Below are positions 1-64,000 of a stretch of 64,000 nt of DNA, one piece after another. The notes beneath the pieces were generated by a model. The model made no database searches. It saw only the letters and a list, made by a program, of their open reading frames with translations, and was not told where the DNA came from. The position numbers were made by a program, and so were the translations under genes. Positions within the stretch are counted from its first letter, which is position 1, and the number at the start of each line of letters is the position of its first letter. Source of the stretch: Chrysophaeum taylorii (Eukaryota > Sar > Pelagophyceae > Pelagomonadales > Pelagomonadaceae); NCBI GenBank assembly GCA_029834535.1, contig JAQMWT010000546.1:124001-188000 (forward strand), read 5' to 3'.

Positions 1-105
1 GAAAGCGGGTTTTGGTCTCGTGGTACAATGGTGTATTAATACACTTTCCATAAAGAAGGGTGCGCTTGATATGTCATCAAATTCGAAGGAGCTGTGGTGG
101 GGCGT

Positions 106-745
106 TTAGCGGTTTGCCTTGGCCACTCGCTCGATCTCGTCCTTCTTCTTGATGGCATAGGAGTTGGAGGAGCCGCGCGCGGCGTTGATGATTTCGTCAG
201 CGAGGCACTCGGCGATGGTCTTTACGTTGCGGAAAGCCGCTTCTCGGGCGCCCGTGCAGAGGAGATAGAGGGCCATGTTGACGCGGCGGAAGGGCGACAT
301 GTCAACGGCCTGGCGGCGGACAACGCCAGCAGAGCCGACGCGCGTCGAGTCTTCGCGCGGTCCGGAGTTCAGGATCGCGTGGACGACGACCTGGACAGGA
401 TTCTGATCTGTCAGGAGGTGGATGATCTCGAGGGTCGACTGGACGATGCGGACAGCCTTGAGTTTCTTGCCATTGTTGCGGCCCTTGCGCATGAGCGCGT
501 TCGCGAGACGCTCGGTGATAGGGCACTGTGCCTTGCGGAACCGCTTCTTTTGGTACCGACCGGCCGTGTGCGGGAGGTACACCGAGTACTTTCCCTTGAC
601 CTACGCATGACCACCGTCAGCAATAATAAATCAATTTAGGACGAAAGCATCCACGCACCGCAATGTAGTCTTCGAGAGAAATGTCATTGACTTCTATGTC
701 GTCGTACGTCCACTTTCCGTAGAGCTTAACTTCCGAGTCTGCCAT
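106..745 (-). CDS. RPS5: 40S ribosomal protein S5 (uS7), two exons
   Basis: Cytosolic small-subunit ribosomal protein of the uS7 family, located at the mRNA exit/E-site region of the 40S head. Exon 2 (600-106) encodes an almost invariant RPS5 core, including the [23 protein letters not shown] and GAREAAFRN blocks and the [12 protein letters not shown] tail. Exon 1 starts at the ATG at 745 ([12 protein letters not shown]) and runs to DYIA at 659. It is joined by a 58-nt GT-AG intron (658-601), which restores the conserved DYIAVKxKY junction. Length and both termini match eukaryotic RPS5, so the gene looks intact. The divergent start of hslV lies about 130 bp away, so the two genes probably share a bidirectional promoter. 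Bases 1-105 are 3' flank with nothing else recognised. Confidence 0.96.
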
Positions 746-878
746 TGTTGCTACCCGGTGCTTCAGACACTCCGACTCGTCCGCAACTCCTCTCCTCGAC
801 AGCGATGAATCGAATCGACGACGCTTGGTTTACACCAATCTTCACCGCTTTTGGCGAGGCGGTTAGGGTAATGATGTG

Positions 879-1637
879 ATGAGTAGCTTTCGTCGACCTA
901 TGACGACGACAATGACCTTTCGCGGTTTTGCGGCGACGACGCGGAGCGGGAGGTCGAGTCGAGGGAGTGTAGTGCGCCGATGGCTCAGCGGCGAGATGCA
1001 CGGGACGACGATCCTGTGCGTGCGCAAAGAGGGTCGCGTAGCTTTGATTGGAGACGGGATGGTGTCGATGGGCTCGCAAATTGTCAAGGGAAACGCGAAG
1101 AAGGTGAGGCGGCTCGGGGATGGGGTGTTGGTCGGTTTCGCGGGGTCGACGGCCGACGCCTTTACGCTCCTCGAGCGTCTCGAGCGCAAGCTCGAGGAGC
1201 ACCCTGGCCAGCTGACGCGCGCGTGCGTCGACCTCGCGAAAGCGTGGAGGACCGACAAGTACCTGCGTCGCCTCGAGGCGATCCTGCTCGTGGCTGACTC
1301 GGAGGTGACCTTCGAGCTCACGGGAAACGGCGACGTCCTGGAGCCCACCGACGGCATCATGGGTATTGGCTCAGGAGGAGCTTTCGCGCTGGCTGCCGCT
1401 CGCGCTCTTAAAGACGTCGACGGCTTGAACGCTTTGGAGATCGCCAAACGCGCGATGGATGTCGCCGCGGGCATGTGTGTCTACACCAACCACAACTTCA
1501 TCATCGAGGAGCTCCCACAAGACCCTAAGGACGCCCAAGCCAGCGCCAAGCCCGATGCCAGACCGCCAGACGACGACGCCACCCCCAGCGTGGCCGCGCC
1601 GCCGCCGACAACCGCACCCCCCCAAAAAGCCGAGTAG
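879..1637 (+). CDS. hslV: HslV, mitochondrial ATP-dependent protease proteolytic subunit
   Basis: HslV (ClpQ) is the threonine-protease ring of the two-component HslUV protease, bacterial in origin and retained in mitochondria of some protists including stramenopiles. The mature N-terminus begins at TTILCVRK, so Thr becomes the catalytic residue after propeptide removal. The GDGxVSx[35 protein letters not shown] and AIGSGG-like blocks follow in family order. About 40 Arg/Ser/Thr-rich residues precede the mature start, as expected for a mitochondrial presequence. A non-conserved Pro-rich tail of about 45 residues follows the usual C-terminus, which is unusual. Start chosen at the ATG at 879 (another is at 900); the reading frame opens earlier only with GTG. 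The partner HslU is not in this window. Confidence 0.93.
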
Positions 1638-2033
1638 CTTGCACAATCCTGCCCTTGCGGCCGACCCTCGGACGACGACGTCGTACGGGGAGAAAAAAAA
1701 AAGAAAGAACCGAGGGACTTTGGTCCGTCGTCGCCTTTCCCGAAAAGAAAAAAACGCGACATGCAACGACATTCTCCCCCTCTTCTCACTTAAGAAGGAT
1801 CGAGGTGGGGAACAAGAGTATCTGTGTTATGACTCGATCATCGCACAACGAACGGTATGATCAGTGTGTTGTTGTTAACTCGATCGATCGATATCGACGA
1901 GACGACGCGCGTTGAGTGGTGCAAAGAAAATAGCGGTATGAATGTACGCGAGCGTACAAAAACGATGAACAGAAGAGGGGGTTGTACAGTGTGTTGTTGT
2001 CGTCGTCGTCGTCGTCGTCGTCGCAGGAGGAAA
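1638..2033. other. Convergent intergenic region
   Basis: The stretch lies between the convergent hslV and the TPR-like gene. It holds poly-A runs near 1685 and 1745 and a CGT-trinucleotide repeat at about 1998-2023. I see no coding signal or RNA gene. Confidence 0.6.
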
Positions 2034-2932
2034 TCAAATGCCTACGGGTGGCTCGCGGAAAAAGACGAGAGAGCCGATGCAGAGCACGGTCGCCGCAATC
2101 GCGAGGGCGGGGTCGAGCTGGGCCTGGGGTTGTTTTCCGAGTTCGGCCTGCTGGACGGCCCATTCAACAGAGCCGTACTCCGGCTCCTCGGGGAGCTTGG
2201 AGACTTGGGGCCGCTTGGAGATGGTGCCGTCGGGCGCGCCTGGCGGACGAGTGGGATAAACGAGGACAGGTACTCACGCTTGTAGACGGAATCGTCGTTA
2301 AACTTGTCCATGTCAATAGTGATGTAGTTGGAGGCATTGAGGGCGAGGAGAGGAGCCTGGACGATGAATATGAGTTCCTTGGCCACCGTCCGCACGTCGC
2401 GGTCGCTGTGTTTCTCTAACACCGAGAGCAAACGGACACACTGCGGTCGTCGTCCGGCGGCGTACAGGGCCTGGGCGAGCCAGAGCTGCATCTGACCACC
2501 GCGACGGCTAATGGGGTTGGCAAAGTAGCACGCGCGATTCAGGTACTGCACCGCGCGGTCGTACTCGCCCCTGTTAAGAATGTCCACGGCCTCGGCGTAA
2601 AAAATCTCCGCCCTATCGGCAATTGACACGTTCCTGCCCTCGTCCTCGTCCGCGAGCACCGCCAAGATCTCCGCCCTACTTACTGCGCGCCGGCCCGCCA
2701 TCGACGCGTCCAACTTGGCCCCGAACATTCGAACCTTGCCTTCATCAAATGGCGGGGGCCTGTCGGCAGCGGCCATTCGAAGGGAGACCCCTCGCCGCCG
2801 CCGCCGCCGTGTGGAGTGGTGCAGGTGGTGCTGGTGGTTCCAACCGTCTACGGCCCACCAAGAGGCGACCACCACCAGAGCGCGCATCACCACCGGTTCT
2901 CTCGGCGGTACGTGGCGTGACAGTGTCATCAT
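2034..2932 (-). CDS. Plastid-targeted TPR-like membrane protein, two exons
   Basis: The N-terminus combines a hydrophobic segment (MRALVVVASWWAVDGW) with an Arg/His-rich stretch, resembling a bipartite signal and transit peptide. The body has helical-repeat character (AEIFYAEAVDILNRGEYDRA, then GGQMQLWLAQALYAAGR), like small chloroplast TPR proteins known in plants; I do not know a specific function. The plain reading frame degenerates after SVYK, but a 38-nt GT-AG intron (2277-2240) restores a sensible C-terminus. That C-terminus has an acidic, aromatic stretch, a single membrane span (ALAIAATVLCIGSLVFF) and a stop at 2034. The protein therefore looks like a C-tail-anchored plastid membrane protein. 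The ATG at 2932 or the one at 2887 could be the start. Confidence 0.7.
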
Positions 2933-3488
2933 CTAAGGCCATCCTTACCCCCAAGAGGGGGCTGGTCGGCGTTGCAAAAACAACCCGCGTCATAATATTA
3001 CACCGCCTGCCCCCCCCGGGGTGCTGGCCCTAACCTGTTGTTGTACTAGCTTGTCTCCCGGCTCGGATCGGCGGCGACTCCGTCTACTAGGCCCTCGTTG
3101 TGTGCCAGCGTTTTATGCCCTCCTCTCTCCCCGCGCCACTTCACGCTGCCGAATCTCCTCGGCCCAAGCACAGCGTCGACTTTCATCACCACTCCTCGTT
3201 TCCGTACTCCCATCCCACATTAAACAGTCGGATATTATTAAAGCCCCGCAGCCGCGCTTTGGAGAGTGTATGTGTGGTTGTGCAACCAGCTGCCAGTAAT
3301 AATAATAATAAGAACTCTTTAAAAGCAGTCCTCCTGATTCCGTTAGAACGGAGCCTCGAGTCCACTGTTCCCGCACACTTTGACCTTGCGGAGCCAGCTC
3401 GGGCGCAAAGGGCGACGTGGCCGCAGTTGAAAAAAAAACCATTGTTGTGAGGATTTCGCGTACAAAAAACGCACGGCACCCAACGGAA
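2933..3488. other. Divergent intergenic region
   Basis: It separates the minus-strand TPR-like gene from the plus-strand coiled-coil gene and should hold both promoters. It contains a short TAA/AAT microsatellite near 3297-3312. No conserved protein or RNA gene was recognised. Confidence 0.5.
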
Positions 3489-5870
3489 ATGAGACGGAAC
3501 TATTGTACTCCCCAGTACTCCCCCAAGGCGTTGCGGCCGTCGCACAAGAAGATGATCACCTTCAAGCAGCGCGCCAATGACCGCCTCGCGCTGCCGAAGT
3601 GGATGAACGAACTGATGTCTGCGCGCGACTCTCTTTCCTCCTCCTCCCCCTCGGAGTCGAGCGCGATAGCCTTTCTCGTCGCGCAGCGGAAGCGACACGC
3701 CATCGGTTTCGCGGAGTTGCGGAGGCAGATATCGGTGTACTCGGAGCAGCTAGGGTCCCTACTCGGTCAACTTTGGGAGGGCGAGGAAATAATCGTGGGA
3801 CGGCTCATGGCATCTTGCCAAAAAATTAAAAGCGAGTCGGAGAGCTACGAGACGTCAAAGAAGGTGCTCGTCGACGACTTCAAGAGACAGATGCGAGAAA
3901 TCGGTAATGCGGTAGACGAGGCCAACGGCGAGCTCGCGGTCGCACTGGCATCGCTGAGAGACCGCGGAAGCGAGATCGACGGGCTCAAGCACACCAACGC
4001 GCACCTGGAAGCGCAGGTCGCGAGCCTGCGGCAGCTGCTCGGGCGATACGTCGAGGGCCACGCGCCCGACGAGCCGGCGACGCTCGAGCGGCAGCTCCAC
4101 GCCGAGAAGATGAGATTGCTCACCGAAACATCCGCATCCAACAGCCCGTACACCGCCGAGGAAATCGAGCGTCTCGCGCGACAGCGCCAACAGACGCTTT
4201 TCGAGATGAACGACGACATAGACGTGATCCTGAACGAGATCGAGAAGGAGGGCCATCGCCAGGCCCACGTGCTGCGAGACATAGAGACTTGGGTGCGGTG
4301 CGTTGACCCCGCCGGCACCTCGCTATTTCCCGCGCCGAGGGGCGCCGCGGACGCGGCGTGCCAGTGCGACATCCTCGACGCGCCGGAGGCGAGGACCCAC
4401 GGCGACGACTTGCCGGCCGAGCCGCCCAGACGGCCAGCGCGGCGCGGCATCGAAGGGAGGCACGTGCCGTTGCTGTTGCGAGCTCAGATGGCGAGCTTTC
4501 CGCGGACGCGCCGCATTCCGTCGCTCCGAGCGACGCTCCGACTTATTCTCGATCTGCACTTGGCGAAGATCGACTTCGACAAACGGTGCGACGCAGCGGG
4601 GCGTACGAGACTTTCTTTGGGCGCTTTTCCTTATTGTTACTTCTGGCGTAAGTTCGGGAGGCGTGAGCTCGCTGATGAGCACGCGATGCAGCTCGTGCGG
4701 GCAGTCGAGCATCATCGAACACACAAGCGCGTGCGGCTATTCGGCGAGTGGCTCGGCGTCGACGACAAGGATCGGCCGCCCGTGTTTGCGGTGCGCGACT
4801 CGACCTTCGTCCTGAGCTTCTTCGTGCAACTACAGGTCGCGAACGAGTTCACGGCAACTGCGATCGATCAGCGGGGCGAAATCGTGGAAATCAGCCGCAA
4901 GAAGGCGACCGAGGCCGCCCGCGTTCTTTTCGCCGACAAAGTCCCGGACGAGGGTGCCTCGGTCTTCAGCCGCGTCCAGGCGCTGCCAGCCGCGTCGAAC
5001 AACCAACTGTGCGTCGACCTCGACGACGTCGTCGAGCTCGTGCACGCGACGTGGTGCGACGCGAACGAGCTTTGGCGTGCGCACGCCACCTTCCTCTTCC
5101 AGCGCCACAAAGCGCTTTTCCGAGTAAAAGAGGAGATGCGGTTCGCCGACGACGCAGGCCGTCAGGACGTCGACGTTTTGTTGGTGCGAATGGACCACGT
5201 CAAAAACTTCCGGCTCAGGGAAGCGAGATCGAACGAAATCACCCTTGATAATGATGACGACGACGACCACCACCACCACCATCACACTCGCCCGGAGCTC
5301 GTTGCGTTGCTTACCGCCGATGCGTTTGGACGCTTGATGCGACAGGCAAACCCTTACGTCCAAGGCGGCGAAATCGCCCGCGTTTTCGAGAGAGGCTGCG
5401 ATATGATGCGCTCGCGAATTCAAAGAGATTTCCTCGATCTTTGGCACCGCTATCGCCTGGACGACAACGGTGGAGAACCGGTGCCCTACGAATACGTGCC
5501 TGCCCACCGACATCATCCGCCGCCCTCGGACCGACGACGTAAAACACCCTCGAGCGCCTCGTCAAACGACGAAAGTGGCGAGGACGACGACGACGACGAC
5601 CTCCCGCCAGTTTTGGCGCCGATGAAGTTCTCCCGCGAGCCTCGGGTTTTCTGGCACAGTCCCGACCTCGACCGCACCCAATGGACACCCCCGTTCGACC
5701 CCACCAACTTCCAGGTCAACGAGATCGACGCCCCCGTCTTCATCGACCTCTGCCTCGATGAAATGATCCTCGCCAAGGGCCCGTTCTCCAGTGTGTTGAA
5801 TAAAGCCCCCAGCGATCTCTGGCCCAACTCGGAAGCCTACCTCGCGCAAATCGAAGACACCTTCACGTAG
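3489..5870 (+). CDS. Large coiled-coil protein of unknown function
   Basis: About 790 residues. After a basic N-terminus come roughly 250 residues of heptad-rich, Glu/Leu/Arg-dominated helix (from about LRRQISVYSEQL to RDIETWVR), consistent with a long coiled coil. A Pro/Ala-rich linker follows, then a globular-looking segment, an acidic/His run (DDDDDHHHHHHH near 5250) and a second acidic run near 5580. The C-terminus is Trp/Phe/Asp-rich (REPRVFWHSPDLDRTQW). I do not recognise the family; cytoskeletal or ciliary scaffolds are possible but unproven. The reading frame opens earlier only with a GTG at 3417, so the first ATG at 3489 is used; 3552 is an alternative. The gene ends 61 bp before the next start. 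Confidence 0.75.
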   Translation: MRRNYCTPQYSPKALRPSHKKMITFKQRANDRLALPKWMNELMSARDSLSSSSPSESSAIAFLVAQRKRHAIGFAELRRQISVYSEQLGSLLGQLWEGEEIIVGRLMASCQKIKSESESYETSKKVLVDDFKRQMREIGNAVDEANGELAVALASLRDRGSEIDGLKHTNAHLEAQVASLRQLLGRYVEGHAPDEPATLERQLHAEKMRLLTETSASNSPYTAEEIERLARQRQQTLFEMNDDIDVILNEIEKEGHRQAHVLRDIETWVRCVDPAGTSLFPAPRGAADAACQCDILDAPEARTHGDDLPAEPPRRPARRGIEGRHVPLLLRAQMASFPRTRRIPSLRATLRLILDLHLAKIDFDKRCDAAGRTRLSLGAFPYCYFWRKFGRRELADEHAMQLVRAVEHHRTHKRVRLFGEWLGVDDKDRPPVFAVRDSTFVLSFFVQLQVANEFTATAIDQRGEIVEISRKKATEAARVLFADKVPDEGASVFSRVQALPAASNNQLCVDLDDVVELVHATWCDANELWRAHATFLFQRHKALFRVKEEMRFADDAGRQDVDVLLVRMDHVKNFRLREARSNEITLDNDDDDDHHHHHHTRPELVALLTADAFGRLMRQANPYVQGGEIARVFERGCDMMRSRIQRDFLDLWHRYRLDDNGGEPVPYEYVPAHRHHPPPSDRRRKTPSSASSNDESGEDDDDDDLPPVLAPMKFSREPRVFWHSPDLDRTQWTPPFDPTNFQVNEIDAPVFIDLCLDEMILAKGPFSSVLNKAPSDLWPNSEAYLAQIEDTFT

Positions 5871-5931
5871 TAGTAGTAGTCCTAAAATCCCCCCGTACAA
5901 CCAAACACCTCTAACGGACCTCTCCTAAACG

Positions 5932-6900
5932 ATGCCAGCGTTTCGAGGCAACTATCGGCCGCAGCCCCAGCAGCAACAACAACAGCCGTTTGGGCGACCG
6001 CCGTCCCAGCAGTTCGGTCGCTCGCAGCCGCGCCCCAACGGCCGACAGAACGCCCCGAATCAACCCCTCATTCTCGGTCGGGGGCTGCAACAGGAAGGTC
6101 CCTTCCAGCCGCAGACGCCGCAGCAGCAGTGGACTCCCGTAAACACAATCAGTGTATCGCCGCCCGATGGCGTCGATCCGACGGTGCGACAGGACTCAGA
6201 ACGAAAGCAAGACGTCGACAGAGAAGAGGAGGCTGGCTTGCGCGAACACAACCAGGTCTCGTATCCCTATACGTGTTTTGGCTTCAAAGACAAAGAGTGC
6301 GTCGTGCATGGCGACTGGAGCTTCGAAGAGTGGCGCCTCGCCTACTATAACGCCAGGCGCGCTAACAAGATGGCCGAATACGAGTTAAACCTCAAGCAGA
6401 GAACCGACGACCTCGCGCGCCAGTGGGCCCGATTGGCAACGCCCCTCGCTGCAACCCCAACCCCAGCTCCTACAGCGCCCCCTGCGCCACCGGCTTCGAC
6501 GCAGCTGCCGCTGACTCCGACGCAGCCAACTCCGTCGTCGCCGCCAAGTGGGCAAGCGTCGGGCACGCCGCTCACTTGGCCTGAAACAGATCGACCGGAA
6601 ATGCCTGCGAAGTACGAGATAGTTTTGGGTCGAATTCCCGAGATACCTCCGCCAAGGCAGACTGGCTATGCTGCTGTCACGCTTGCAGACCAACAGCCGG
6701 CTCCTACGCCACAAAATCCGTTCTCCCAACAACCGTTTTCCCAACCACCGTTTCCCCAACAGCCTTTTTCACAACAACCGTTTTCGCAGCAACCCTTCTC
6801 TCAACAACAACACCAACACCAACAGCCGGCGCAGCCACGGCCGAATGGGTGGCCTCCCATCCAGCAGCCGCAGCCAAACCCGTTCCGCCAGGTGTTTTAA
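5932..6900 (+). CDS. Gln/Pro-rich low-complexity protein
   Basis: 322 residues. A Q/P/R-rich head with a few FG dipeptides (QQQQQQPFGRPPSQQFGRSQ) and a tail of QQPFSQ-type repeats (about 6715-6810) flank a short ordered core. The core has a Cys/aromatic segment (YTCFGFKDKECVV) followed by WSFEEWRLAYYNAR and a helix. The composition suggests a disordered scaffold with a small interaction domain, perhaps a nucleoporin-like or RNA-associated protein, but no family is recognised. It starts 61 bp after the coiled-coil gene and ends 53 bp before the DUF899 gene, on the same strand. Confidence 0.7.
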   Translation: MPAFRGNYRPQPQQQQQQPFGRPPSQQFGRSQPRPNGRQNAPNQPLILGRGLQQEGPFQPQTPQQQWTPVNTISVSPPDGVDPTVRQDSERKQDVDREEEAGLREHNQVSYPYTCFGFKDKECVVHGDWSFEEWRLAYYNARRANKMAEYELNLKQRTDDLARQWARLATPLAATPTPAPTAPPAPPASTQLPLTPTQPTPSSPPSGQASGTPLTWPETDRPEMPAKYEIVLGRIPEIPPPRQTGYAAVTLADQQPAPTPQNPFSQQPFSQPPFPQQPFSQQPFSQQPFSQQQHQHQQPAQPRPNGWPPIQQPQPNPFRQVF

Positions 6901-6953
6901 CCCAATTCCTTATTTCAAATCTTCAACATTCGCTGCTTCCCAAAGGCAACATT

Positions 6954-7724
6954 ATGGTGACAGCCACCGTGTCAGCGCAACAAGCCGAGGGTGCGAGCGC
7001 TGTGTCCGCAGCGCCCATGGAGGGCCACAGCGTTGTGGCACCCGATGAGTGGCTCCAAGCGCGGCGTGCGCTTCTTGCGCACGAGAAGGATTTCACTCGG
7101 CAGCGGCAGAACCTCGCCAAGGCTCGGCAGGATCTCCCGTGGGTTCGCGTGACCAAATCGTACGAGTTCGCAGCGGTCGACGGAGCGCGTCTCTCCCTCG
7201 CCGACTTGTTTGGCTCGCGCTCGCAGCTCATCGTGTACCACTTCATGTTTGGCAAAACCTGGACCGACGGTTGCAAGTCGTGTTCGTTCATGGCTGACGG
7301 TTTCGACGGGGTGGAGCCGCATCTCCGCGCGCGCGACGTCTCCATCGTCGCGTGCTCGAGCGCGCCCCCCGACAAGCTCGACGCCTACAAGCGCAAGCTG
7401 GGGTGGGAGTTTCGGTGGGTCTCGAGCCTTGGCGACTTCAACAAAGATTTTCACGTCACCTTTGAGGACGCCGAACTTCCTGCCGACTACAACTTCGGCA
7501 CGTCCAAGTTTCACATAAACGAGGCCCCGGGCTTTTCGGTCTTTTACAAGGACGAAAAGGGCAACATCTTCCACACGTATTCGACGTACGCCCGCGGTCT
7601 CGAAAACTTCCTCCTCACGTACCAATTTCTTGACATCGTCCCCAAGGGTAGAGACGAGGCCCACCTCGACTATCCGATGACCTGGATCCGCCGCAAGTAC
7701 GAATATGATCACTCGCCTTCCTAG
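6954..7724 (+). CDS. DUF899 thioredoxin-fold protein
   Basis: About 256 residues matching the DUF899 (AhpC-like thioredoxin fold) family. Typical features are the VAPDEWLQARRALLAHEKDFTR opening, LPWVRVTKSYEF, LSLADLFGSRSQLIVYHFMFG, the Trp/Cys cluster WTDGCKSCSFMADGFDG, then PGFSVFYKDEKGNIFHTYSTYARG and a C-terminal hydrophobic PMTWIRRKYEY. The family is common in bacteria and patchy in eukaryotes; its biochemical role is not settled. The two-Cys segment (CKSC) sits where the redox site of thioredoxin-fold proteins would be. Start chosen at the ATG at 6954, just before the alignable region. No intron is evident, compatible with an old bacterial acquisition. Confidence 0.88.
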   Translation: MVTATVSAQQAEGASAVSAAPMEGHSVVAPDEWLQARRALLAHEKDFTRQRQNLAKARQDLPWVRVTKSYEFAAVDGARLSLADLFGSRSQLIVYHFMFGKTWTDGCKSCSFMADGFDGVEPHLRARDVSIVACSSAPPDKLDAYKRKLGWEFRWVSSLGDFNKDFHVTFEDAELPADYNFGTSKFHINEAPGFSVFYKDEKGNIFHTYSTYARGLENFLLTYQFLDIVPKGRDEAHLDYPMTWIRRKYEYDHSPS

Positions 7725-8550
7725 GCTTTGGTGACCGCCGCCCTCTGTGTCTGAACTTGGTATATGCTCGAGTGTGGAACAAGTGCGCACGCGCGCGCAC
7801 GCACACACACACTCTCTCTCTCTCTCTGTCTCTCTCTCTCTCTGTTTCCTTGTCTACTGTCTTGCTGCGGTTGCGCCGTCATTGCGCGGGTTTGATGGCA
7901 CTGATCACGACGTGCTTCACAGTCAATGGCGTCCCTCCGCGCGCGCGCCCATCCCCATTTTCGCGCGGCCTGTCTCGTATTCTCCTCTATATTCTTGTAT
8001 TTTAATAATGCTCGATTCCGCGGGCAACATCCTGGAGCGGGTCTATGCGCACGTACTGAGGGCCAACGATGCGGTCAGCGCGACATAATCTCGCCCCCTG
8101 CGGCACTCCGCGCTTCCGGTTTGATCTTTCAGTTGGCGATGTTTTACCCAGCGTACTCCTCGCTCAAGACCGTGACAACTGGCGGCAGACCATCAACTCG
8201 CCCCCAAATCATCCTTTCTACCCCCCTCGTCTGAACGCCCGGTGACTCCAATCCCACCCGCCACTGCGCTGAGATTTGCATACGACCCATGCACTGAATA
8301 TTGAGCTGGCCTCTCGTAAGATAGTTAGTTAGTTAGTTTTACCCAGACCTGACGAGTCTCCTTGAGCCTGATTTCAGCCGGGCTCAATGCCTAAAGGCAG
8401 TGTATCCGACTTGCCTCCCGCTTTGCGCGAGAGTCCCGCGCTGTGGCAACATTGAGGTTGTACTTGTGTCAAAGTTGTGACAACTGACTCCGCCCAGAAA
8501 GTTTCCGTTGTCAGCGGCGTTAGTCCTTGGAGGACACCTCTTGAGCGTTG
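7725..8550. other. Intergenic region with CA/CT microsatellite
   Basis: It contains a (CA)n/(CT)n dinucleotide tract at about 7796-7845 and a short (TTAG)n run near 8325-8340, the same tetranucleotide that borders the fold-back element at 12.3 kb. The reading frames in it are short and repeat-derived. No gene is supported. Confidence 0.6.
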
Positions 8551-9486
8551 ATGGACGAGGAAGAAGGAATCGAGCTCGGCGCGAAAGAGGTGCAGAATCC
8601 AGTGCGGACCGCGGCCTCGAGGGAGACGTGGACCGATCGGCGACGCGACGAGGAGCCACGCCAGGAGGCGAACGAGCTGGAGGCCAAACCCGAAGAATTC
8701 GACGAGGAGCAACCGCCACCAGCTGCGGAAGATGGGTTCGAGAAGATCCTCGAGACCGCAAAGGAGAAAAGGCTCGTCCGCAAGCAACAGCGGTTGCGCG
8801 GCGCCGACTTTGCAGGGATGGCGGTCATAATGTTGGTGACCGCCAGCGTGATCTCGTTCCAGGTTCTGTGCGTTAGCGACCAGCAGTGCTTTGCGAACGG
8901 CGATCCAGCCGTCCCCAAGCCATCGCACGCAATCGTTCCGTTGCTCGCCGTGTGCGTGCTCGTGGTCGCACCCATGCTTCTCTGGGCCGCGAGCGCAGCA
9001 AGGGAGGTTACCGTCGGATTGACGGAGAAGCGCCCGCTCGTCATCAGGGGGCTCGTGATATCGCTCGTGTTCGGACTTGTCTTCTTGAGCCTCGCCTCTG
9101 AGCGAGGAGATCATCTTCGGAACGCAAAATTTCGAAGGCGCGCCAGGCGCCTCTGGCGCCGATGCGAGGATGAGGCAGACCCTTCCGGCGTCTGGAAAAG
9201 GCGTGGCGATTGCAACTACCCAAACACTGTCCGCCTCTTCTACGTGAAGCACGAAAACATCGCCGAGCAAGCCCGCGACAATCTCGAGCACCTTCTATAC
9301 GCTCTCCTTGCTATGTTCGCCATTTTCCTAATGGAATTCCTCGGCCTCGCAAGCGCAATGCTCTTCGCTTCATCCACCCCCCCCACTTCGCTTCTCGATT
9401 GCGGGGACTGCCTCCGCCTGCGTCCCCGTCTCGTCCAGCGAGGCCCGCTGCCGTCCTCTGATGATGACGACTCGAGCTCCGACTAG
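8551..9486 (+). CDS. Four-span membrane protein of unknown function
   Basis: About 311 residues. An acidic, soluble N-terminal region of about 90 residues precedes three closely spaced hydrophobic spans (AVIMLVTASVISFQVLCV, IVPLLAVCVLVVAPMLLWAA, VIRGLVISLVFGLVFLSLA). A Cys-containing Arg-rich loop of about 70 residues follows, then a fourth span (LLYALLAMFAIFLMEFLGLA) and an acidic Ser tail (SSDDDDSSSD). The spacing resembles tetraspanins, but the CCG signature is absent, so I do not assign that family. The ATG at 8551 is the first Met of the frame. Confidence 0.72.
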   Translation: MDEEEGIELGAKEVQNPVRTAASRETWTDRRRDEEPRQEANELEAKPEEFDEEQPPPAAEDGFEKILETAKEKRLVRKQQRLRGADFAGMAVIMLVTASVISFQVLCVSDQQCFANGDPAVPKPSHAIVPLLAVCVLVVAPMLLWAASAAREVTVGLTEKRPLVIRGLVISLVFGLVFLSLASERGDHLRNAKFRRRARRLWRRCEDEADPSGVWKRRGDCNYPNTVRLFYVKHENIAEQARDNLEHLLYALLAMFAIFLMEFLGLASAMLFASSTPPTSLLDCGDCLRLRPRLVQRGPLPSSDDDDSSSD

Positions 9487-9631
9487 ACTTAGCAGTTACG
9501 TCTACCGACCGAGTGATAGGTGGGATTGTCGCCATACGCATTGGTAGGGCCATTCCCGGTTTTTGCACACCCAGCTGTTGTCGTCATTTGTTAGCGGTAC
9601 AGCGACGGCGTGGCCAGGCGCCGAGAGTAGG

Positions 9632-11782
9632 TCACAACACCGAGCCAGCCAACTCCGAGCCAGCCAATGGTTCGTTCTGCGGGGTGACCCTGACCTGCGT
9701 GCTGCGCTTGACAGCCGCCGTTGAATCCGGGCGGTCGTTGGCTCGCGCGAGGTCTGCTTCGAACTGTTTGCACCTCAAACGAACGGCGTCGAAGTCTGCT
9801 TTCGTGTAGTACGGGGCGATGCGAGTCACCCAGGCTGGCAAACTGTCACGGTTGGGAAATCGGCTCGTTGAGGAGAGACAATGTCGCGGTGGCCAGCCGT
9901 ATCGCGTCGCCGAATGCCAGCCGGCCGGCGTCGTCGGCGCGTCTTCGTCTCGACAGTCAGCATTGCGGTCCCTATCACACACGTTGTCAACGGAATGCCT
10001 CGATGATGACAACGAGGGGCTCGAACTGGGTGACAGTGAGTCGTGGCCATTCATGTCGTCTTGGCGGCGCGTTCCCGAGTGATGGCTGCGAATGTCGTAG
10101 TGCGCCCACATTGTGAACGCGGCAGGATCGCGGCGGAAGAATTCGGCGGGGACATCTCGCTGCTCGGAGCGCTGCGTAGAGAGCGAGATGGTAGCAGACC
10201 GCAGCTTGGCGTGCAGCGAGTCGCGCTCGCGTCGCGCGGCGACGCATTCGGCCTCCATGCGCGCGATCTCGTTCTGCGCGTCGCGGCCCGGATCTCTTGC
10301 TGCCTTGCGCGCCGTGACCAATTCGCTCGAGAGCCGCTCAACGACGCGACGTAATCCGCCAGCGTCAGCGCGCGCCTCGTCTCGTTCGGCAATGGCAGCC
10401 TCGAGTTCCGATTCCAGAGAAAAATACATTTCCTTCTCGTCGCGCATTGCGCGGAGCTTGGTCTCTGCTGCGTCCCGTGCCTGCCGCGAAATCTCGGCGT
10501 CGGCGCGCGCCTCATCCCGTCCTGCGATGGCGGCCGCGAGCTTTGATGCCAAAGAAGACGACGTCTCCTTCTCCTCGCGCAGTATGCGAAGCTCGGCCTC
10601 CGCCGCATCGCAAGCCCGCTGCACTTCGTCCTTGGCCTCATCGCGTTTGGCGATCGCGGCCTCGAGCTTAGTTTCCAGAGAGGAATTCGCTTCCTTCACC
10701 AAACGCAACTCCGTCTCTGCCGCGTCGCGCGCACGCCTCGCGCTCTCGGCATCAGCGCGCGCCTGGTCCCATTCCGCGCTGGCGGCCTCGAGTTTCGATT
10801 CCAGAGAAGCATACGACGCGTCCTTCGACTCGCGCAACGCGTGGAGCTCGGCTACCGCCGCGTCACGTGCCCGCTGCGCTTCATCCCGGGCTTCGTCCCG
10901 ATTGGCGATGGCTGCGTCGAGCTTCATTTCCAAAGAAGAAGACACGTCCTTCGCCTCGCGATATGCGCGTAGCTCGGCTTCTGCCAAGTCGCGGGCCCGC
11001 CGTGAGCTCTCCGCGTCGCCGCGCGCCTCGTCCCGCTCTGCGATGGCGGCCTCGACCAAGAGAGCAGCCGCGTCCTTCTCTTCGCGCAACTCGCGAAGCT
11101 CGGTCTCCACCGCGTCGCGTACCCGCCGCGATAACTCGGCTTCGCCACGCGCCGTGTCCCGCTCCGTGATGGCAACCTCGAGCGTCGATTTCAGAGAAGA
11201 AGACGACGCGTCTTTATCCTGGCGCAATGCGCGGAGTTCGGCCTCCGCTGCGACCCGTGCCTCTTGCGCGTCGTCGCGCGCCTTGCGCAACGTGCTGCAC
11301 GAGACTTGTAGTCTGTCGCGCTGCTGTCGTAGTTCGTAGATCTCATCCTGCTTCTTAATCAGCAAATCCCCGCCACGATGATTTGCCTCGGAGGAGGCGG
11401 TGGCGAGAAATTGCTTTGAGACGAGCTCGACCACTTCGAAGGCATCGTCGCGCTCGCGCTCGAGGCGAACCATTTGGAACTCAGCCGCTCTTTGTGCAAT
11501 TGCAACAGCCAGCTTCAGCTGCATTTCTTGACGCGTCGCCCCTAGCTCCGCGGCCCATTGCTGACGTCGTGCGTGGGCGCGATCCTTCTTTTCCTCCAAC
11601 GTCGACGAACACGTCTTCTCGAACGTTGCCGAAGACGTCTTTTGCAATACGGTCGGCTGCTCGGCGCGAAACCAAATGTAGTCATCCTTGAAATCTTTGA
11701 TATCGTCCTCCTCTTCGTACATGTTTATAAATTTCAAGTGCTCGGCCCAGTGTTCGGGCGGGCTTGTCGGGCGTTCCTCCAT
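9632..11782 (-). CDS. Repetitive coiled-coil protein
   Basis: Over 700 residues, mostly an extended coiled coil built from imperfect repeats of roughly 45 residues. Each has a core such as AIAERDEARADAE, an ARDAAETELR helix and a REEKDASSSLESKLEA linker; about ten repeats lie between 11260 and 10380. The C-terminal third is less regular and ends with a Ser-rich, then aromatic segment. Ala/Glu/Arg repeats of this kind are seen in structural or ciliary rod proteins; I cannot name a family. The frame continues upstream to 11947 without an ATG, so either the ATG at 11782 is the start or a 5' exon is missing. Confidence 0.7.
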   Translation of the reverse strand: MEERPTSPPEHWAEHLKFINMYEEEDDIKDFKDDYIWFRAEQPTVLQKTSSATFEKTCSSTLEEKKDRAHARRQQWAAELGATRQEMQLKLAVAIAQRAAEFQMVRLERERDDAFEVVELVSKQFLATASSEANHRGGDLLIKKQDEIYELRQQRDRLQVSCSTLRKARDDAQEARVAAEAELRALRQDKDASSSSLKSTLEVAITERDTARGEAELSRRVRDAVETELRELREEKDAAALLVEAAIAERDEARGDAESSRRARDLAEAELRAYREAKDVSSSLEMKLDAAIANRDEARDEAQRARDAAVAELHALRESKDASYASLESKLEAASAEWDQARADAESARRARDAAETELRLVKEANSSLETKLEAAIAKRDEAKDEVQRACDAAEAELRILREEKETSSSLASKLAAAIAGRDEARADAEISRQARDAAETKLRAMRDEKEMYFSLESELEAAIAERDEARADAGGLRRVVERLSSELVTARKAARDPGRDAQNEIARMEAECVAARRERDSLHAKLRSATISLSTQRSEQRDVPAEFFRRDPAAFTMWAHYDIRSHHSGTRRQDDMNGHDSLSPSSSPSLSSSRHSVDNVCDRDRNADCRDEDAPTTPAGWHSATRYGWPPRHCLSSTSRFPNRDSLPAWVTRIAPYYTKADFDAVRLRCKQFEADLARANDRPDSTAAVKRSTQVRVTPQNEPLAGSELAGSVL
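10380..11260 (-). repeat. Coding tandem repeat of about 45 codons
   Basis: Internal imperfect tandem repeats encoding the coiled-coil units of the surrounding gene. Recurring blocks in plus orientation are GCGATGGCGGCCTCGAG and TCGTCCCG-like segments, spaced roughly 120-140 bp. Confidence 0.65.
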
Positions 11783-12280
11783 CGTGCTCTTTGCGTCAAT
11801 TATCGCCGTCCACCCTTCTAACAACTGTTGCTTGAGCGAAAGTGTCGGGGCGGGCTCGTCGGTCAGATCACCACCATTCTTTGTGTCAGCAGTCGGCCGC
11901 CGTCCGGTCCTCAGAGCGGCGACTGGCACTTCCCAACAGCCGCCCACGCTGAGCTCTCAAGTTTTAAATAATCCCTTCAAAAAAGTGCTAGCGCGACAAA
12001 AAGGGGGGCGGGGTGTTGTTAGTAATAAGTCGACCGCCAAGAGGGGGATGCGAGCCGGGGCTACTAGGTTGTGTGGTTGGTGGGTTGTGTAGAGACGTGA
12101 TCGGGAAAGGCGCGCATTAAGCTTAGTAAGCGCGATTGCCGAGAGGGGGGGGGCGGAGAGAGCAAACGACACTGCGAAAAGGAAGCCCGTCCCCAGGAAA
12201 GTCGCCCCCGTGTTTGTGAGAGTCAATGTACCACACGCCACGCAAGAGACCTCCCCCCAGACCACAATCTCGCCCTTTCC

Positions 12281-12878
12281 TAACTAACTAACTAACTAAC
12301 TTCAGACCTCTCCCGAGCATGGGAGCCAGGCCGGACCGACAGGAGCCAGTCCGGAATCACGGGCCTGTAGACGAGGGGCGCCGAAAGGTGGGTCGGCGGA
12401 GAGTGATCATCAAGCTTGTCGCCATGCGACGAGGAGACCGCGATGTTCTTTCCTATGGCTCAAGAAAATCGTGTGACGTTGCTCGTTATGCCGCGCTACT
12501 TTCGCCCTTACCCTGATCGCCGACCGTATGGTTGCGATGGAGGACGGTGCCTCATGAATCCTGAGCCTTGCGAGGGCATCCGCCCTCCCGGCGTAGGTTG
12601 GCACCTATTCGCCTCTCGGGCGGGCCGGTTGGCAGCCGGAACGTTCGCAGTGGGACGGGGTATGGCCGGGGGGCGCAAACGGAAGGTTATCGACGAGTTG
12701 GTTGTCAGTCACATCGCGGTCTCCTCGTCGCATGGCGACAAGCTTGATGATCACTCTCCGCCGACCCGCCTTTCGGCGCCCCTCGTCTACAGGCCCGTGA
12801 TTCCGGGCTGGCTCCTGTCGGTCCGGCCTGGCACCGACATCGGGAGGGGTCTGAAGTTAGTTAGTTAGTTAGTTTACT
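12281..12878. mobile_element. Fold-back element with about 165-bp inverted repeats
   Basis: The left arm (12281-12445) and the right arm (12711-12878) are inverted copies of each other. Both are bordered outside by (AACT)n/(AGTT)n, then CAGACC(T/C)CTCCCGA, and extend inward to CATCGCGGTCTCCTCG. The interior (12446-12710) includes a segment beginning GATGGAGGACGGTGCCTCA that recurs at 56960. No transposase is encoded, so this is a non-autonomous fold-back or MITE-like element whose ends sit in an AACT tetranucleotide tract. Short frames within it are not genes. Confidence 0.8.
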
Positions 12879-12908
12879 TTCGCACCGGCGCCAAAGAAAA
12901 AAAGTGCA

Positions 12909-13752
12909 TTAAGATCGTCGCCGATTTCGCCCTTTTGCCCGTGCAACAACCTGGTGGTACCCTTTCCGGATGAGCGAAATCAGCACGCGCATACCTGGAA
13001 GCCATCCTCGTCGATGATGGGCTCTTGCCTCTGAGCAGGTGCGAACGCCCTTTGTGTTTCGATAGCCATGGCCTGATGATCAGAATCAGGGACGATGGAC
13101 GCCATCACTAACGTCGTCATCATCGTCGTCGTCGTCGAGATCGCTAGCGTCCTGCTGGGCGACCTACGGAACGCTGAGGACAGCAGAAAGCACAGGTACA
13201 CTGGGGCGAACGGAGTGGCCAGACACGGCAGGTAGGTTTGCCGACTTTTGAATTGCATCATTAGCCGCGCTAAAGTTCGAGTCACGACGAAGCAAGACCA
13301 CCACCACGTACTCAAAATTGCCTGCCGCGCAGTCCGTCCGGAGTTTGAGCCTGCGGAGGGTTGAGAGCACTTGAACCGGCGACGACACTGGCGGGGTGCA
13401 AGAGCGAGGAGACCTCCTCGACGCTGCCGTCCTCGGCGAGCGCGTTAAACTGCGCCGTCGTTGTTGTCCGAGGGGTCGCAACAGAATGAGCGCGCACCAT
13501 AGACTCGAGCGACTCGAAGAGCAGGTCCTCGACTTCGTCTTGGTAGACTTTCTTGTCGGTCAGCAAGAGCGCGAGCACCCGGTGCAAAAGTTCGTTGGCC
13601 AAAGCCGAACCGTCACCGTCGGACCAGCCTTGTTCGATGGCCAGCCGGAGTAAGGTCCAGCGCGAGAAAACGGCGCGAACGGCGACTTGGAAGACTTCGC
13701 GTCCATTTTGGACCTGCGGCGGAGCGGCGGCGACGACTTGGGTCGACGACAT
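12909..13752 (-). CDS. TSR2: TSR2 homologue, pre-rRNA processing factor, six exons
   Basis: TSR2 is a chaperone-like escort for ribosomal protein eS26 in 40S biogenesis. Exon 1 from the ATG at 13752 shows the family core FSRWTLLRLAIEQGW and DEVEDLLFESLESM. A 48-nt in-frame intron (13497-13450) must be removed to align ESM with FNALAEDGSVEEV without a gap. Further inferred introns are 13399-13351 (49 nt, apparently GC-AG), 13226-13164 (63 nt), 13112-13073 (40 nt) and 12994-12951 (44 nt). Exons then give CAAGNFEYV, an Asp run, the conserved C-terminal DEDGFQVVARAK and a stop at 12909. The DEDGF motif matches the C-terminal acidic-Gly-aromatic signature of TSR2. The GC-AG junction is the least certain. 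Confidence 0.85.
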
Positions 13753-13931
13753 GTGGTTAGCTACAACACGGGTTTGGAGGGAGGCTAGTGAAGCGTGACA
13801 CCTAAAGCGTTCTCAACACGAAGTCTGGGAGGCAGCCAGCTGTTGGTGAAGGTCGGACGTTGTGGTGTAGGTGAGCTATTGGTCGCAGCAGGACTCATTG
13901 ATCGGTTGGTTGTGGCTTGGCCGTTTCGAGG

Positions 13932-15389
13932 ATGGCAGCGTCGAGCGATGGAGGGCCGACATCGTCGACAGAAGAGGGGCGGGAGTTGATCGACCTAAGT
14001 GAGCGGCTCGAGTCAGCGATGCCGACGCTCATGTCGTTCGCTGGGCGTTGTGCCATGCCCGATGCGCTGCGCGCGACGGCGTGGAAGCTGTTTTTGCGCG
14101 TGGTGCCACCGCACAAGCCTGATTCGTGGTCGAAGTACGTCGCCGCGCAACGAAAGGAGTACGAGGTGATGCGGGAGGCGGCGATGAACCAGCTCGACGA
14201 GGCGTTGCAGCAGGCGTTACCCGAGGCGGACGAGGAGCCGCCGCCAGAATGCATGCTCGCCGCGCTCGAGGACGCGGCCGATCAGATCCGGGGCGACCTC
14301 GAACGGTGCTACCCCGAGGGCGCGGGCAACTACTTTCTCGAGGCCAAGCGTCAAAAGCTAATGTTCGACGTGCTGCTCGTGTGGTCCAACCAGCACCCCA
14401 GGCCGAGCTACCGGCAGGGCATGCACGAATTGCTCGCCCCTCTCGTGTGGGCGATGGACAAGTCGTTCGAGGCGACCAAGGCGGTGGCGCTCGACGAACG
14501 CGACCCGGTGAGCGCGGTGCGCGTCCACCCGACCTACCTCGAGCACGACGTGTACTGGATGTTCGACGCGCTCGCGGACATCATGCTGCCGTTGTACGAC
14601 GTGGTACCCGACGGGCGGCAGGGCGAAAACAAGAACGAGGTGGTCGAGATGTGTCGCCGCGTACAGGCCGATTGGCTTCGGAAGGTCGACCCCGAGCTCC
14701 ACGCGCAGCTCGCCGGGTTTCGGGGGAACGACCTCGTTCTCCCGCAAATTTACATGCTCTCCTGGCTTCGGCTCGCCTTCGCGCGACAGTTCGTGCTGAC
14801 GGACGTCGTCAAGCTCTGGGACGCGTTCTTCGCCACGTGCAAGGTCGCGAGCGACGACTCGCCGATCGACTATGTCCTCGTCGCGCACGACGACGACGAC
14901 AATCCCCGGTACCCCTCCATGTTTGACTGGCTCGAGGCCGTTGCCACTCTTCTCGTCGTCCTCGAGCGCGAGAAGCTCCTTCGCGCCACGACCGGCACGG
15001 CCTGCCTTCGCGTCCTCCTTCGCGCCGTCGCGCCAGAACCTCTCTTCATCACGCGCCACGCCCGGCGCCTCCATGCCGACCCCGCGACCCTCCAGCCGCT
15101 CATCGCCAGTCTCAGGCAGCACGCCCACTTCGCCCACATCCTCCCCCTCTGGGTTGTCTCCCTCCTCGGGTCCCTCGGCGTCCTCGCGACCGCCCCGCGG
15201 CCCTCCGTCCCGGCGGCAGAGCCTGCTTTCCACAGCTTCTCCGCCGCCATCTTTCGAAGCCTCCTCTCGATGGTGCGCTCGTGTCCTTCCTCGTTTGTTT
15301 CAACGACATCGTCGCAGGGCTACTACGCTGGCGCCACGAGGCCCTCCTCCTCCGTCACGGCGGACTCGCCCGACGCGACCGACCGATAA
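13932..15389 (+). CDS. TBC-domain Rab GTPase-activating protein, TBC1D5-like
   Basis: Rab GAPs of the TBC family stimulate GTP hydrolysis with an Arg and a Gln finger. Both motifs are present: IRGDLERCYP (Arg finger context IxxDxxR) and YRQGMHELLAP (Gln finger YxQG). The MHELLAP extension and the following LEHDVYWMFDALADIMLPLYD are typical of TBC1D5, a regulator of Rab7 and retromer traffic. LSWLRLAFARQF and LWDAFFATC complete the domain, followed by a poorly conserved C-terminus. The ATG at 13932 is the first in frame. A 45-nt GT-AG stretch at about 15270-15314 is divisible by three and may be a spliced intron near the 3' end; the frame is open either way. Confidence 0.9.
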   Translation: MAASSDGGPTSSTEEGRELIDLSERLESAMPTLMSFAGRCAMPDALRATAWKLFLRVVPPHKPDSWSKYVAAQRKEYEVMREAAMNQLDEALQQALPEADEEPPPECMLAALEDAADQIRGDLERCYPEGAGNYFLEAKRQKLMFDVLLVWSNQHPRPSYRQGMHELLAPLVWAMDKSFEATKAVALDERDPVSAVRVHPTYLEHDVYWMFDALADIMLPLYDVVPDGRQGENKNEVVEMCRRVQADWLRKVDPELHAQLAGFRGNDLVLPQIYMLSWLRLAFARQFVLTDVVKLWDAFFATCKVASDDSPIDYVLVAHDDDDNPRYPSMFDWLEAVATLLVVLEREKLLRATTGTACLRVLLRAVAPEPLFITRHARRLHADPATLQPLIASLRQHAHFAHILPLWVVSLLGSLGVLATAPRPSVPAAEPAFHSFSAAIFRSLLSMVRSCPSSFVSTTSSQGYYAGATRPSSSVTADSPDATDR

Positions 15390-15603
15390 GTCCCCCGACG
15401 TCTCCTCCCATTGTTGTGCCATCGGCCGCCCCACGTCCTCGCTACCTCCCTCCCTTCCTCCCACCCTCCCTCCACGAAGAAGTGGCGTGTCGCGTTGTCG
15501 TGTTGTCTCGCAACCGCGCTGCGCCGACCCCCCCCCTCACCGCCGCCGTCTGACGTCATAGTAGGGTCGCGTCAACAATCCTCCAATCAAAAACCGTGTG
15601 TCG

Positions 15604-17265
15604 ATGTGGCTCGTCTCCTTGTTCGTCGCGGTTGTCTCGGGGCGCGTGTTCTACGAGGAGGCCCCGCGGCCCGTGGGCTGGAGCAGGGTGAGCGTGGCGC
15701 CTGAACCGTCCAAAGTCCTGCGGCTGCACATCGCGCTCACTCCGCGGACGTCGCCGGCCACCATCGCCGCGACGCTCCGCGCGCTCGCGACTCCGGGGTC
15801 TCCGAGGTTCCGCGAGTATTTGAGCAGGGAAGAGGTCGTGGGCCTCGTTGTTCCCAAGGACGAGGATGTGGCGCGCGCCGTAGAGTGGGCCTCGAGCGCT
15901 GGCGAGGTGGCGACGTACGGCGACTGGATGATGGTCGAGACGACCGTCTCTGGCGCCGAGAAGCTGTTGAAGACGCGGTTTGCGACGTTCGCCAAAGATT
16001 CCGAACACAAGCTCCACGCGGTCGAGCCCTACGCCGTCCCTGACGACCTCGACGACGTGGTGGATTTTGTCGCCGGGATTCACGCGTTTTTCGGCGGCCG
16101 GGGCGACCGCGCCGTCGGACACCAAGCCACCACCGAAAGCGTCACGCCCTCGGTGCTGGATACTTTGTATTCGCTTCCGGAGGGAGTCGAAACCAACAAA
16201 ATCACTACCCAGGCCGTGGTACAGTTCGGCGACAACTTTTCGCCCGACGACCTCCAGACGTTCTTCGAGGACGAGCGGACGGAGCTCGAGGGCCAGACGG
16301 TCACCGTCAAGGTCGGAACCAACAACCCCGAAGGCGTCATCGAGGGCGAGGCCAATCTCGACACCCAATACATCATGGCTGTCGGGCAGTTCGTGCAGAC
16401 ATTTGACTACGCGCTCTCGCTCGACTCGGATCCGGCGGGCTTCCTCGCTTGGTCGTACGAAGTCGGTAACGACACCGACGCGCCCCTCGTCCATTCCATA
16501 TCGTACGGAGAGTACGGGGGATCCTACGATAACGCGACGGTCCAGCGCTTCTCCCACGAGCTCGCCAAGCTCGGCCTTCGCGGCATCAGCGTCATGCTCG
16601 CCAGCGGCGACAACGGCGTCGGCTGCTCGAAGCGCGTCGCCTGCGATTTCGGCTCCACGCCCGAGCAGGAGTTTGATTTCCCCAGCTCGCCATATTTAAC
16701 CATGGTGGGAGCCACCCAAGTCTCCGCACAAGGCACCGAGACCGCCGCGACGCTCTCGAGCGGCGGCTTCTCGGCCGACTACCCGCGCGCTACCGAGGCG
16801 ACCTTCCAAATTGACGCCGTTGCCGAATACCTCGCCAAACTCGGCGACGAGGTCCCGACCCCTTCGGAATCATTCGATAGCAACGGCCGCGGATATCCCG
16901 ATGTCGCTGCCACCGGCTACGACCTCAAAATCGTTGTCGACGGCCGCCTCGAAGCCGTCGACGGCACGAGCTGCTCCTCGCCCATCTTCGCCGGCATCAT
17001 CGCACTCATCAACGCGGAGCTTATCAATGCCGGCGAACAGTCCCTCGGTTGGCTTCAGCCCTGGCTCTACAACCACACCGACATGTTCACTGACATCACC
17101 TCCGGTTCCAACCCCTACGGATGCTGCGACGGCTTCACCGCGACCGACGGCTGGGATCCTGTTACCGGACTCGGGACCCCCATCTACACGAAAATGCTCG
17201 AATACGCGCTCGCCGACGCCAAGAATGCCGCCATCATTAAAAAAACCTACTCTTCTCCTCTCTAA
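15604..17265 (+). CDS. Tripeptidyl-peptidase I / sedolisin (S53) peptidase
   Basis: A secreted or lysosomal acid serine-carboxyl peptidase of family S53, related to TPP1 (CLN2). The N-terminus MWLVSLFVAVVSGRVF is a signal peptide, followed by a prodomain (residues ~30-170) with the LxxYLSxEEV block. The catalytic domain carries all key residues: Glu249 and Asp253 in EANLDTQYIM, the oxyanion Asp336 in ASGDNG, and Ser456 in DGTSCSSPIFAG. The C-terminal Ca-binding region is recognisable (TDITSGSNPYGCC, GWDPVTGLGTP). About 554 residues, close to the family norm, with no intron needed. A prodomain plus all catalytic residues argues for an active zymogen. Confidence 0.93.
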   Translation: MWLVSLFVAVVSGRVFYEEAPRPVGWSRVSVAPEPSKVLRLHIALTPRTSPATIAATLRALATPGSPRFREYLSREEVVGLVVPKDEDVARAVEWASSAGEVATYGDWMMVETTVSGAEKLLKTRFATFAKDSEHKLHAVEPYAVPDDLDDVVDFVAGIHAFFGGRGDRAVGHQATTESVTPSVLDTLYSLPEGVETNKITTQAVVQFGDNFSPDDLQTFFEDERTELEGQTVTVKVGTNNPEGVIEGEANLDTQYIMAVGQFVQTFDYALSLDSDPAGFLAWSYEVGNDTDAPLVHSISYGEYGGSYDNATVQRFSHELAKLGLRGISVMLASGDNGVGCSKRVACDFGSTPEQEFDFPSSPYLTMVGATQVSAQGTETAATLSSGGFSADYPRATEATFQIDAVAEYLAKLGDEVPTPSESFDSNGRGYPDVAATGYDLKIVVDGRLEAVDGTSCSSPIFAGIIALINAELINAGEQSLGWLQPWLYNHTDMFTDITSGSNPYGCCDGFTATDGWDPVTGLGTPIYTKMLEYALADAKNAAIIKKTYSSPL

Positions 17266-18059
17266 GTATTTCTTTTTTTTTGTTTATCTCCGATCGGTTT
17301 GTTTCCACCTATGTTTATCTCCGATCGGTCGAGCGAGCGAGCCGTGCGCGATCTCCTTCTTTTTAACAGAGCGGAGCAAACGCCTCGAGCTGCGTCGGAA
17401 GTTTTCGTTCGATGAATCTATTTTATTAATCAAAAAGTCCAGCTATTTTTTTTTAATTTAACATTTTTCCTTTCTCCATCGCCTTCCTCTGTGGTCGTCT
17501 TTGGTCTTCTCTTCTTTTGTGTTTCTCTTCCTTTGAGCGATCATCCATACTGGCACTCTTGATAATTAATATGAGCCTGGGAGGTGCTAACCATAATAAT
17601 AAAAAACATGACTCTTATTGTAGTGCAGGCAAGTAAGTTCACTTGGTCCCAAATCTCAACCCCACAAAAATTCGTTGCGCTCACTTCGACCCGGTCCCTC
17701 GCAAAACACTCGCAGTCGCCCGACCGGGTCGTTCTCCGAGTGCAGGCCAGTACGTTCATCTGGGCCCAAATGTCAAACCTCACACAGCTTCGTACTGCGC
17801 AGCCTGCGCTCGCTTCGACCCGTTCCCTCGCAAACATTCGCCCTTCCACAGGAGCTTCATCTCCTCGTTCTCTGTCCCTTGGGCATGATGTTTCGCCCTT
17901 CGAGAGGGTTGATCGGAGATTAGAAACATGCATGAGTCGGTGCTGTGGCCGTATGGGCTCTGCGCATGACGACTCTGCTGCGGGAGAGAGGGCGGCTACC
18001 CGAGGACCTCGCGGTAGAGACGAAATTGCGCGTGTAGACGTCGGGGGTTGTTGCTATTG
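17266..18059. other. Intergenic region with tandem duplication
   Basis: T-rich sequence follows the TPP1 stop. From about 17622 to 17850 there are two imperfect tandem copies of a unit of roughly 115 bp, each starting GTGCAGGC(A/C)AGTA and containing CTTCGACCC(G)GTTCCCTCGCAAA. Frames here are repeat-derived; no gene is supported. Confidence 0.6.
17622..17850. repeat. Imperfect tandem duplication, about 115-bp unit
   Basis: Unit 1 at about 17624-17738 and unit 2 at about 17740-17845 share blocks such as GTGCAGGC, GTTCA(C/T)(T/C)TGGG/TCCCAAAT and the CGCAAA(A)CA(C/T)TCGC end, with scattered substitutions. Confidence 0.6.
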
Positions 18060-18690
18060 CGCAGCACGCGTGGAGTAAGATGGAGTCGTCGACTCAGAAG
18101 ACGATGTCCTCGCGCTTGCCGACTAGGCTGAGAGCCATGTAGTCTTGGCCCTGGCCGAAGACGGGCTCGGGCAAGAGGACGCCGGCCTTGCGGGGCGTCT
18201 GGCCCTGGCTTTAGTTGATCGTCATGACGAAGGCGGGCCGCAAGGGAATCTGGTTGGAGGAGCCTCGGCGAGACGATACGATCATCGTATCGGGTGCCGT
18301 TGCAGTGGCCGTGCGACGGGTCGAGATTGCGAAGACTTTAAGCTCGCGCTCAAAGTCGGCATGCCGTTGATTCTCAGGGAGTCGAGAAACTCAACTGGAA
18401 AGAGCGAGACGTCGTCTTCCGACCCAACCTCGTCGGCCAAAAAGGACTCCGGCGCCTCGCCTCAGGGAGAGGCCACGGTCCTGCGCGCGTTGACAGCATA
18501 GACAACATCGTTTCGGCGGGGCGTGAGAATGGCGCACTGGCTGGAAGAGCCACCGCGGGTCGTGGAAATTGTCTGCGAGGTCGCCATAGACGGTTTGGAT
18601 AGTGTGGGGATATTAATATCCACCCACATAATATCCCTGATATCCTTATGGTTAGAGTCGATGAAGCATATACAACGCTCCTCAAACGGA
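18060..18690 (-). pseudogene. Decayed PIF1-type (Helitron-like) helicase fragment
   Basis: Read on the minus strand in broken frames, this stretch contains the C-terminal motifs of PIF1 helicases as found in Helitron Rep-Hel proteins: CAILTPRRNDVVYAVNAR near 18530, then FVMTIN-stop-SQGQTPRKAGVLL near 18200 and PEPVFGQGQDYMALSLVG near 18140. Several frameshifts and at least one internal stop separate them, so it is non-functional. A second relic of the same family lies on the plus strand at 31.7-32.3 kb and matches this one closely. It ends next to the NRDE2 start. Confidence 0.75.
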
Positions 18691-18707
18691 ACCGAACGAC
18701 GCGGGTG

Positions 18708-21557
18708 ATGGCACGACAACATTATGGCGGCGCAGCGAAGCGCTCGCAGCAGCAGGCGTTCGTTTTTTCGACCGCAGGAGATGATGACGTTGGGTACCGC
18801 ACCAAGAAGATTAAAAAGACACCAACCAACGAAGGCGCGAAGCGGTACTATGATCTGGATGCTTCCGTATTGCCAAAACTTGAAGCGATTGACGCGGGAG
18901 GGTTCAAGGGGAGCGCTGAGCCAACGACCGATTTCTGGCCTCTGACGAGACGCGCGATCGCAAGTGAAAGCGAGACAACGGAAGACGAGCGCCGGGTGAA
19001 GAATCGTAGCGAGCTCGAAAAACGGCTGATTCTTGCGGAGCGCGACGTTGGAGCTCGACCGGAAAGCGTCGACGCGTGGCTGGTGCGTATTTTCGGAGGC
19101 CCACCGTTGAGAGTTGCGCAGGCGCGATTGAAGGCAGCCGAAGCGCTCGTAGAGCAGTCTGAGGTCGACGAGTTGTGGCGGTCGGCGCTCGATGCGACTA
19201 GGGTGTCTGACGTCAGCGGGGAGTGTTGGTTGGCGTATGCGCGCTGGATCGCCCAGAACTTCACAGCGTTTTCGCTCCCGAGGATCGAGGAGTTGGTCGC
19301 CCGCGCTCTACGTGCGACCTACGCGCGCGTCGCGAACATCACCGCCGAAGTTGCACGCCTCGTCGATATCGAGTCGGGCTTGGTTGCCCTTATGAACGCG
19401 CTCGGCGTTGCCGAGGCTCGGGCAGGCCATCCCGAACGTGGGCTCGCCGTGCTCCAGGCGGCCTTGGAACTCAGCGTCAATAACACCCTCACTCCTAGCG
19501 TATGTTTGCTCCGGTTTTTGTCCTCATGTCATAGCTCAGGAGTGGCAACACCGGCTCGGCGACTTTTGGGAAAGTGAGTTCGCTCGTCTTGGAGACGTGT
19601 CCCATTCTGGGATGCGCCAGTGGTACGACAGCACCGGCGGCCGGCGAATCACACCGACCGAGAAGCTCCCGGAAGAGCCAGCCTCTGCGCAGGCGGCGGT
19701 CTCGTCGTTTGTCGCTGATTTGGCCTCGTCTTCCCGCGCAGCTCCCCCGCGTGGTGCATCGGTGGCCGCAGCGGAGGCGGCCGCCTCCTTCCAGGAACCG
19801 CCCCTCTCCTCAGAGTCGGCAGCTGGCGACGACAACGATGGCGCGCATGGATTATTGGACAAGTTCGACGACAGTCTTCGCTCGCTGCGGGAAGACGGGA
19901 CGGTGTACAGGTGAGTCCTTGCTGGTTGTGATGATGGATGAGACAATCGGCCTACGCAGCTTGAAGCATGGGTATCGCATCAGCATCCGGCGAACGCGAG
20001 GTGACTACGAACGAGTCAAGTCGAGCCTGATGACTTCCGTCGACCCGCCGGACAAGAAACATAACGAGACCCCCGAGTTAAGCGACGAGCTCGTCGAGTC
20101 GCTCGTGACATGGGCCAAATCCGAAAAGGCCTTGGACTCCGCACAGTGGGCGCCAGTTTACTCGCGGCAGTCGCCCGAGACTAAGCTCAAAGAGGTGCGC
20201 TGTCCCTTCATGCTATGAGTGCCGTGAGTGCGATTTTTTTATAGCCTGAGCGTGTCGTCGGCTTCGACGACATTAGGCGCTTTGTCTACCCTCTTTGGTC
20301 GACCACTGCGAAGAGGCTTCTTGTCTTGCGCGTACTCGAAGCGATCGGTCTCTGCTGCCCTCGCGCATCTTTCGGGGAAGGATCCGACGACGCGGTCTTG
20401 CATCCCGATTCGATGCTCGGTATGTCGCCGTTCTTGCAAGAGTCTGCAAGTGCCCGGGCTTTCGTTCGTAACGTGCTCGTCTTCGCGACAAAGAACCCGG
20501 CTCTCGGGTCTGTCGATGCGTCCACTGCGCATGCGAACTGGGCCATTCAACTCGAGTGTGCGCTTTTGACCTTTAACGCCTTGAGCTTGACGAAAGGGGC
20601 GAAGGAGGACGTTGTGCAAGAACGCAACCGCGCCCGAGCTTTGCTTCAAACAAACGCATCGCTTGACCTGTGGCTTGCTTATGCCGAGTTTGAGGAATAT
20701 GTTGGCAATCACGTGCGTCGTCTCACCCGCACCGTCGCAGCGCACACCCCCCGTAGGCCGAATCACTAAAATTGTGCCACGCTACCATCTCGATGTCGCT
20801 CGCACTACCTTCCGACCAGCATGCTCGATTACCTGCACTTTATTGGACCTGCGTCCGAATGCATCTGCAATTGCCGGTCTTGAGCGCGAACGATGCAGCG
20901 CGCTCCAAGGCCTTGCGCATCTTGGCTTGCCTCGCTGAAAGCAACCACTCAATCATAACACAGGAAGTGAATCAAGGCGGTGCTCTCAGCCCCGACCGCG
21001 TCGTTCTGTGTCGTACCAATTTCAAGCTCCAAGTCCTGAGGGCGCTCTCTCAATGCGAGGAGATCCTTGCTTCGGCGGATGTGCTGCTCGACGACACGCT
21101 GCCGCTGGTGCCTGTCGTAGCCTGCTTCGCCTGGTTTCAACTGCTCTCCAAGAATGTTTTTGCGGGCTTGGACGTATTTGATGAGGGCCTCGTCTCCTTG
21201 AGTAACCTCCCTGCGACCACTTTTCTGCACCGCGCCATTGTGGATGCCTCGCGGTCCCGGCTCGAACGCCTCAAGAAGGAGATGGTCCTGGCACGGTCTC
21301 AGCAGCACAGCGCGTGGTTCGAGAATGCAATCCTCAGACCGAGCAGAGCACGTGCAGCCTCGCGGAACCAGACCAAGGTCGAGTATTCACGATTGGTTCA
21401 CACTCATCCCGGTTCGAAATACCACTGGTTGCTCGCGTTTCACCAGCCGTCGCTCTTGCGCTCTTTCTCGGCCTCAGAACTCGCCGATATCCTCAACCTC
21501 CTTCTGGAGCGAGGGATTCGGATCCGCGATCCTCGTATCGTTGCCATCCTCGAATAG
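18708..21557 (+). CDS. NRDE2: NRDE2 homologue (nuclear exosome/RNA-silencing HAT-repeat protein)
   Basis: NRDE2 proteins are HAT-repeat partners of the nuclear exosome cofactor MTR4 and act in nuclear RNA surveillance. Spliced exons give ELEKRLILAERDVGARPES, RAGHPERGLAVLQAALE, FWESEFARLGD with a following Trp, and the hallmark EPERVVGFDDIRRFVYPL. Small GT-AG introns are inferred at 19500-19539 (40 nt), 19911-19959 (49 nt), 20195-20244 (50 nt) and 20713-20756 (44 nt). Each restores frame and joins family blocks. The C-terminus (RNQTKVEYSRLVHTHP, stop at 21557) is helical. The ATG at 18708 precedes an NLS-like Lys-rich stretch (RTKKIKK). The Helitron-like relic abuts the 5' end. Confidence 0.85.
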
Positions 21558-21919
21558 CGACGACGTATACACCTTCCCATATTACGCCGTGCATCCCCGT
21601 CGGCCCGTCGGGCACTCTTCAGAACGACAGACTTCGAGAGATTACGGTATAAGATGGCGCACAAGCTGAAGCGCATCCGGCGGCGCGTGACGACATGGCG
21701 AGAGAGGTGGTAAAATCCACCGGGTAACGACACGGACATTTCGTGCCCGCGATCGACTCCGATGGCTGTGGAACAGAGAGAAGGCGGAAGAAGAAGAAGA
21801 AGAAGAAGAGTAAGAGTTGGTGCAGGGCGCGTCGCGGCGTCATCCGGCGCAAACGCAGTCGGAGTCGGCGTACACGAAACATGAAGGCCGTTAAGTCACT
21901 TTACGCCAGCGTCAACACC
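21558..21919. other. Convergent intergenic region
   Basis: Between the stop codons of NRDE2 and the THF1-like gene. It holds a GAA-trinucleotide run near 21783-21810 that yields a Lys-rich spurious frame. No gene is supported. Confidence 0.55.
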
Positions 21920-22962
21920 TCACGCGACGGCGGCATCGGCACCTCCTTCGGTGGTATCGAGGCTCGCTGTTTCGGCTGTGGCAGCACCCTCGGCCTTCTC
22001 TTGCGCCTCCTTGGCTTTTTTCTCAAGTTGGTCAGCCAATCGTTTTTTCTCGCGAATTTCGAGGGATTTGATCATCTGCAACGCCTGGCTCATCTTCTCT
22101 CGAATCTCTTTAAGTAGAACGGCGTCGCGCTCAATGTTTCGCTTCCGCAGGCCCAGAGCCTCCGACCATCGATCGAGCGTCTCGCCGTCGGCCTTGCACC
22201 CGACGATGTCCATCATCGCGAGGAACCCTAAAAAAGTTGAAAAACACCGACAAGAGGGAGGCGCTCACCGAGATTGGCGCTTCGCGTGTGGAGGTACTCG
22301 TCGTTGGCCTTGATGTCGGCAAAGACCTGGTTCAGCCGACCGTCGCCAGCGTTGTTGGGGGCAGCCAGGATGTCCGCCTCGGTCTTGCCCTCGAGCCACT
22401 TGGCGACCTCAATTTCGTCGCTTCGCACGGTCTGCGGGTTGAGGTCGAGCGCCGCAATCGACGCATCGATGAGCTTGTCCTGAACAGCAACGCGTGAGGT
22501 TGCGCGCGATCCTACTCGCCTTCTCGCCGTCCACCGGGTACTTTTCGAGAAGCATGTTGAAGATGAACATGTAGCCGTAGCCGAAGATGGGGTCGTATTT
22601 GAATCGCTTGTCGACGAGCGAAAGGTGCGTAACCTGGAGCATATCCGAGATGGGCGACCGCCATACGGTGACGATCGGCCGCGGGTACGCCTTCTCGAAG
22701 GCCTGCGTGGACATCATGTCTCCTCGATCTCTGGGAATACCGCACCCGCATCGTCTGAGAGACCGTCTTGACATTCATTGCCACGCACCCCCGCGTCGAC
22801 GGCGACCATCTTGCCACCGACCTGCGTATCCCGCTTCGCCGAAAACCAACGACCCTCCGCGCACCTCGGCAGGGCACTTGGGAAGGTGCAATGCGTTAAA
22901 TCGTTCCGCAAGAAGGCGTCCGCCGGCAAGATCAGCACCACACACGTAATCCAGCCACGCAT
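21920..22962 (-). CDS. THF1: THF1/Psb29-like thylakoid protein, plastid-targeted, four exons
   Basis: THF1 (Psb29) takes part in thylakoid biogenesis and photosystem II turnover with FtsH. The presequence MRGWITCVVLILPADAFLRNDL is a signal peptide ending at A-D-A|F, the Phe-type cleavage motif of red-lineage secondary plastids. The mature part has FEKAYPRPI, LQVTHLSLVDKRFKYDPIFGYG, NMLLEKYPVDGEK, DLNPQTVRSD and TRSANLGFLAMMDI, matching THF1 block order. A C-terminal coiled coil follows (REKMSQALQMIKSLEIREKK). Introns: 22788-22703 (86 nt), 22519-22480 (40 nt, donor GCGAGT, a GC-AG intron) and 22268-22228 (41 nt, GTGAGC). All three keep phase. Confidence 0.85.
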
Positions 22963-23482
22963 GTCGTTTTGGCGCTGTCCCGGCGATCTTCGTGGGGTCG
23001 CAGGGGGGGTTCTTCAAGTAAAGAAGAGCTCTGCCTGTGCTTCAAGAGTCAGTGTGAAAACTAAATTTTTATAAAGGGCTTTCAAAAATCGTACCACGTG
23101 TTCGGCGGATGCCAGTGCCGTTGCGTCGCGGGTTCGAATCTTAACGAGCTGTGTCACAGCGCTTACGTTACATGCGCGAGTGAGATCTGGTGGTCCAGAT
23201 TGCGGGCTTCAAACCCGTAGCCGTCTAACAGCGGAGATGTTCGATTCATCCCTCAGCGCGTTGGAAATCAGACGACATGTGAGAAGGTTTATCCGCGTTG
23301 GAGTTTTCCTGGTTATAATTTTGTTCCAACCTGCGACGCCCCACCCCCTGAAAAAAACAGCCCTCCCCCTGAAAAAACAAAGGCCGGGAGTACGCCGCGG
23401 GCGAGGCAAAGTTGCGGCCATTCTAGTTCGAAAATACGATGTTTAGGAGCAACCTGTTCATGTATGCTGGCTCTCCCGCCCC
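22963..23482. other. Intergenic region around the tRNA candidate
   Basis: Apart from the tRNA-Sec candidate it holds an AT-rich TATA-like stretch (TTTTTATAAAGG near 23064), about 100 bp upstream of the tRNA, and C- and A-rich runs near 23340-23380. No protein gene is supported. Confidence 0.5.
23174..23260 (+). tRNA. trnU-Sec: Selenocysteine tRNA (UCA anticodon), candidate
   Basis: An 87-nt segment shows the peculiar architecture of tRNA-Sec. It has a perfect 6-bp D stem (ATCTGG/CCAGAT) closed by a TGGT loop and an anticodon arm TGCGGG-CTTCAAA-CCCGTA with anticodon TCA at 23209-23211. The anticodon arm is nearly identical to the eukaryotic tRNA-Sec arm. A long variable arm (CCG/CGG) and a 4-bp T stem (GATG/CATC) around TTCGATT follow. 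The 9-nt acceptor strands (23174-23182 and 23251-23259) pair at positions 1-4, 7 and 9 but not at 5, 6 and 8, so it could be a diverged or decaying copy. A T run near 23302 could terminate Pol III. Confidence 0.7.
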
Positions 23483-26128
23483 TCAAGGCGGCGGCCTGGG
23501 GGATGCATCGAGCAGCCAGCCAGGGACGTCGAAGTCCTCAAAGCCGCAGAGCGCCTGTACCCCGAACATGAGGAGGACGATCTTGACGAAGAGGGTGACA
23601 AAGATCCACGAGCCGAATACGAGGTAGACGCAGGCCCGGATGGTGAGCGACATGGCGGAAACGTCGAGGACGTCGTGCCGGCGATAGCCGAGGAGAGCGA
23701 TACGGAGGGCGTTGCTTTCGTCGCCCTCCGCGGGTTCCAAGGCAAAAGGCGTGACTTGGTAGGGAACGTCGGCGGCGTCGAGGGCAGTCCAGCAGCGCGA
23801 GGAGTGGCACGCGAGAAGAACAGAGGTCGTCTTGGTGGTGGCAGCGAGCATGTGGCTGGAAAGATGGTCGTCCATCGCGGCGAAGACGGTGAGGTCGAGC
23901 GTGCGAGTGGCGAGCGCGTCGTCGAGGAGTCGGACTAGGTGCGGCGGCGCCCACGAGCCGAGGTCGGCGACGAGGTTATTCGTCGTCGTCGTCGAGGTGG
24001 ACGAGGACTCGAGGAAGAGCGAGGCTGGACGCGAGCGCGTCGAAGAAGAAGAAGAGGGCGCGGGGACGAGGTAGTAGCGCGTAGTCCTCGGGAGAACGGG
24101 CGAGGGGGGGGTCGCATCCGGCGAGAACGAGAAGTGGTTGGCGGCGACGGCGACGAGGACAGAGGCCGAACCGGGAACGACGCAGAAGAAGGCGACAAAT
24201 TTGAGGACAGTGTGGAGGGCGATGGTATTGTTATTTCTGTGGCGGCCGGCGTCGCTCGGGAAGTTGCGAAGGTCGGCGGCGAGGCGCGAACCTCTTCGCG
24301 CGGCGCGATGGAAGAGGAGTTCCGAAGCGAACTCGCAGGCGAGCCAGAGGCCGTAGGCAACGAGGGCGCGCGACACGGGGCCAGGTACCCTCGCGGGTGT
24401 CAAGAGGCCGACAGCCGTAGCGACGACGATACACTTGTAGAAGTGGGCTTTGAGAATGGCGCGAAGGCCGCGGCGGGAGCGACGCGGGCGTCGGCGGTCG
24501 TAAAAGTGGCACTTCCAGATCGCCGAGACAGCCATCGAGAGCGCGAGCGCGTCGGCCGAGTTGCGTCGTCGGGGGGCGCGCGTCGAGCCTGTCGCGCCGT
24601 AGATTTCTATGGCAAGTTGGAGCACGCCGACGACAACCGGGAGATGCGGCGCGAAGTTGAGCGCCGACGCCATCAGGAGGCCACGAGCGACTCGCGGAGA
24701 GAGAAACTGATCGTCGTCGGCGCCCAGGACCCTCGCGCGCGGCGGCCGTCCGACATCGGCGCGCGGGTCCCACGCCGAGAGCTCGAGGGCGAGCTTGCTG
24801 GCGGGGCTCCTTGGGTGGATGATGGCGTAGGGCGACCGCCGCGCCGGCGCGGTCTCGTCGTCGAGCCGCGCGTGCACTTCGACGATCGGGACGAGGTCGG
24901 CGTCGCGTGGAATCGGTCGACCCCACCCGAAGTGTCGGTCCCCGGTCGACCGTCGCCCGTCTCGCCGCGGGGGCGCGACAGGTCGCGCAGCCCCGTCGTC
25001 GTCGTCGTCGCCGTCGAGGCCCGCCGCTCCGGGATCGTCGCCACCGCCCTCGTCGTCGTCCTGCAGCTCGGGGAGGGGCACGGGGTGCGCGGCGCCGCCT
25101 GCCGCAAAGGCGAGACGAGAACCGTTTTTGTAAAACTCGACCATGTCGCCGCGGACGCGCACCCCCAGCGTGTCGCCGTTGCGAATGACATCGTCGGTCG
25201 TCGCGTAGAGCCGCGCGCGGTCGGGCCCGTGCACGGTCGCGACGCGCCGGTCGTAATTGGGGTAGTCGTGCACGAATCTCCCGCGGCGGAGGTCGAGGAG
25301 CCAGGCCTGGTCGCTACGCACGGCCTGGCCAACCTCGTCCGTAGTGGCCCAGGCACGCCCGGCGACGCCCACGTAGATGCTCGACTTGGGCGGCCCGCTT
25401 TCGGCGACGCGAACCTCGAACGCGAGGTCGCCGAGCTTGCGACGCTTGCGCCGAGCGCCCTCCTCGGGCGGCGGCCGCCGTCGTTTGTGGCCGCCGACCC
25501 TCGCCGACGACGCGAGAAGCGACGGCTCGACGAGACCCGCGAGCCGGTACCGGCCTGGGGCGGAGATGGTGACGGCACTCGCGAATTCGCTAAACGTCGC
25601 CGCGACGGCCCCGTCCCGCACCATACAAATCGCGCCCGTGCGGTCGCTCTGAACTCGGTTGCTTCCCATCGCCCGCGCGATAGCCATCACGCGATCCACG
25701 AACGGACCCTTGGGCGTCTGGAAGCAGAGCGTGCGCCCGGTGCCGTTCGTCCCGATGTCCCGGAACGACGCGGGTTCGAAGACGCACACCGTCGTCGCTA
25801 GCCGCTCGACGGCCGTTCGCACGCCGTCGGCCATCCGCCACCCCCGCGACTTGACGAGCTGCGCCGCCCACGCCTCGCACGCCTCGCACGCGGCACCGCA
25901 GCTCGCACGCAACGACACGAGCGCTGACGCGTCAAGACAGCCCAATACCCACGCGAACGCGTCGATCGGGAGCGCGAGAAGCGTTGCGAGCATCACCCGC
26001 CGCCGCCGCCGCCGCCGCCGCCGTACCACGACCTCCTCCTCCTCCTCTTCGTCGGGCGAGTCGGGCGACGTAGGCGCCACCATCAACGAGGCGGGGCCTT
26101 CGCACGCCCGCTCAACCTCGGTAGACAT
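23483..26128 (-). CDS. F-box-like / SPRY domain protein with C-terminal membrane spans
   Basis: 881 residues. After an acidic head and Arg run, residues ~48-95 read as an F-box-like helix set (LALPIDAFAWVLGCLDASALVSLRASC). Residues ~110-380 resemble a SPRY/B30.2 fold, with WATTDEVGQAVRSDQAWLLDLRRG and the family's NGDTLGVRVRGDMVEFYKNGSRL. An acidic linker follows. The last third has several hydrophobic segments: VVVGVLQLAIEIYG, CIVVATAVGLL, LHTVLKFVAFFCVVPGSASVLV and RACVYLVFGSWIFVTLFVKIVLLMFGV. F-box proteins usually recruit SCF ubiquitin ligases and SPRY domains bind protein partners. Combination with a multi-span tail is unusual, so a frameless intron or fusion cannot be excluded. It diverges from the repeat gene at 26241. 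Confidence 0.65.
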   Translation of the reverse strand: MSTEVERACEGPASLMVAPTSPDSPDEEEEEEVVVRRRRRRRRRVMLATLLALPIDAFAWVLGCLDASALVSLRASCGAACEACEAWAAQLVKSRGWRMADGVRTAVERLATTVCVFEPASFRDIGTNGTGRTLCFQTPKGPFVDRVMAIARAMGSNRVQSDRTGAICMVRDGAVAATFSEFASAVTISAPGRYRLAGLVEPSLLASSARVGGHKRRRPPPEEGARRKRRKLGDLAFEVRVAESGPPKSSIYVGVAGRAWATTDEVGQAVRSDQAWLLDLRRGRFVHDYPNYDRRVATVHGPDRARLYATTDDVIRNGDTLGVRVRGDMVEFYKNGSRLAFAAGGAAHPVPLPELQDDDEGGGDDPGAAGLDGDDDDDGAARPVAPPRRDGRRSTGDRHFGWGRPIPRDADLVPIVEVHARLDDETAPARRSPYAIIHPRSPASKLALELSAWDPRADVGRPPRARVLGADDDQFLSPRVARGLLMASALNFAPHLPVVVGVLQLAIEIYGATGSTRAPRRRNSADALALSMAVSAIWKCHFYDRRRPRRSRRGLRAILKAHFYKCIVVATAVGLLTPARVPGPVSRALVAYGLWLACEFASELLFHRAARRGSRLAADLRNFPSDAGRHRNNNTIALHTVLKFVAFFCVVPGSASVLVAVAANHFSFSPDATPPSPVLPRTTRYYLVPAPSSSSSTRSRPASLFLESSSTSTTTTNNLVADLGSWAPPHLVRLLDDALATRTLDLTVFAAMDDHLSSHMLAATTKTTSVLLACHSSRCWTALDAADVPYQVTPFALEPAEGDESNALRIALLGYRRHDVLDVSAMSLTIRACVYLVFGSWIFVTLFVKIVLLMFGVQALCGFEDFDVPGWLLDASPRPPP

Positions 26129-26240
26129 CGTTGTGACGTGGACACTGCAACCTAACTGCCCTTTTTTACTTCCCCACTTATTAACTACTTGTATCGATTC
26201 TTGTGGCAGCTGTCGGGGCCCGCCGTTCGCAATAAATATT
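26129..26240. promoter_or_regulatory. Bidirectional promoter region
   Basis: Only 112 bp separate two divergent start codons. An A/T-rich AATAAATATT directly precedes the plus-strand ATG. A shared promoter is inferred from spacing; no defined element is proven. Confidence 0.45.
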
Positions 26241-29200
26241 ATGCAAAAATGCGAAGGTCTTCTTTCCTTCGGGTTTAACCGCCTCTCCGAGGGGGACCAC
26301 CGCGTCGCTTACTTCGAGTTCGGACCGGTGCGATAGTTGTAGACGTGGTGTGCGACCTTTTGTTAACTTGGCAGGCAGGCGTCGTCACACCCTTACGCGG
26401 CGGAGCAACTCCTGGATGTCCTAGACACGCGATGGGCCGAGTGTCGCACATTTGGCCTCCGTTGGGGAGACCGTGGCCTCGCGGTCGTGACGTACGTCGT
26501 TCCCGTTGCCTCGGAACTCCTCGCGTAGGTTTCCAGACTCCGAGCAGCAGGAGGTTCACGACGCGGGAGCAGACGTTTTCGCCGCCGTGAGTGGCAGACC
26601 CCCGTCAAAATCCTCTTGAGTGCGGTCAGAGCAGGGCGAGGCCCTCGGCATCGACGTCGAGGCTTGCGAGGCCACGGGCGACGCGCCGACGACCTGGTGC
26701 GCGCTCGCGACGCGTTACGTGAACGCGGCTGTCCGACGCGGACTGTGCCGCCAGGGCTTGGCGGCGTCAATCCTCTTCGACAACCGGCAGCTGGTAGCGC
26801 TGGGGGTCGACGAGGAGTGGATCGCCAAGAACGATGCCGACCGTGAGTCCCGCACAAAAATCAAGCTACTGGTGGCATGCGCGGCGCTCGACGCGTCGCC
26901 CCGAGCCGACGGCACCGTCAGCGCGCGATTTGACGCGATCATCTTGCGCGTGGGCCGCGCCCCGCTCCGGGAAATAGAACGGCTCTCCAAAGCGGCGCTG
27001 GCCAATCTCGACCCCGACGACGAAGAGTACCGCCTCTCGGTCGTCCGCGCGTTGCCTGATCTGGCGACCCCGTGCCGTATCACCGAACTCTCGGATAGCC
27101 CGTTCGTGTCCGGGGAATCCAGCTTGGCCGCGGCCAGCCGGAGACGCGGCTACGACCGCTGGCGTCCGCTCTCGAACGCAGACGAGGCACATTTCTGGAC
27201 CCAGGTCTGCGGCCTCCGCCTGCCTGCGCGGTCTACGAGCCCTCCGACCTGCCTGGAAGCGCCGGCAAAGCCGACGCACGCCACGCTGATCACCGCAGAC
27301 GGCACATCCTTATTCACGGCCGTACCTCGCGAGTTTCTTGTTGGTGAGGTTGTCCGAGTACGCGCCGCAACACGCACCTACGCCGCGACCGTTGAAAACA
27401 AGCTCGTCGGCGCGCTGCGACGCGTTCCATTCCTTCGCAACGTCGAGATCCAATCGTCCATCGCGCGACGGCGCTGCGACGCGCTTACGTCTGAGCTGAG
27501 CAAAAACCTCGAGCTTTTTCGATCCCTCGTTCACCAGCATACGCAACGCCTCCTACCCGACAACCACCCCGACCTCTCCGAAGATGAACGCCGCGCCCGG
27601 AAGAAAGCGAAACTCGAGCGAAAGCTTGCCCGACAGCAAGAGCGTGAGCGCCGCGAGAAACTTCGCCAAAAGGCGTCGCGCCCTGTGACGACCAACACGC
27701 AGCAGTCACCAACGAGTGAAAATCACCCGAATTCCCAACAACAGCAAATTCAGACGACACTTCCTCCTCCAAACTCTCAGCAGTTGTCCCACGTGGACGA
27801 ACGAAGGCAGACTCGAAAGCTCGAAGCCTCCTCGCGCGCACTCGACGTGAGCGATGATCGCGCTCCTCCGATCTTCCAAGCGGCTCGAACTCGAAACCTC
27901 AGTCACTCGAGCGACCTACGAGAGCAATTGCATACACTCCAAAGGGTTCAGCGGCCCTCAGAATCCCACGTGGTCTGTAGCGACCAACGACAGTCTCGCG
28001 AAGCTGAAAGGGGTACACTCGATACGAGCCGACAGAAAGGTCAACAATCCAAACAACCCAATTTCCAGCCCCCCGCGAGCGATGGCCGCCCGGCTGTTCC
28101 TCAGAGCGTGCCACCTGCGGCAGTCCGGAAGGAGAATCGTCCGAGCAGCAAACGAGAGCAATCTCATACACTACCAAACGCCGAAGTTTCGGCCCAACAC
28201 GCAGCGCAGGGTGACAGCCGAAGACAATCTCGGCCTTTCGAGGCTGTGTCGGGCGTACTCGACACGTGCGAACAGGAAAGTCGACAATCTAAGCACCCTC
28301 GACTCGAGTCGCCATCGAACAACGGGCGCCCTCCTGATTCTCCAAGTGTTCAACCGGCAGCAATTCGCGACAATCAGCAGTCAGAGTCTCAGGTCCAACC
28401 GACCGCAGTTCGAGACAATCGTCGGTCAGAGCGTCAGGCAGCTTTGAGTGCAGCTCCTCCAAGCGCCCAGCCAGCTCTGGTTCTCAAGCAGGCAGAGTAT
28501 CAGGCGGCGCCTGCTGCTCCTAGCGCCCAACCGGCCACAGTTTGGCACAATCGGCAGTCAGAGTCACAGGCAGCACCTCGTACTTCTCCTCCTAGAATGC
28601 AACCGGAAGTAGGTCGCAAGCTCGCCGAGTCACAGGTGGTGCCACGCTCCGATGCTCCAAGCGCCCAACCGACCACAACTAGGCGCAATCAGCCGTCGGA
28701 ATCACATGCGACTCCTTGCAGTGTTCCTTCAAGCAGCGTCCATCCGGTTCGCAAGCAGGCAGATTCACACACGGTGGCGCGCCCCGATGCTCGAAGCGTC
28801 CAATCGGCCCCGGTTCGGCACAATCGGCAGTCAGAGTCACATGCGATGCCGAACAGTGTTCCTCCAAGCGCCCAGCCAGCCCTGGTTCCCAAGCAGGCAG
28901 AGTCTCAGGCGGCGCCGCGCCCTGCTGCTCCAAGCGCCCAACCGGCCACAGTTTGGCACAATCGGCAGTCAGAGTCACAGGCAGCACCTCGTACTTCTCC
29001 TCCTAGAACGCAGCCGGAAGCAGGTCGCAAGCATGCAGAGTCACAGGTGATGCCACGCTCCGATGCTCCAAGCCCCCAACCGGAAACAATTAGGCGCAAT
29101 CAGCCGTCGGAGTCACATGCGACACCTTGCAGTGTTCCTCCAAGCAGCGTCCATCCGGTTCGCAAGCAGGCAGATTCACACACGGTGACGCGCCCCGATG

Positions 29201-30969
29201 GTCGAAGCGTCCAACCTGCCCCGGTTCGGCACAATCGGCAGTCAGAGTCACATGCGATGCCGAACAGTGTTCCTCCAAGCGCCCAGCCAGCCCTGGTTCC
29301 CAAGCAGGCAGAGTCTCAGGCGGCGCCGCGCCCTGCTGCTCCAAGCGCCCAACCGGCCACAGTTTGGCACAATCGGCAGTCAGAGTCACAGGCAGCACCT
29401 CGTACTTCTCCTCCTAGAATGCAGCCGGAAGCAGGTCGCAAGCATGCAGAGTCACAGGTGATGCCACGCTCCGATGCTCCAAGCGCCCAACCGGGAACAA
29501 TTAGGTGCAATCAGCCGTCAGAGTCACATGCGACACCTTGCAGTGTTCCTCCAAGCAGCGTCCAGCCGGTTCGCAAGCAGGCAGATTCACACACGGTGGC
29601 GCGCCCCGATGGTCGAAGCGTCCAACCTGCCCCGGTTCGGCACAATCGGCAGTCAGAGTCACATGCGATGCCGAACAGTGTTCCTCCAAGCGCCCAGCCA
29701 GCCCTGGTTCCCAAGCAGGCAGAGTCTCAGGCGGCGCCGCGCCCTGCTGCTCCAAGCGCCCAACCGGCCACAGTTTGGCACAATCGGCAGTCAGAGTCAC
29801 AGGCAGCACCTCGTACTTCTCCTCCTAGAATGCAGCCGGAAGCAGGTCGCAAGCATGCAGAGTCACAGGTGATGCCACGCTCCGATGCTCCAAGCGCCCA
29901 ACCGGGAACAATTAGGTGCAATCAGCCGTCAGAGTCACATGCGACACCTTGCAGTGTTCCTCCAAGCAGCGTCCAGCCGGTTCGCAAGCAGGCAGATTCA
30001 CACACGGTGGCGCGCCCCGATGGTCGAAGCGTCCAACCTGCCCCGGTTCGGCACAATCGGCAGTCAGAGTCACATGCGATGCCGAACAGTGTTCCTCCAA
30101 GCGCCCAGCCAGCCCTGGTTCCCGAGCAGCCAGATTCTCAGGCGGGGCCGCGCCCTGCTGCTCCAAGCGCCCAACCGGCCACAGTTTGGCACAATCGGCA
30201 GTCAGAGTCACAGGCAGCACCTCGTACTTCTCCTCCTAGAATGCAGCCGGAAGCAGGTCGCAAGCATGCAGAGTCACAGGTGATGCCACGCTCCGATGCT
30301 CCAAGCGCCCAACCGGGAACAATTAGGTGCAATCACCCGTCAGAGTCACATGCGACACCTTGCAGTGTTCCTCGAAGCAGCGTCCAGCCGGTTCGCAAGC
30401 AGGCAGATTCACACACGGTGGCGCGCCCCGATGGTCGAAGCGTCCAACCTGCCCCGGCTCGGCACAATCGGCAGTCAGAGTCACATGCGGTGCCGCACAG
30501 TGTTCCTCCAAGCCCCCAGCGAGCCCTGGTTCCCGAGCAGCCAGATTCTCAGGCGGGGCCGCGCCCTGCTGCTCCAAGTGCCCAACTGGCCACAGTTTGG
30601 CACGATCGGCAGTTGGAGTCACAAGCGCCATCATGCAATAGACAATCGCCTCATCCAGTCGACAACTTGCATTTGGCCAAGGACCGGCCCCTGCAGACAA
30701 ACAAGCACTCCGGTCCGCAGAATGGCCAACCCCTACAGACCGATCAGCGTCCAATGTCGCAAACAGAAGAACGCAACGAACAAAGATGTCGACCGGCCGA
30801 CGCAGTCTCAGAAGGGCCTTTGCTCAGTGAAGAGGAACGGCAGCGGCTGAAGAAGGCCAAGCTCGAACGGAAAATGGCTCGGCAAAAAGAACGTGAACGC
30901 CGTGAACGTCTTCGCTTACAGAAAGGCGCAGTATCGCATCAACAGCCGAGTGGCAATGCTGGGACTTGA
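26241..30969 (+). CDS. Protein with 137-residue tandem repeats, four exons, function unknown
   Basis: The long open frame from 26620 has no Met in its first several hundred residues, so upstream exons are required. I infer exon 1 (ATG 26241-26327, MQKCEGLLSFGFNRL), exon 2 (26379-26491), exon 3 (26529-26586) and exon 4 from 26632. They are joined by GT-AG introns of 51, 37 and 45 nt, all phase-consistent. The N-terminal ~400 residues look globular (GLRWGDRGLAVVTF..., LSVVRALPDLATP). A Lys/Arg/Glu helix (KKAKLERKLARQQERER) precedes a Q/S/P-rich repeat region. The same helix motif returns at the very C-terminus (KKAKLERKMARQKERER). I recognise no family; the ends could be nucleic-acid-binding or coiled-coil clamps around a disordered spacer. 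Confidence 0.7.
28420..30620 (+). repeat. 411-bp tandem repeat array inside the coding region
   Basis: Marker CACAATCGGCAGTCAGAGTC recurs at about 28820, 29231, 29642, 30053 and 30464, exactly 411 bp (137 codons) apart. Each unit contains about four sub-repeats of roughly 34 residues of the type QSES(H/Q)AxPxSxPPSxQP. Copies starting near 29231 and 29642 are almost identical; outer copies are more diverged. The first unit is shortened. Confidence 0.92.
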
Positions 30970-31700
30970 AACTTGAATTGGAACTGTTTCGCTTCTCGTG
31001 CGTTGGTGCCACCGAACGCGATTCCAGTTCCAGCTATCAAACACCGTGGACAAGCTGCTTGCCCGAGTCGTCGCACCTCGCTGCGGAGCAGGTCCCATTT
31101 TACCAGGGCGCGCTCAGCAAAAGTTAAGTTGTCAATAACCTAGGCGAAGAAGCGAATTTGGGGCTCGAGGCTGGTTTGCACATCTTGCTTGCGACTGGCT
31201 TGTACGCTGCCAGAAAACATCATTCGAACTGCAATGATTCGGATTGGTGAGTCCAACTTTCATTAACGGAACGCGCAAACTTCTTCGCAGCAAGGAAAAG
31301 GTCTTTTCACAGGGGTATATATAGCTCCGGGGTATATGTAGCTCCGGGCACTCGCACACACCAGGACCGGCATTCCTACCCTCACCTTTGGTTTTTGGTT
31401 ATGGGTGGGGGGGGGGGTGAAGGATGTGGGTGGGTTTGTGGGGTAGGAGGGATGTGCCGGACGGGCGGAGATAAATACGCGGGACCTAGTCGGGGTCATC
31501 GCCGAGTCGTGGGTTGTCCTAACTACTAATCGACAGATGTTTGTCTGTCTGTCTGTCTTTAAATGTCGACTGCTAAGAGGGGGGTGTGTGTGTGTGTGTG
31601 GAGCATGAAGGATGTGGGTCTGTCTGTCTGTCTGACAGTCTGTAAATGTCGACTGCTAAGAGGGGGGTGTCTGTCCCCGATTTAGGGTAAGGATCATGTA
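30970..31700. other. Non-coding block of simple repeats and transposon pieces
   Basis: It holds a piece (31318-31400) homologous to sequence directly upstream of the CysRS start (39655-39722), with a TATA-like GTATATATAG. It also has a G-rich tract near 31405, CTGT tetranucleotide runs (31538-31560 and 31618-31632), a GT repeat, and two copies of a TGTCGACTGCTAAGAGGGGGG motif. No gene is supported. Confidence 0.6.
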
Positions 31701-32300
31701 GGCCCACGAGCCAGGGATTGATCCTCCAAGCCGTCTACGGCGACCTCGCAGACTATTTCCACGACCCGCGGCGGCTCTTTCAGCGCGCCATTCTCACGCC
31801 CCGTCGAAACGATGTTGTCGATGCTGACAACGCGCGCATGACCGCGGCCTTTTTTTCCCGGAGACGAGGCGTCGGAGTTCTTTTCGGCCGACTAGGTTGG
31901 GTCGGAAGACGACGCCTCGCTCTTTACAGTCGAGTTTTCGACTCCCTGACAACCAACGGGATGCTGACTTTGATCGCGAGCTTAAAGTCTTCGCAACCTC
32001 GACCCGTCGCACGGCCACTGCAACGGTACCAGATACATGATTGATCGTGTCGTTGTCACCGAGGCTCCTCCAACCTGCATCCCTTAAGGCCCGCCTACGC
32101 CAAACGATCAACAAGAGCCAGGGCCAGACGCCTCGCGAGGTCCGCGTCCTCTTGCCCACAAGCCCGTCTTCTGTCACGTCCAGCTCTACGTGGCTCTCTG
32201 TCGATCGGCAACCCCGAGAATATGCTCTTCTCAGTCGACGACTCCGCCCTACCCCACACGTGCTCCGCAATACCGATAAGGCCCCTCCCGGCGTCTACAC
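31700..32300 (+). pseudogene. Decayed PIF1-type (Helitron-like) helicase fragment
   Basis: Broken plus-strand frames contain QAVYGDLADYFHDPRRLF followed by RAILTPRRNDVVDADNARMT (31720-31850). QTINKSQGQTPREVRVLLP follows near 32100, the equivalent of helicase motif VI (TINKSQGQT), and then a degraded QLYVAL-type segment. At least two frameshifts make it non-functional. Similarity to the minus-strand relic at 18.1-18.7 kb extends over about 550 bp, indicating one element family. Confidence 0.75.
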
Positions 32301-32307
32301 GCGCACT

Positions 32308-32626
32308 GTAGGTGAACTTACTGGGACCAGGTGAACTTACTGGGGTTTGAGATTGGGACTAGGTGAATATAGTGACCAGGTGAACTTACTGGGACCAGGT
32401 GAACTTACTGGGGGTTTTAGAGTAAACTCAAAGGTTAGCGGCGTGTGCGGATCAAAGCAGCTTAGATTGGCGGAGGCGACAGCGACGAGCTCGAAGGAGT
32501 GGTGTGAGCACGAGTGGGTTTACGCCGAACTTACTGGGGTTAGAGATTTGGAATAGGTGAACTTACTGGGACCAGGTGAACTTACTGGGGTTAGAGATTG
32601 GGACTCGGTGAACTTACTGGCCTGCA
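32308..32626. repeat. Minisatellite with GGTGAACTTACTGG units
   Basis: About eight copies of a core GTGAACTTACTGGG occur in two clusters (32308-32410 and 32520-32622). They are separated by variable spacers such as GTTAGAGATTGGGACT, and the array abuts the 5' LTR. No coding potential. Confidence 0.75.
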
Positions 32627-32628
32627 CT

Positions 32629-32813
32629 TGTATTCTTAATCATAAAGCAACAGCCGATCCTCAAGTTGTGAGGACCAGGCACGGAAGTTGTTTGTGGTTG
32701 TGTGGCGGGAGAACGGCCATCCTCGTCCAGTGACTCCATCAAGGGCACGGACGCGAGCGGCGAGCCAGGATTCGAAGGCACGCCAGGTAGGCCTAAATTC
32801 TCCTTACGCCACA
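32629..32813 (+). repeat. 5' LTR
   Basis: Begins TGTATTCTTAATCATAAAGC and ends CTCCTTACGCCACA. It matches 38837-39018 with few substitutions and small indels, indicating fairly recent insertion. Confidence 0.75.
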
Positions 32814-33275
32814 GGTGGTGGAGGAATACGAGATTCGAGCGACCATATCGGTCGCAGCGAACGAGTGCATCTTGCATTCTCTACACGGCCCGGACAAGCC
32901 GTGCGCGCCCTGATCAAGCGCGCCGACAAGGAATTCCAGAAGGACCACTGCCGTGGGGAAGTTACCCGGCCGGATACGTTAGTCGTCGGAGGTGACGACG
33001 CGCGATTCGGTTCTAGCCGACGCGCAACCCGGGTACCGCTGCCGCAGGCGAGCGGAGTGAGATCGCAACTCACTGAGGCATTGATTGCCGGGCAGAGACG
33101 AATTCTGCCGCCCATCGGACTGATAGATCGGTCGGTGGAAGACGCACGCGACGACGATATTACGCGTGTCGTGGACGAGTAGAAGTCCCAGAGTCGAAGG
33201 AGCACGAGAACGACGACGACTCAACCATTTTGGACCCGCTCTGATCTCGGCCGATTAGAACGAGCCAGAGCCGAT

Positions 33276-35600
33276 ATGGAAGACGATGATGCTGCCGACG
33301 AGCAGATGCGATATGACGAACCGCCAAGCCGCCAGGATGAGAACGAGCAGATGGGAGTTGTCGAAGGAATGTGTTCTTCTTGCGAAGAGCACGACCGGTC
33401 CGCTGCTCGGGTTGCGGTTACTGCCGCGGAAGAAGTGCCGACGGTCGTTACTCAAGGCGAAGTCCTTGCGATTGGCGATATCGTTAGGTACGAAGATGAG
33501 TTGAACGTCTCTACGATCAACAAACTTACGAAAGAATGTGAAGAAGGATACGACAAGGGGAGCCTTTCTTTCACCGTTTCCGTCGCTAGTCATTTGACGC
33601 ATTGCGACGCGTCTCCCCCGCCGATGTTGCTGAGCACGGCGCAGAAGGACGCTACGACCGCGCTGGCGGACGAGTCCTCCCTCAAACGACCCGAAGTCGA
33701 TGCTGATTTTGCTCGAAGGTCGGAAGAAGATGAAAAGAAGTGCCGCGAGATCACCGAAGCGGAGATCCGCCGCCGATACGAAAAGGTTCAATGGCTTCCA
33801 ATCACTTATCGCAAGGTGGTGATGCTGTTCAGTGGAGCCGGAGGCAGTACTTTAGGTCTCCAAAGAGCCAACAAATTGTGTGGGACGTCGTTTCGAGTCG
33901 TGCTAGCACTCGATGCGTCGGACACCGCCAACCAGATCCACCACAAGAACTTTCCGAATATTCCTGTGGTGCAGCACACACTACGTGGTCGCTATGTTAC
34001 AACCTTACGGTTGATCGAATCTTATTTACCCTACGCGGAATGGTCGTCGTCGATGTGTATCGCGTCGCCACCCTGCGTACACTCCGCTCTGTGCAACTTG
34101 ACTTCCAGAGATGTTGGCAAGGGAGTCACCGCTACCCACTGGACGATGAAATTATGCAAGATGGCTGGTTTCTTCATGTGGTTGATAGAGCAGGAGGCCT
34201 CGATTATTTCTTACGTTGCACGTTTGCACCCTTACGTGTACGTCGTCAATTTTTATGACATAACGCCCAGTTTGATGAGCTGTCGCGTGCGATTGTTGGT
34301 TTCCAGCCATCCGCTCCATTTGCGCGCAGTTCCGAAGACTTGCAAGAATATGCAGCAAGATTTCGCCGTAGCACTTGGCTACGCCGACGAACGACATTTA
34401 CTTCAGATGAACAATTTAGGATCATCGCGAGCCGCGACAGACGCAGCTTACACCGTTACGCGTGTCCCGCTTCGTGTAGGACCGCACCGTTCCGATTACA
34501 GATCTTTGAATCTGAAAATGACTTCGGAGTTGCTGACAATGCCCCTTGATTTTGATTGGGCCGGCTTCTCCAGGACGACCTCGTTGAAACACTTGGCGTC
34601 CGTCGTGCCACCAGACACGATAACCTTATTAGTACTCGATCTGCACAACTCTGTGACCAAGGATTTTCACCTGAGCGGCGAAGCTTTGCCGTCGGCGTTG
34701 GGTCCTGCAGACTATTTGCAAATTGATGAAACCACCCTTCGTCACGTACAAGTTCCGCTGTTAAACACGCGCACAAGTGTCGTAAGATGGGTATCGACTG
34801 ATGATCTCCAAGATCGCACCAAATGGAAACCTCCAGAGGTACCGTTGATTCCGCCTGCAACAGATGAGCCGGGGACGTCTCATGCTTCTTCTGCTGCCCC
34901 CCCCCGACAACCAAATTTGGATGTTCCGCCAGATCCTGAGCGAGATCGGGAACCGAAGATCAAGAGCGAGCCGAGTGTTCGTGTCAAAGGCGAGAGGATC
35001 AACAAAAGCCACCCGGAAGTGAGACTAAAATATGAGAAAAAGTTTGATGTGCCATGGAAAGATGCGCCGCGCGATGCTGAGGGTGCACCGCTACCGCAAA
35101 CTCCTGAGCATGTCAAGGATAACAGAGCCATGAAAGTTCAAATTCCTACGAAGGAAGAAGTTGACAAGGTTGTTCAGGAGGTGGGAATTCCTGACAATCC
35201 GCACTTAGATGATGAGGCGAAACTGATGCTCCGTCACTGTGCGCAATATTCTCGGGCCTTTTTCGACCCGATTATGAGACCTGTGGACTCGCCTCCTGTG
35301 TCTCTACGATTCAAAGACGCGAATCCGCGACCGATTAAAATGACGCCCTACCGATTGACGCCTGCGAAGCTCGATTGTTTCCGCAAGCAGATCAGCGAGT
35401 GGTGCCGGGATAGAGTCATTCGTCCGGCCAACTCACCTTGGGGCTTTCCTGAGTTGATGCTTCCGAAGAAAGGAGCTGAGATTGGAACGTCCAACGCGTT
35501 CCGCGCTGCAGTTGACTTACGTCAGCTCAACGATCAATTGGTCAATGACAGTTGGCCGAACATTCGACAAGATGATGCTTTAGCTTTTCTCGCTATGTGA
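33276..35600 (+). CDS. Retrotransposon polyprotein, part 1: cytosine-5 methyltransferase plus start of RT
   Basis: Residues ~180-458 carry a C5 DNA methyltransferase fold. Motif I is LFSGAGGSTLGLQ (from 33822), a cofactor-region strand follows (VVLALDASDTANQIHHKNFP), and motif IV is ASPPCVHS with the PPC nucleophile at Cys267 (34068-34076). A QxRxR-like SCRVRLLVSS stands for motif VIII, and a C-terminal RSLNLKMTSELLTMP...SVVPP matches motifs IX-X. The ENV of motif VI is poorly conserved. The first 180 residues are acidic with no recognisable Gag. After a Pro/Glu-rich linker, the RT N-terminus begins (PIKMTPYRLTPAKLDCF, SPWGFPELMLPKK, AAVDLRQLN). The frame stops at an in-frame TGA (35598-35600) inside RT and continues in the same frame beyond it. 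Confidence 0.85.
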   Translation: MEDDDAADEQMRYDEPPSRQDENEQMGVVEGMCSSCEEHDRSAARVAVTAAEEVPTVVTQGEVLAIGDIVRYEDELNVSTINKLTKECEEGYDKGSLSFTVSVASHLTHCDASPPPMLLSTAQKDATTALADESSLKRPEVDADFARRSEEDEKKCREITEAEIRRRYEKVQWLPITYRKVVMLFSGAGGSTLGLQRANKLCGTSFRVVLALDASDTANQIHHKNFPNIPVVQHTLRGRYVTTLRLIESYLPYAEWSSSMCIASPPCVHSALCNLTSRDVGKGVTATHWTMKLCKMAGFFMWLIEQEASIISYVARLHPYVYVVNFYDITPSLMSCRVRLLVSSHPLHLRAVPKTCKNMQQDFAVALGYADERHLLQMNNLGSSRAATDAAYTVTRVPLRVGPHRSDYRSLNLKMTSELLTMPLDFDWAGFSRTTSLKHLASVVPPDTITLLVLDLHNSVTKDFHLSGEALPSALGPADYLQIDETTLRHVQVPLLNTRTSVVRWVSTDDLQDRTKWKPPEVPLIPPATDEPGTSHASSAAPPRQPNLDVPPDPERDREPKIKSEPSVRVKGERINKSHPEVRLKYEKKFDVPWKDAPRDAEGAPLPQTPEHVKDNRAMKVQIPTKEEVDKVVQEVGIPDNPHLDDEAKLMLRHCAQYSRAFFDPIMRPVDSPPVSLRFKDANPRPIKMTPYRLTPAKLDCFRKQISEWCRDRVIRPANSPWGFPELMLPKKGAEIGTSNAFRAAVDLRQLNDQLVNDSWPNIRQDDALAFLAM

Positions 35601-38600
35601 CGATGGCGGACATGCATTGATATTAGATGGGGATACCACAACCTTCGTCTTGATCCGGCAGCGCAAGACGCTGTCACGATGATTAGCCCACTTGGCGCTC
35701 ATAGGTTCTTGCGATTACCTCTAGGTGTGAAGACGGCCGGAGCTCTTTTCTGCAAGCAAATGGCGAGCGACCTTTCGAAATGGATGTATCGAGACTTGGT
35801 TGCGTTTGTTGACGATATTATGATGGGATCTGACGATCTTCATCGACATTTACAAGTTTTGATCGAAGTGATGTGTCATTTGGCACAGAGAGGGTACAGC
35901 GGTCGAACCGCGAAGTTCCACCTTCTCAAGGATGATATAGAATTTCTGGGACACATTTCGACCCCAGAAGGCTTAAAGCCGAATCCGAAGACGCTGGAAG
36001 CACTGCAGAAGATGCCGATTCCAGGTACTTTACCGAATACTTCCCCGAAGACCCAGATACGCTCTTTCTTCGACATGAGTAATTATTGCCGGCGATATGT
36101 GAAGGGCTACTCGAAGATCGTGGAACCGCTGAGACGATTGTGCCTCGAAGGTGTAAAGTTCGAGTGGACGCCCGAGTGTCAGAAAGCTTGGGATACGATT
36201 ATTGATGCTTTGGTTGATTCCCGTGGAGTCTACCACCCCGATTATGATCTGCCTTTTCAGATCCGATCCGATGCTCCCAAGGATGGACTTGGAGCGTATC
36301 TCTTCCAGATTGTTGAAGTCAAGGCCGATGCCGGGAGAGTGACTCGAGAAGAACGAGTGATTGAATATTGGAGCCGAGCTGTGCCGAAGGAGATGCGCAA
36401 TTACGAGCCCCGTCGGCTAGAGCTGCTGGCAGTTATACTTTCTCTAGAGCACTTTCGAGCCTACATCGAAGGGCACCGGACTGTTTTGGAGACCGATCAC
36501 CGAAATTTGACGTTTATACGTAAGGCGACGCACTCGTCTGGGCAGCTTGCTCGTTGGGCGATGCGCCTCGCCAAATTTGACCCTGAACTCGGTTACAAGC
36601 CGGGAAAGTCACCGGGAATGAGTATGCCTTACTGTCTCTCCCGCAATCCGATAGATCATGTCATCGAGACTGACGAGTTTGGAGAACCTTTGAACCACGC
36701 TTATCTGGTGTTCCAAGAGCTCCCCCGACCTGTTGATGACCGAGGAATTCCCGCTTCCGGCTGCCACTTCATAATGTCGTTTGTTACGACCGAACTGCTG
36801 GAAGACGAAGACGAAGACCCTGAAAAGGATCCGATGAAATTGGCTACGTCTCACGCTACGAGACAACGTCGGAAGAACCGTGCGCGCGATGAGCCACAGA
36901 TCTTCAAGGACGCAGCCGCTTACAAAGATTATATCGATAAGATACCCGATAATATGACGCTCGCTGAGATCGCACGTGAGCAAGAATCTGATGCTACTTG
37001 CGAGGATATTCGCTACCGAATGGCCCAAGGTCAGACGCCGCGACGTTCCCGAGCGAACGAACGACTCGAAGTCGTTAAAGACTTTCTTTACCGCATTTCT
37101 GCTGATTTGCACCCGATGATTGTTGCACCTGCTACGTTGCGCAAGCGCATTATTCGACTCTACCATGACACTCCGGTTAACGGTGGTCATATAGGACGTC
37201 ACAGTACCGTCCAGGCTATCCAAGAACTATTTTGGTGGCCCCACATGTCGAACGAAGTTGGAGTCTTCATTGCTGAATGTTTAGTTTGCCAGAAAGCTCG
37301 TACGCCTGAGCCGAAACGAGCTGGACTCTTGCAGCAGCCCGTCTACGATGGTGATGGTGCTGTTCTTTGCATTGATTTATTTGGGCCTTTGCCCAGCGCT
37401 GGTCCCGAGACGTATCTTCTAGTATTTTTTGATCCGTTCTCGCATTTCTTGATTCTGGATGTTTTGAACGATAAGACTGCCGAGTCTGTCCTCGAGTCTT
37501 TTGTCATTAACATCCTCCTCAAGGGCTACTTGCCCCAGATGATTCGTACCGACAACGGTAAAGAGTTCGTGAACAAGTTGATGCGCGAGTTTTGCCATCT
37601 CTTTAACACGCGACACCAGACTACGATTCCTTATCATGCCCAGTCGAACCCGGCTGAGCGTGTCAACCGATTTATCAAGGCCTTCCTCCGTGCTTGCCTT
37701 CAGGGCCGGAACATCACGGATTGGCCCGACTTTGCCCATTATATTGCGTTTTGTTACAACCGCAAGTTTATTCCAGGCACGCAGATTTCTCCCTTTATGC
37801 TGCGCCTGAACCGTCAGCCGATGTTACCTACTGACTACACGCTTATGGATTTTGATACGCGATTGTTGCCAAAGACTCGCTCCGATGCAGTCGCCGAAAC
37901 TCGTGAGCGACTGAAGTATTATACGAAGATCGCCCGCGAGGCTCGTGATAAAGCTTTGAAGAAACAACGATTGGCATACAATGCTGATCATGTCGATGTT
38001 GAATACAAGGAAGGATCGCACGTTTTGCTCTACATTCCTTTCCTTCAGAACAAACTTCGACCGGAATGGCGAGGGCCGTTTATTATCAAGGAACGCCTTT
38101 CCGCGGTCACTTATAGGATTGAGTCTCTCGATTCTCCGCCCGAAGAACGACGTGTTCATGTTAGTCAGATCACGCCTGTGATGGTAACTCCGATCGTTGA
38201 TCAAACCATCCGCAAACCCGAAGAAACCTTCCGTGATGATTATCAGCACGGTAAGTTTGTTGTTTTCCGGATTCTTGACCGGAAGCGCTCTGATTGGCGC
38301 AAGAAGATTTACGTTGCCGAAGTTTACGAGCCTTACGATTACCAGAATGATCGTGTTGCTCTACATTTCTATTCCGATTTGGGTCCGAACGATGATGTCG
38401 CTTATTTCAAGCCGACCTCTCACCTTTCGCGCCGCAAGCTCAAGCCCGAGTTCAAGGACGTTGAAGGTCGAAGTTTCACCGACAAGTCCAGAATTTCCTC
38501 CAACACAACTCCTTGTGTCACGGATTTTGCTCCGCACGAGATTGATGTGTTGCTCCCTAAGTTTAATTTACGCAGTGGCCGAGTTCCTGAACCGGACATC

Positions 38601-38666
38601 ACCCGCGTTTACCAGAAGATTCGTTCACGAGATGCTCGTGAGGCGAAGCCGCGCTCCTCGCGCTAG
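35601..38666 (+). CDS. Retrotransposon polyprotein, part 2: RT palm, RNase H, integrase
   Basis: Directly after the TGA the same frame continues with CIDIRWGYHNLRLDP, FLRLPLGVKTAGALFC and the RT catalytic FVDDIMMG (about 35804). EFLGHISTPEGL and the thumb follow. RNase H residues appear in IRSDAPKDGLGAYLF, RLELLAVILSLEHFRAYIEG and LETDHRNLTF. Integrase has an HHCC zinc motif (YHDTPVNGGHIGRH...CLVCQKA) and a DDE core: CIDLFGPLP, IRTDNGKEF and NPAERVNRF. The C-terminal extension (KFVVFRILDRKRSDWRKKIYVAEV) could be a chromodomain- or Tudor-like reader, not certain. No further stops occur before 38666. The first in-frame ATG is 35679, after conserved RT residues. Confidence 0.9.
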   Translation, partial: RWRTCIDIRWGYHNLRLDPAAQDAVTMISPLGAHRFLRLPLGVKTAGALFCKQMASDLSKWMYRDLVAFVDDIMMGSDDLHRHLQVLIEVMCHLAQRGYSGRTAKFHLLKDDIEFLGHISTPEGLKPNPKTLEALQKMPIPGTLPNTSPKTQIRSFFDMSNYCRRYVKGYSKIVEPLRRLCLEGVKFEWTPECQKAWDTIIDALVDSRGVYHPDYDLPFQIRSDAPKDGLGAYLFQIVEVKADAGRVTREERVIEYWSRAVPKEMRNYEPRRLELLAVILSLEHFRAYIEGHRTVLETDHRNLTFIRKATHSSGQLARWAMRLAKFDPELGYKPGKSPGMSMPYCLSRNPIDHVIETDEFGEPLNHAYLVFQELPRPVDDRGIPASGCHFIMSFVTTELLEDEDEDPEKDPMKLATSHATRQRRKNRARDEPQIFKDAAAYKDYIDKIPDNMTLAEIAREQESDATCEDIRYRMAQGQTPRRSRANERLEVVKDFLYRISADLHPMIVAPATLRKRIIRLYHDTPVNGGHIGRHSTVQAIQELFWWPHMSNEVGVFIAECLVCQKARTPEPKRAGLLQQPVYDGDGAVLCIDLFGPLPSAGPETYLLVFFDPFSHFLILDVLNDKTAESVLESFVINILLKGYLPQMIRTDNGKEFVNKLMREFCHLFNTRHQTTIPYHAQSNPAERVNRFIKAFLRACLQGRNITDWPDFAHYIAFCYNRKFIPGTQISPFMLRLNRQPMLPTDYTLMDFDTRLLPKTRSDAVAETRERLKYYTKIAREARDKALKKQRLAYNADHVDVEYKEGSHVLLYIPFLQNKLRPEWRGPFIIKERLSAVTYRIESLDSPPEERRVHVSQITPVMVTPIVDQTIRKPEETFRDDYQHGKFVVFRILDRKRSDWRKKIYVAEVYEPYDYQNDRVALHFYSDLGPNDDVAYFKPTSHLSRRKLKPEFKDVEGRSFTDKSRISSNTTPCVTDFAPHEIDVLLPKFNLRSGRVPEPDITRVYQKIRSRDAREAKPRSSR

Positions 38667-38836
38667 CACCTCGCTGGGGCAGCTCGAATTCTTATCAGGG
38701 GAGTCCTGTGGCGGCAACTCCCGCCTCCTAAAGCTTACCCCTCTTCTAGCCCCCCCCTTATCAGGGGCACCGTACTCCGCTCTGATGATGTCAGTTTTCT
38801 CTATGACATCATCTTCCCTGATTTCTGTGATTCAAG

Positions 38837-39018
38837 TGTTCTTAATCATAAAGCTACAGCCGATCCTCAAGTTGTGAGGACAGGCACGGAAGTTGTTTGT
38901 GGTTGTGTGGCGGGAGAACGGCCATCCTCGTCCAGTGACTCCATCAAGGGCACGGGCGCGAGCGGCGAGCCAGGATTCGAAGGCACGCCAGGTAGGCCTA
39001 CATTCTCCTTACGCCACA
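38837..39018 (+). repeat. 3' LTR
   Basis: Begins TGTTCTTAATCATAAAGC and ends CTCCTTACGCCACA. Compared with the 5' copy it has single-base differences (for example AAGCTACAG versus AAGCAACAG) and a missing CC pair. Confidence 0.75.
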
Positions 39019-39737
39019 AGCAGATGGCGTAGTCGTATGCTGGGTCCCCACCGTCTCGCATACATGCTTGACTCGCCCCAGATGTTCACGTTTCACTATG
39101 ATGGGGAACCACAGGGGTGTATATAGCTATCCGCCTCACCGCTGCGCCGCAAGGAGTGTGTGAGTGGCTTCGAAGCAGTTGCCGTCGCCAATTGCTGGAG
39201 CCCCATCGTCTAGCACACACACTAGACCCCCCTCAACTGGGCGCTCTCACTTACCAGGACCGGATGTTCATCTCCGATGCAGATGTTCATCTTAAGCAGA
39301 TGGCGTCGTCGTGTGCTGGGTCCCCTCCGTCTAGCATAGGGTCGGATAAGAAAGTTCGTACGAGCCGTTAACTATGTTTCAGTTTGTACTAAGACATACT
39401 CAACGGATCGCTGAGCTATGTTCATTTGTACTCAAGCAGTATGTGCCGCCACGCCGCGAGATCGTCGCGATGGAACTAGTCCCCATAGTGAAGTCGGCAT
39501 CCTTTCGTCCCCTCACGCAAAAAAAGGGAAAAGCCCACGCGTTGTAGGACCCGTCGTTGCGGCGCGGGCTAGTCTCGTTTTCTTATCCGACCCTAGCTAG
39601 ATACATGCTTGACTTGCCCCAGATGTTCACATTTCACTATGATGGGGAAGCACAGGGGTATATCTAGCCCCAGGCACTCGCACACACCAAGACCGGCATT
39701 CCTACCCTCATCTTTTGCTTTTTCCCATTTTAATCTA
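39019..39737. other. Mosaic of transposon-derived direct repeats
   Basis: Two copies of a unit of about 70 bp beginning TACATGCTTGACT(C/T)GCCCC occur at 39060-39128 and 39602-39672; each ends at a TATA-like GTATAT(A/C)TAG. Two copies of CAGATGGCGT(A/C)GTCGT lie at 39020 and 39297. The right part (39655-39722) matches 31318-31400 and ends about 16 bp before the CysRS start codon. This looks like piled-up LTR or promoter fragments. Confidence 0.65.
39339..39593. mobile_element. 255-bp MITE with 15-bp terminal inverted repeats and TA duplication
   Basis: Perfect terminal inverted repeats GGGTCGGATAAGAAA (39339) and its complement (ending 39593), each flanked by TA, indicate a Tc1/mariner-like or similar TA-targeting MITE. 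The host repeat is interrupted: the uninterrupted paralogue at 39020-39075 runs straight from the GTCTCGCA segment into TACATGCTTGAC, giving an empty-site comparison. No transposase is encoded. Confidence 0.75.
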
Positions 39738-41756
39738 ATGAGCGAGGGTGTGACGATCGGGAAGCGATGGCAGCAACCCCAAGGCAAGGGGAGCGGGCTG
39801 ATGATCTACAACTCGCTGACGCGAAGCAAGGTGCCGTTCGTGCCGTTGGACCCGAATGGGCGCGCCGTGACGATGTATGTGTGCGGACCGACTGTATACG
39901 ACGCCGCGCACTTGGGTCACGCGCGGACGTACATCCAGTTCGACGTGGTGCGGCGCATTCTGCGGGATGTTTTGGGGTACGACGTGACGTACGTGATGAA
40001 CGTGACGGACGTGGACGACAAGATTATCATGCGGAGCCAGGAGCGCGGCGTGAGCGCGGAGGCGCTCGCGCGCGAATGGGAAACCAAGTTCCTGCAAGAT
40101 ATGACGGCGCTCCACGTGGAGCGGCCGACGGCGATGCCGCGTGTGACGGAATACGTCGAAGAGATCGTGGCGTACGTGGGTAAAATAGTGGAGAACGGGT
40201 TGGCATACGAGGATGGCGCCGGGTCGGTCTACTTTGACACGCGCGCGTTCGCGTTCGCCGGGTACGAGTACGGGAAGCTCGTGCCCGAGAGCGTGGGGTC
40301 GGCGGAGTTGTTGGCCGAGGGCGAAGGGAAGTTGACGAGCGTCGATGCCTCGCGCAAGCGCGACCCGAAGGATTTTGCCCTCTGGAAAGCGTCCAAACCA
40401 GGCGAGCCTCGGTGGAAATCGCCGTGGGGCGACGGGCGGCCGGGGTGGCACATCGAATGTTCGGCGATGATCGACGCGACGATCGGGAACGGGGGAGCGA
40501 TCGACATCCACGGAGGCGGATTTGATTTGCGGTTTCCACACCACGACAACGAGCTCGCCCAATCGGAAGCGTTTTGCTGCTGCGACCAGACGGTGAATTA
40601 TTTCGCGCATACGGGGCACCTCCACATCCGGGGGCTCAAGATGTCCAAGTCGCTCAAGAACTTTGTGACGATTGCACAAGCGCTCGAGGGGGTACCCAAC
40701 CCCACGACGGGGGCCTTGGAGGAAGCAGTCCGACCTTCGACGATGCGCCTCATGTTTCTTCAAGTCAAGTACAACGCGCCGTGCGACTACTCGGACAATA
40801 TGCTCGCGAACGCGAGGACTCTGGAGAAGAAGTTCAAGGAGTTCTTCCACAACGTTGTCGCAGCGCTGCGTCCGCTCGACGCCGACGCCTCCGCGACGCA
40901 AAAGTGGTCGCGGAGCGAGCGCGACCTCCGCGAAGCTCTGTCGAGCGCGCAGGCCTCGTACCGCGCGCGACTTCTCGACGACTTCGACACGCCCGGCGCG
41001 CTATTGGCGCTTCAAGCCCTCGTCGACGCGACGAACTCCTATCTCCAAGCTGCTGCTGCCGCCGAGTTCCCGCCCGTCTCCCTCGTGCTGGCCGCGTCGG
41101 CGCGCTTCGTCCGGGACAGCCTCGCGACCCTCGGCGTCTCCGACCTCGCCTCGGTCGACGCCGTCGCCGCTTTCAACTACGCCGCCGCGGCTTCTTCGAG
41201 ATCGTCCTCGTCGAAAAACACGGCGGATCTCGCGCCGTTACTGGATGCGATTGCGACCTTTCGCGACGACGTCCGCGTCGCCGGCCGCGAGGGCGACCTC
41301 CAAAAGGTGCTCGCGCTCTGCGACGCACTCCGCGACGGCGTCCTTCCCGAACTCGGCGTTCGCCTCGAGGACCGCGCTTCGGGCAGCGTCTGGAAGTTCG
41401 ATGACCCCGACGTCCTCCGCGCCGAGCGCGCCCAGAAGCTCGCCGAAGCCAAGGCCAAGGAGGACCTCCGCACGGCCGAGGCGGCCAAGAAGAAGGCCAA
41501 GCTCCTCGCGGCCCGCCTCAAGCCCGAGGACATGTTCAAGACTGGCGACCGCGCCGCGCTTTATTCGCAATTCGACGACGACGGCCTCCCGACCCATGAC
41601 GCCGCCGGCGACCCCCTCCCCAAGTCCCAGATCAAAAAGCTCAGAAAAGAGTGGGACAAGCAAAAAAAACTCGTCGAATGGGCGGCAACGCACAAAGACG
41701 ACGACGACGACGACGACCAAGCCCCCCCCTCAGTCGCGGCGTCAAATTGCCTCTAG
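39738..41756 (+). CDS. CARS: Cysteinyl-tRNA synthetase
   Basis: Class I aminoacyl-tRNA synthetase that charges tRNA-Cys. It has KVPFVPLDPNGRAVTMYVCGPTVYD with the zinc-binding Cys, the HLGHAR form of the HIGH motif, TYVMNVTDVDDKI, GRPGWHIECSAM, GGGFDLRFPHHDNE and the KMSKSLKNF signature. The C-terminal part has the eukaryotic-type extension: Ala-rich helices, then a Lys-rich KKKAKLLAARLKPEDMFK and an acidic tail. About 672 residues. The ATG at 39738 leads after about 20 residues into the conserved core, and no clear organelle presequence is visible, so a cytosolic enzyme is most likely. Its 5' flank is transposon-derived repeat. The next gene downstream also serves cysteine metabolism. Confidence 0.95.
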   Translation: MSEGVTIGKRWQQPQGKGSGLMIYNSLTRSKVPFVPLDPNGRAVTMYVCGPTVYDAAHLGHARTYIQFDVVRRILRDVLGYDVTYVMNVTDVDDKIIMRSQERGVSAEALAREWETKFLQDMTALHVERPTAMPRVTEYVEEIVAYVGKIVENGLAYEDGAGSVYFDTRAFAFAGYEYGKLVPESVGSAELLAEGEGKLTSVDASRKRDPKDFALWKASKPGEPRWKSPWGDGRPGWHIECSAMIDATIGNGGAIDIHGGGFDLRFPHHDNELAQSEAFCCCDQTVNYFAHTGHLHIRGLKMSKSLKNFVTIAQALEGVPNPTTGALEEAVRPSTMRLMFLQVKYNAPCDYSDNMLANARTLEKKFKEFFHNVVAALRPLDADASATQKWSRSERDLREALSSAQASYRARLLDDFDTPGALLALQALVDATNSYLQAAAAAEFPPVSLVLAASARFVRDSLATLGVSDLASVDAVAAFNYAAAASSRSSSSKNTADLAPLLDAIATFRDDVRVAGREGDLQKVLALCDALRDGVLPELGVRLEDRASGSVWKFDDPDVLRAERAQKLAEAKAKEDLRTAEAAKKKAKLLAARLKPEDMFKTGDRAALYSQFDDDGLPTHDAAGDPLPKSQIKKLRKEWDKQKKLVEWAATHKDDDDDDDQAPPSVAASNCL

Positions 41757-42027
41757 TTGTTATTCTTAGGCCCCTTCGGCTGGGCGACGTGTGCTGCCGC
41801 GGCGACACTTCTTTACTTTAGTGAAGCACGGTAGGGGTACTTTTTTGAACTGTATTTGGTCGGTTCGGTCGGGAACCGACGAAATTATAGATGGGGCAAA
41901 AAGTCGTGGCTCCACTTTCCGTTTTTCGTCGTTCTCAGTTTCTCGAAGCGCCGCGTTTGGGGGGGGAAAAAAAAAAGAAAAGAATCTTTTGGGGCCACGC
42001 TTTGGGCACGGACGGCGATGGCATAGC

Positions 42028-43187
42028 ATGAGATCTCTGTTGCTTATGTCGTCGTTTGCTTCGACCCTGGCATTCAAGCACCACGCCGCCGAGCGCACGT
42101 GCCGCGTCTTCGCGACGAGGAGCCGCTGCCACGCTCTGAGTATGTGACGCCGGGGCTCGAATGTCTAATATCCACCAGGCACCGCGCGACAGATCAAGGC
42201 GCTGTCGACGTCGACCGTGGAAGATAAGGTTCGTGGTATCGCGGCGTGGTAGTGACCAATATGCAGGCGCGAGACGCTCAAATCTTCCGACGGTTGCTGG
42301 AAGAGGCGCGGTCGATCGAGCACTCGGCGCTCCTAGGTCCGGCCGTACAGTCGCAGATCCTCGAGTCCAACGACTTGACCGACGTCGTGAGCGAGATCAT
42401 CGCGTCCCGGCTGGCGCGCGCCACCACGGGTATCATGCTCCCGCGCGACAAGCTCAAGGAGGCGTGCGTGCGAGCCCTCAAAGAAGACGCGAGGCCAGGC
42501 GCCGACGTCATGGTAAGATAGATCCGCGGGCGGGTCGGCCAAGACACGGAGGTCCCAAACAAACGACGTAGGCGATCATGTCGCGCGATCCCGCGGCCAT
42601 CTCTTATCTCCAGTGCGTCATGTTCTTCAAGGGCTTTCACGCGACCCAAGCGCAACGCGTCTCGGCCAACTTCTGGGCCAAGGGCTCAATGTCGGCCAGG
42701 CACGTCGCGCTCGCCATCCAGAACCGAGTCTCCGAGCTCTGGGCCGTCGACATCCACCCCGCAGCTGAACTCGGCGGCGGCCTCCTAATGGACCACGCGA
42801 CCGGCATCGTCATCGGCGAAACTGCTAGAGTTGGCGCGAACTGCACGATCCTCCACTCGGTCACGCTTGGTACGCGGCCGAGCGTTTTTCTCGTTCTCAC
42901 GACGGGCAGGCGGCACCGGCAAGGAACGCGGCGACAGGCACCCCAAAATCGGCGATCGCGTCGTCCTCGGCGCCGGCGCGACTGTCTTGGGAAACATTCA
43001 CGTCGGCGACGGCGCGACCGTTGGCTCGCAAGCCGTGGTCACCAAGGACGTCCCAGAGGGCATGACCGTCGTCGGCCTCAACAAGCTCCTCGACCCCAAC
43101 ATATCCCCCGCTCGGCAGGACACCGTCAAAAAGCGCATCGAAACTTGGTGCGACCCTACTCCCATTTTTCGATGTGATGTGATATGA
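42028..43187 (+). CDS. SAT: Serine O-acetyltransferase, plastid-targeted, five exons
   Basis: Makes O-acetylserine from serine and acetyl-CoA, the first committed step of cysteine synthesis. Exon 1 encodes MRSLLLMSSFASTLAFKHHA, a signal peptide with a LAF cleavage context followed by a basic transit-like stretch, implying plastid import. Introns: 42140-42178 (39 nt), 42229-42266 (38 nt), 42513-42571 (59 nt) and 42870-42909 (40 nt). Joined exons give the SAT N-terminal helical domain (SALLGPAVQSQILES), ARHVALAIQNRVSELWAVDIHPAAELGGGLLMDH, TGIVIGETARVG and the left-handed beta-helix GDRVVLGAGATVLGNIHVGDGATVGSQAVV. The stop lies in a GATGT-type microsatellite, so the last residues are repeat-encoded. 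The regulatory C-terminal tail is short. Confidence 0.93.
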
Positions 43188-43241
43188 TGTGATGTGATGC
43201 GATGCGATATGATGTGATGCGATATGATGTGATGTGATGTG
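43172..43241. repeat. GATGT/GATAT pentanucleotide microsatellite
   Basis: About thirteen tandem GATGT, GATGC or GATAT units overlap the last codons and stop of the serine acetyltransferase gene. Confidence 0.9.
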
Positions 43242-43864
43242 CCCCTCCACCACACGCGCGCAGGCAGTACGAGGTCAACGGCTACTCGATATAATCGTAT
43301 ATGCCACGCGGCTTACGCCTAAACGCGTTTCCTTTCATCGACTCCCACGTCCGCCACGGGACCTCCGCGCTACTTCGTTGCCTTCGTTGGCGTGCTGGCG
43401 ACGCCTCCTGATTCTAAAAATGTGCCCTTTCGCGCTCAAGATACTCGCAGCGCTACCGCTGCGCATCGTAATCAACCAATCCCGCTCTAGATTATGCGTT
43501 CTTCCTTCACATCCGGGGGGCTCGTTGCTTCGTTGCTTCATAAGTCGCGTCAACGGTGGACTCAAGGAGGGTTTAGGTTTGGGTGGTTCCTGGGGTCAAC
43601 TCGACGACGCTTGGGGGCGTCGCGCTCCGGAGCTGGTCGACTTGACGTCGTCGTGCACCTGCGAGCGTGGTAAATTTATGATTGAAGAGCGGCGGCTTGA
43701 GGAAGGAAGGAAGCACGGGCAAGGTGGGGTTTTTGTTTAAGCGTCGGCCGTGGTGGATCGGCGGGATGCTCTCGCAGCCAAGGCCTCCTCGACAGACTTT
43801 CTTCTTTCATTGGCAATATTGCGACGTTTGGTCGATAAGTATTTCCCGAGGCCCTAGTCCTTAT
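43242..43864. other. Gene-free region 3' of the Fanzor gene
   Basis: No conserved protein. It lies immediately 3' of the minus-strand Fanzor frame, where TnpB/Fanzor guide RNA (omega RNA) genes and the element end are usually found. I could not identify an RNA structure or element boundary by eye. Confidence 0.4.
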
Positions 43865-46646
43865 TCACGTCGACGTATGGTTAGTTTCCGTCGCCGTCAC
43901 CACGAAGCGCGTAGTCGGTGTCGTGGATTGTGGTCGCTGGGTGTTCGACCAGCGTCGTTGGACGCCCGTCGCGTTCGCGAGAGCAGTCTGCGCCAGGATC
44001 CGAGCGAGCACGTCGCGTCGATGCATCACGTGGCACGACGTGCAGTAGGAAGTGCCGTGTGCCTTCCACGACCCGTGGACGTGCTGCTTCACAACCCCCC
44101 CACAAAAACAGCAGGTCCAGTTGGACCGGTGTTCGTTGGTGTATGCCGACGAGACGTTGTCGCGCTGAGTGATCTCCTTGGCCACCTGCTTCTCGGGCGC
44201 GCTGTCAACGCCGACTTTGATTGCTTGCTTCGGCCCGAGAAACTTCGCGGCACGGTCGCCGTACCCGAGGCTTACACGCATTCGCGGCGCCGCAACGCGG
44301 TTTGCCACGCCCGCCCGCCACGACTGCTTGCGCTGGGTCAGCGCCATGCGCTGGCGCTTGGACCTTTTGCTGTTCTCGATGATGTTGCCTCGGTCGTAGT
44401 TTTTGAGGTACTTCTTGAGCGCGTCGAGCACATCCTCCTTTGTCCGGGGGTTGCGGCACCGCTCGTCGTCGATGTCAATTTCCAACGGCGCTTGCATATC
44501 GTCTTTCCGAGCTTCTTGCTCCCTTGCCCAGCGGCTGTTGCGTCTCCTGACGTGATTCTCGATTCGGGCTTTGTTGCGCATGTCCCTCGCAGAAACCCGC
44601 AACGTCGTCCACAACGCGTTCTGGTCCCGGGGGTCGCGGAAGTGCGAGCGTATGCGTCGCGATCGACGTCCTTCGGCTCGGGCCTTTTCGTGCAGACGCG
44701 CACATTTCGAGTTGAGCTCGCAATCGGCTCGCAGGCCAACACCCTCGGCCTTGCCGCGATCGACCACGTGCATGCAGACGGGGTACTTGATCCCCGGATC
44801 AATCGCCCCAAAGATGTCGCAGTCGTCGAGGTTCAAGCCGCCATCGCCGTCCGCTTCCGGCGGTGGCTGTTCGGGCGGCCGGGGTCGCATGGGCGGCTGG
44901 AGCAGTGGGCGTCCCAAATGGGGGCGTTGCGCTGACAGTCGCTCCGCGAGCAACTGGTGTTGCGCGAGTTGCTCGTGCATCGGCGTTCTCGCGCCCGCTC
45001 GAGGACTCTCGGACTCGCCGGCGTGCGTGTCGTCCAAGGCTTCTGCCGCCTCCTCGGGCTCTTCTTCGACGGCGACCCCGTCGTCGCTCTCTTGGTCGCC
45101 GCTCTCGTGCCCAACGCGACGACGACGATCCCTCCGACGACCGACGGGGATCCGGACGCCGATGCCGTCCGTGAAGATAACTTTCTTCATAGTCGGCGCA
45201 CGGTTCGGGGACTTGTACGCCTTCCGTAGGTCGTACAGGTCGTCGACGCCAACGGTCAGAAGCGAGTCCAAGTCCACGTTTATGCCCAACCATCTCACTA
45301 CAAACCGTAAGCCCTCCTGTACGATGGCGTCGGTAACGGGCATGTAGCTGTCTTTGTGCCCTCGCATGAGCGGAAACAGGGCGCCCGGGTCGTACGCCTT
45401 GGCGATGACCAACGGATCGTTGGCCGGATCGTCGCCAGCGCCTTCGTCGCCTATAGATTGCTGTCGCGCAGCCACGCGACTGTACTCGAGAATCTCGAGG
45501 GTCGCCTTGATTTTTTGCCGCAATATTTCCAGCAACCGCTGGAGGTCTTCTTTTCGGCCTCTAGCAACTTTGCCGAGTTTTTTTTTCTCTTCGCGGCTCG
45601 CGAACCTCGTAGCATGTTCGATCGCGTAGAGCTTGACGACGAACTGGTAGAGCGGCGAAAGGGCAACACGCAAGTAGTCGCGCTTGTCGGGGTCCCACGA
45701 GGCCTGGCCGTAGGCCTCGGCCAACATTCGCGCCGCCTGACGGTGGCTCACGGGCCTATTGCCAGTAAGCTTCATCCGCACGTCGTAGGGGTCGGAGGAT
45801 CCCTCTCCTGGGTTTTTTTTTGGGGGGGGTGGATAGCGAAGCGGATCTGCCTCCACCCCGTCTCGTCGAAGTGTAATGCGTCTCGCAGCCTTGCGCCTTC
45901 CGACGTGTTTTCATGCACCATGCTCCATTTTTGCCTGATGATCTCCGGCTGCGTCATGAAGCGAAAGTGCGCGACGCGCTCTTGGTAGTCGTGCACCACC
46001 ACCGTCTGTTTTTGGTTTTGCGCTACGTTTATAGCGACCTCGGCGTCGATGGGCTCAAAGTTCATCTTCGCTTCGGCAGCGCACGCCCTGAGCTCGTCGA
46101 AGGTCGTCAGATTCGCGTTTAGGTGAGTCGTAACGGCTTCGACCGTGCCTTGGGATAAAGACGGGCGACCGCGTGAAGTACTCGCGCTGTTACCGTCGAA
46201 CGCCGCATCGAGGGCTCTGCATGCCCCGACGTACGCTCGTGGCGTCGAATATTTCGAATCCGCGTTGTCGACATCCGCCAGCACGTCGTACGCGAGGGCA
46301 TGCATGGCGATGTTTCGCCGAGTGTGCGAGAGGTGGACCAACGAATTCAACCCGCGTCGCCAGATGCCGATCACCGAGTGCGATTTGCCCAGGTTGTCCT
46401 CGAAGACGGGCCCGCTTTCGCGGTAAAACGACGAGAGGTAGCCAATGTGCGTGCGGGCCTCGTACGCCGAGTGCCATGCCGCGAAGCGCTTGCTCTGGGC
46501 ATTCCCTGTGTCATACCACATTACACGACGCGCGATGATGCGACTCTACCTTTTCGCTTTGGCGGGTCCTCCTCTCCTTCCGACACCGTTGGACTCGAAC
46601 CTGCCGTGAGGTTGCCCCCCTTGGTTCTCGGGCGCCCGCTCGCCAT
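43865..46646 (-). CDS. Fanzor: TnpB-like RNA-guided RuvC nuclease of eukaryotes
   Basis: Exon 1 (ATG 46646 to 46550) encodes a short head ending in PPKRK, an NLS-like motif. A 44-nt GT-AG intron (46549-46506) joins it to NAQSKRFAAWHSAYEA. A second intron begins near 45856; its acceptor is ambiguous. Downstream blocks fit Fanzor/TnpB: FTDGIGVRIP (the conserved TDG of the WED region), RuvC-I FGAIDPGIKYPV (Asp codon at 44800), and a GYGDRAAKFLGP segment. The relocated glutamate is in YTNEHRSNWTC (about 44134), a zinc ribbon CCFC...YCTSC follows, and RuvC-III is MHRRDVLARIL (Asp at about 44014). All three catalytic acids are present, so nuclease activity is plausible. Fanzors use an omega RNA guide and occur inside diverse eukaryotic transposons. 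Confidence 0.8.
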
Positions 46647-46748
46647 CGGTACTTCTTCTTCTCGATTTGCGCCCGTCGACGTGAGTGTTTTGAGGCATTC
46701 GAGGATCTGCGCAATGAACAGACGGTGAGTGTGATCGTGGTCAATAAG

Positions 46749-49700
46749 CTACTGTAGACGCGCCTCTGATTGATTCGCAAGGAGCTTGTTTTTCATTTCA
46801 TTGCTTTCGTCCTGCAAGGCTATCACACTGGCGTTCAAGTCGCTGTGATTCTGCTCGAGGATCGCTAATCTTTCTTGTTCGCCGTCGCGCTGTCCTTCAG
46901 CTCTCTCTTCCTCCTCGTCGTACTCCCTGTCGGCGAGCTCGGTCTCCTCGAACGAGCTTATTTGCCCGTCGTCGTTCTCCTCTATCCATAAATTGGGCAC
47001 GCGCAATCCACATTGCTTGCCCAGCGAGTAGATCTTGTTCTCCCAGCGGCGCGGTGAGGCCGGCACTTTCGGCAACTCGTGCCTTTTATGCGCGTCCCGT
47101 ATGATCTGCGTGAGGTTGAGACCATATTCGTGATCGTAAATGACGAGCTCGACGTTGGGAGCGAGTGATTCGAGGAGCTGGGCCGACCAGCCAGCGTCGT
47201 CAGTTTTCGAGAGCACGCCGTCGTCGTGCATGTAGATCGCGCCGTCTTTGTCTTTGTAATAACATATGGAGCCCCATAGACCCCCCACCGTCACGGATCG
47301 CAGCTTCAATGTTTTCGCCGGTGCGTTGCCCGATGGTGGTGAATTCCTCGTCGATCACCAATTTTGGAGTCGCCGAGGGCTCCATGTTCTCGTCGACGGC
47401 GTCTTCTTGGTCTTCCTCCTCTCCCACAGCGCTGTGTGTGATGCTCACACACAGCGCCCCTTCGGGCCACTCTTTGATCTCGAGATCTTCCATAGCAGTG
47501 GTGCTCTCGCTCTCGCCGCAGAAGGCGAATTCGTAGGGCACGTCGTCTCGATGTGCTACACTTCGATGGGTGAGCAATTGCGAGAGGTGCACGGCGCCTC
47601 CATCGCGGGGAGCAACTACGGGGAAGCACGCCACGCGCTGAATGCACCCGGATCTTTTCTCACACAGCTCGCACCTGCCGCCACTTGAAGCGCAATTTCG
47701 ACGACAATTGACGCGTATCTCCACCGTTGAGTGGAAAAAGCGCGCGAGCGGCGAATGACGCCCGTTTTCGAAATTCACCGAGCGCGTGTCTCTGATCACG
47801 CGGGTGAGCGCGTGCTGGCACAGCGCGCCGGCGTGGGCGGAACCTTTGGGCGTCACGACGAAACGAGCGCCCCTTTGCGACCCCATCGATAGCGCGATGA
47901 GCGCGTCGACAAAGTCCGTGCCGTCGGCTGGGGAAACCGGTCGTCCGAAGGGCAGAGGCGCTACCATTCTTGACATGACCTTGGTCAGGAAGGCCGCGGC
48001 CACGCCCGCGCAGGTCGCTTTTGAGCCTTCGAACGGCAGTTTAGGGTTGTGTGAACCTGTCTTTAAGAGCAGCAAAAGTTGGTTAGTGTTCGCCGCGGCA
48101 AAAAATTCTGGGACGCTCGCCAAAGCGACAAGCACGTTATCGGCACGATGATTGCCGCGCCTGTTGGTGATGCCCGTGTTGATAGGCCCCAGGGGCTTGA
48201 AATAGACGTGCTCGCACAAAAACCTCTCCGAACTGTTTCGAGATCGCAGCCGAAAGAGCCGCGAGTTGCGCTTTGTTTTCCGACTCTCGAGGGGATCCAT
48301 CTTGAATCCCGCGGCCTGTAGGACCTCGCGCACATTGCCGTAGGTCGCCCCAGGAGCGACGCGGGCGAGCGCGTTTCGAGCGTCGCGATTGCGGGGACTC
48401 TGGGCCTCGTATACGACGAGGTGGGCGTCGCGACGATCGACGTCGACAGCATTTGCGGAGATGCGGACGACGCCGTGGCCAGTTGGCGTCAACCGAATCT
48501 GCTGCTCGCACGCTGACAACGGGCCCGGGTCGATGATGGACGCCGGCAGGCCGATGTCGTAGCGCACCCATTCGCCACCCACTCTGGCCCGCCCGACGAC
48601 GGCGTACTTCCGCGGGCCAAAAATGTCGTTGGTTTTAGCGTCACCGAGCTTCCCTTCCAAACGGCGAAGCGCCTCATTCCGCGCTTCTACGTCGATGTCA
48701 TCAGTCGCCTGCTCCCGCGCGTTCGTATCGCCGGCGTTCGTTCTGTCCGTGTAGAACATCGGCACGACGACGCACTTGAGCTTGTAATCCGTGCGGCGCT
48801 GGTCGTGCCGCATGTCGCCGCGGGCTTGGAGCGTGAGGGTGAGAGGTAGACGCACGCTCTGGGCAGCCTGCCCGGGCACCGTCGGCTCGTATTCGACAAA
48901 CAACGCCCCGCCCGATGGCTCGAGCAGGGTCCGCCTCGTCTCACAATTCGCGCACTGCCCGACGAGCGCGGCCGCGATTTTTGCGGCCTCGTCTCCGCCC
49001 GGATTCTCGCCAGGCACTGGTAGTGGGACGGTGACCCGGTGGACGTACTCGTGTGTCCGCCCGGTCACGTGCTGGCCACTCTGCCCGCATTGACATGAAT
49101 TCCCCACGCGCGAGCCACAGAACACGTCGTGCGGTTTTCGAGGTCCCATCCCGAAACTGAGGGCGGTCTGCATGGAGGCGGTTGTCGTTTTCAGAACGTC
49201 CTTCGGAGTTGTGTGGTCCCGGAAGGCTTTGTACAATGGGCCCCCGTCTATCTTGCCGCGTTGTAGCGACCGATGACGTTGAGAATGGTCGCGAGGACCA
49301 CGGCCGTCATGGTCCGCGCGTTGAGACCACGTTCGTCTCGAAAATAGGGCACCAGCGACCCAAGATGGTAGCCCCATTTCATGCGCCGGCTGTAGAACTG
49401 GAAGATCTCGGAATGCGCGAGCGCCAGCACCGCCGCCGCCGCACATGGCACGCTGTCACCCTGCGAGGCCAAAGCGATGCCCACAAAGCCCTGCTCGGGT
49501 GGGAGCGCGGCGGGGTTCTTGTCTCGTCTTCTATTCCTCGCTGAGTCGCGTCGTCTTGTTGTCGGAGTGCCGTCTGCTTCCGAAACGGTGCGGGGATCAC
49601 CCCTCGGAGCACCCCTCGGCCCGCCGCACGCATCCTCGACGGATGCAAGGGCGTAATAGAAACGCATTTCGCCACGCCAGGGCACGTCGCCCCACGTTTC

Positions 49701-52700
49701 ATAGCTCTCCGGCCCTTTTTTCTCGAGCGTCGACCCGCTACCGCTCCTCATCCAATCGACTCGAACGTCTCGCCCGTCGCGCACGGCGACGCGAACGTCG
49801 TTGTTGTTGGTGACCATTCGCACGGCCTTGAGATCGTATGCCCGCTTACCTTGTTCGTCGGAGAACACGAGGCGCTCGCTTGGGGCGAGACCCTGCCCCT
49901 CCTCGCGACTGCACTCCAGGGCAAAGGTCAGCGCCGGCGGCGGAGACCCCCCGTTCATTCTGGTCGGCAACACCATCTGGACGTAGGCGAGTCCCGAGGT
50001 CTTGCACCCGGCACACTGCCGCCGGACGAGAGCGCGCCCCGTAAAGAGGTCAGCGACCTCTGCATCTTCGGGTTGTGTGTCGTGCAGCAGCGGAATTGTC
50101 GCGGCACTGCGCTCCACTTGCCCGCACGACGCGCACGTCATCATCACGGTGTGTGGGCTCGCGAGATGCAACATCGCGGGTGGTGGCGAGGCTTGGGAAT
50201 GCTTCCTGTTCTGAAGGATGTACTCGTACAGAGCCATTTGTTTCTTTAGCTCGAAGGCAACCTGCCACCTCCCCTTGCTGGTGAGCTCGTCTGTCGTCCA
50301 CGACGGTTCGACGCCAATCGAACGAGCGTCGAGCGTTTTGATGACCGCGACGCCACAGTCTTGATTAGCCTGACGCACCACGTGTTGAGGATGGCTGCCC
50401 AATAGTGGGTTATACCCACCATCCTCGACGGTTACATTGAGTTCTGGTTCAGGCGACCCTGATTCCCGTCTCCTCCTTTTCGGGGCTGGGTTCCCATCGG
50501 GCGAGGCATCCCTGCGGAGACAAAGGCCGGTGGCCAAGGCCACGACCTCGACTGTGTTGACCAAGTCTGAGTCTATTGGCGACTCGTTGTGGTGCCGCGC
50601 CGAGTCCCAGCACGTAAGGTGCCATTCCCACGTCTCTCCTCGGTTAGTTGGGAGAGGAGGAATGTCCATTTCCAGGAGGGTCCAATGCTCAGCTCGACAT
50701 CTCGCCAAAAGTACTTTCACTGGACCGTCTTCGGTGCGAAGAAAATCAAGCAGGCCACATAAGTGGTCCATATGGCCATTTCGGATCAGCCCGTTGGCTT
50801 TATCGAGCTCGTTTGTCACATTTCCGAAAATAGCAGGATTTGTAATCGCGTTCTCCTCAAGGGTCCAATTGTAGAGAATATCGATGATGTAGGTCCCTTC
50901 CCCGAGATCGAGTTGCTCGTTGCGCCTTTGAATGAGTTTGGCGCATTCGACGATAATGACGTCGATGAGAAAGTTCTCGTTGCTGAGAAGGTCCCGAAGT
51001 TCACCACGAAGTTCACCATGATGACTTCTGAGGTACTCGTGATCTATACCGCCGTTTATCACCGATGAGACGACGGTCCGCATCGTTCGGTTGCTTCGGT
51101 GTTGCGCCAAAAATTGGCGATTGTAACCGCGTCTTGGGCATCGCGGGTAGCCGACAACTCCCTGTGCCCGTCGTCACTGTTGTTGTTGGCGATGTCTTGA
51201 AGAACGTTAAAGGGATTTTCGCCCCGGGATGAAGCGCCCAAAATTTCGCGCATGGGCTGCCGCGTCACTTCCTTTTTTTTTGTCGCAGGAACATCCACAA
51301 GCAGTGCCTTAGCAAGTGGACTCAGACCACTTTCGTTTTCTACACGGCCGAGCGCGCTGGAAATTCCGACAACGTCTGCCCACGCGCGGGCCTCTTGCAT
51401 GGTGGTCACGACATCAGACAACCGTTGACTCAGCGCATTCGAACCCGACGCCGTGTATGTCAAAGCCCGACGTCGACACTGGGGCTGCCCCGTGTTCGTC
51501 GGAATCGGTGCTACTAGCACGAGTTTGTTGTATTCGTCGACGCTGTTACCCAAGCCTGGGTCGTCTTCCCCGTTGTCTAAAAAGCGGCACGTTCGCCAGT
51601 TGTTCACCGCCGTGGCGACTGCGGCGCCACCTACCCGCACATTTGCACGATGGCCATCTTCGTCAATGTCGAGGAGGATCCAGTTCGCGTTTCCGCAGTT
51701 CGCATTTCCGCAGTTCGCGTTTCCGCAAAGCAGCACCGAAATTGTGGACCCCAATTTTCGTCTATTTCCTTCGAAAGACACGAATGCGCGCGGCAAGGGT
51801 TGCATCGCGTCAATTTCAAGAATCAGGCCCATGGTCGGAAACTCAGAGGTTTCAACAGAGATGTAAGCAGTCGGACGGAGGCTTTGGCTGTCGCAGTAGC
51901 GGCATGGTTGGCCGTCGGATGGGGGTGGGTGCGTCGGGCAATTTCGGAGACCAACGGTCTTTCCTGTGTGGAAGATGCATGTCTCGACGCGACGTTCAGT
52001 ACGTGCATCTTCATTTAGCATTCCGTTGAGTTCACCTTCATCATCGCCCATCGTCCCAGTCCACGGGAGCACGACGACGTTCTCCGGTTCCCCTCTTGAC
52101 TCGATGTCGTGTTCGAGATGACAGGCGCAGTCAACATGGAGCTCCATTCTCTGAACTCGGGTTTTTTTCACAATTGATTTTTTTGCCATATTCGTAGTTT
52201 TGATTTCCTGACAAAGAGTCCCAATCAACTCGACGGCATGGCACGTTCAAATAGGTGCATGGACATCTCGAAAAGTTCCTTCACACGCTCAGGTATGTTT
52301 TTTGGTTGCTCGCCACTTTTTGACGACACGAGTCCCCCAATGCCGAGAGCCTGAAATATGCCCTCGATCATCCTTCCTATTGGGCCATTGCCCCTCTTCG
52401 TCAGTTGAGCCTGGAAAACCCGGTGCGCCACTGGGTTGAGTCCCAGGAAACGCAAGAGGGCGGATGGCCTGTCTTGCTTGGCGACAAGCTCATCGCTCGC
52501 GCGCGTATTTGGTTCTGGCGCGACTACGTATTCGAGGTGAGCGATGTCGAGCACGTTGTTTGGCAAAAGTGCCTCGTCGCGGCCCCGCCAAGAGCGCGAG
52601 CCCGGCGTCCCCTTTGGTTCCTGGGCCTCAACGAGCACGGCGTGTACGAGGCATTCGGCGGAATTGGCGCCCGAGGCACATTCGTCGCACACGTCGGCGT

Positions 52701-55271
52701 TTTCATTGGAGAATATGTCGCTCAGCGTTGCCTTAGGACCGCTGGATGTCCCGCCTCTGCCGTCTATGACCCGCCACCCGTCTTGGTCGCGGCATAACGT
52801 TACGTTGTGGGCGCCAGTGACTGTCGGGCAGTGCACGATGACTCCACGGGTAGCATATGTCACATCGCAAAAATCGACAGTCTGAGGCACGCTTATTGCG
52901 TGGTTGGTGCTCTCGGAAAAATGTGATTGCCCAACCGCACATCGGCGTTCGAGGACGAGCAATGCGACATCCCCAGCGTTGACCACAATCGCCATGTTGA
53001 CGCACTCTTCCAATGATCCCAGCTGCCCCGATTCATTGCGCACGGGGAGGTTGATCGTGTACCGTATTCGAAGGGTCGACGGCTCGCCGATCAGCGACGC
53101 ACCCTGCAGCACGCGCAGGTGGCCGTCCTCGTCCGCAGCCACGCACACAGGTGACGCTTGGTTATCGTCGTCCGCCCGCTTGTTGTTTAGCACGTACGCG
53201 TGATGATGCCAGCACGCATCGAGCATCTCGACCACGTAGCAGCGATCCCTCGCAAGAGTGACGTGCTCGTACTCGAGCTTCCCGTTGTTATTTTTCCTGG
53301 CAAGAAGGGCTCTGAGCAGCACGTTGCGTCTTCGTCCTTGGTCGGGTTCGAGCGCATACGTGAACTTCGCGACCTCGTCCTCGACGTCCTCGGCATTTTC
53401 GAAAACTTCATCGCCGTCATCGTCGAGGCGGTTGTTGTCGGGCAATTTGGCAAACGTGAGACCTGCAATCGCATCGTTGCCCTCGCCCTCCGGCATAAGC
53501 AAAGCAGGCGTCACGAGGCGACCAAGCCCGTAGGTAGTGCTGGGTTTTCTGCCAGACAGCTCGCACTGCACGAGAGCGATAAGCGTGTGGAGCAATAGCC
53601 CGCAACACCCGGGCCCTGATTTGGGTACTTGGTCGCGCTCGTCCACTCGCACTGCCAGTGGCAGCTGTCCCTGCTTGGCGACCACAACGGCGCGGAGCGT
53701 CGAAACGAGCGAGCGCGCATTCGAGTCGTCGAGGATTTTCTTGTTCTCTCGAGTGGCCAATTCAATCTTCTTGAAGATGTGATAGAGCACGCCGCGGACA
53801 GTCAGGCGCTGGGCATCCCAACTGCGCGGTATATCGGAGAGGAACGCGCCGTCGTCTCGGAAAAAATTGCGCACGAGGGTTGAACATGCGAGAAGCTCGA
53901 GGGTCGTCACGAGGAAGCAGTCCTCGCCCGAGACGTTGGGCTGCGCTACCGGGCTCGGCGACGACGACGGGCTCGTCCCCGCGCACGGCCATCGTGGCGC
54001 CCCTCCCCTTCCCCTCTCCGGCACCAGCTTTTTGCACAGGGCGAGCGCTGAGCTCACCCGTGTCTCAAGCACCCGAAGCTCCCGGATGACACTTCCGGCA
54101 GTAACGTCGTCCCCTTGCTCAAGCGCACGCTGGCCCTCGGCAGCCAGTACGTGGTGGTTACCGATGAGCGATTTTACTAGGGAGGATTTCAGTTCCTGCT
54201 TTTGCTCGTCTCGCACGCCGCCGGCCTCGATGATTTCGGGCTGAGGCCGCTGCTCGATGTTCCCGCCCGCGCGTCCGTCGGCACACAACCCCTGGGCCTC
54301 TCGCCGGCGCACCAAACTTTCGCGGTCAAATTCGTCCTCGTCTGTGTCGTCAACGAGGGAAGCAACTTCGGAGTCGCTGTCTGAGATCAGACTCGCTGCT
54401 CCCGCACATGCCTCGCCACGCTTGGTCGTCCCGGGCGATGCGGTGCCCCAGTAGACGGCAATCTCCCGCCACTGGTCGTTAAAATCTCGTCATCATCGAT
54501 GACGGTTCTTGCTTCATCGTCGCCGTCTGGCAAATGCAGGTCGTCGTCGTTCGGGTCATCTTCGCCCTGGTGGACAGCCTCGTCGCCTACCGCGGTGAAC
54601 GAGGCTTGTCTTTCCAACTCATCGGCGCCCGGAACAACGTCGCCACCCGACTCGTTCCCGTCGAGGACCGAGTCACTCGTCGACGACGCACGATCCGCGT
54701 GACCCACGCTTGATGGCGCCTCGCGGCCACCGCCCGCACTGCATGTTGCCTCGGCAAGGTTGGGGGTATGCTCGTCCCCGAGTGCGCTGAAAAGCGGCCT
54801 GGCCGGCGAACTCCGGCCACGTGCGACGTCGCTCAGAACGTCGGTACTGCTCGGCATCCCGTCGCTCGACACATGCTACGTGTCGTTGCTAGATCGCGCA
54901 GATTTTTCTTGGAAGGTGGACACCGTGCACGACGGCGGCTGGTCTGACGAACCCACCTGCTTCGGTCGACCACGAGCCGCGTCGAGGTCTTCGTCGACGG
55001 AAGCAGGTGCTTTCCGACAGGCACGCCGTCCCTCGAGCGCTGACTCGACGATTTTGATCCGGCGCAACAGTCGCGGTCTGAGATGGGCGGCGATGCGCTT
55101 CCGCAGTCCCTCGCGAGACTCGAGTTCGCATTCCTGTGCGTCGAGCTCTTTAACTTCTGCGCACACCGTGCCTAGCGCGTCATCGATCGCTCTGAGCTTG
55201 GATTTATCCAGCGGCTTGCGAAGCGCCGGTGTTACGTATTCTTTTTTTCGGAAGAAGTGACGCTTCGTCAT
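46749..55271 (-). CDS. Giant spliced gene with serial ubiquitin-protease-like modules and a Ulp1-like signature
   Basis: Overlapping minus-strand frames are joined by small GT-AG introns that restore module continuity: 54879-54847 (33 nt), 54472-54396 (77 nt), 49301-49252 (50 nt) and 47358-47304 (55 nt). Junctions near 52.2 and 51.1 kb are unresolved. The product is about 2,700 residues. From the ATG at 55271 a basic head and acidic linker precede USP-like modules. Module 1 has a Cys-box (GEDCFLVTTLELLACSTL) and His-box (GVIVHCPTVTGAHNVTL...WRVIDG). Later modules keep CxxC fingers (CASCG...CAGC; CQCG...CANC) but mostly lose catalytic residues. An EHWTLLEMD...CWDS...QDCGVAVIK stretch (50.3-50.7 kb) looks like a C48/Ulp1 triad. 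USP assignment is inference from motif order. Confidence 0.5.
51676..51728. repeat. Triplicated 18-bp coding repeat
   Basis: TTCGC(G/A)TTTCCGCAG occurs three times in tandem (plus strand) and encodes CGNAN repeats within one USP-like module of the large minus-strand gene. Confidence 0.8.
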
Positions 55272-55288
55272 GTTGAACTTGGTATGAT

Positions 55289-56746
55289 TCAGGCGAATCT
55301 CATTTCTGCCAGAGCCCCTCGCCTGCGTCGGATCTCGAAGAGCTCGCGTTCGGCGGCGCGCCGAACCACCACCTCCGCCGCATTCCAAGACGGCTGGAGC
55401 CCGCTCCAGCCGTCTTTCGTCGCAGCTGCATTGATGTCGGCGAGAGCTGCAAGCGCGCCGCGAAGTTCGCCGATAAGCTTCTCGCAGTACCGCTCCGCGC
55501 CCTCCGCCGGCGACTGAGTACTCTTTTGAACCTCCGCAGGCGATGCTGCCTCGTCGCGGGCGCGGGGCTCGATGACCACTCTCGTGGTTTTGCCCCGCTA
55601 GAAATTTGCGCCGTTTCCACAAAACACTCCCACAGCGCCTCCGCGGATCTTTTTGCGCCAACGCTGGGAGGCCGGACCGACTCGGCCGCAGCACCACGCT
55701 ACAAAGGCAATGAATCGGCCCCAACACGCTGCTCCACAAGCAAAGGGACCCAACGCCAAGACGGCAACAAAGCACAACGGCGGACGCGTGACGGGTGCTT
55801 GGAACGCATCGCTCGGAGCTCTGGCTGACCGACCGGTTCCTTGGGCCACTGTCTGTTCTGCACGCACGGCGAGGTGACCCCAGTCAAGGTTCGTGGACTG
55901 CGCCAGCTCCGTCGTCGACATGCAGCGACACGGCGCCCCTTCCTCGCCCGTCGAGACAGCGTCATCCGCAGTTGAGCATCGAAACGACTCCTGATTTCCT
56001 TTCGGCGACGGCGAACATCGCGCTCATGACGCATAATCCCCCAGCGCGCTGCGTAGAGCCAGAATACAAAGTATCCTGAGAGCGCGAGGACGGAGGCGTA
56101 AATTGCGAGGGACTCGATGAGCACGTCGATGGTGAAGAGACCCCTCCATGCGTCCGTGCCTCGCGAAATGACTGCGTGATCTCGCGAGCCAGTCTGCGCC
56201 GCCAATGCAGGTGATGCTGGTGTTGTGTGCAGACTTTCGCAAGCCAAAACCGCGATCGCGCAAGCGACGATCACCACCTCGTTTGCCGTCGACGCCCACG
56301 CGGCCCTGCACATCGCAGACCACATCGCCGCCCAGCGGGCCTCCAGCACCGCGTCCAAACGCCCGGCCGCCTCCTTGTGCACGGAGGCCTTGCGCTTGCG
56401 GGAGGGCCTTGTTCTCCGCCGCTTGCACTTCTTCTTTTTCTTCTTCTTCATCCTCTTCTTTGCTGCCAACATCTCGCTCGACAGCCGTTCGCTAGCGACC
56501 ACATCGGCGCCCGACTCGCCCATCTCACTGCGACCAGCCACCAGCCGTAGACCCCGTTGCCACGTCTTCCGTCACACGTGCTAAACCGGCGCGCTTCTTG
56601 TTCTCGCCGCCCCCTTGACGCCGACGCCGACGCCGGCGGCGACGACCGCGGCGAGGCTTGGCAACCGTTTCTTCCGCGGGGTGTGCCGTAGTGAGGCACT
56701 TGCGCTCATCACACTCATCAACATCCGCTACAGCCTCCGTGTCCAT
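55289..56746 (-). CDS. Lys-rich membrane protein, exon structure unresolved
   Basis: Several minus-strand frames look coding but are not yet spliced together. From the ATG at 56746 there is an acidic start, then Arg-rich RRGRRRRRRR. A second frame carries a Lys/Arg run (KKRMKKKKKKKCKRRRTR), a hydrophobic span EVVIVACAIAVLACESL and a longer one IESLAIYASVLALSGYFVFWLYA. Another (55598-55921) holds a span PLCFVAVLALGPFACGAACW. The last (55289-55579) is helical (RYCEKLIGELRGALAALADI). It ends 18 bp before the giant gene's putative ATG, so these may be 5' exons of that gene. No family recognised. Confidence 0.4.
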
Positions 56747-56935
56747 CAGCCTTCTTTTTCAACGAGCACGGCGTTCTTGTGCCTTGAAGGAGAATAGTTC
56801 CTTCTGTGGTATTCGAAACGTGCTTTATACGGACCGTTTTTGACCCAACGGCATTAGAGGCCGGCGGAACAATCCGGAACAAGGGCTTCGGGTTATCTCT
56901 TGACGGTAGTAAAATAGCATTTTATTGTACTCCCT

Positions 56936-57302
56936 TACCCTGATCGCTGACTGCGGTTGGGATGGAGGACGGTGCCTCATGAATCCTGAGCCTTGCGAGG
57001 GCATCCGCCCTCCCGGCGTAGGTTGGCACCTATTCGCCTCCCGGGCGGGCCGGTTGGCAGCCGGAACGTTCGCAGTGGGACGGGGTATAGCCGGGGGGCG
57101 AAGACGGAAGGTTATCGACGAGTTGGTTGTCAGTCACATCGCGGTCTCCTCGCCGCATGGCGACAAGCTTGATGGTCACTCTCCGCCGACCGACCTTTCG
57201 GCACTCCTCGTCTACAGGCCCGTGATTCCGGACTGGCTCCTGTCGGTCCGGCCTGGCTCCCATGCTCGGGAGAGGTCTGAAGTTAGTTAGTTAGTTAGTT
57301 AT
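56936..57302. mobile_element. Half copy of the fold-back element
   Basis: Nearly identical to 12512-12878 (interior plus right arm), from CCTTACCCTGATCGC to the terminal (AGTT)n tract, with a handful of substitutions. The left arm is absent. It lies just outside the Fanzor/USP-like gene cluster. Confidence 0.85.
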
Positions 57303-57479
57303 TGTACATGTTGACTGACTAATGCGGCCGTAACCCTTACACCGCCATCCTTACCCCTAGCTTGATAGCTAGCTACCTAGCGGTGGACCGTCACACATCA
57401 CGCCCGAAAACGAGACCACCCAGAAAAAAGGAGGCACGATCTCGACGTAGAAGCCGTGGATAAGCAAGAGCGGCGGCGT

Positions 57480-58922
57480 TTATGAGATAAGGAAGCGGTC
57501 GGGTTGGTGGTGATTGACGAGGCTGCGCATCTCGTCGTAGATGCGGAGGTCGGGTTTGTCGCAAACGGGCAAGGCGAAGGCGCGCGTCCGGGAAAAAATA
57601 GACGCGGCGAGGTGGCGGGTGTACATGGTGAGACGCGAGTCGTCTCGAAAAGTCGCCGCGCGCTCGTCGCGGAGGACGGCGCGGTCGTCTCGCCATTTGT
57701 CGACGTTGTCGTCGCAGGCAAAGGCAAGCTTGTGGTGGGCGTAAATTCCGTCTTCGGGGAGTGGCGCGCCGGTGTGCGCGGCGACGGTCGTGACGGCGGC
57801 CAGGTCCTTGATGGCGGGGAGGCGATTCGCGAGGGTCGCGGGGTCGTCGTTCCGAGCGAGCTCCCGTCTAAGCTCGGGCGGCAGCGAGTCGGGGTCCAAG
57901 CGGCGTCCGAAGACGACGACAAAGTCGATCAAGGGTCGCACGGAGACGACGCGCACGTTGGTGTCGATATCCGACGAGCACAAGCCGCGCTCGACCAAGG
58001 CGTGGATGACATCCCTCGCGAGGCCGCGCTCGGCGGCCGTGCAGACGTAGATCTTGACGCGGTTGCCGGGATCGTCGGGATGTTGCGGTTTGAGGTATCT
58101 TTCCGCTCCGGACCGGAGGAGGACAATCTTGCCGCCGTACGCAAACCCCTGGCAACTCTCGCCGTCGCGCTCGTACCAGCCGGGTCTGCTCGGAGTCTCC
58201 GGCAACGAGTCGTGCCATTCGACCAGCGTCTCGTCCATGTCTAGCGCCAACACTAACCGCTTCTCGTTCACGAGCTGTTGGACTTCCTGCCGCGCGGCCG
58301 CGCGGAGCTTGGCGCACGCGGAGACGCCCGCAGGAGCCACCAACCCCACCAGCCGCGGTGATTTTTTTCGCTCAAACGCCTCGGCGACGATCGCGACCTC
58401 GCGACCCTCGACGAGCCCCGCGACGACCAACACCTCCTGTCGCGCCTCGAGACGGAGTCGCAGCGCCAGCGCGGCCTCGGTCTCGGGCTCGACTATCGCG
58501 AGCTTGAGCCCCCGGCGGCCCCACCACGTTTCCGCGACGTACCGGAACGGACGTCCGAAGCACCCGAGCCTACGGCACTCCTCCGACGCGACCGCGTCCG
58601 AACATCTTAGCCGAACGCCCTCCACGACTGTGGTCCTCCTTCGTCCCGGCGATACCACCTCGGCGGGGTCCTCGAAATAGGCCGCGTACCTCTTGTTTGC
58701 GACGAGCTGCATCTCCCGGTTGTTCGAGCCGAGGAGGCTCGGAAGCTCATTCCTTTCGTGCCACCCGATCTCGGGGTTGAAGATCTTCGAGATCCGACGC
58801 CCGAACGTCGCATCGAACCGCGCATAAATGTCCTCCTTGTCCACCTCGACGGCCCGTTTCTCCACCAGAATCTCGCCCTTCGCCGCGTCGACCTGCAGGA
58901 GATCTACCATCGCGACGGGCAT
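57480..58922 (-). CDS. FCP1/NIF-type HAD phosphatase
   Basis: 480 residues. The HAD-superfamily signature of FCP1-like CTD phosphatases is LVLALDMDETLVEW (Asp228-x-Asp230-x-Thr232). It is followed by IVLLRSGAERYL, KIYVCTAAERGLARDVIHAL and a late acidic ACDDNVDKW that fits the third HAD motif. Such enzymes dephosphorylate the RNA polymerase II C-terminal repeat or other phosphoproteins. The N-terminal ~200 residues are not recognised. No BRCT domain is seen at the C-terminus, so it may be an SCP-like or divergent FCP1 rather than canonical FCP1. Start at the ATG at 58922; intronless. Confidence 0.82.
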   Translation of the reverse strand: MPVAMVDLLQVDAAKGEILVEKRAVEVDKEDIYARFDATFGRRISKIFNPEIGWHERNELPSLLGSNNREMQLVANKRYAAYFEDPAEVVSPGRRRTTVVEGVRLRCSDAVASEECRRLGCFGRPFRYVAETWWGRRGLKLAIVEPETEAALALRLRLEARQEVLVVAGLVEGREVAIVAEAFERKKSPRLVGLVAPAGVSACAKLRAAARQEVQQLVNEKRLVLALDMDETLVEWHDSLPETPSRPGWYERDGESCQGFAYGGKIVLLRSGAERYLKPQHPDDPGNRVKIYVCTAAERGLARDVIHALVERGLCSSDIDTNVRVVSVRPLIDFVVVFGRRLDPDSLPPELRRELARNDDPATLANRLPAIKDLAAVTTVAAHTGAPLPEDGIYAHHKLAFACDDNVDKWRDDRAVLRDERAATFRDDSRLTMYTRHLAASIFSRTRAFALPVCDKPDLRIYDEMRSLVNHHQPDRFLIS

Positions 58923-61311
58923 CTCGGATTAATTAATTCAACCGACACTCTTCTTCTTTCAACGGACACCTTACGTCCGCGTCCAAAAACGACACCCGCC
59001 GCCGACATTTTCCACCACCACCACCGGCGAAGGGGCGCGTACGTACGTTGTCTCCGTGCGCGCGGCCATCAATCACCATCGAGCTCTCGCGACAAACGTC
59101 CTCGACCGCGTCTTCTGGCATTTGATTCCCAGGGATAGATATCCTGACGCCAAGTGCCGGACGCTATGCCAATAAATGCGTCATGAGCCGCCGACGGCCT
59201 GGACGGCAGCTGTTTCTATCGGACGCCGAACGAAACGACCGGACGACTCGATCATCGTCCCGCATTTTCTGTATTCCGAGCCACCTCCCTTTGGTGCGAG
59301 TTCGATGTCGCTTCCCACTGATTCGGCAACAACGTGCGAGGAGTTCGTGCTAGCGATTTTTGATAATGAAACGCCCGCGTCGAACAACGTCGCCGTCGGC
59401 GCGCTCGCGAACGCCGGACGACGAGCACGCAAGCCGCCAACAACGATATGCTCCTTGTCCTTGATTTAAAAAGGTGCGCGAGCGCCGCGCGTCTCGGTCG
59501 CGTTCGAGAATACTTCTAGCAGAGTCAGCTAAGTGAGTGTGACAATCGAATTGTCATCATCAGACATGTGACCCGGAAGACCTGACCGTACTTCGGGCTG
59601 CCACATGAGCTCTCGACCTAGCTGGAGACCACTGCGAAAGTATCCGGCGATTCCAACGAGTCCACGTCCGGACTTATCGCTAGTCGGCGCAACAGAACAT
59701 CTACTCTCAGTCAATCCTTGTCAGCGAAATGGCTTGTCCCTCGCGCTTCGAGCATGCGTGTTATGCGGTCGTTGTTCAGATACGATGGCAATCAGTTTCG
59801 AGTCGCAGTCGGTCAGTTGCACAACAAGGCAATTGATAGTCTCGACGGGCGACGTCGGAGGACGTCGACTTACGAGGCGTGACTGGAGCTGCGAACTGGA
59901 CTCGCCTTCGAACGGAGTCTACGATCTCGAGGAGGCTCCATGCGTAAGTGGTGGACATCATCCACGACAACTTTACGAGCGAGGAATCTTGATGTGGGTT
60001 CAACATAATCGAGATATTAAACGACGCTGATCCGCCATCGGCAAGTATCGACATGGCATCAAACGTCATCCTCGCAATGTCCGATTGTTCACTCTTGCCG
60101 TAGGGCTCCGGAATCGCGTGTTATGCATGCACCACCACGATCGCGATGTGGTTGAACTCGACCTGGATCGTTCTCCAAGGCTCGTTCGTTGGCAACGCGA
60201 GTGACCACACCACGATTATGCTCGTGACTTTTGTTGTTGTGCTCGTTCCAATCCTGTTGCCCTCGAAATTGCGATCAAGATTGCGTGCGAGACGTGCGTT
60301 TTTCAAACGAAGGCGTGGATATTCTGCTCTCGCACATCCCAGGGCTGATCTATCTTCGGATGTACGGGGTGATTTCCGTGTCGCGAGAAACTCTCGCGTG
60401 CGCTAAAACGGCTCGTCGGATCCGTCAATTTTTTTTTTCGATTACCTTATCTCTGGTGATCTTGAAAACGGATTCCATACAAACCAACAACGACTCAGGT
60501 CGTTTAGGACACGCCACTTGAGAAAGAATCGACCATCGATGTATTAGGCGGGGTGTTCGGGATCAGTAAGGTTTGGGTGCTGCATATATGTTCCATCGCG
60601 AGCCTGCCAAACCTGGAACCCAACAGCCGAGCCATATCTGCCCACCGTGGGATGATATCAGGTTTGATGATTTTCCCGCGCTGGTTCACCAGATTGCGCA
60701 ACAGACCATAAAAGCGCTGTGCCTTCAATAGGAAACCTTGAATCTTCCAACCACGAGATATACTCATCATTACGACGAGCACGTACTCGGCTTTGAACGC
60801 CCAATTCCGTATCACTTATCCGCTGCGCATATACATGACCTCTCCTTCCGTTGAGGGGAACTCGCGCCGGCCGACCAAGTGCGGCTCCGGGTTGTTGACA
60901 ATAGTATCATATGCACACGCACACATACCTACTTTTGAACGCGGTGTTGATTGGACATCGAGTCTGTTGCGGAGACAAGCCCCATATATGTCCCTGGGCA
61001 TGTCGCCCTTGGCCTGCTACTGCTAGGCACCGAACCATACCGATCGAACTCGGGCAGGCTACGGGAAGAAATTTGAATGAATAAGAGGCCATTTGCACGC
61101 GGAGCTGATCCTCGAGATATCCGTCGTTGTTTTGAGGCTGGGTGCGACGCCCCAAATTTTTTTGCGATGAGAAATATGGGGTGTTGAGCTGCTCTTGGGC
61201 ACAAACTGATTTAAGGCTGACTTGGAAATATTATACCAACGCGCGACCGGAGCGTCATCTGGCCAGATCGGAACCCTGGTTGGGGGCAGGGCGAGGAAGG
61301 CCTTGGCAGCC
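58923..61311. other. Long region without a resolved gene
   Basis: Composition becomes less GC-rich, especially 60.1-61.2 kb. Several minus-strand frames look protein-like but are short: about 59529-59714, 59776-60069, 60121-60306 and 60504-60815, the last with GWKIQGFLLKAQRFYGLL. They could be exons of an unrecognised gene or a decayed transposon. I cannot assign any of them. Confidence 0.35.
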
Positions 61312-61849
61312 ATGCCGCTGTTGCGAGTGGTGCCGCAGCCCATCGCGCTGGCGCCTGCTGCAGGGTCGTCTGAGGCCGTGAGGCGGCGTGCGAAGAAGCG
61401 GAATGTGCTGGAGAACGTGGACAATATGCTTCGCAAGCCGGGGCAGGTGACAAGACATGGAGGAGACTGGCGACTTGGAGCACATTCATCTCTTGGAGGC
61501 GAATTTTTGGCAGTGGCGCAGCCGAATTGTTGGAGGCTACCGAATGACCTAGGGCAAGCCGGAAGGCTGTGGCGCAGACATCGGCCGAGACGAGGTCGAC
61601 GGCCAGAAGCCCCTTCTCGATGAAGCCCGCATCGCCCTTCGAAACATCACCAACTCAAGGTGCCTTTCGACGCCCGTGCCCCAGCCCTTGACCACCACCG
61701 ACAGCTCCCACGATCACGGCGAAGGAGCCAAGTGCGTCGACTGCGATGCAGACATCCCCGATACCACCCCCGATGATGCTGGCTTCGTCATCTGCCCCGA
61801 ATGCGGAGCGGTGCAGCCCGAACATGACCCCCTAGTTTCGGGCACCTGA
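61312..61849 (+). CDS. Possible small zinc-ribbon protein, spliced
   Basis: The ATG at 61312 opens a frame with VRRRAKKRNVLENV. A possible 46-nt intron (about 61413-61458) would join it to ETGDLEHIHLLEANFWQWRS. After a further unresolved junction near 61550, a frame reads DEVDGQKPLLDEARIALRNI and ends in a zinc-ribbon-like CVDCDADIP...FVICPECGAVQ before a stop at 61849. The two CxxC pairs resemble zinc ribbons that bind nucleic acid or recruit partners. Splicing is not established and the product is unidentified. Confidence 0.4.
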
Positions 61850-62537
61850 CCGCGAACGGACCGCCTTCTGACGACCGCCCTGCGTCACCCATTCGTCCAA
61901 CCGTGGTCGTCGTCACGGCACCCTAAGCAAGGAACACCAAAGGGCGTCGTTCCCGGCAGCCAGGGCAGTGTCCCTCGCTCGAGTACGCCGCGCACCGTGT
62001 CCTGTGTCGGGGTTAATTTTTGTCCCCAAAAGCAATGCAAGGAAGCATCTTGGTGCTCTCGGACGAAGCGAGCAGACGCTGCTGCGCCTGGTGAACTGGT
62101 AACGGTTCGTCGCCGCACTGGAGTAGAGGCCGAGGGTGGCGACGGGGCGTCTTTATGTAGCAAATCTTGATGGCCGCAGTGTGGATAGACAATGGCAGAG
62201 CGTTTACTCGAGGAGTACGCGCAACTTGGAGACAAAAACCGTGTCTCGTGCGGCGTGGCCTCGGCGCTCGGCATCGCGCGGAATGGCGTGGCCGGACGGG
62301 CTCGGATGTAGGCGCCGTTGGTGATGTGATGGCAAGAAGTCTCCGAAAAGGCAATGATCGTACGGACCAGGCCGGCATCGGTGACACCGCACAGGTCAGC
62401 GCACCCGTAAGCAACCGCAGACCGCGCGCCAACGTTGTCCGCCACACACGTCAACAAGACGAACGTTCAACGACTCTCTTGTCGTGGCGAGCTTGTGGTG
62501 ACGAGTTCTCATCAGGGCTAACCAGTCTCGAGTTGTG
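61850..62537. other. Intergenic region
   Basis: No supported gene. Minus-strand frames across 61885-62457 are Cys/Ser-rich and lack recognisable motifs. Confidence 0.4.
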
Positions 62538-64000
62538 ATGCTCAGCTGCTTGGTCCTCTTGTCGTTCAGCGCTGCTAAGGGCTGCTTGATTGAGTACCTC
62601 GACTTCTACTCGAACAGCAACGGCTACATCATCCTCCCGTCTACCTCGAACATCAAGGCAGTGTCCTTGTGGTTCGCCGCTTACAACGATGGCGGTGACT
62701 CGTTGGAGTACATCTTAGATGCGACGTCAGGCCTGTCGTACGGCTGGTTCGGCTTTCTCGGCCTTCCAACGGTAGATTACGGTGAGGACTGGGTGACGCG
62801 ATACGACGACGGCGTTCAAGTTTCTGTTGGGAAGAGCTTTGCGTCATTTAGTAATGCCACATCGGAAGCTTCTTCACCGTTCGCTCATCTCTACCTCGAG
62901 GCCAGCACCACCTTCACCGACGACATTTACTTTTTCGCTGGGCTTGAGTCCGACGAATACCTTCCGGGAAAGTTCATCGCCGTCGACCTCTGGTCATCCA
63001 GCCTGTCTGCAAACGAGATCAAGGAGATAGCGACTGGAGCCACCGGCAATGAGTCCAAGCATATAGCTAGGTACGCGGCGGCGACGGTCCTGGATTATGT
63101 ATATGGCGATTACACGGTTGGCACGCTCTCGGATGACGATATAGGCGTCCCTGACTGCATCATTGAGTGGCCAACAACCGCGCCTACTGCCTCACCACCT
63201 ACTGTATTGCCGTCCTCGATTCCCTCGAGCACGCCGAGTGGGTGTCCAAGTAGCCTTCCCCCTCCTCCACCTCCTCATCGTCCTTCGGCGTCCCCGAGCA
63301 GCCAGCCGACCGAAGCACCCAGCAACTATCCGTCGGCTGAGCCTTCAGCTACGCCCTCGGCAAGCCCGTTGAAAGAGCCCACCTCAGCACCAGCACCTTT
63401 GCCTACGTCGTTGCCAAGTGCTCGACCGAGCGCTCGACCAAGCGCCCCGCCCTCTCATGACCCCACGACTGGCTCTACTTCTGTGCCGAGTATGATGCCC
63501 TTGCGACAGCCAAGCTCGTTGCCGACTGTGGGACCCTCGCCCATTCCTGCATCAATTCCAACGTCAACACCATCCTTTCTCCCCTCGACCGTGCCGAGTG
63601 CGCGTCCGACATTGGCGCCGTCGACATCGCCGAGCAGTGCGCCGATCCCTCCGCCCTCGAGCGAACCGTCCGTCGCACCATCTCTCACCCCAGTAGCGGT
63701 GCCATCTTTCACACCTCGTTCTGAACCTTCGTATGATCCAACCGAAGTACCGACCACGAGGCCGACGGCCGTGCCATCTACGCTCCCCGTAAGCAAACCG
63801 ACTTCCGTGCCATCATGGAGTCCCACAAGGCAGCCAACTCTCGATCCAAGTTCGGTGCCCTCATCGAGGCCGGCCCCGATTCCGTCGGTGAACCCCTGGC
63901 CTCTCCCCACGTCCGCGCCGACAGGAAAACCATCATCATTGCCATCGACGCTACCACACAGTAACCCGACATCTACTCCCTCTGGCCAGCCATCGGCTGC
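62538..64000 (+). CDS. Secreted protein with PSxxPS repeat tail, truncated by the window edge
   Basis: The ATG at 62538 starts a signal peptide (MLSCLVLLSFSAAKG) and an N-terminal domain of about 190 residues with a concanavalin/LamG-like feel (NGYIILPSTSNIKAVSLWFA, FIAVDLWSSSLSANEIKEI). It is followed from about 63170 by a long repeat of PSxxPS/PTxxPS tetrapeptides with no stop before 64000. Pro-Ser/Thr repeats of this type are frequent in cell-surface or wall proteins of ochrophyte algae and are probably heavily O-glycosylated. Opposite-strand frames with Gly/Val-rich translations are shadows of this repeat. The C-terminus lies outside the window. Confidence 0.8.
   Translation, partial: MLSCLVLLSFSAAKGCLIEYLDFYSNSNGYIILPSTSNIKAVSLWFAAYNDGGDSLEYILDATSGLSYGWFGFLGLPTVDYGEDWVTRYDDGVQVSVGKSFASFSNATSEASSPFAHLYLEASTTFTDDIYFFAGLESDEYLPGKFIAVDLWSSSLSANEIKEIATGATGNESKHIARYAAATVLDYVYGDYTVGTLSDDDIGVPDCIIEWPTTAPTASPPTVLPSSIPSSTPSGCPSSLPPPPPPHRPSASPSSQPTEAPSNYPSAEPSATPSASPLKEPTSAPAPLPTSLPSARPSARPSAPPSHDPTTGSTSVPSMMPLRQPSSLPTVGPSPIPASIPTSTPSFLPSTVPSARPTLAPSTSPSSAPIPPPSSEPSVAPSLTPVAVPSFTPRSEPSYDPTEVPTTRPTAVPSTLPVSKPTSVPSWSPTRQPTLDPSSVPSSRPAPIPSVNPWPLPTSAPTGKPSSLPSTLPHSNPTSTPSGQPSA

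Follow-up and report, generated by a model that had tools for sequence, protein, structure and literature searches.

The window, that is, the whole 64,000-nucleotide stretch of DNA that we analysed, contains a degraded copy of a Ty3/gypsy element, with a cytosine-5 (C5) methyltransferase (MTase) domain encoded upstream of its reverse transcriptase (RT) (Table 1). Its two ORFs lie in a common reading frame and are separated by a TGA inside RT. The first-pass annotation had described one open frame; this stop contradicts it, splitting RT between ORF1 and ORF2. None of the other 19 copies compared has a stop at that codon. ORF2 gives Pfam matches above cut-off to RVT_1, RT_RNaseH, Integrase_H2C2 and rve, which follow the gypsy order of RT, RNase H and integrase, and no phage-integrase (tyrosine recombinase) match was found in ORF1 or ORF2 at E <= 1 (Pfam). 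The element had also been placed between LTRs: a 3′ LTR and a 5′ remnant do flank it, but both lie outside 33276..38666, the span of the two ORFs, and the 5′ LTR is truncated. Over the stretch common to the two window LTRs they differ by 4 mismatches and 1 gap in 182 bp. Complete LTRs of the family are ~340 bp long, and the paired direct repeats of the first long copy, described below, are 98.2% identical.

Table 1. Features of the gypsy-type copy, in window coordinates (L numbers are our locus labels)
Feature	Position	Strand	Basis and remarks
5′ LTR remnant	32631..32818	+	last ~190 of ~340 bp; 5′ part gone; blastn to L021/L022 LTR positions 151-340 only
ORF1	33276..35600	+	N-terminal stub, C5-MTase, linker, N-terminal RT part; terminates at premature TGA
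Deletion junction (~3.7 kb internal, relative to another copy)	33338..33346	+	blastn vs L021
Putative C5-cytosine MTase domain, 321 residues	33723..34685	+	PF00145; hhalign to L070-L072 gypsy MTases; Foldseek on poor model
Motif I VVMLFSGAGGS	33816..33848	+	sequence alignment
Motif IV PPC (within ASPPC)	34068..34076	+	Cys in 41/41 copies examined
Motif VI WLIEQE (WTIENV in relatives)	34179..34196	+	Glu in 41/41 copies examined; alignment
Motif VIII R-V-R (in MSCRVRLLVSS)	34284..34292	+	first Arg in 41/41, second in 40/41 copies examined
Motif X LASVVPPDT	34593..34619	+	VPP in 41/41 copies examined; aligns with GNMVPPAFA of L070
In-frame TGA inside RT	35598..35600	+	window copy broken here
ORF2	35601..38666	+	remaining RT, RNase H, integrase; Pfam matches above cut-off
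3′ LTR	38707..39020	+	84% over 337 columns vs L022 LTR

In addition to the truncated 5′ LTR and the TGA in RT, the window copy has suffered an internal deletion of ~3.7 kb. Its flanks match L021 up to position 2992 and again from 6681 (blastn), and a second long copy gives the same two blocks with similar spacing. Two rows from the copy search are long copies whose open frames extend over 3063 and 3067 aa. The first long copy starts with the same N-terminus as the window copy, continues through ~1,230 residues that the window lacks and then rejoins the common sequence, such that SRQDE at ORF position 48 and ENEQLGVV at position 1284 of the long copy adjoin at the window junction. The earlier suggestion that the MTase replaces Gag and protease thus describes damage to the window copy. 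We presume that the N-terminal region of the full polyprotein corresponds to Gag and protease. Pfam had nothing at E <= 0.1 for the extra ~1,230 residues, and a comparison of 233 of them with PDB sequences was likewise without a match; a retropepsin-like pattern (VDGMADVSYI..LLGGRD) was recognised there by eye only, and no kinship was detected when we looked for a protease common to the long copy and the related element L072. The window copy itself is no longer able to carry out the MTase role proposed below.

The MTase motifs named in the first-pass annotation are indeed present: motifs I and IV, a stretch resembling VIII (MSCRVRLLVSS) and an end resembling IX/X (..LLTMPLDFDW..LASVVPPDT) all sit in a single frame immediately before RT-RNase H-integrase. 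Motif I presumably binds S-adenosylmethionine, and we take the Cys of the motif IV PPC to be catalytic. A motif VI (WLIEQE), absent from that annotation, aligns with WTIENV of relatives. Comparison with the C5-methyltransferase profile, proposed at the same stage as a check, bears the identification out: PF00145 matches both ORF1 (24.4 bits, residues 180-237) and the domain alone (27.9 bits, E 2.1e-6) above the Pfam cut-off of 22, in a match that covers motifs I-II only. Because this profile exceeds its cut-off and also matches 13/13 aligned family members at E <= 0.1, the resemblance is more than chance. The NCBIfam cytosine-5 MTase model TIGR00675 matches at E 0.0011, far under its own cut-off, and two PHROGs named "DNA methyltransferase" match with a best E of 7.8e-7. 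When aligned with hhalign to the MTases of L070-L072, gypsy elements from other records, the domain scores Prob 98.7 and E 1.5e-16 over 230 columns, with motifs I, IV (PC), VI (E), VIII (RxR) and X in canonical order, although neither the N nor the V of ENV is retained. The motif IV Cys, the motif VI Glu and the first motif VIII Arg are present in all 41 copies with an MTase region that were examined, and the remaining motif residues checked are kept in 39-41 of them. A chance ORF was rejected as an explanation.

Searches with ORF1 residues 100-520 and with the domain alignment A1 gave no protein-database match at E <= 1 among the 7995 best candidates and among 7217 candidates, respectively, and no match was confirmed among the viral contigs scanned with alignments A1, A2 and A3. 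The structural model is poor (pLDDT 47, pTM 0.46; an earlier AlphaFold model from the shallow alignment A1, with pLDDT 34, was set aside). With it, Foldseek returned DNMT1, DNMT2, DNMT3, MET1, HaeIII or HhaI for 17 of the 20 top matches, whereas VIA-align placed RNA MTases (Spb1, FtsJ) among or above the C5-MTases and so failed to tell these apart from the remaining class I MTases. Both by sequence and by Foldseek, DNMT2, DNMT1 or bacterial-type enzymes rank before DNMT3, with scores that are weak and close. By sequence and motif order, the domain is a divergent C5-MTase, and it belongs to the element.

A search of the assembly that contains the window (70.8 Mb, 697 contigs) gave 60 matching rows; with two pairs of these joined by eye, the fusion is present in at least 58 Ty3/gypsy copies, a lower bound. 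In 31 of the 60 rows the match is free of stops. With this recurrence and with the MTase at the same place in relatives, the central proposal of the first-pass annotation, a gypsy-type element with a C5-type MTase of its own, stands. The same observations bear on its own suggested refutation, namely that an LTR element merely landed beside a host MTase gene, and on the related reading as a single chance fusion. The assembly does have host-like C5-MTases of its own (L052, L053), but the same fusion recurs in frame with RT from copy to copy, and elements of other records have it at an identical place, so we give this explanation virtually no credence; a host MTase gene next to an insertion is refuted by the recurrent copies.

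Selection on the domain was estimated as median dN/dS (Nei-Gojobori, Jukes-Cantor) among 33 intact copies, which fall into two subfamilies, A and B. Taken as ranks more than as exact values, because between-subfamily dS is near saturation and the pairs are not independent, the medians between subfamilies are 0.070 for the MTase (162 pairs, median dS 1.77), 0.047 for the N-terminal RT part (135 pairs) and 0.198 for the linker (168 pairs); those within subfamily A are 0.237, 0.107 and 0.310, with 0.171 for RT/RNase H (10 copies), and those within subfamily B are 0.224, 0.431 (10 pairs only) and 0.371. Purifying selection on the MTase is almost as strong as on the adjoining RT part.

In a tree of RT/RNase H sequences (38 rows, 220 columns), the window family falls in an 18-row group with support of 100/98 that takes in a transcriptome protein from Chrysocystis (Pelagophyceae; P0004), several metagenome proteins and L069-L072. 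MTase sequence is present in all seven rows of this clade that extend far enough upstream; the other 11 of the 18 start in the linker or downstream. The domain is complete in the window copy and in L070-L072, where it sits at the same place with ENV intact, and C-terminal parts of it occur in L069 (by eye), P0004 and P0012 (hhalign E 1.1e-5 and 1.2e-9 for the last two). L075, a more distant element from a lake record, gave a protease-like match below cut-off and an RT, and no MTase match. Among the ten best polyprotein matches, the named ones are one pelagophyte, the only named eukaryote, and two bacterial bins. Since the MTase carriers that we found fall in one well-supported RT clade, the fusion is common to that clade and its capture thus old; the earlier description of a separate instance is accordingly too narrow.

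The assembly holds a second family of element-borne MTases. Searching it with PF00145 gave 57 rows, none of them at a gypsy copy locus (compared by eye). Two are host-gene-like: L052 is full-length and by eye resembles DNMT2, and the 2086-aa frame of L053 is probably DNMT5-like. We sampled 13 of the other 55 rows (L054-L056, L059-L068), and all 13 match the MTase region of L055; several of these copies are broken by stops or frameshifts. The frame of one copy (C96; L055, L058) contains a protease-like motif (by eye), an MTase with PC and ENV present (PF00145, 33.2 bits), an rve match (E 0.003, below cut-off) and RVT_2 (E 7.7e-39), which is the Copia order. As in the gypsy family, the polyprotein thus includes a C5-MTase that comes after a protease-like motif and evolves under purifying selection (median dN/dS of 0.15 for the MTase region, 36 pairs); the Copia family differs in having integrase and then RVT_2 downstream, an intact ENV and an MTase of ~540 residues. 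No kinship was detected between the gypsy MTase (alignments A1, A4) and the Copia one (A2), for which hhalign gave Prob 0.4% and 0.7%, and this fits separate captures, without proving them.

Signs of methylation were sought in base composition. CpG observed/expected is 1.24 in the gypsy element versus 1.28 for the remainder of the window. Among 20 gypsy copies, C/T transitions are only 1.23 times as frequent at CpG as at non-CpG sites. As CpG is not depleted and its transitions are so little raised, nothing points to heavy CpG methylation of the gypsy element. Figures like these could likewise arise if the enzyme acts on non-CpG sites or on RNA, or has lost its activity. The observed/expected ratio is lower in the Copia pieces (0.98-1.16, with TG/CA up to 1.22) and in L070-L072 (1.01-1.06), where some CpG loss is possible. 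As for the host, the light-harvesting family has 84 matching stretches in the assembly, which implies that the host is photosynthetic. With the pelagophyte among the best polyprotein matches, the first-pass label of a stramenopile is plausible, and the host may be a pelagophyte. A TPI-GAPDH fusion is a stramenopile mark; by eye, none was present in the two loci inspected, of four matches.

In HhaI-type enzymes Gln follows the PC of motif IV; in the window family this residue is Val. Together with EQE in place of ENV in motif VI, this suggests that activity or substrate may have changed. The domain might accordingly be kept for a non-catalytic or RNA-directed role, binding or methylating element RNA or serving the integration complex as the part that binds DNA or chromatin. 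Such a role would suit the two altered positions and the undepleted CpG, and the best sequence and structure matches (weak and close in score, and in part from a poor model) are to DNMT2, which acts on tRNA. We nevertheless consider it unlikely: the Cys and Glu that are invariant in the copies examined are unneeded for pure binding, and L070-L072, of the same clade, retain ENV.

Our preferred explanation, in which we have moderate confidence and which is in part inferred, is that the window holds a degraded copy of a multi-copy gypsy element whose pol-borne MTase methylates the element's own cDNA or the DNA flanking its insertions. The intact polyprotein would run from the N-terminal region (presumably Gag and protease) through C5-MTase, RT and RNase H to integrase, and the MTase would be made within this pol polyprotein. 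A pol-fused enzyme domain would be packed with RT and integrase and come upon new cDNA first, for which reason self-methylation of cDNA would be the simplest use and the likeliest function. Cytosines of the cDNA, or of DNA around new insertions, would be methylated before or at integration, and, where the host has its own methylation, such marks might tag newly made copies as self or as quiet. Counted against this explanation are the EQE motif VI, the Val after PC, the undepleted CpG, the absence of a database protein match at E <= 1, the VIA-align ranking and, as reported in PMC5890265, a lack of activity in yeast for the MTase domains of two other retrotransposons (KnitGypsy and SymbioLINE, below), which its authors call inconclusive.

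It is also conceivable that the MTase mainly serves the host, in that element-borne methylation restrains transposition or silences rivals or viruses, to the advantage of an element that thereby becomes less harmful. Ideas of this kind have been put forward for other elements (PMC5890265) and for viruses (PMC6338049), and two LTR families of this assembly carry MTases, but a benefit to the element accounts for the conservation equally well, and we regard a host-serving role as quite improbable. Returning to self-methylation, we offer a broader version only tentatively and with more doubt than belief: that an old gypsy clade spread among marine protists has the MTase as one of its core replication genes rather than as an occasional passenger, that gypsy and Copia elements of one algal genome took up such domains independently at an equivalent place, just after the protease-like region, and that methylation of their own cDNA is a recurrent requirement of LTR elements in such hosts. 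Hosts often silence transposons by cytosine methylation, and here it is the transposons that bear the enzyme. An MTase found across an RT clade, with another in Copia, would make of a curiosity known from two groups of algae a testable rule on the needs of LTR elements in such hosts, and the ENV and EQE forms are natural variants for direct assay.

As a kind, retrotransposon-borne C5-MTases are known (PMC5890265). PMC6338049 has retrotransposons with adenine or cytosine methylases, gypsy and DIRS clades taken together, in stramenopiles among others, and PMC12344493 speaks of DNMT3 inside "LTR Copia and DIRS" elements with reference to the 2018 paper. Among the open-licence PMC papers that our searches listed, we recognised none that describes this gypsy clade, or Copia elements bearing a C5-MTase, from a stramenopile; as far as that literature tells, what is new is that an RT clade shares the MTase and that a Copia family of the same assembly has one too. 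Compared with DNMT2, DNMT1, HhaI and HaeIII, the domain shares motif I and the PC region in sequence and, in the poor model, a class I MTase core, but those enzymes are not retroelement-borne and the window family differs by its EQE motif VI. A close parallel is KnitGypsy-Dnmt3 of Klebsormidium nitens (de Mendoza et al. 2018; PMC5890265), likewise a gypsy LTR retrotransposon whose Pol frame includes a C5-MTase that evolves under purifying selection (Ka/Ks < 0.2). Its repeats are described there as DIRS-like, whereas the LTRs of the window family are plain direct repeats, and its domain is a Dnmt3, whereas kinship to Dnmt3 could not be shown for ours, the scores being weak and close. The same paper proposes cDNA self-methylation for other retrotransposon DNMTs and reports that SymbioDIRS DNMTs methylate CG in yeast. 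SymbioDIRS-Dnmt3 and SymbioLINE-Dnmt of Symbiodinium resemble the window family in being retrotransposon C5-MTases present in many copies and under purifying selection (PMC5890265); the former are DIRS elements with a tyrosine recombinase and the latter LINEs, whereas the window family has an rve-type integrase and LTRs.

A second cytosine-5 methyltransferase (C5-MTase), unlike that of the gypsy element, is carried in the same assembly by a Copia family (contig C96, L055 and L058; also the sampled loci L054, L056 and L059-L068), where it follows a protease-like motif and precedes the integrase. The assembly also holds two host-like C5-MTases, which are listed in the table together with the other genes recognized in the window; of the nine window frames scanned, six other long ones matched no Pfam family at E <= 1e-5.

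Host-like C5-MTases in the assembly and other genes in the window
Feature	Location	Evidence or detail
C5-MTase, host-like, DNMT2-like (L052)	C634:8824-9801	
C5-MTase, host-like (L053)	C621	open frame of 2086 residues
Rab-GAP TBC protein; pro-kumamolisin activation domain	window 13902-17262	Pfam scan
Cysteinyl-tRNA synthetase gene	window 39609-41756, just past the downstream end of the element	match to tRNA-synt_1e, E 6e-110

The truncated 5′ LTR of the window element adjoins a AGGTGAACTTACTGGG minisatellite (32310-32622), and similar sequence directly follows the 3′ LTR of another gypsy copy (L022); its presence beside the LTRs of two copies perhaps reflects an insertion preference.

Long gypsy-type polyproteins with C5-MTases were also found in MAG records that are labelled bacterial, Planctomycetota among them (L069-L073), and because of these polyproteins the bins seem to contain eukaryotic contigs. 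The N-terminal regions of L069, L071 and L072 have in common a stretch that holds a DCC or DSCC motif at the place expected for the protease Asp-Thr/Ser-Gly.
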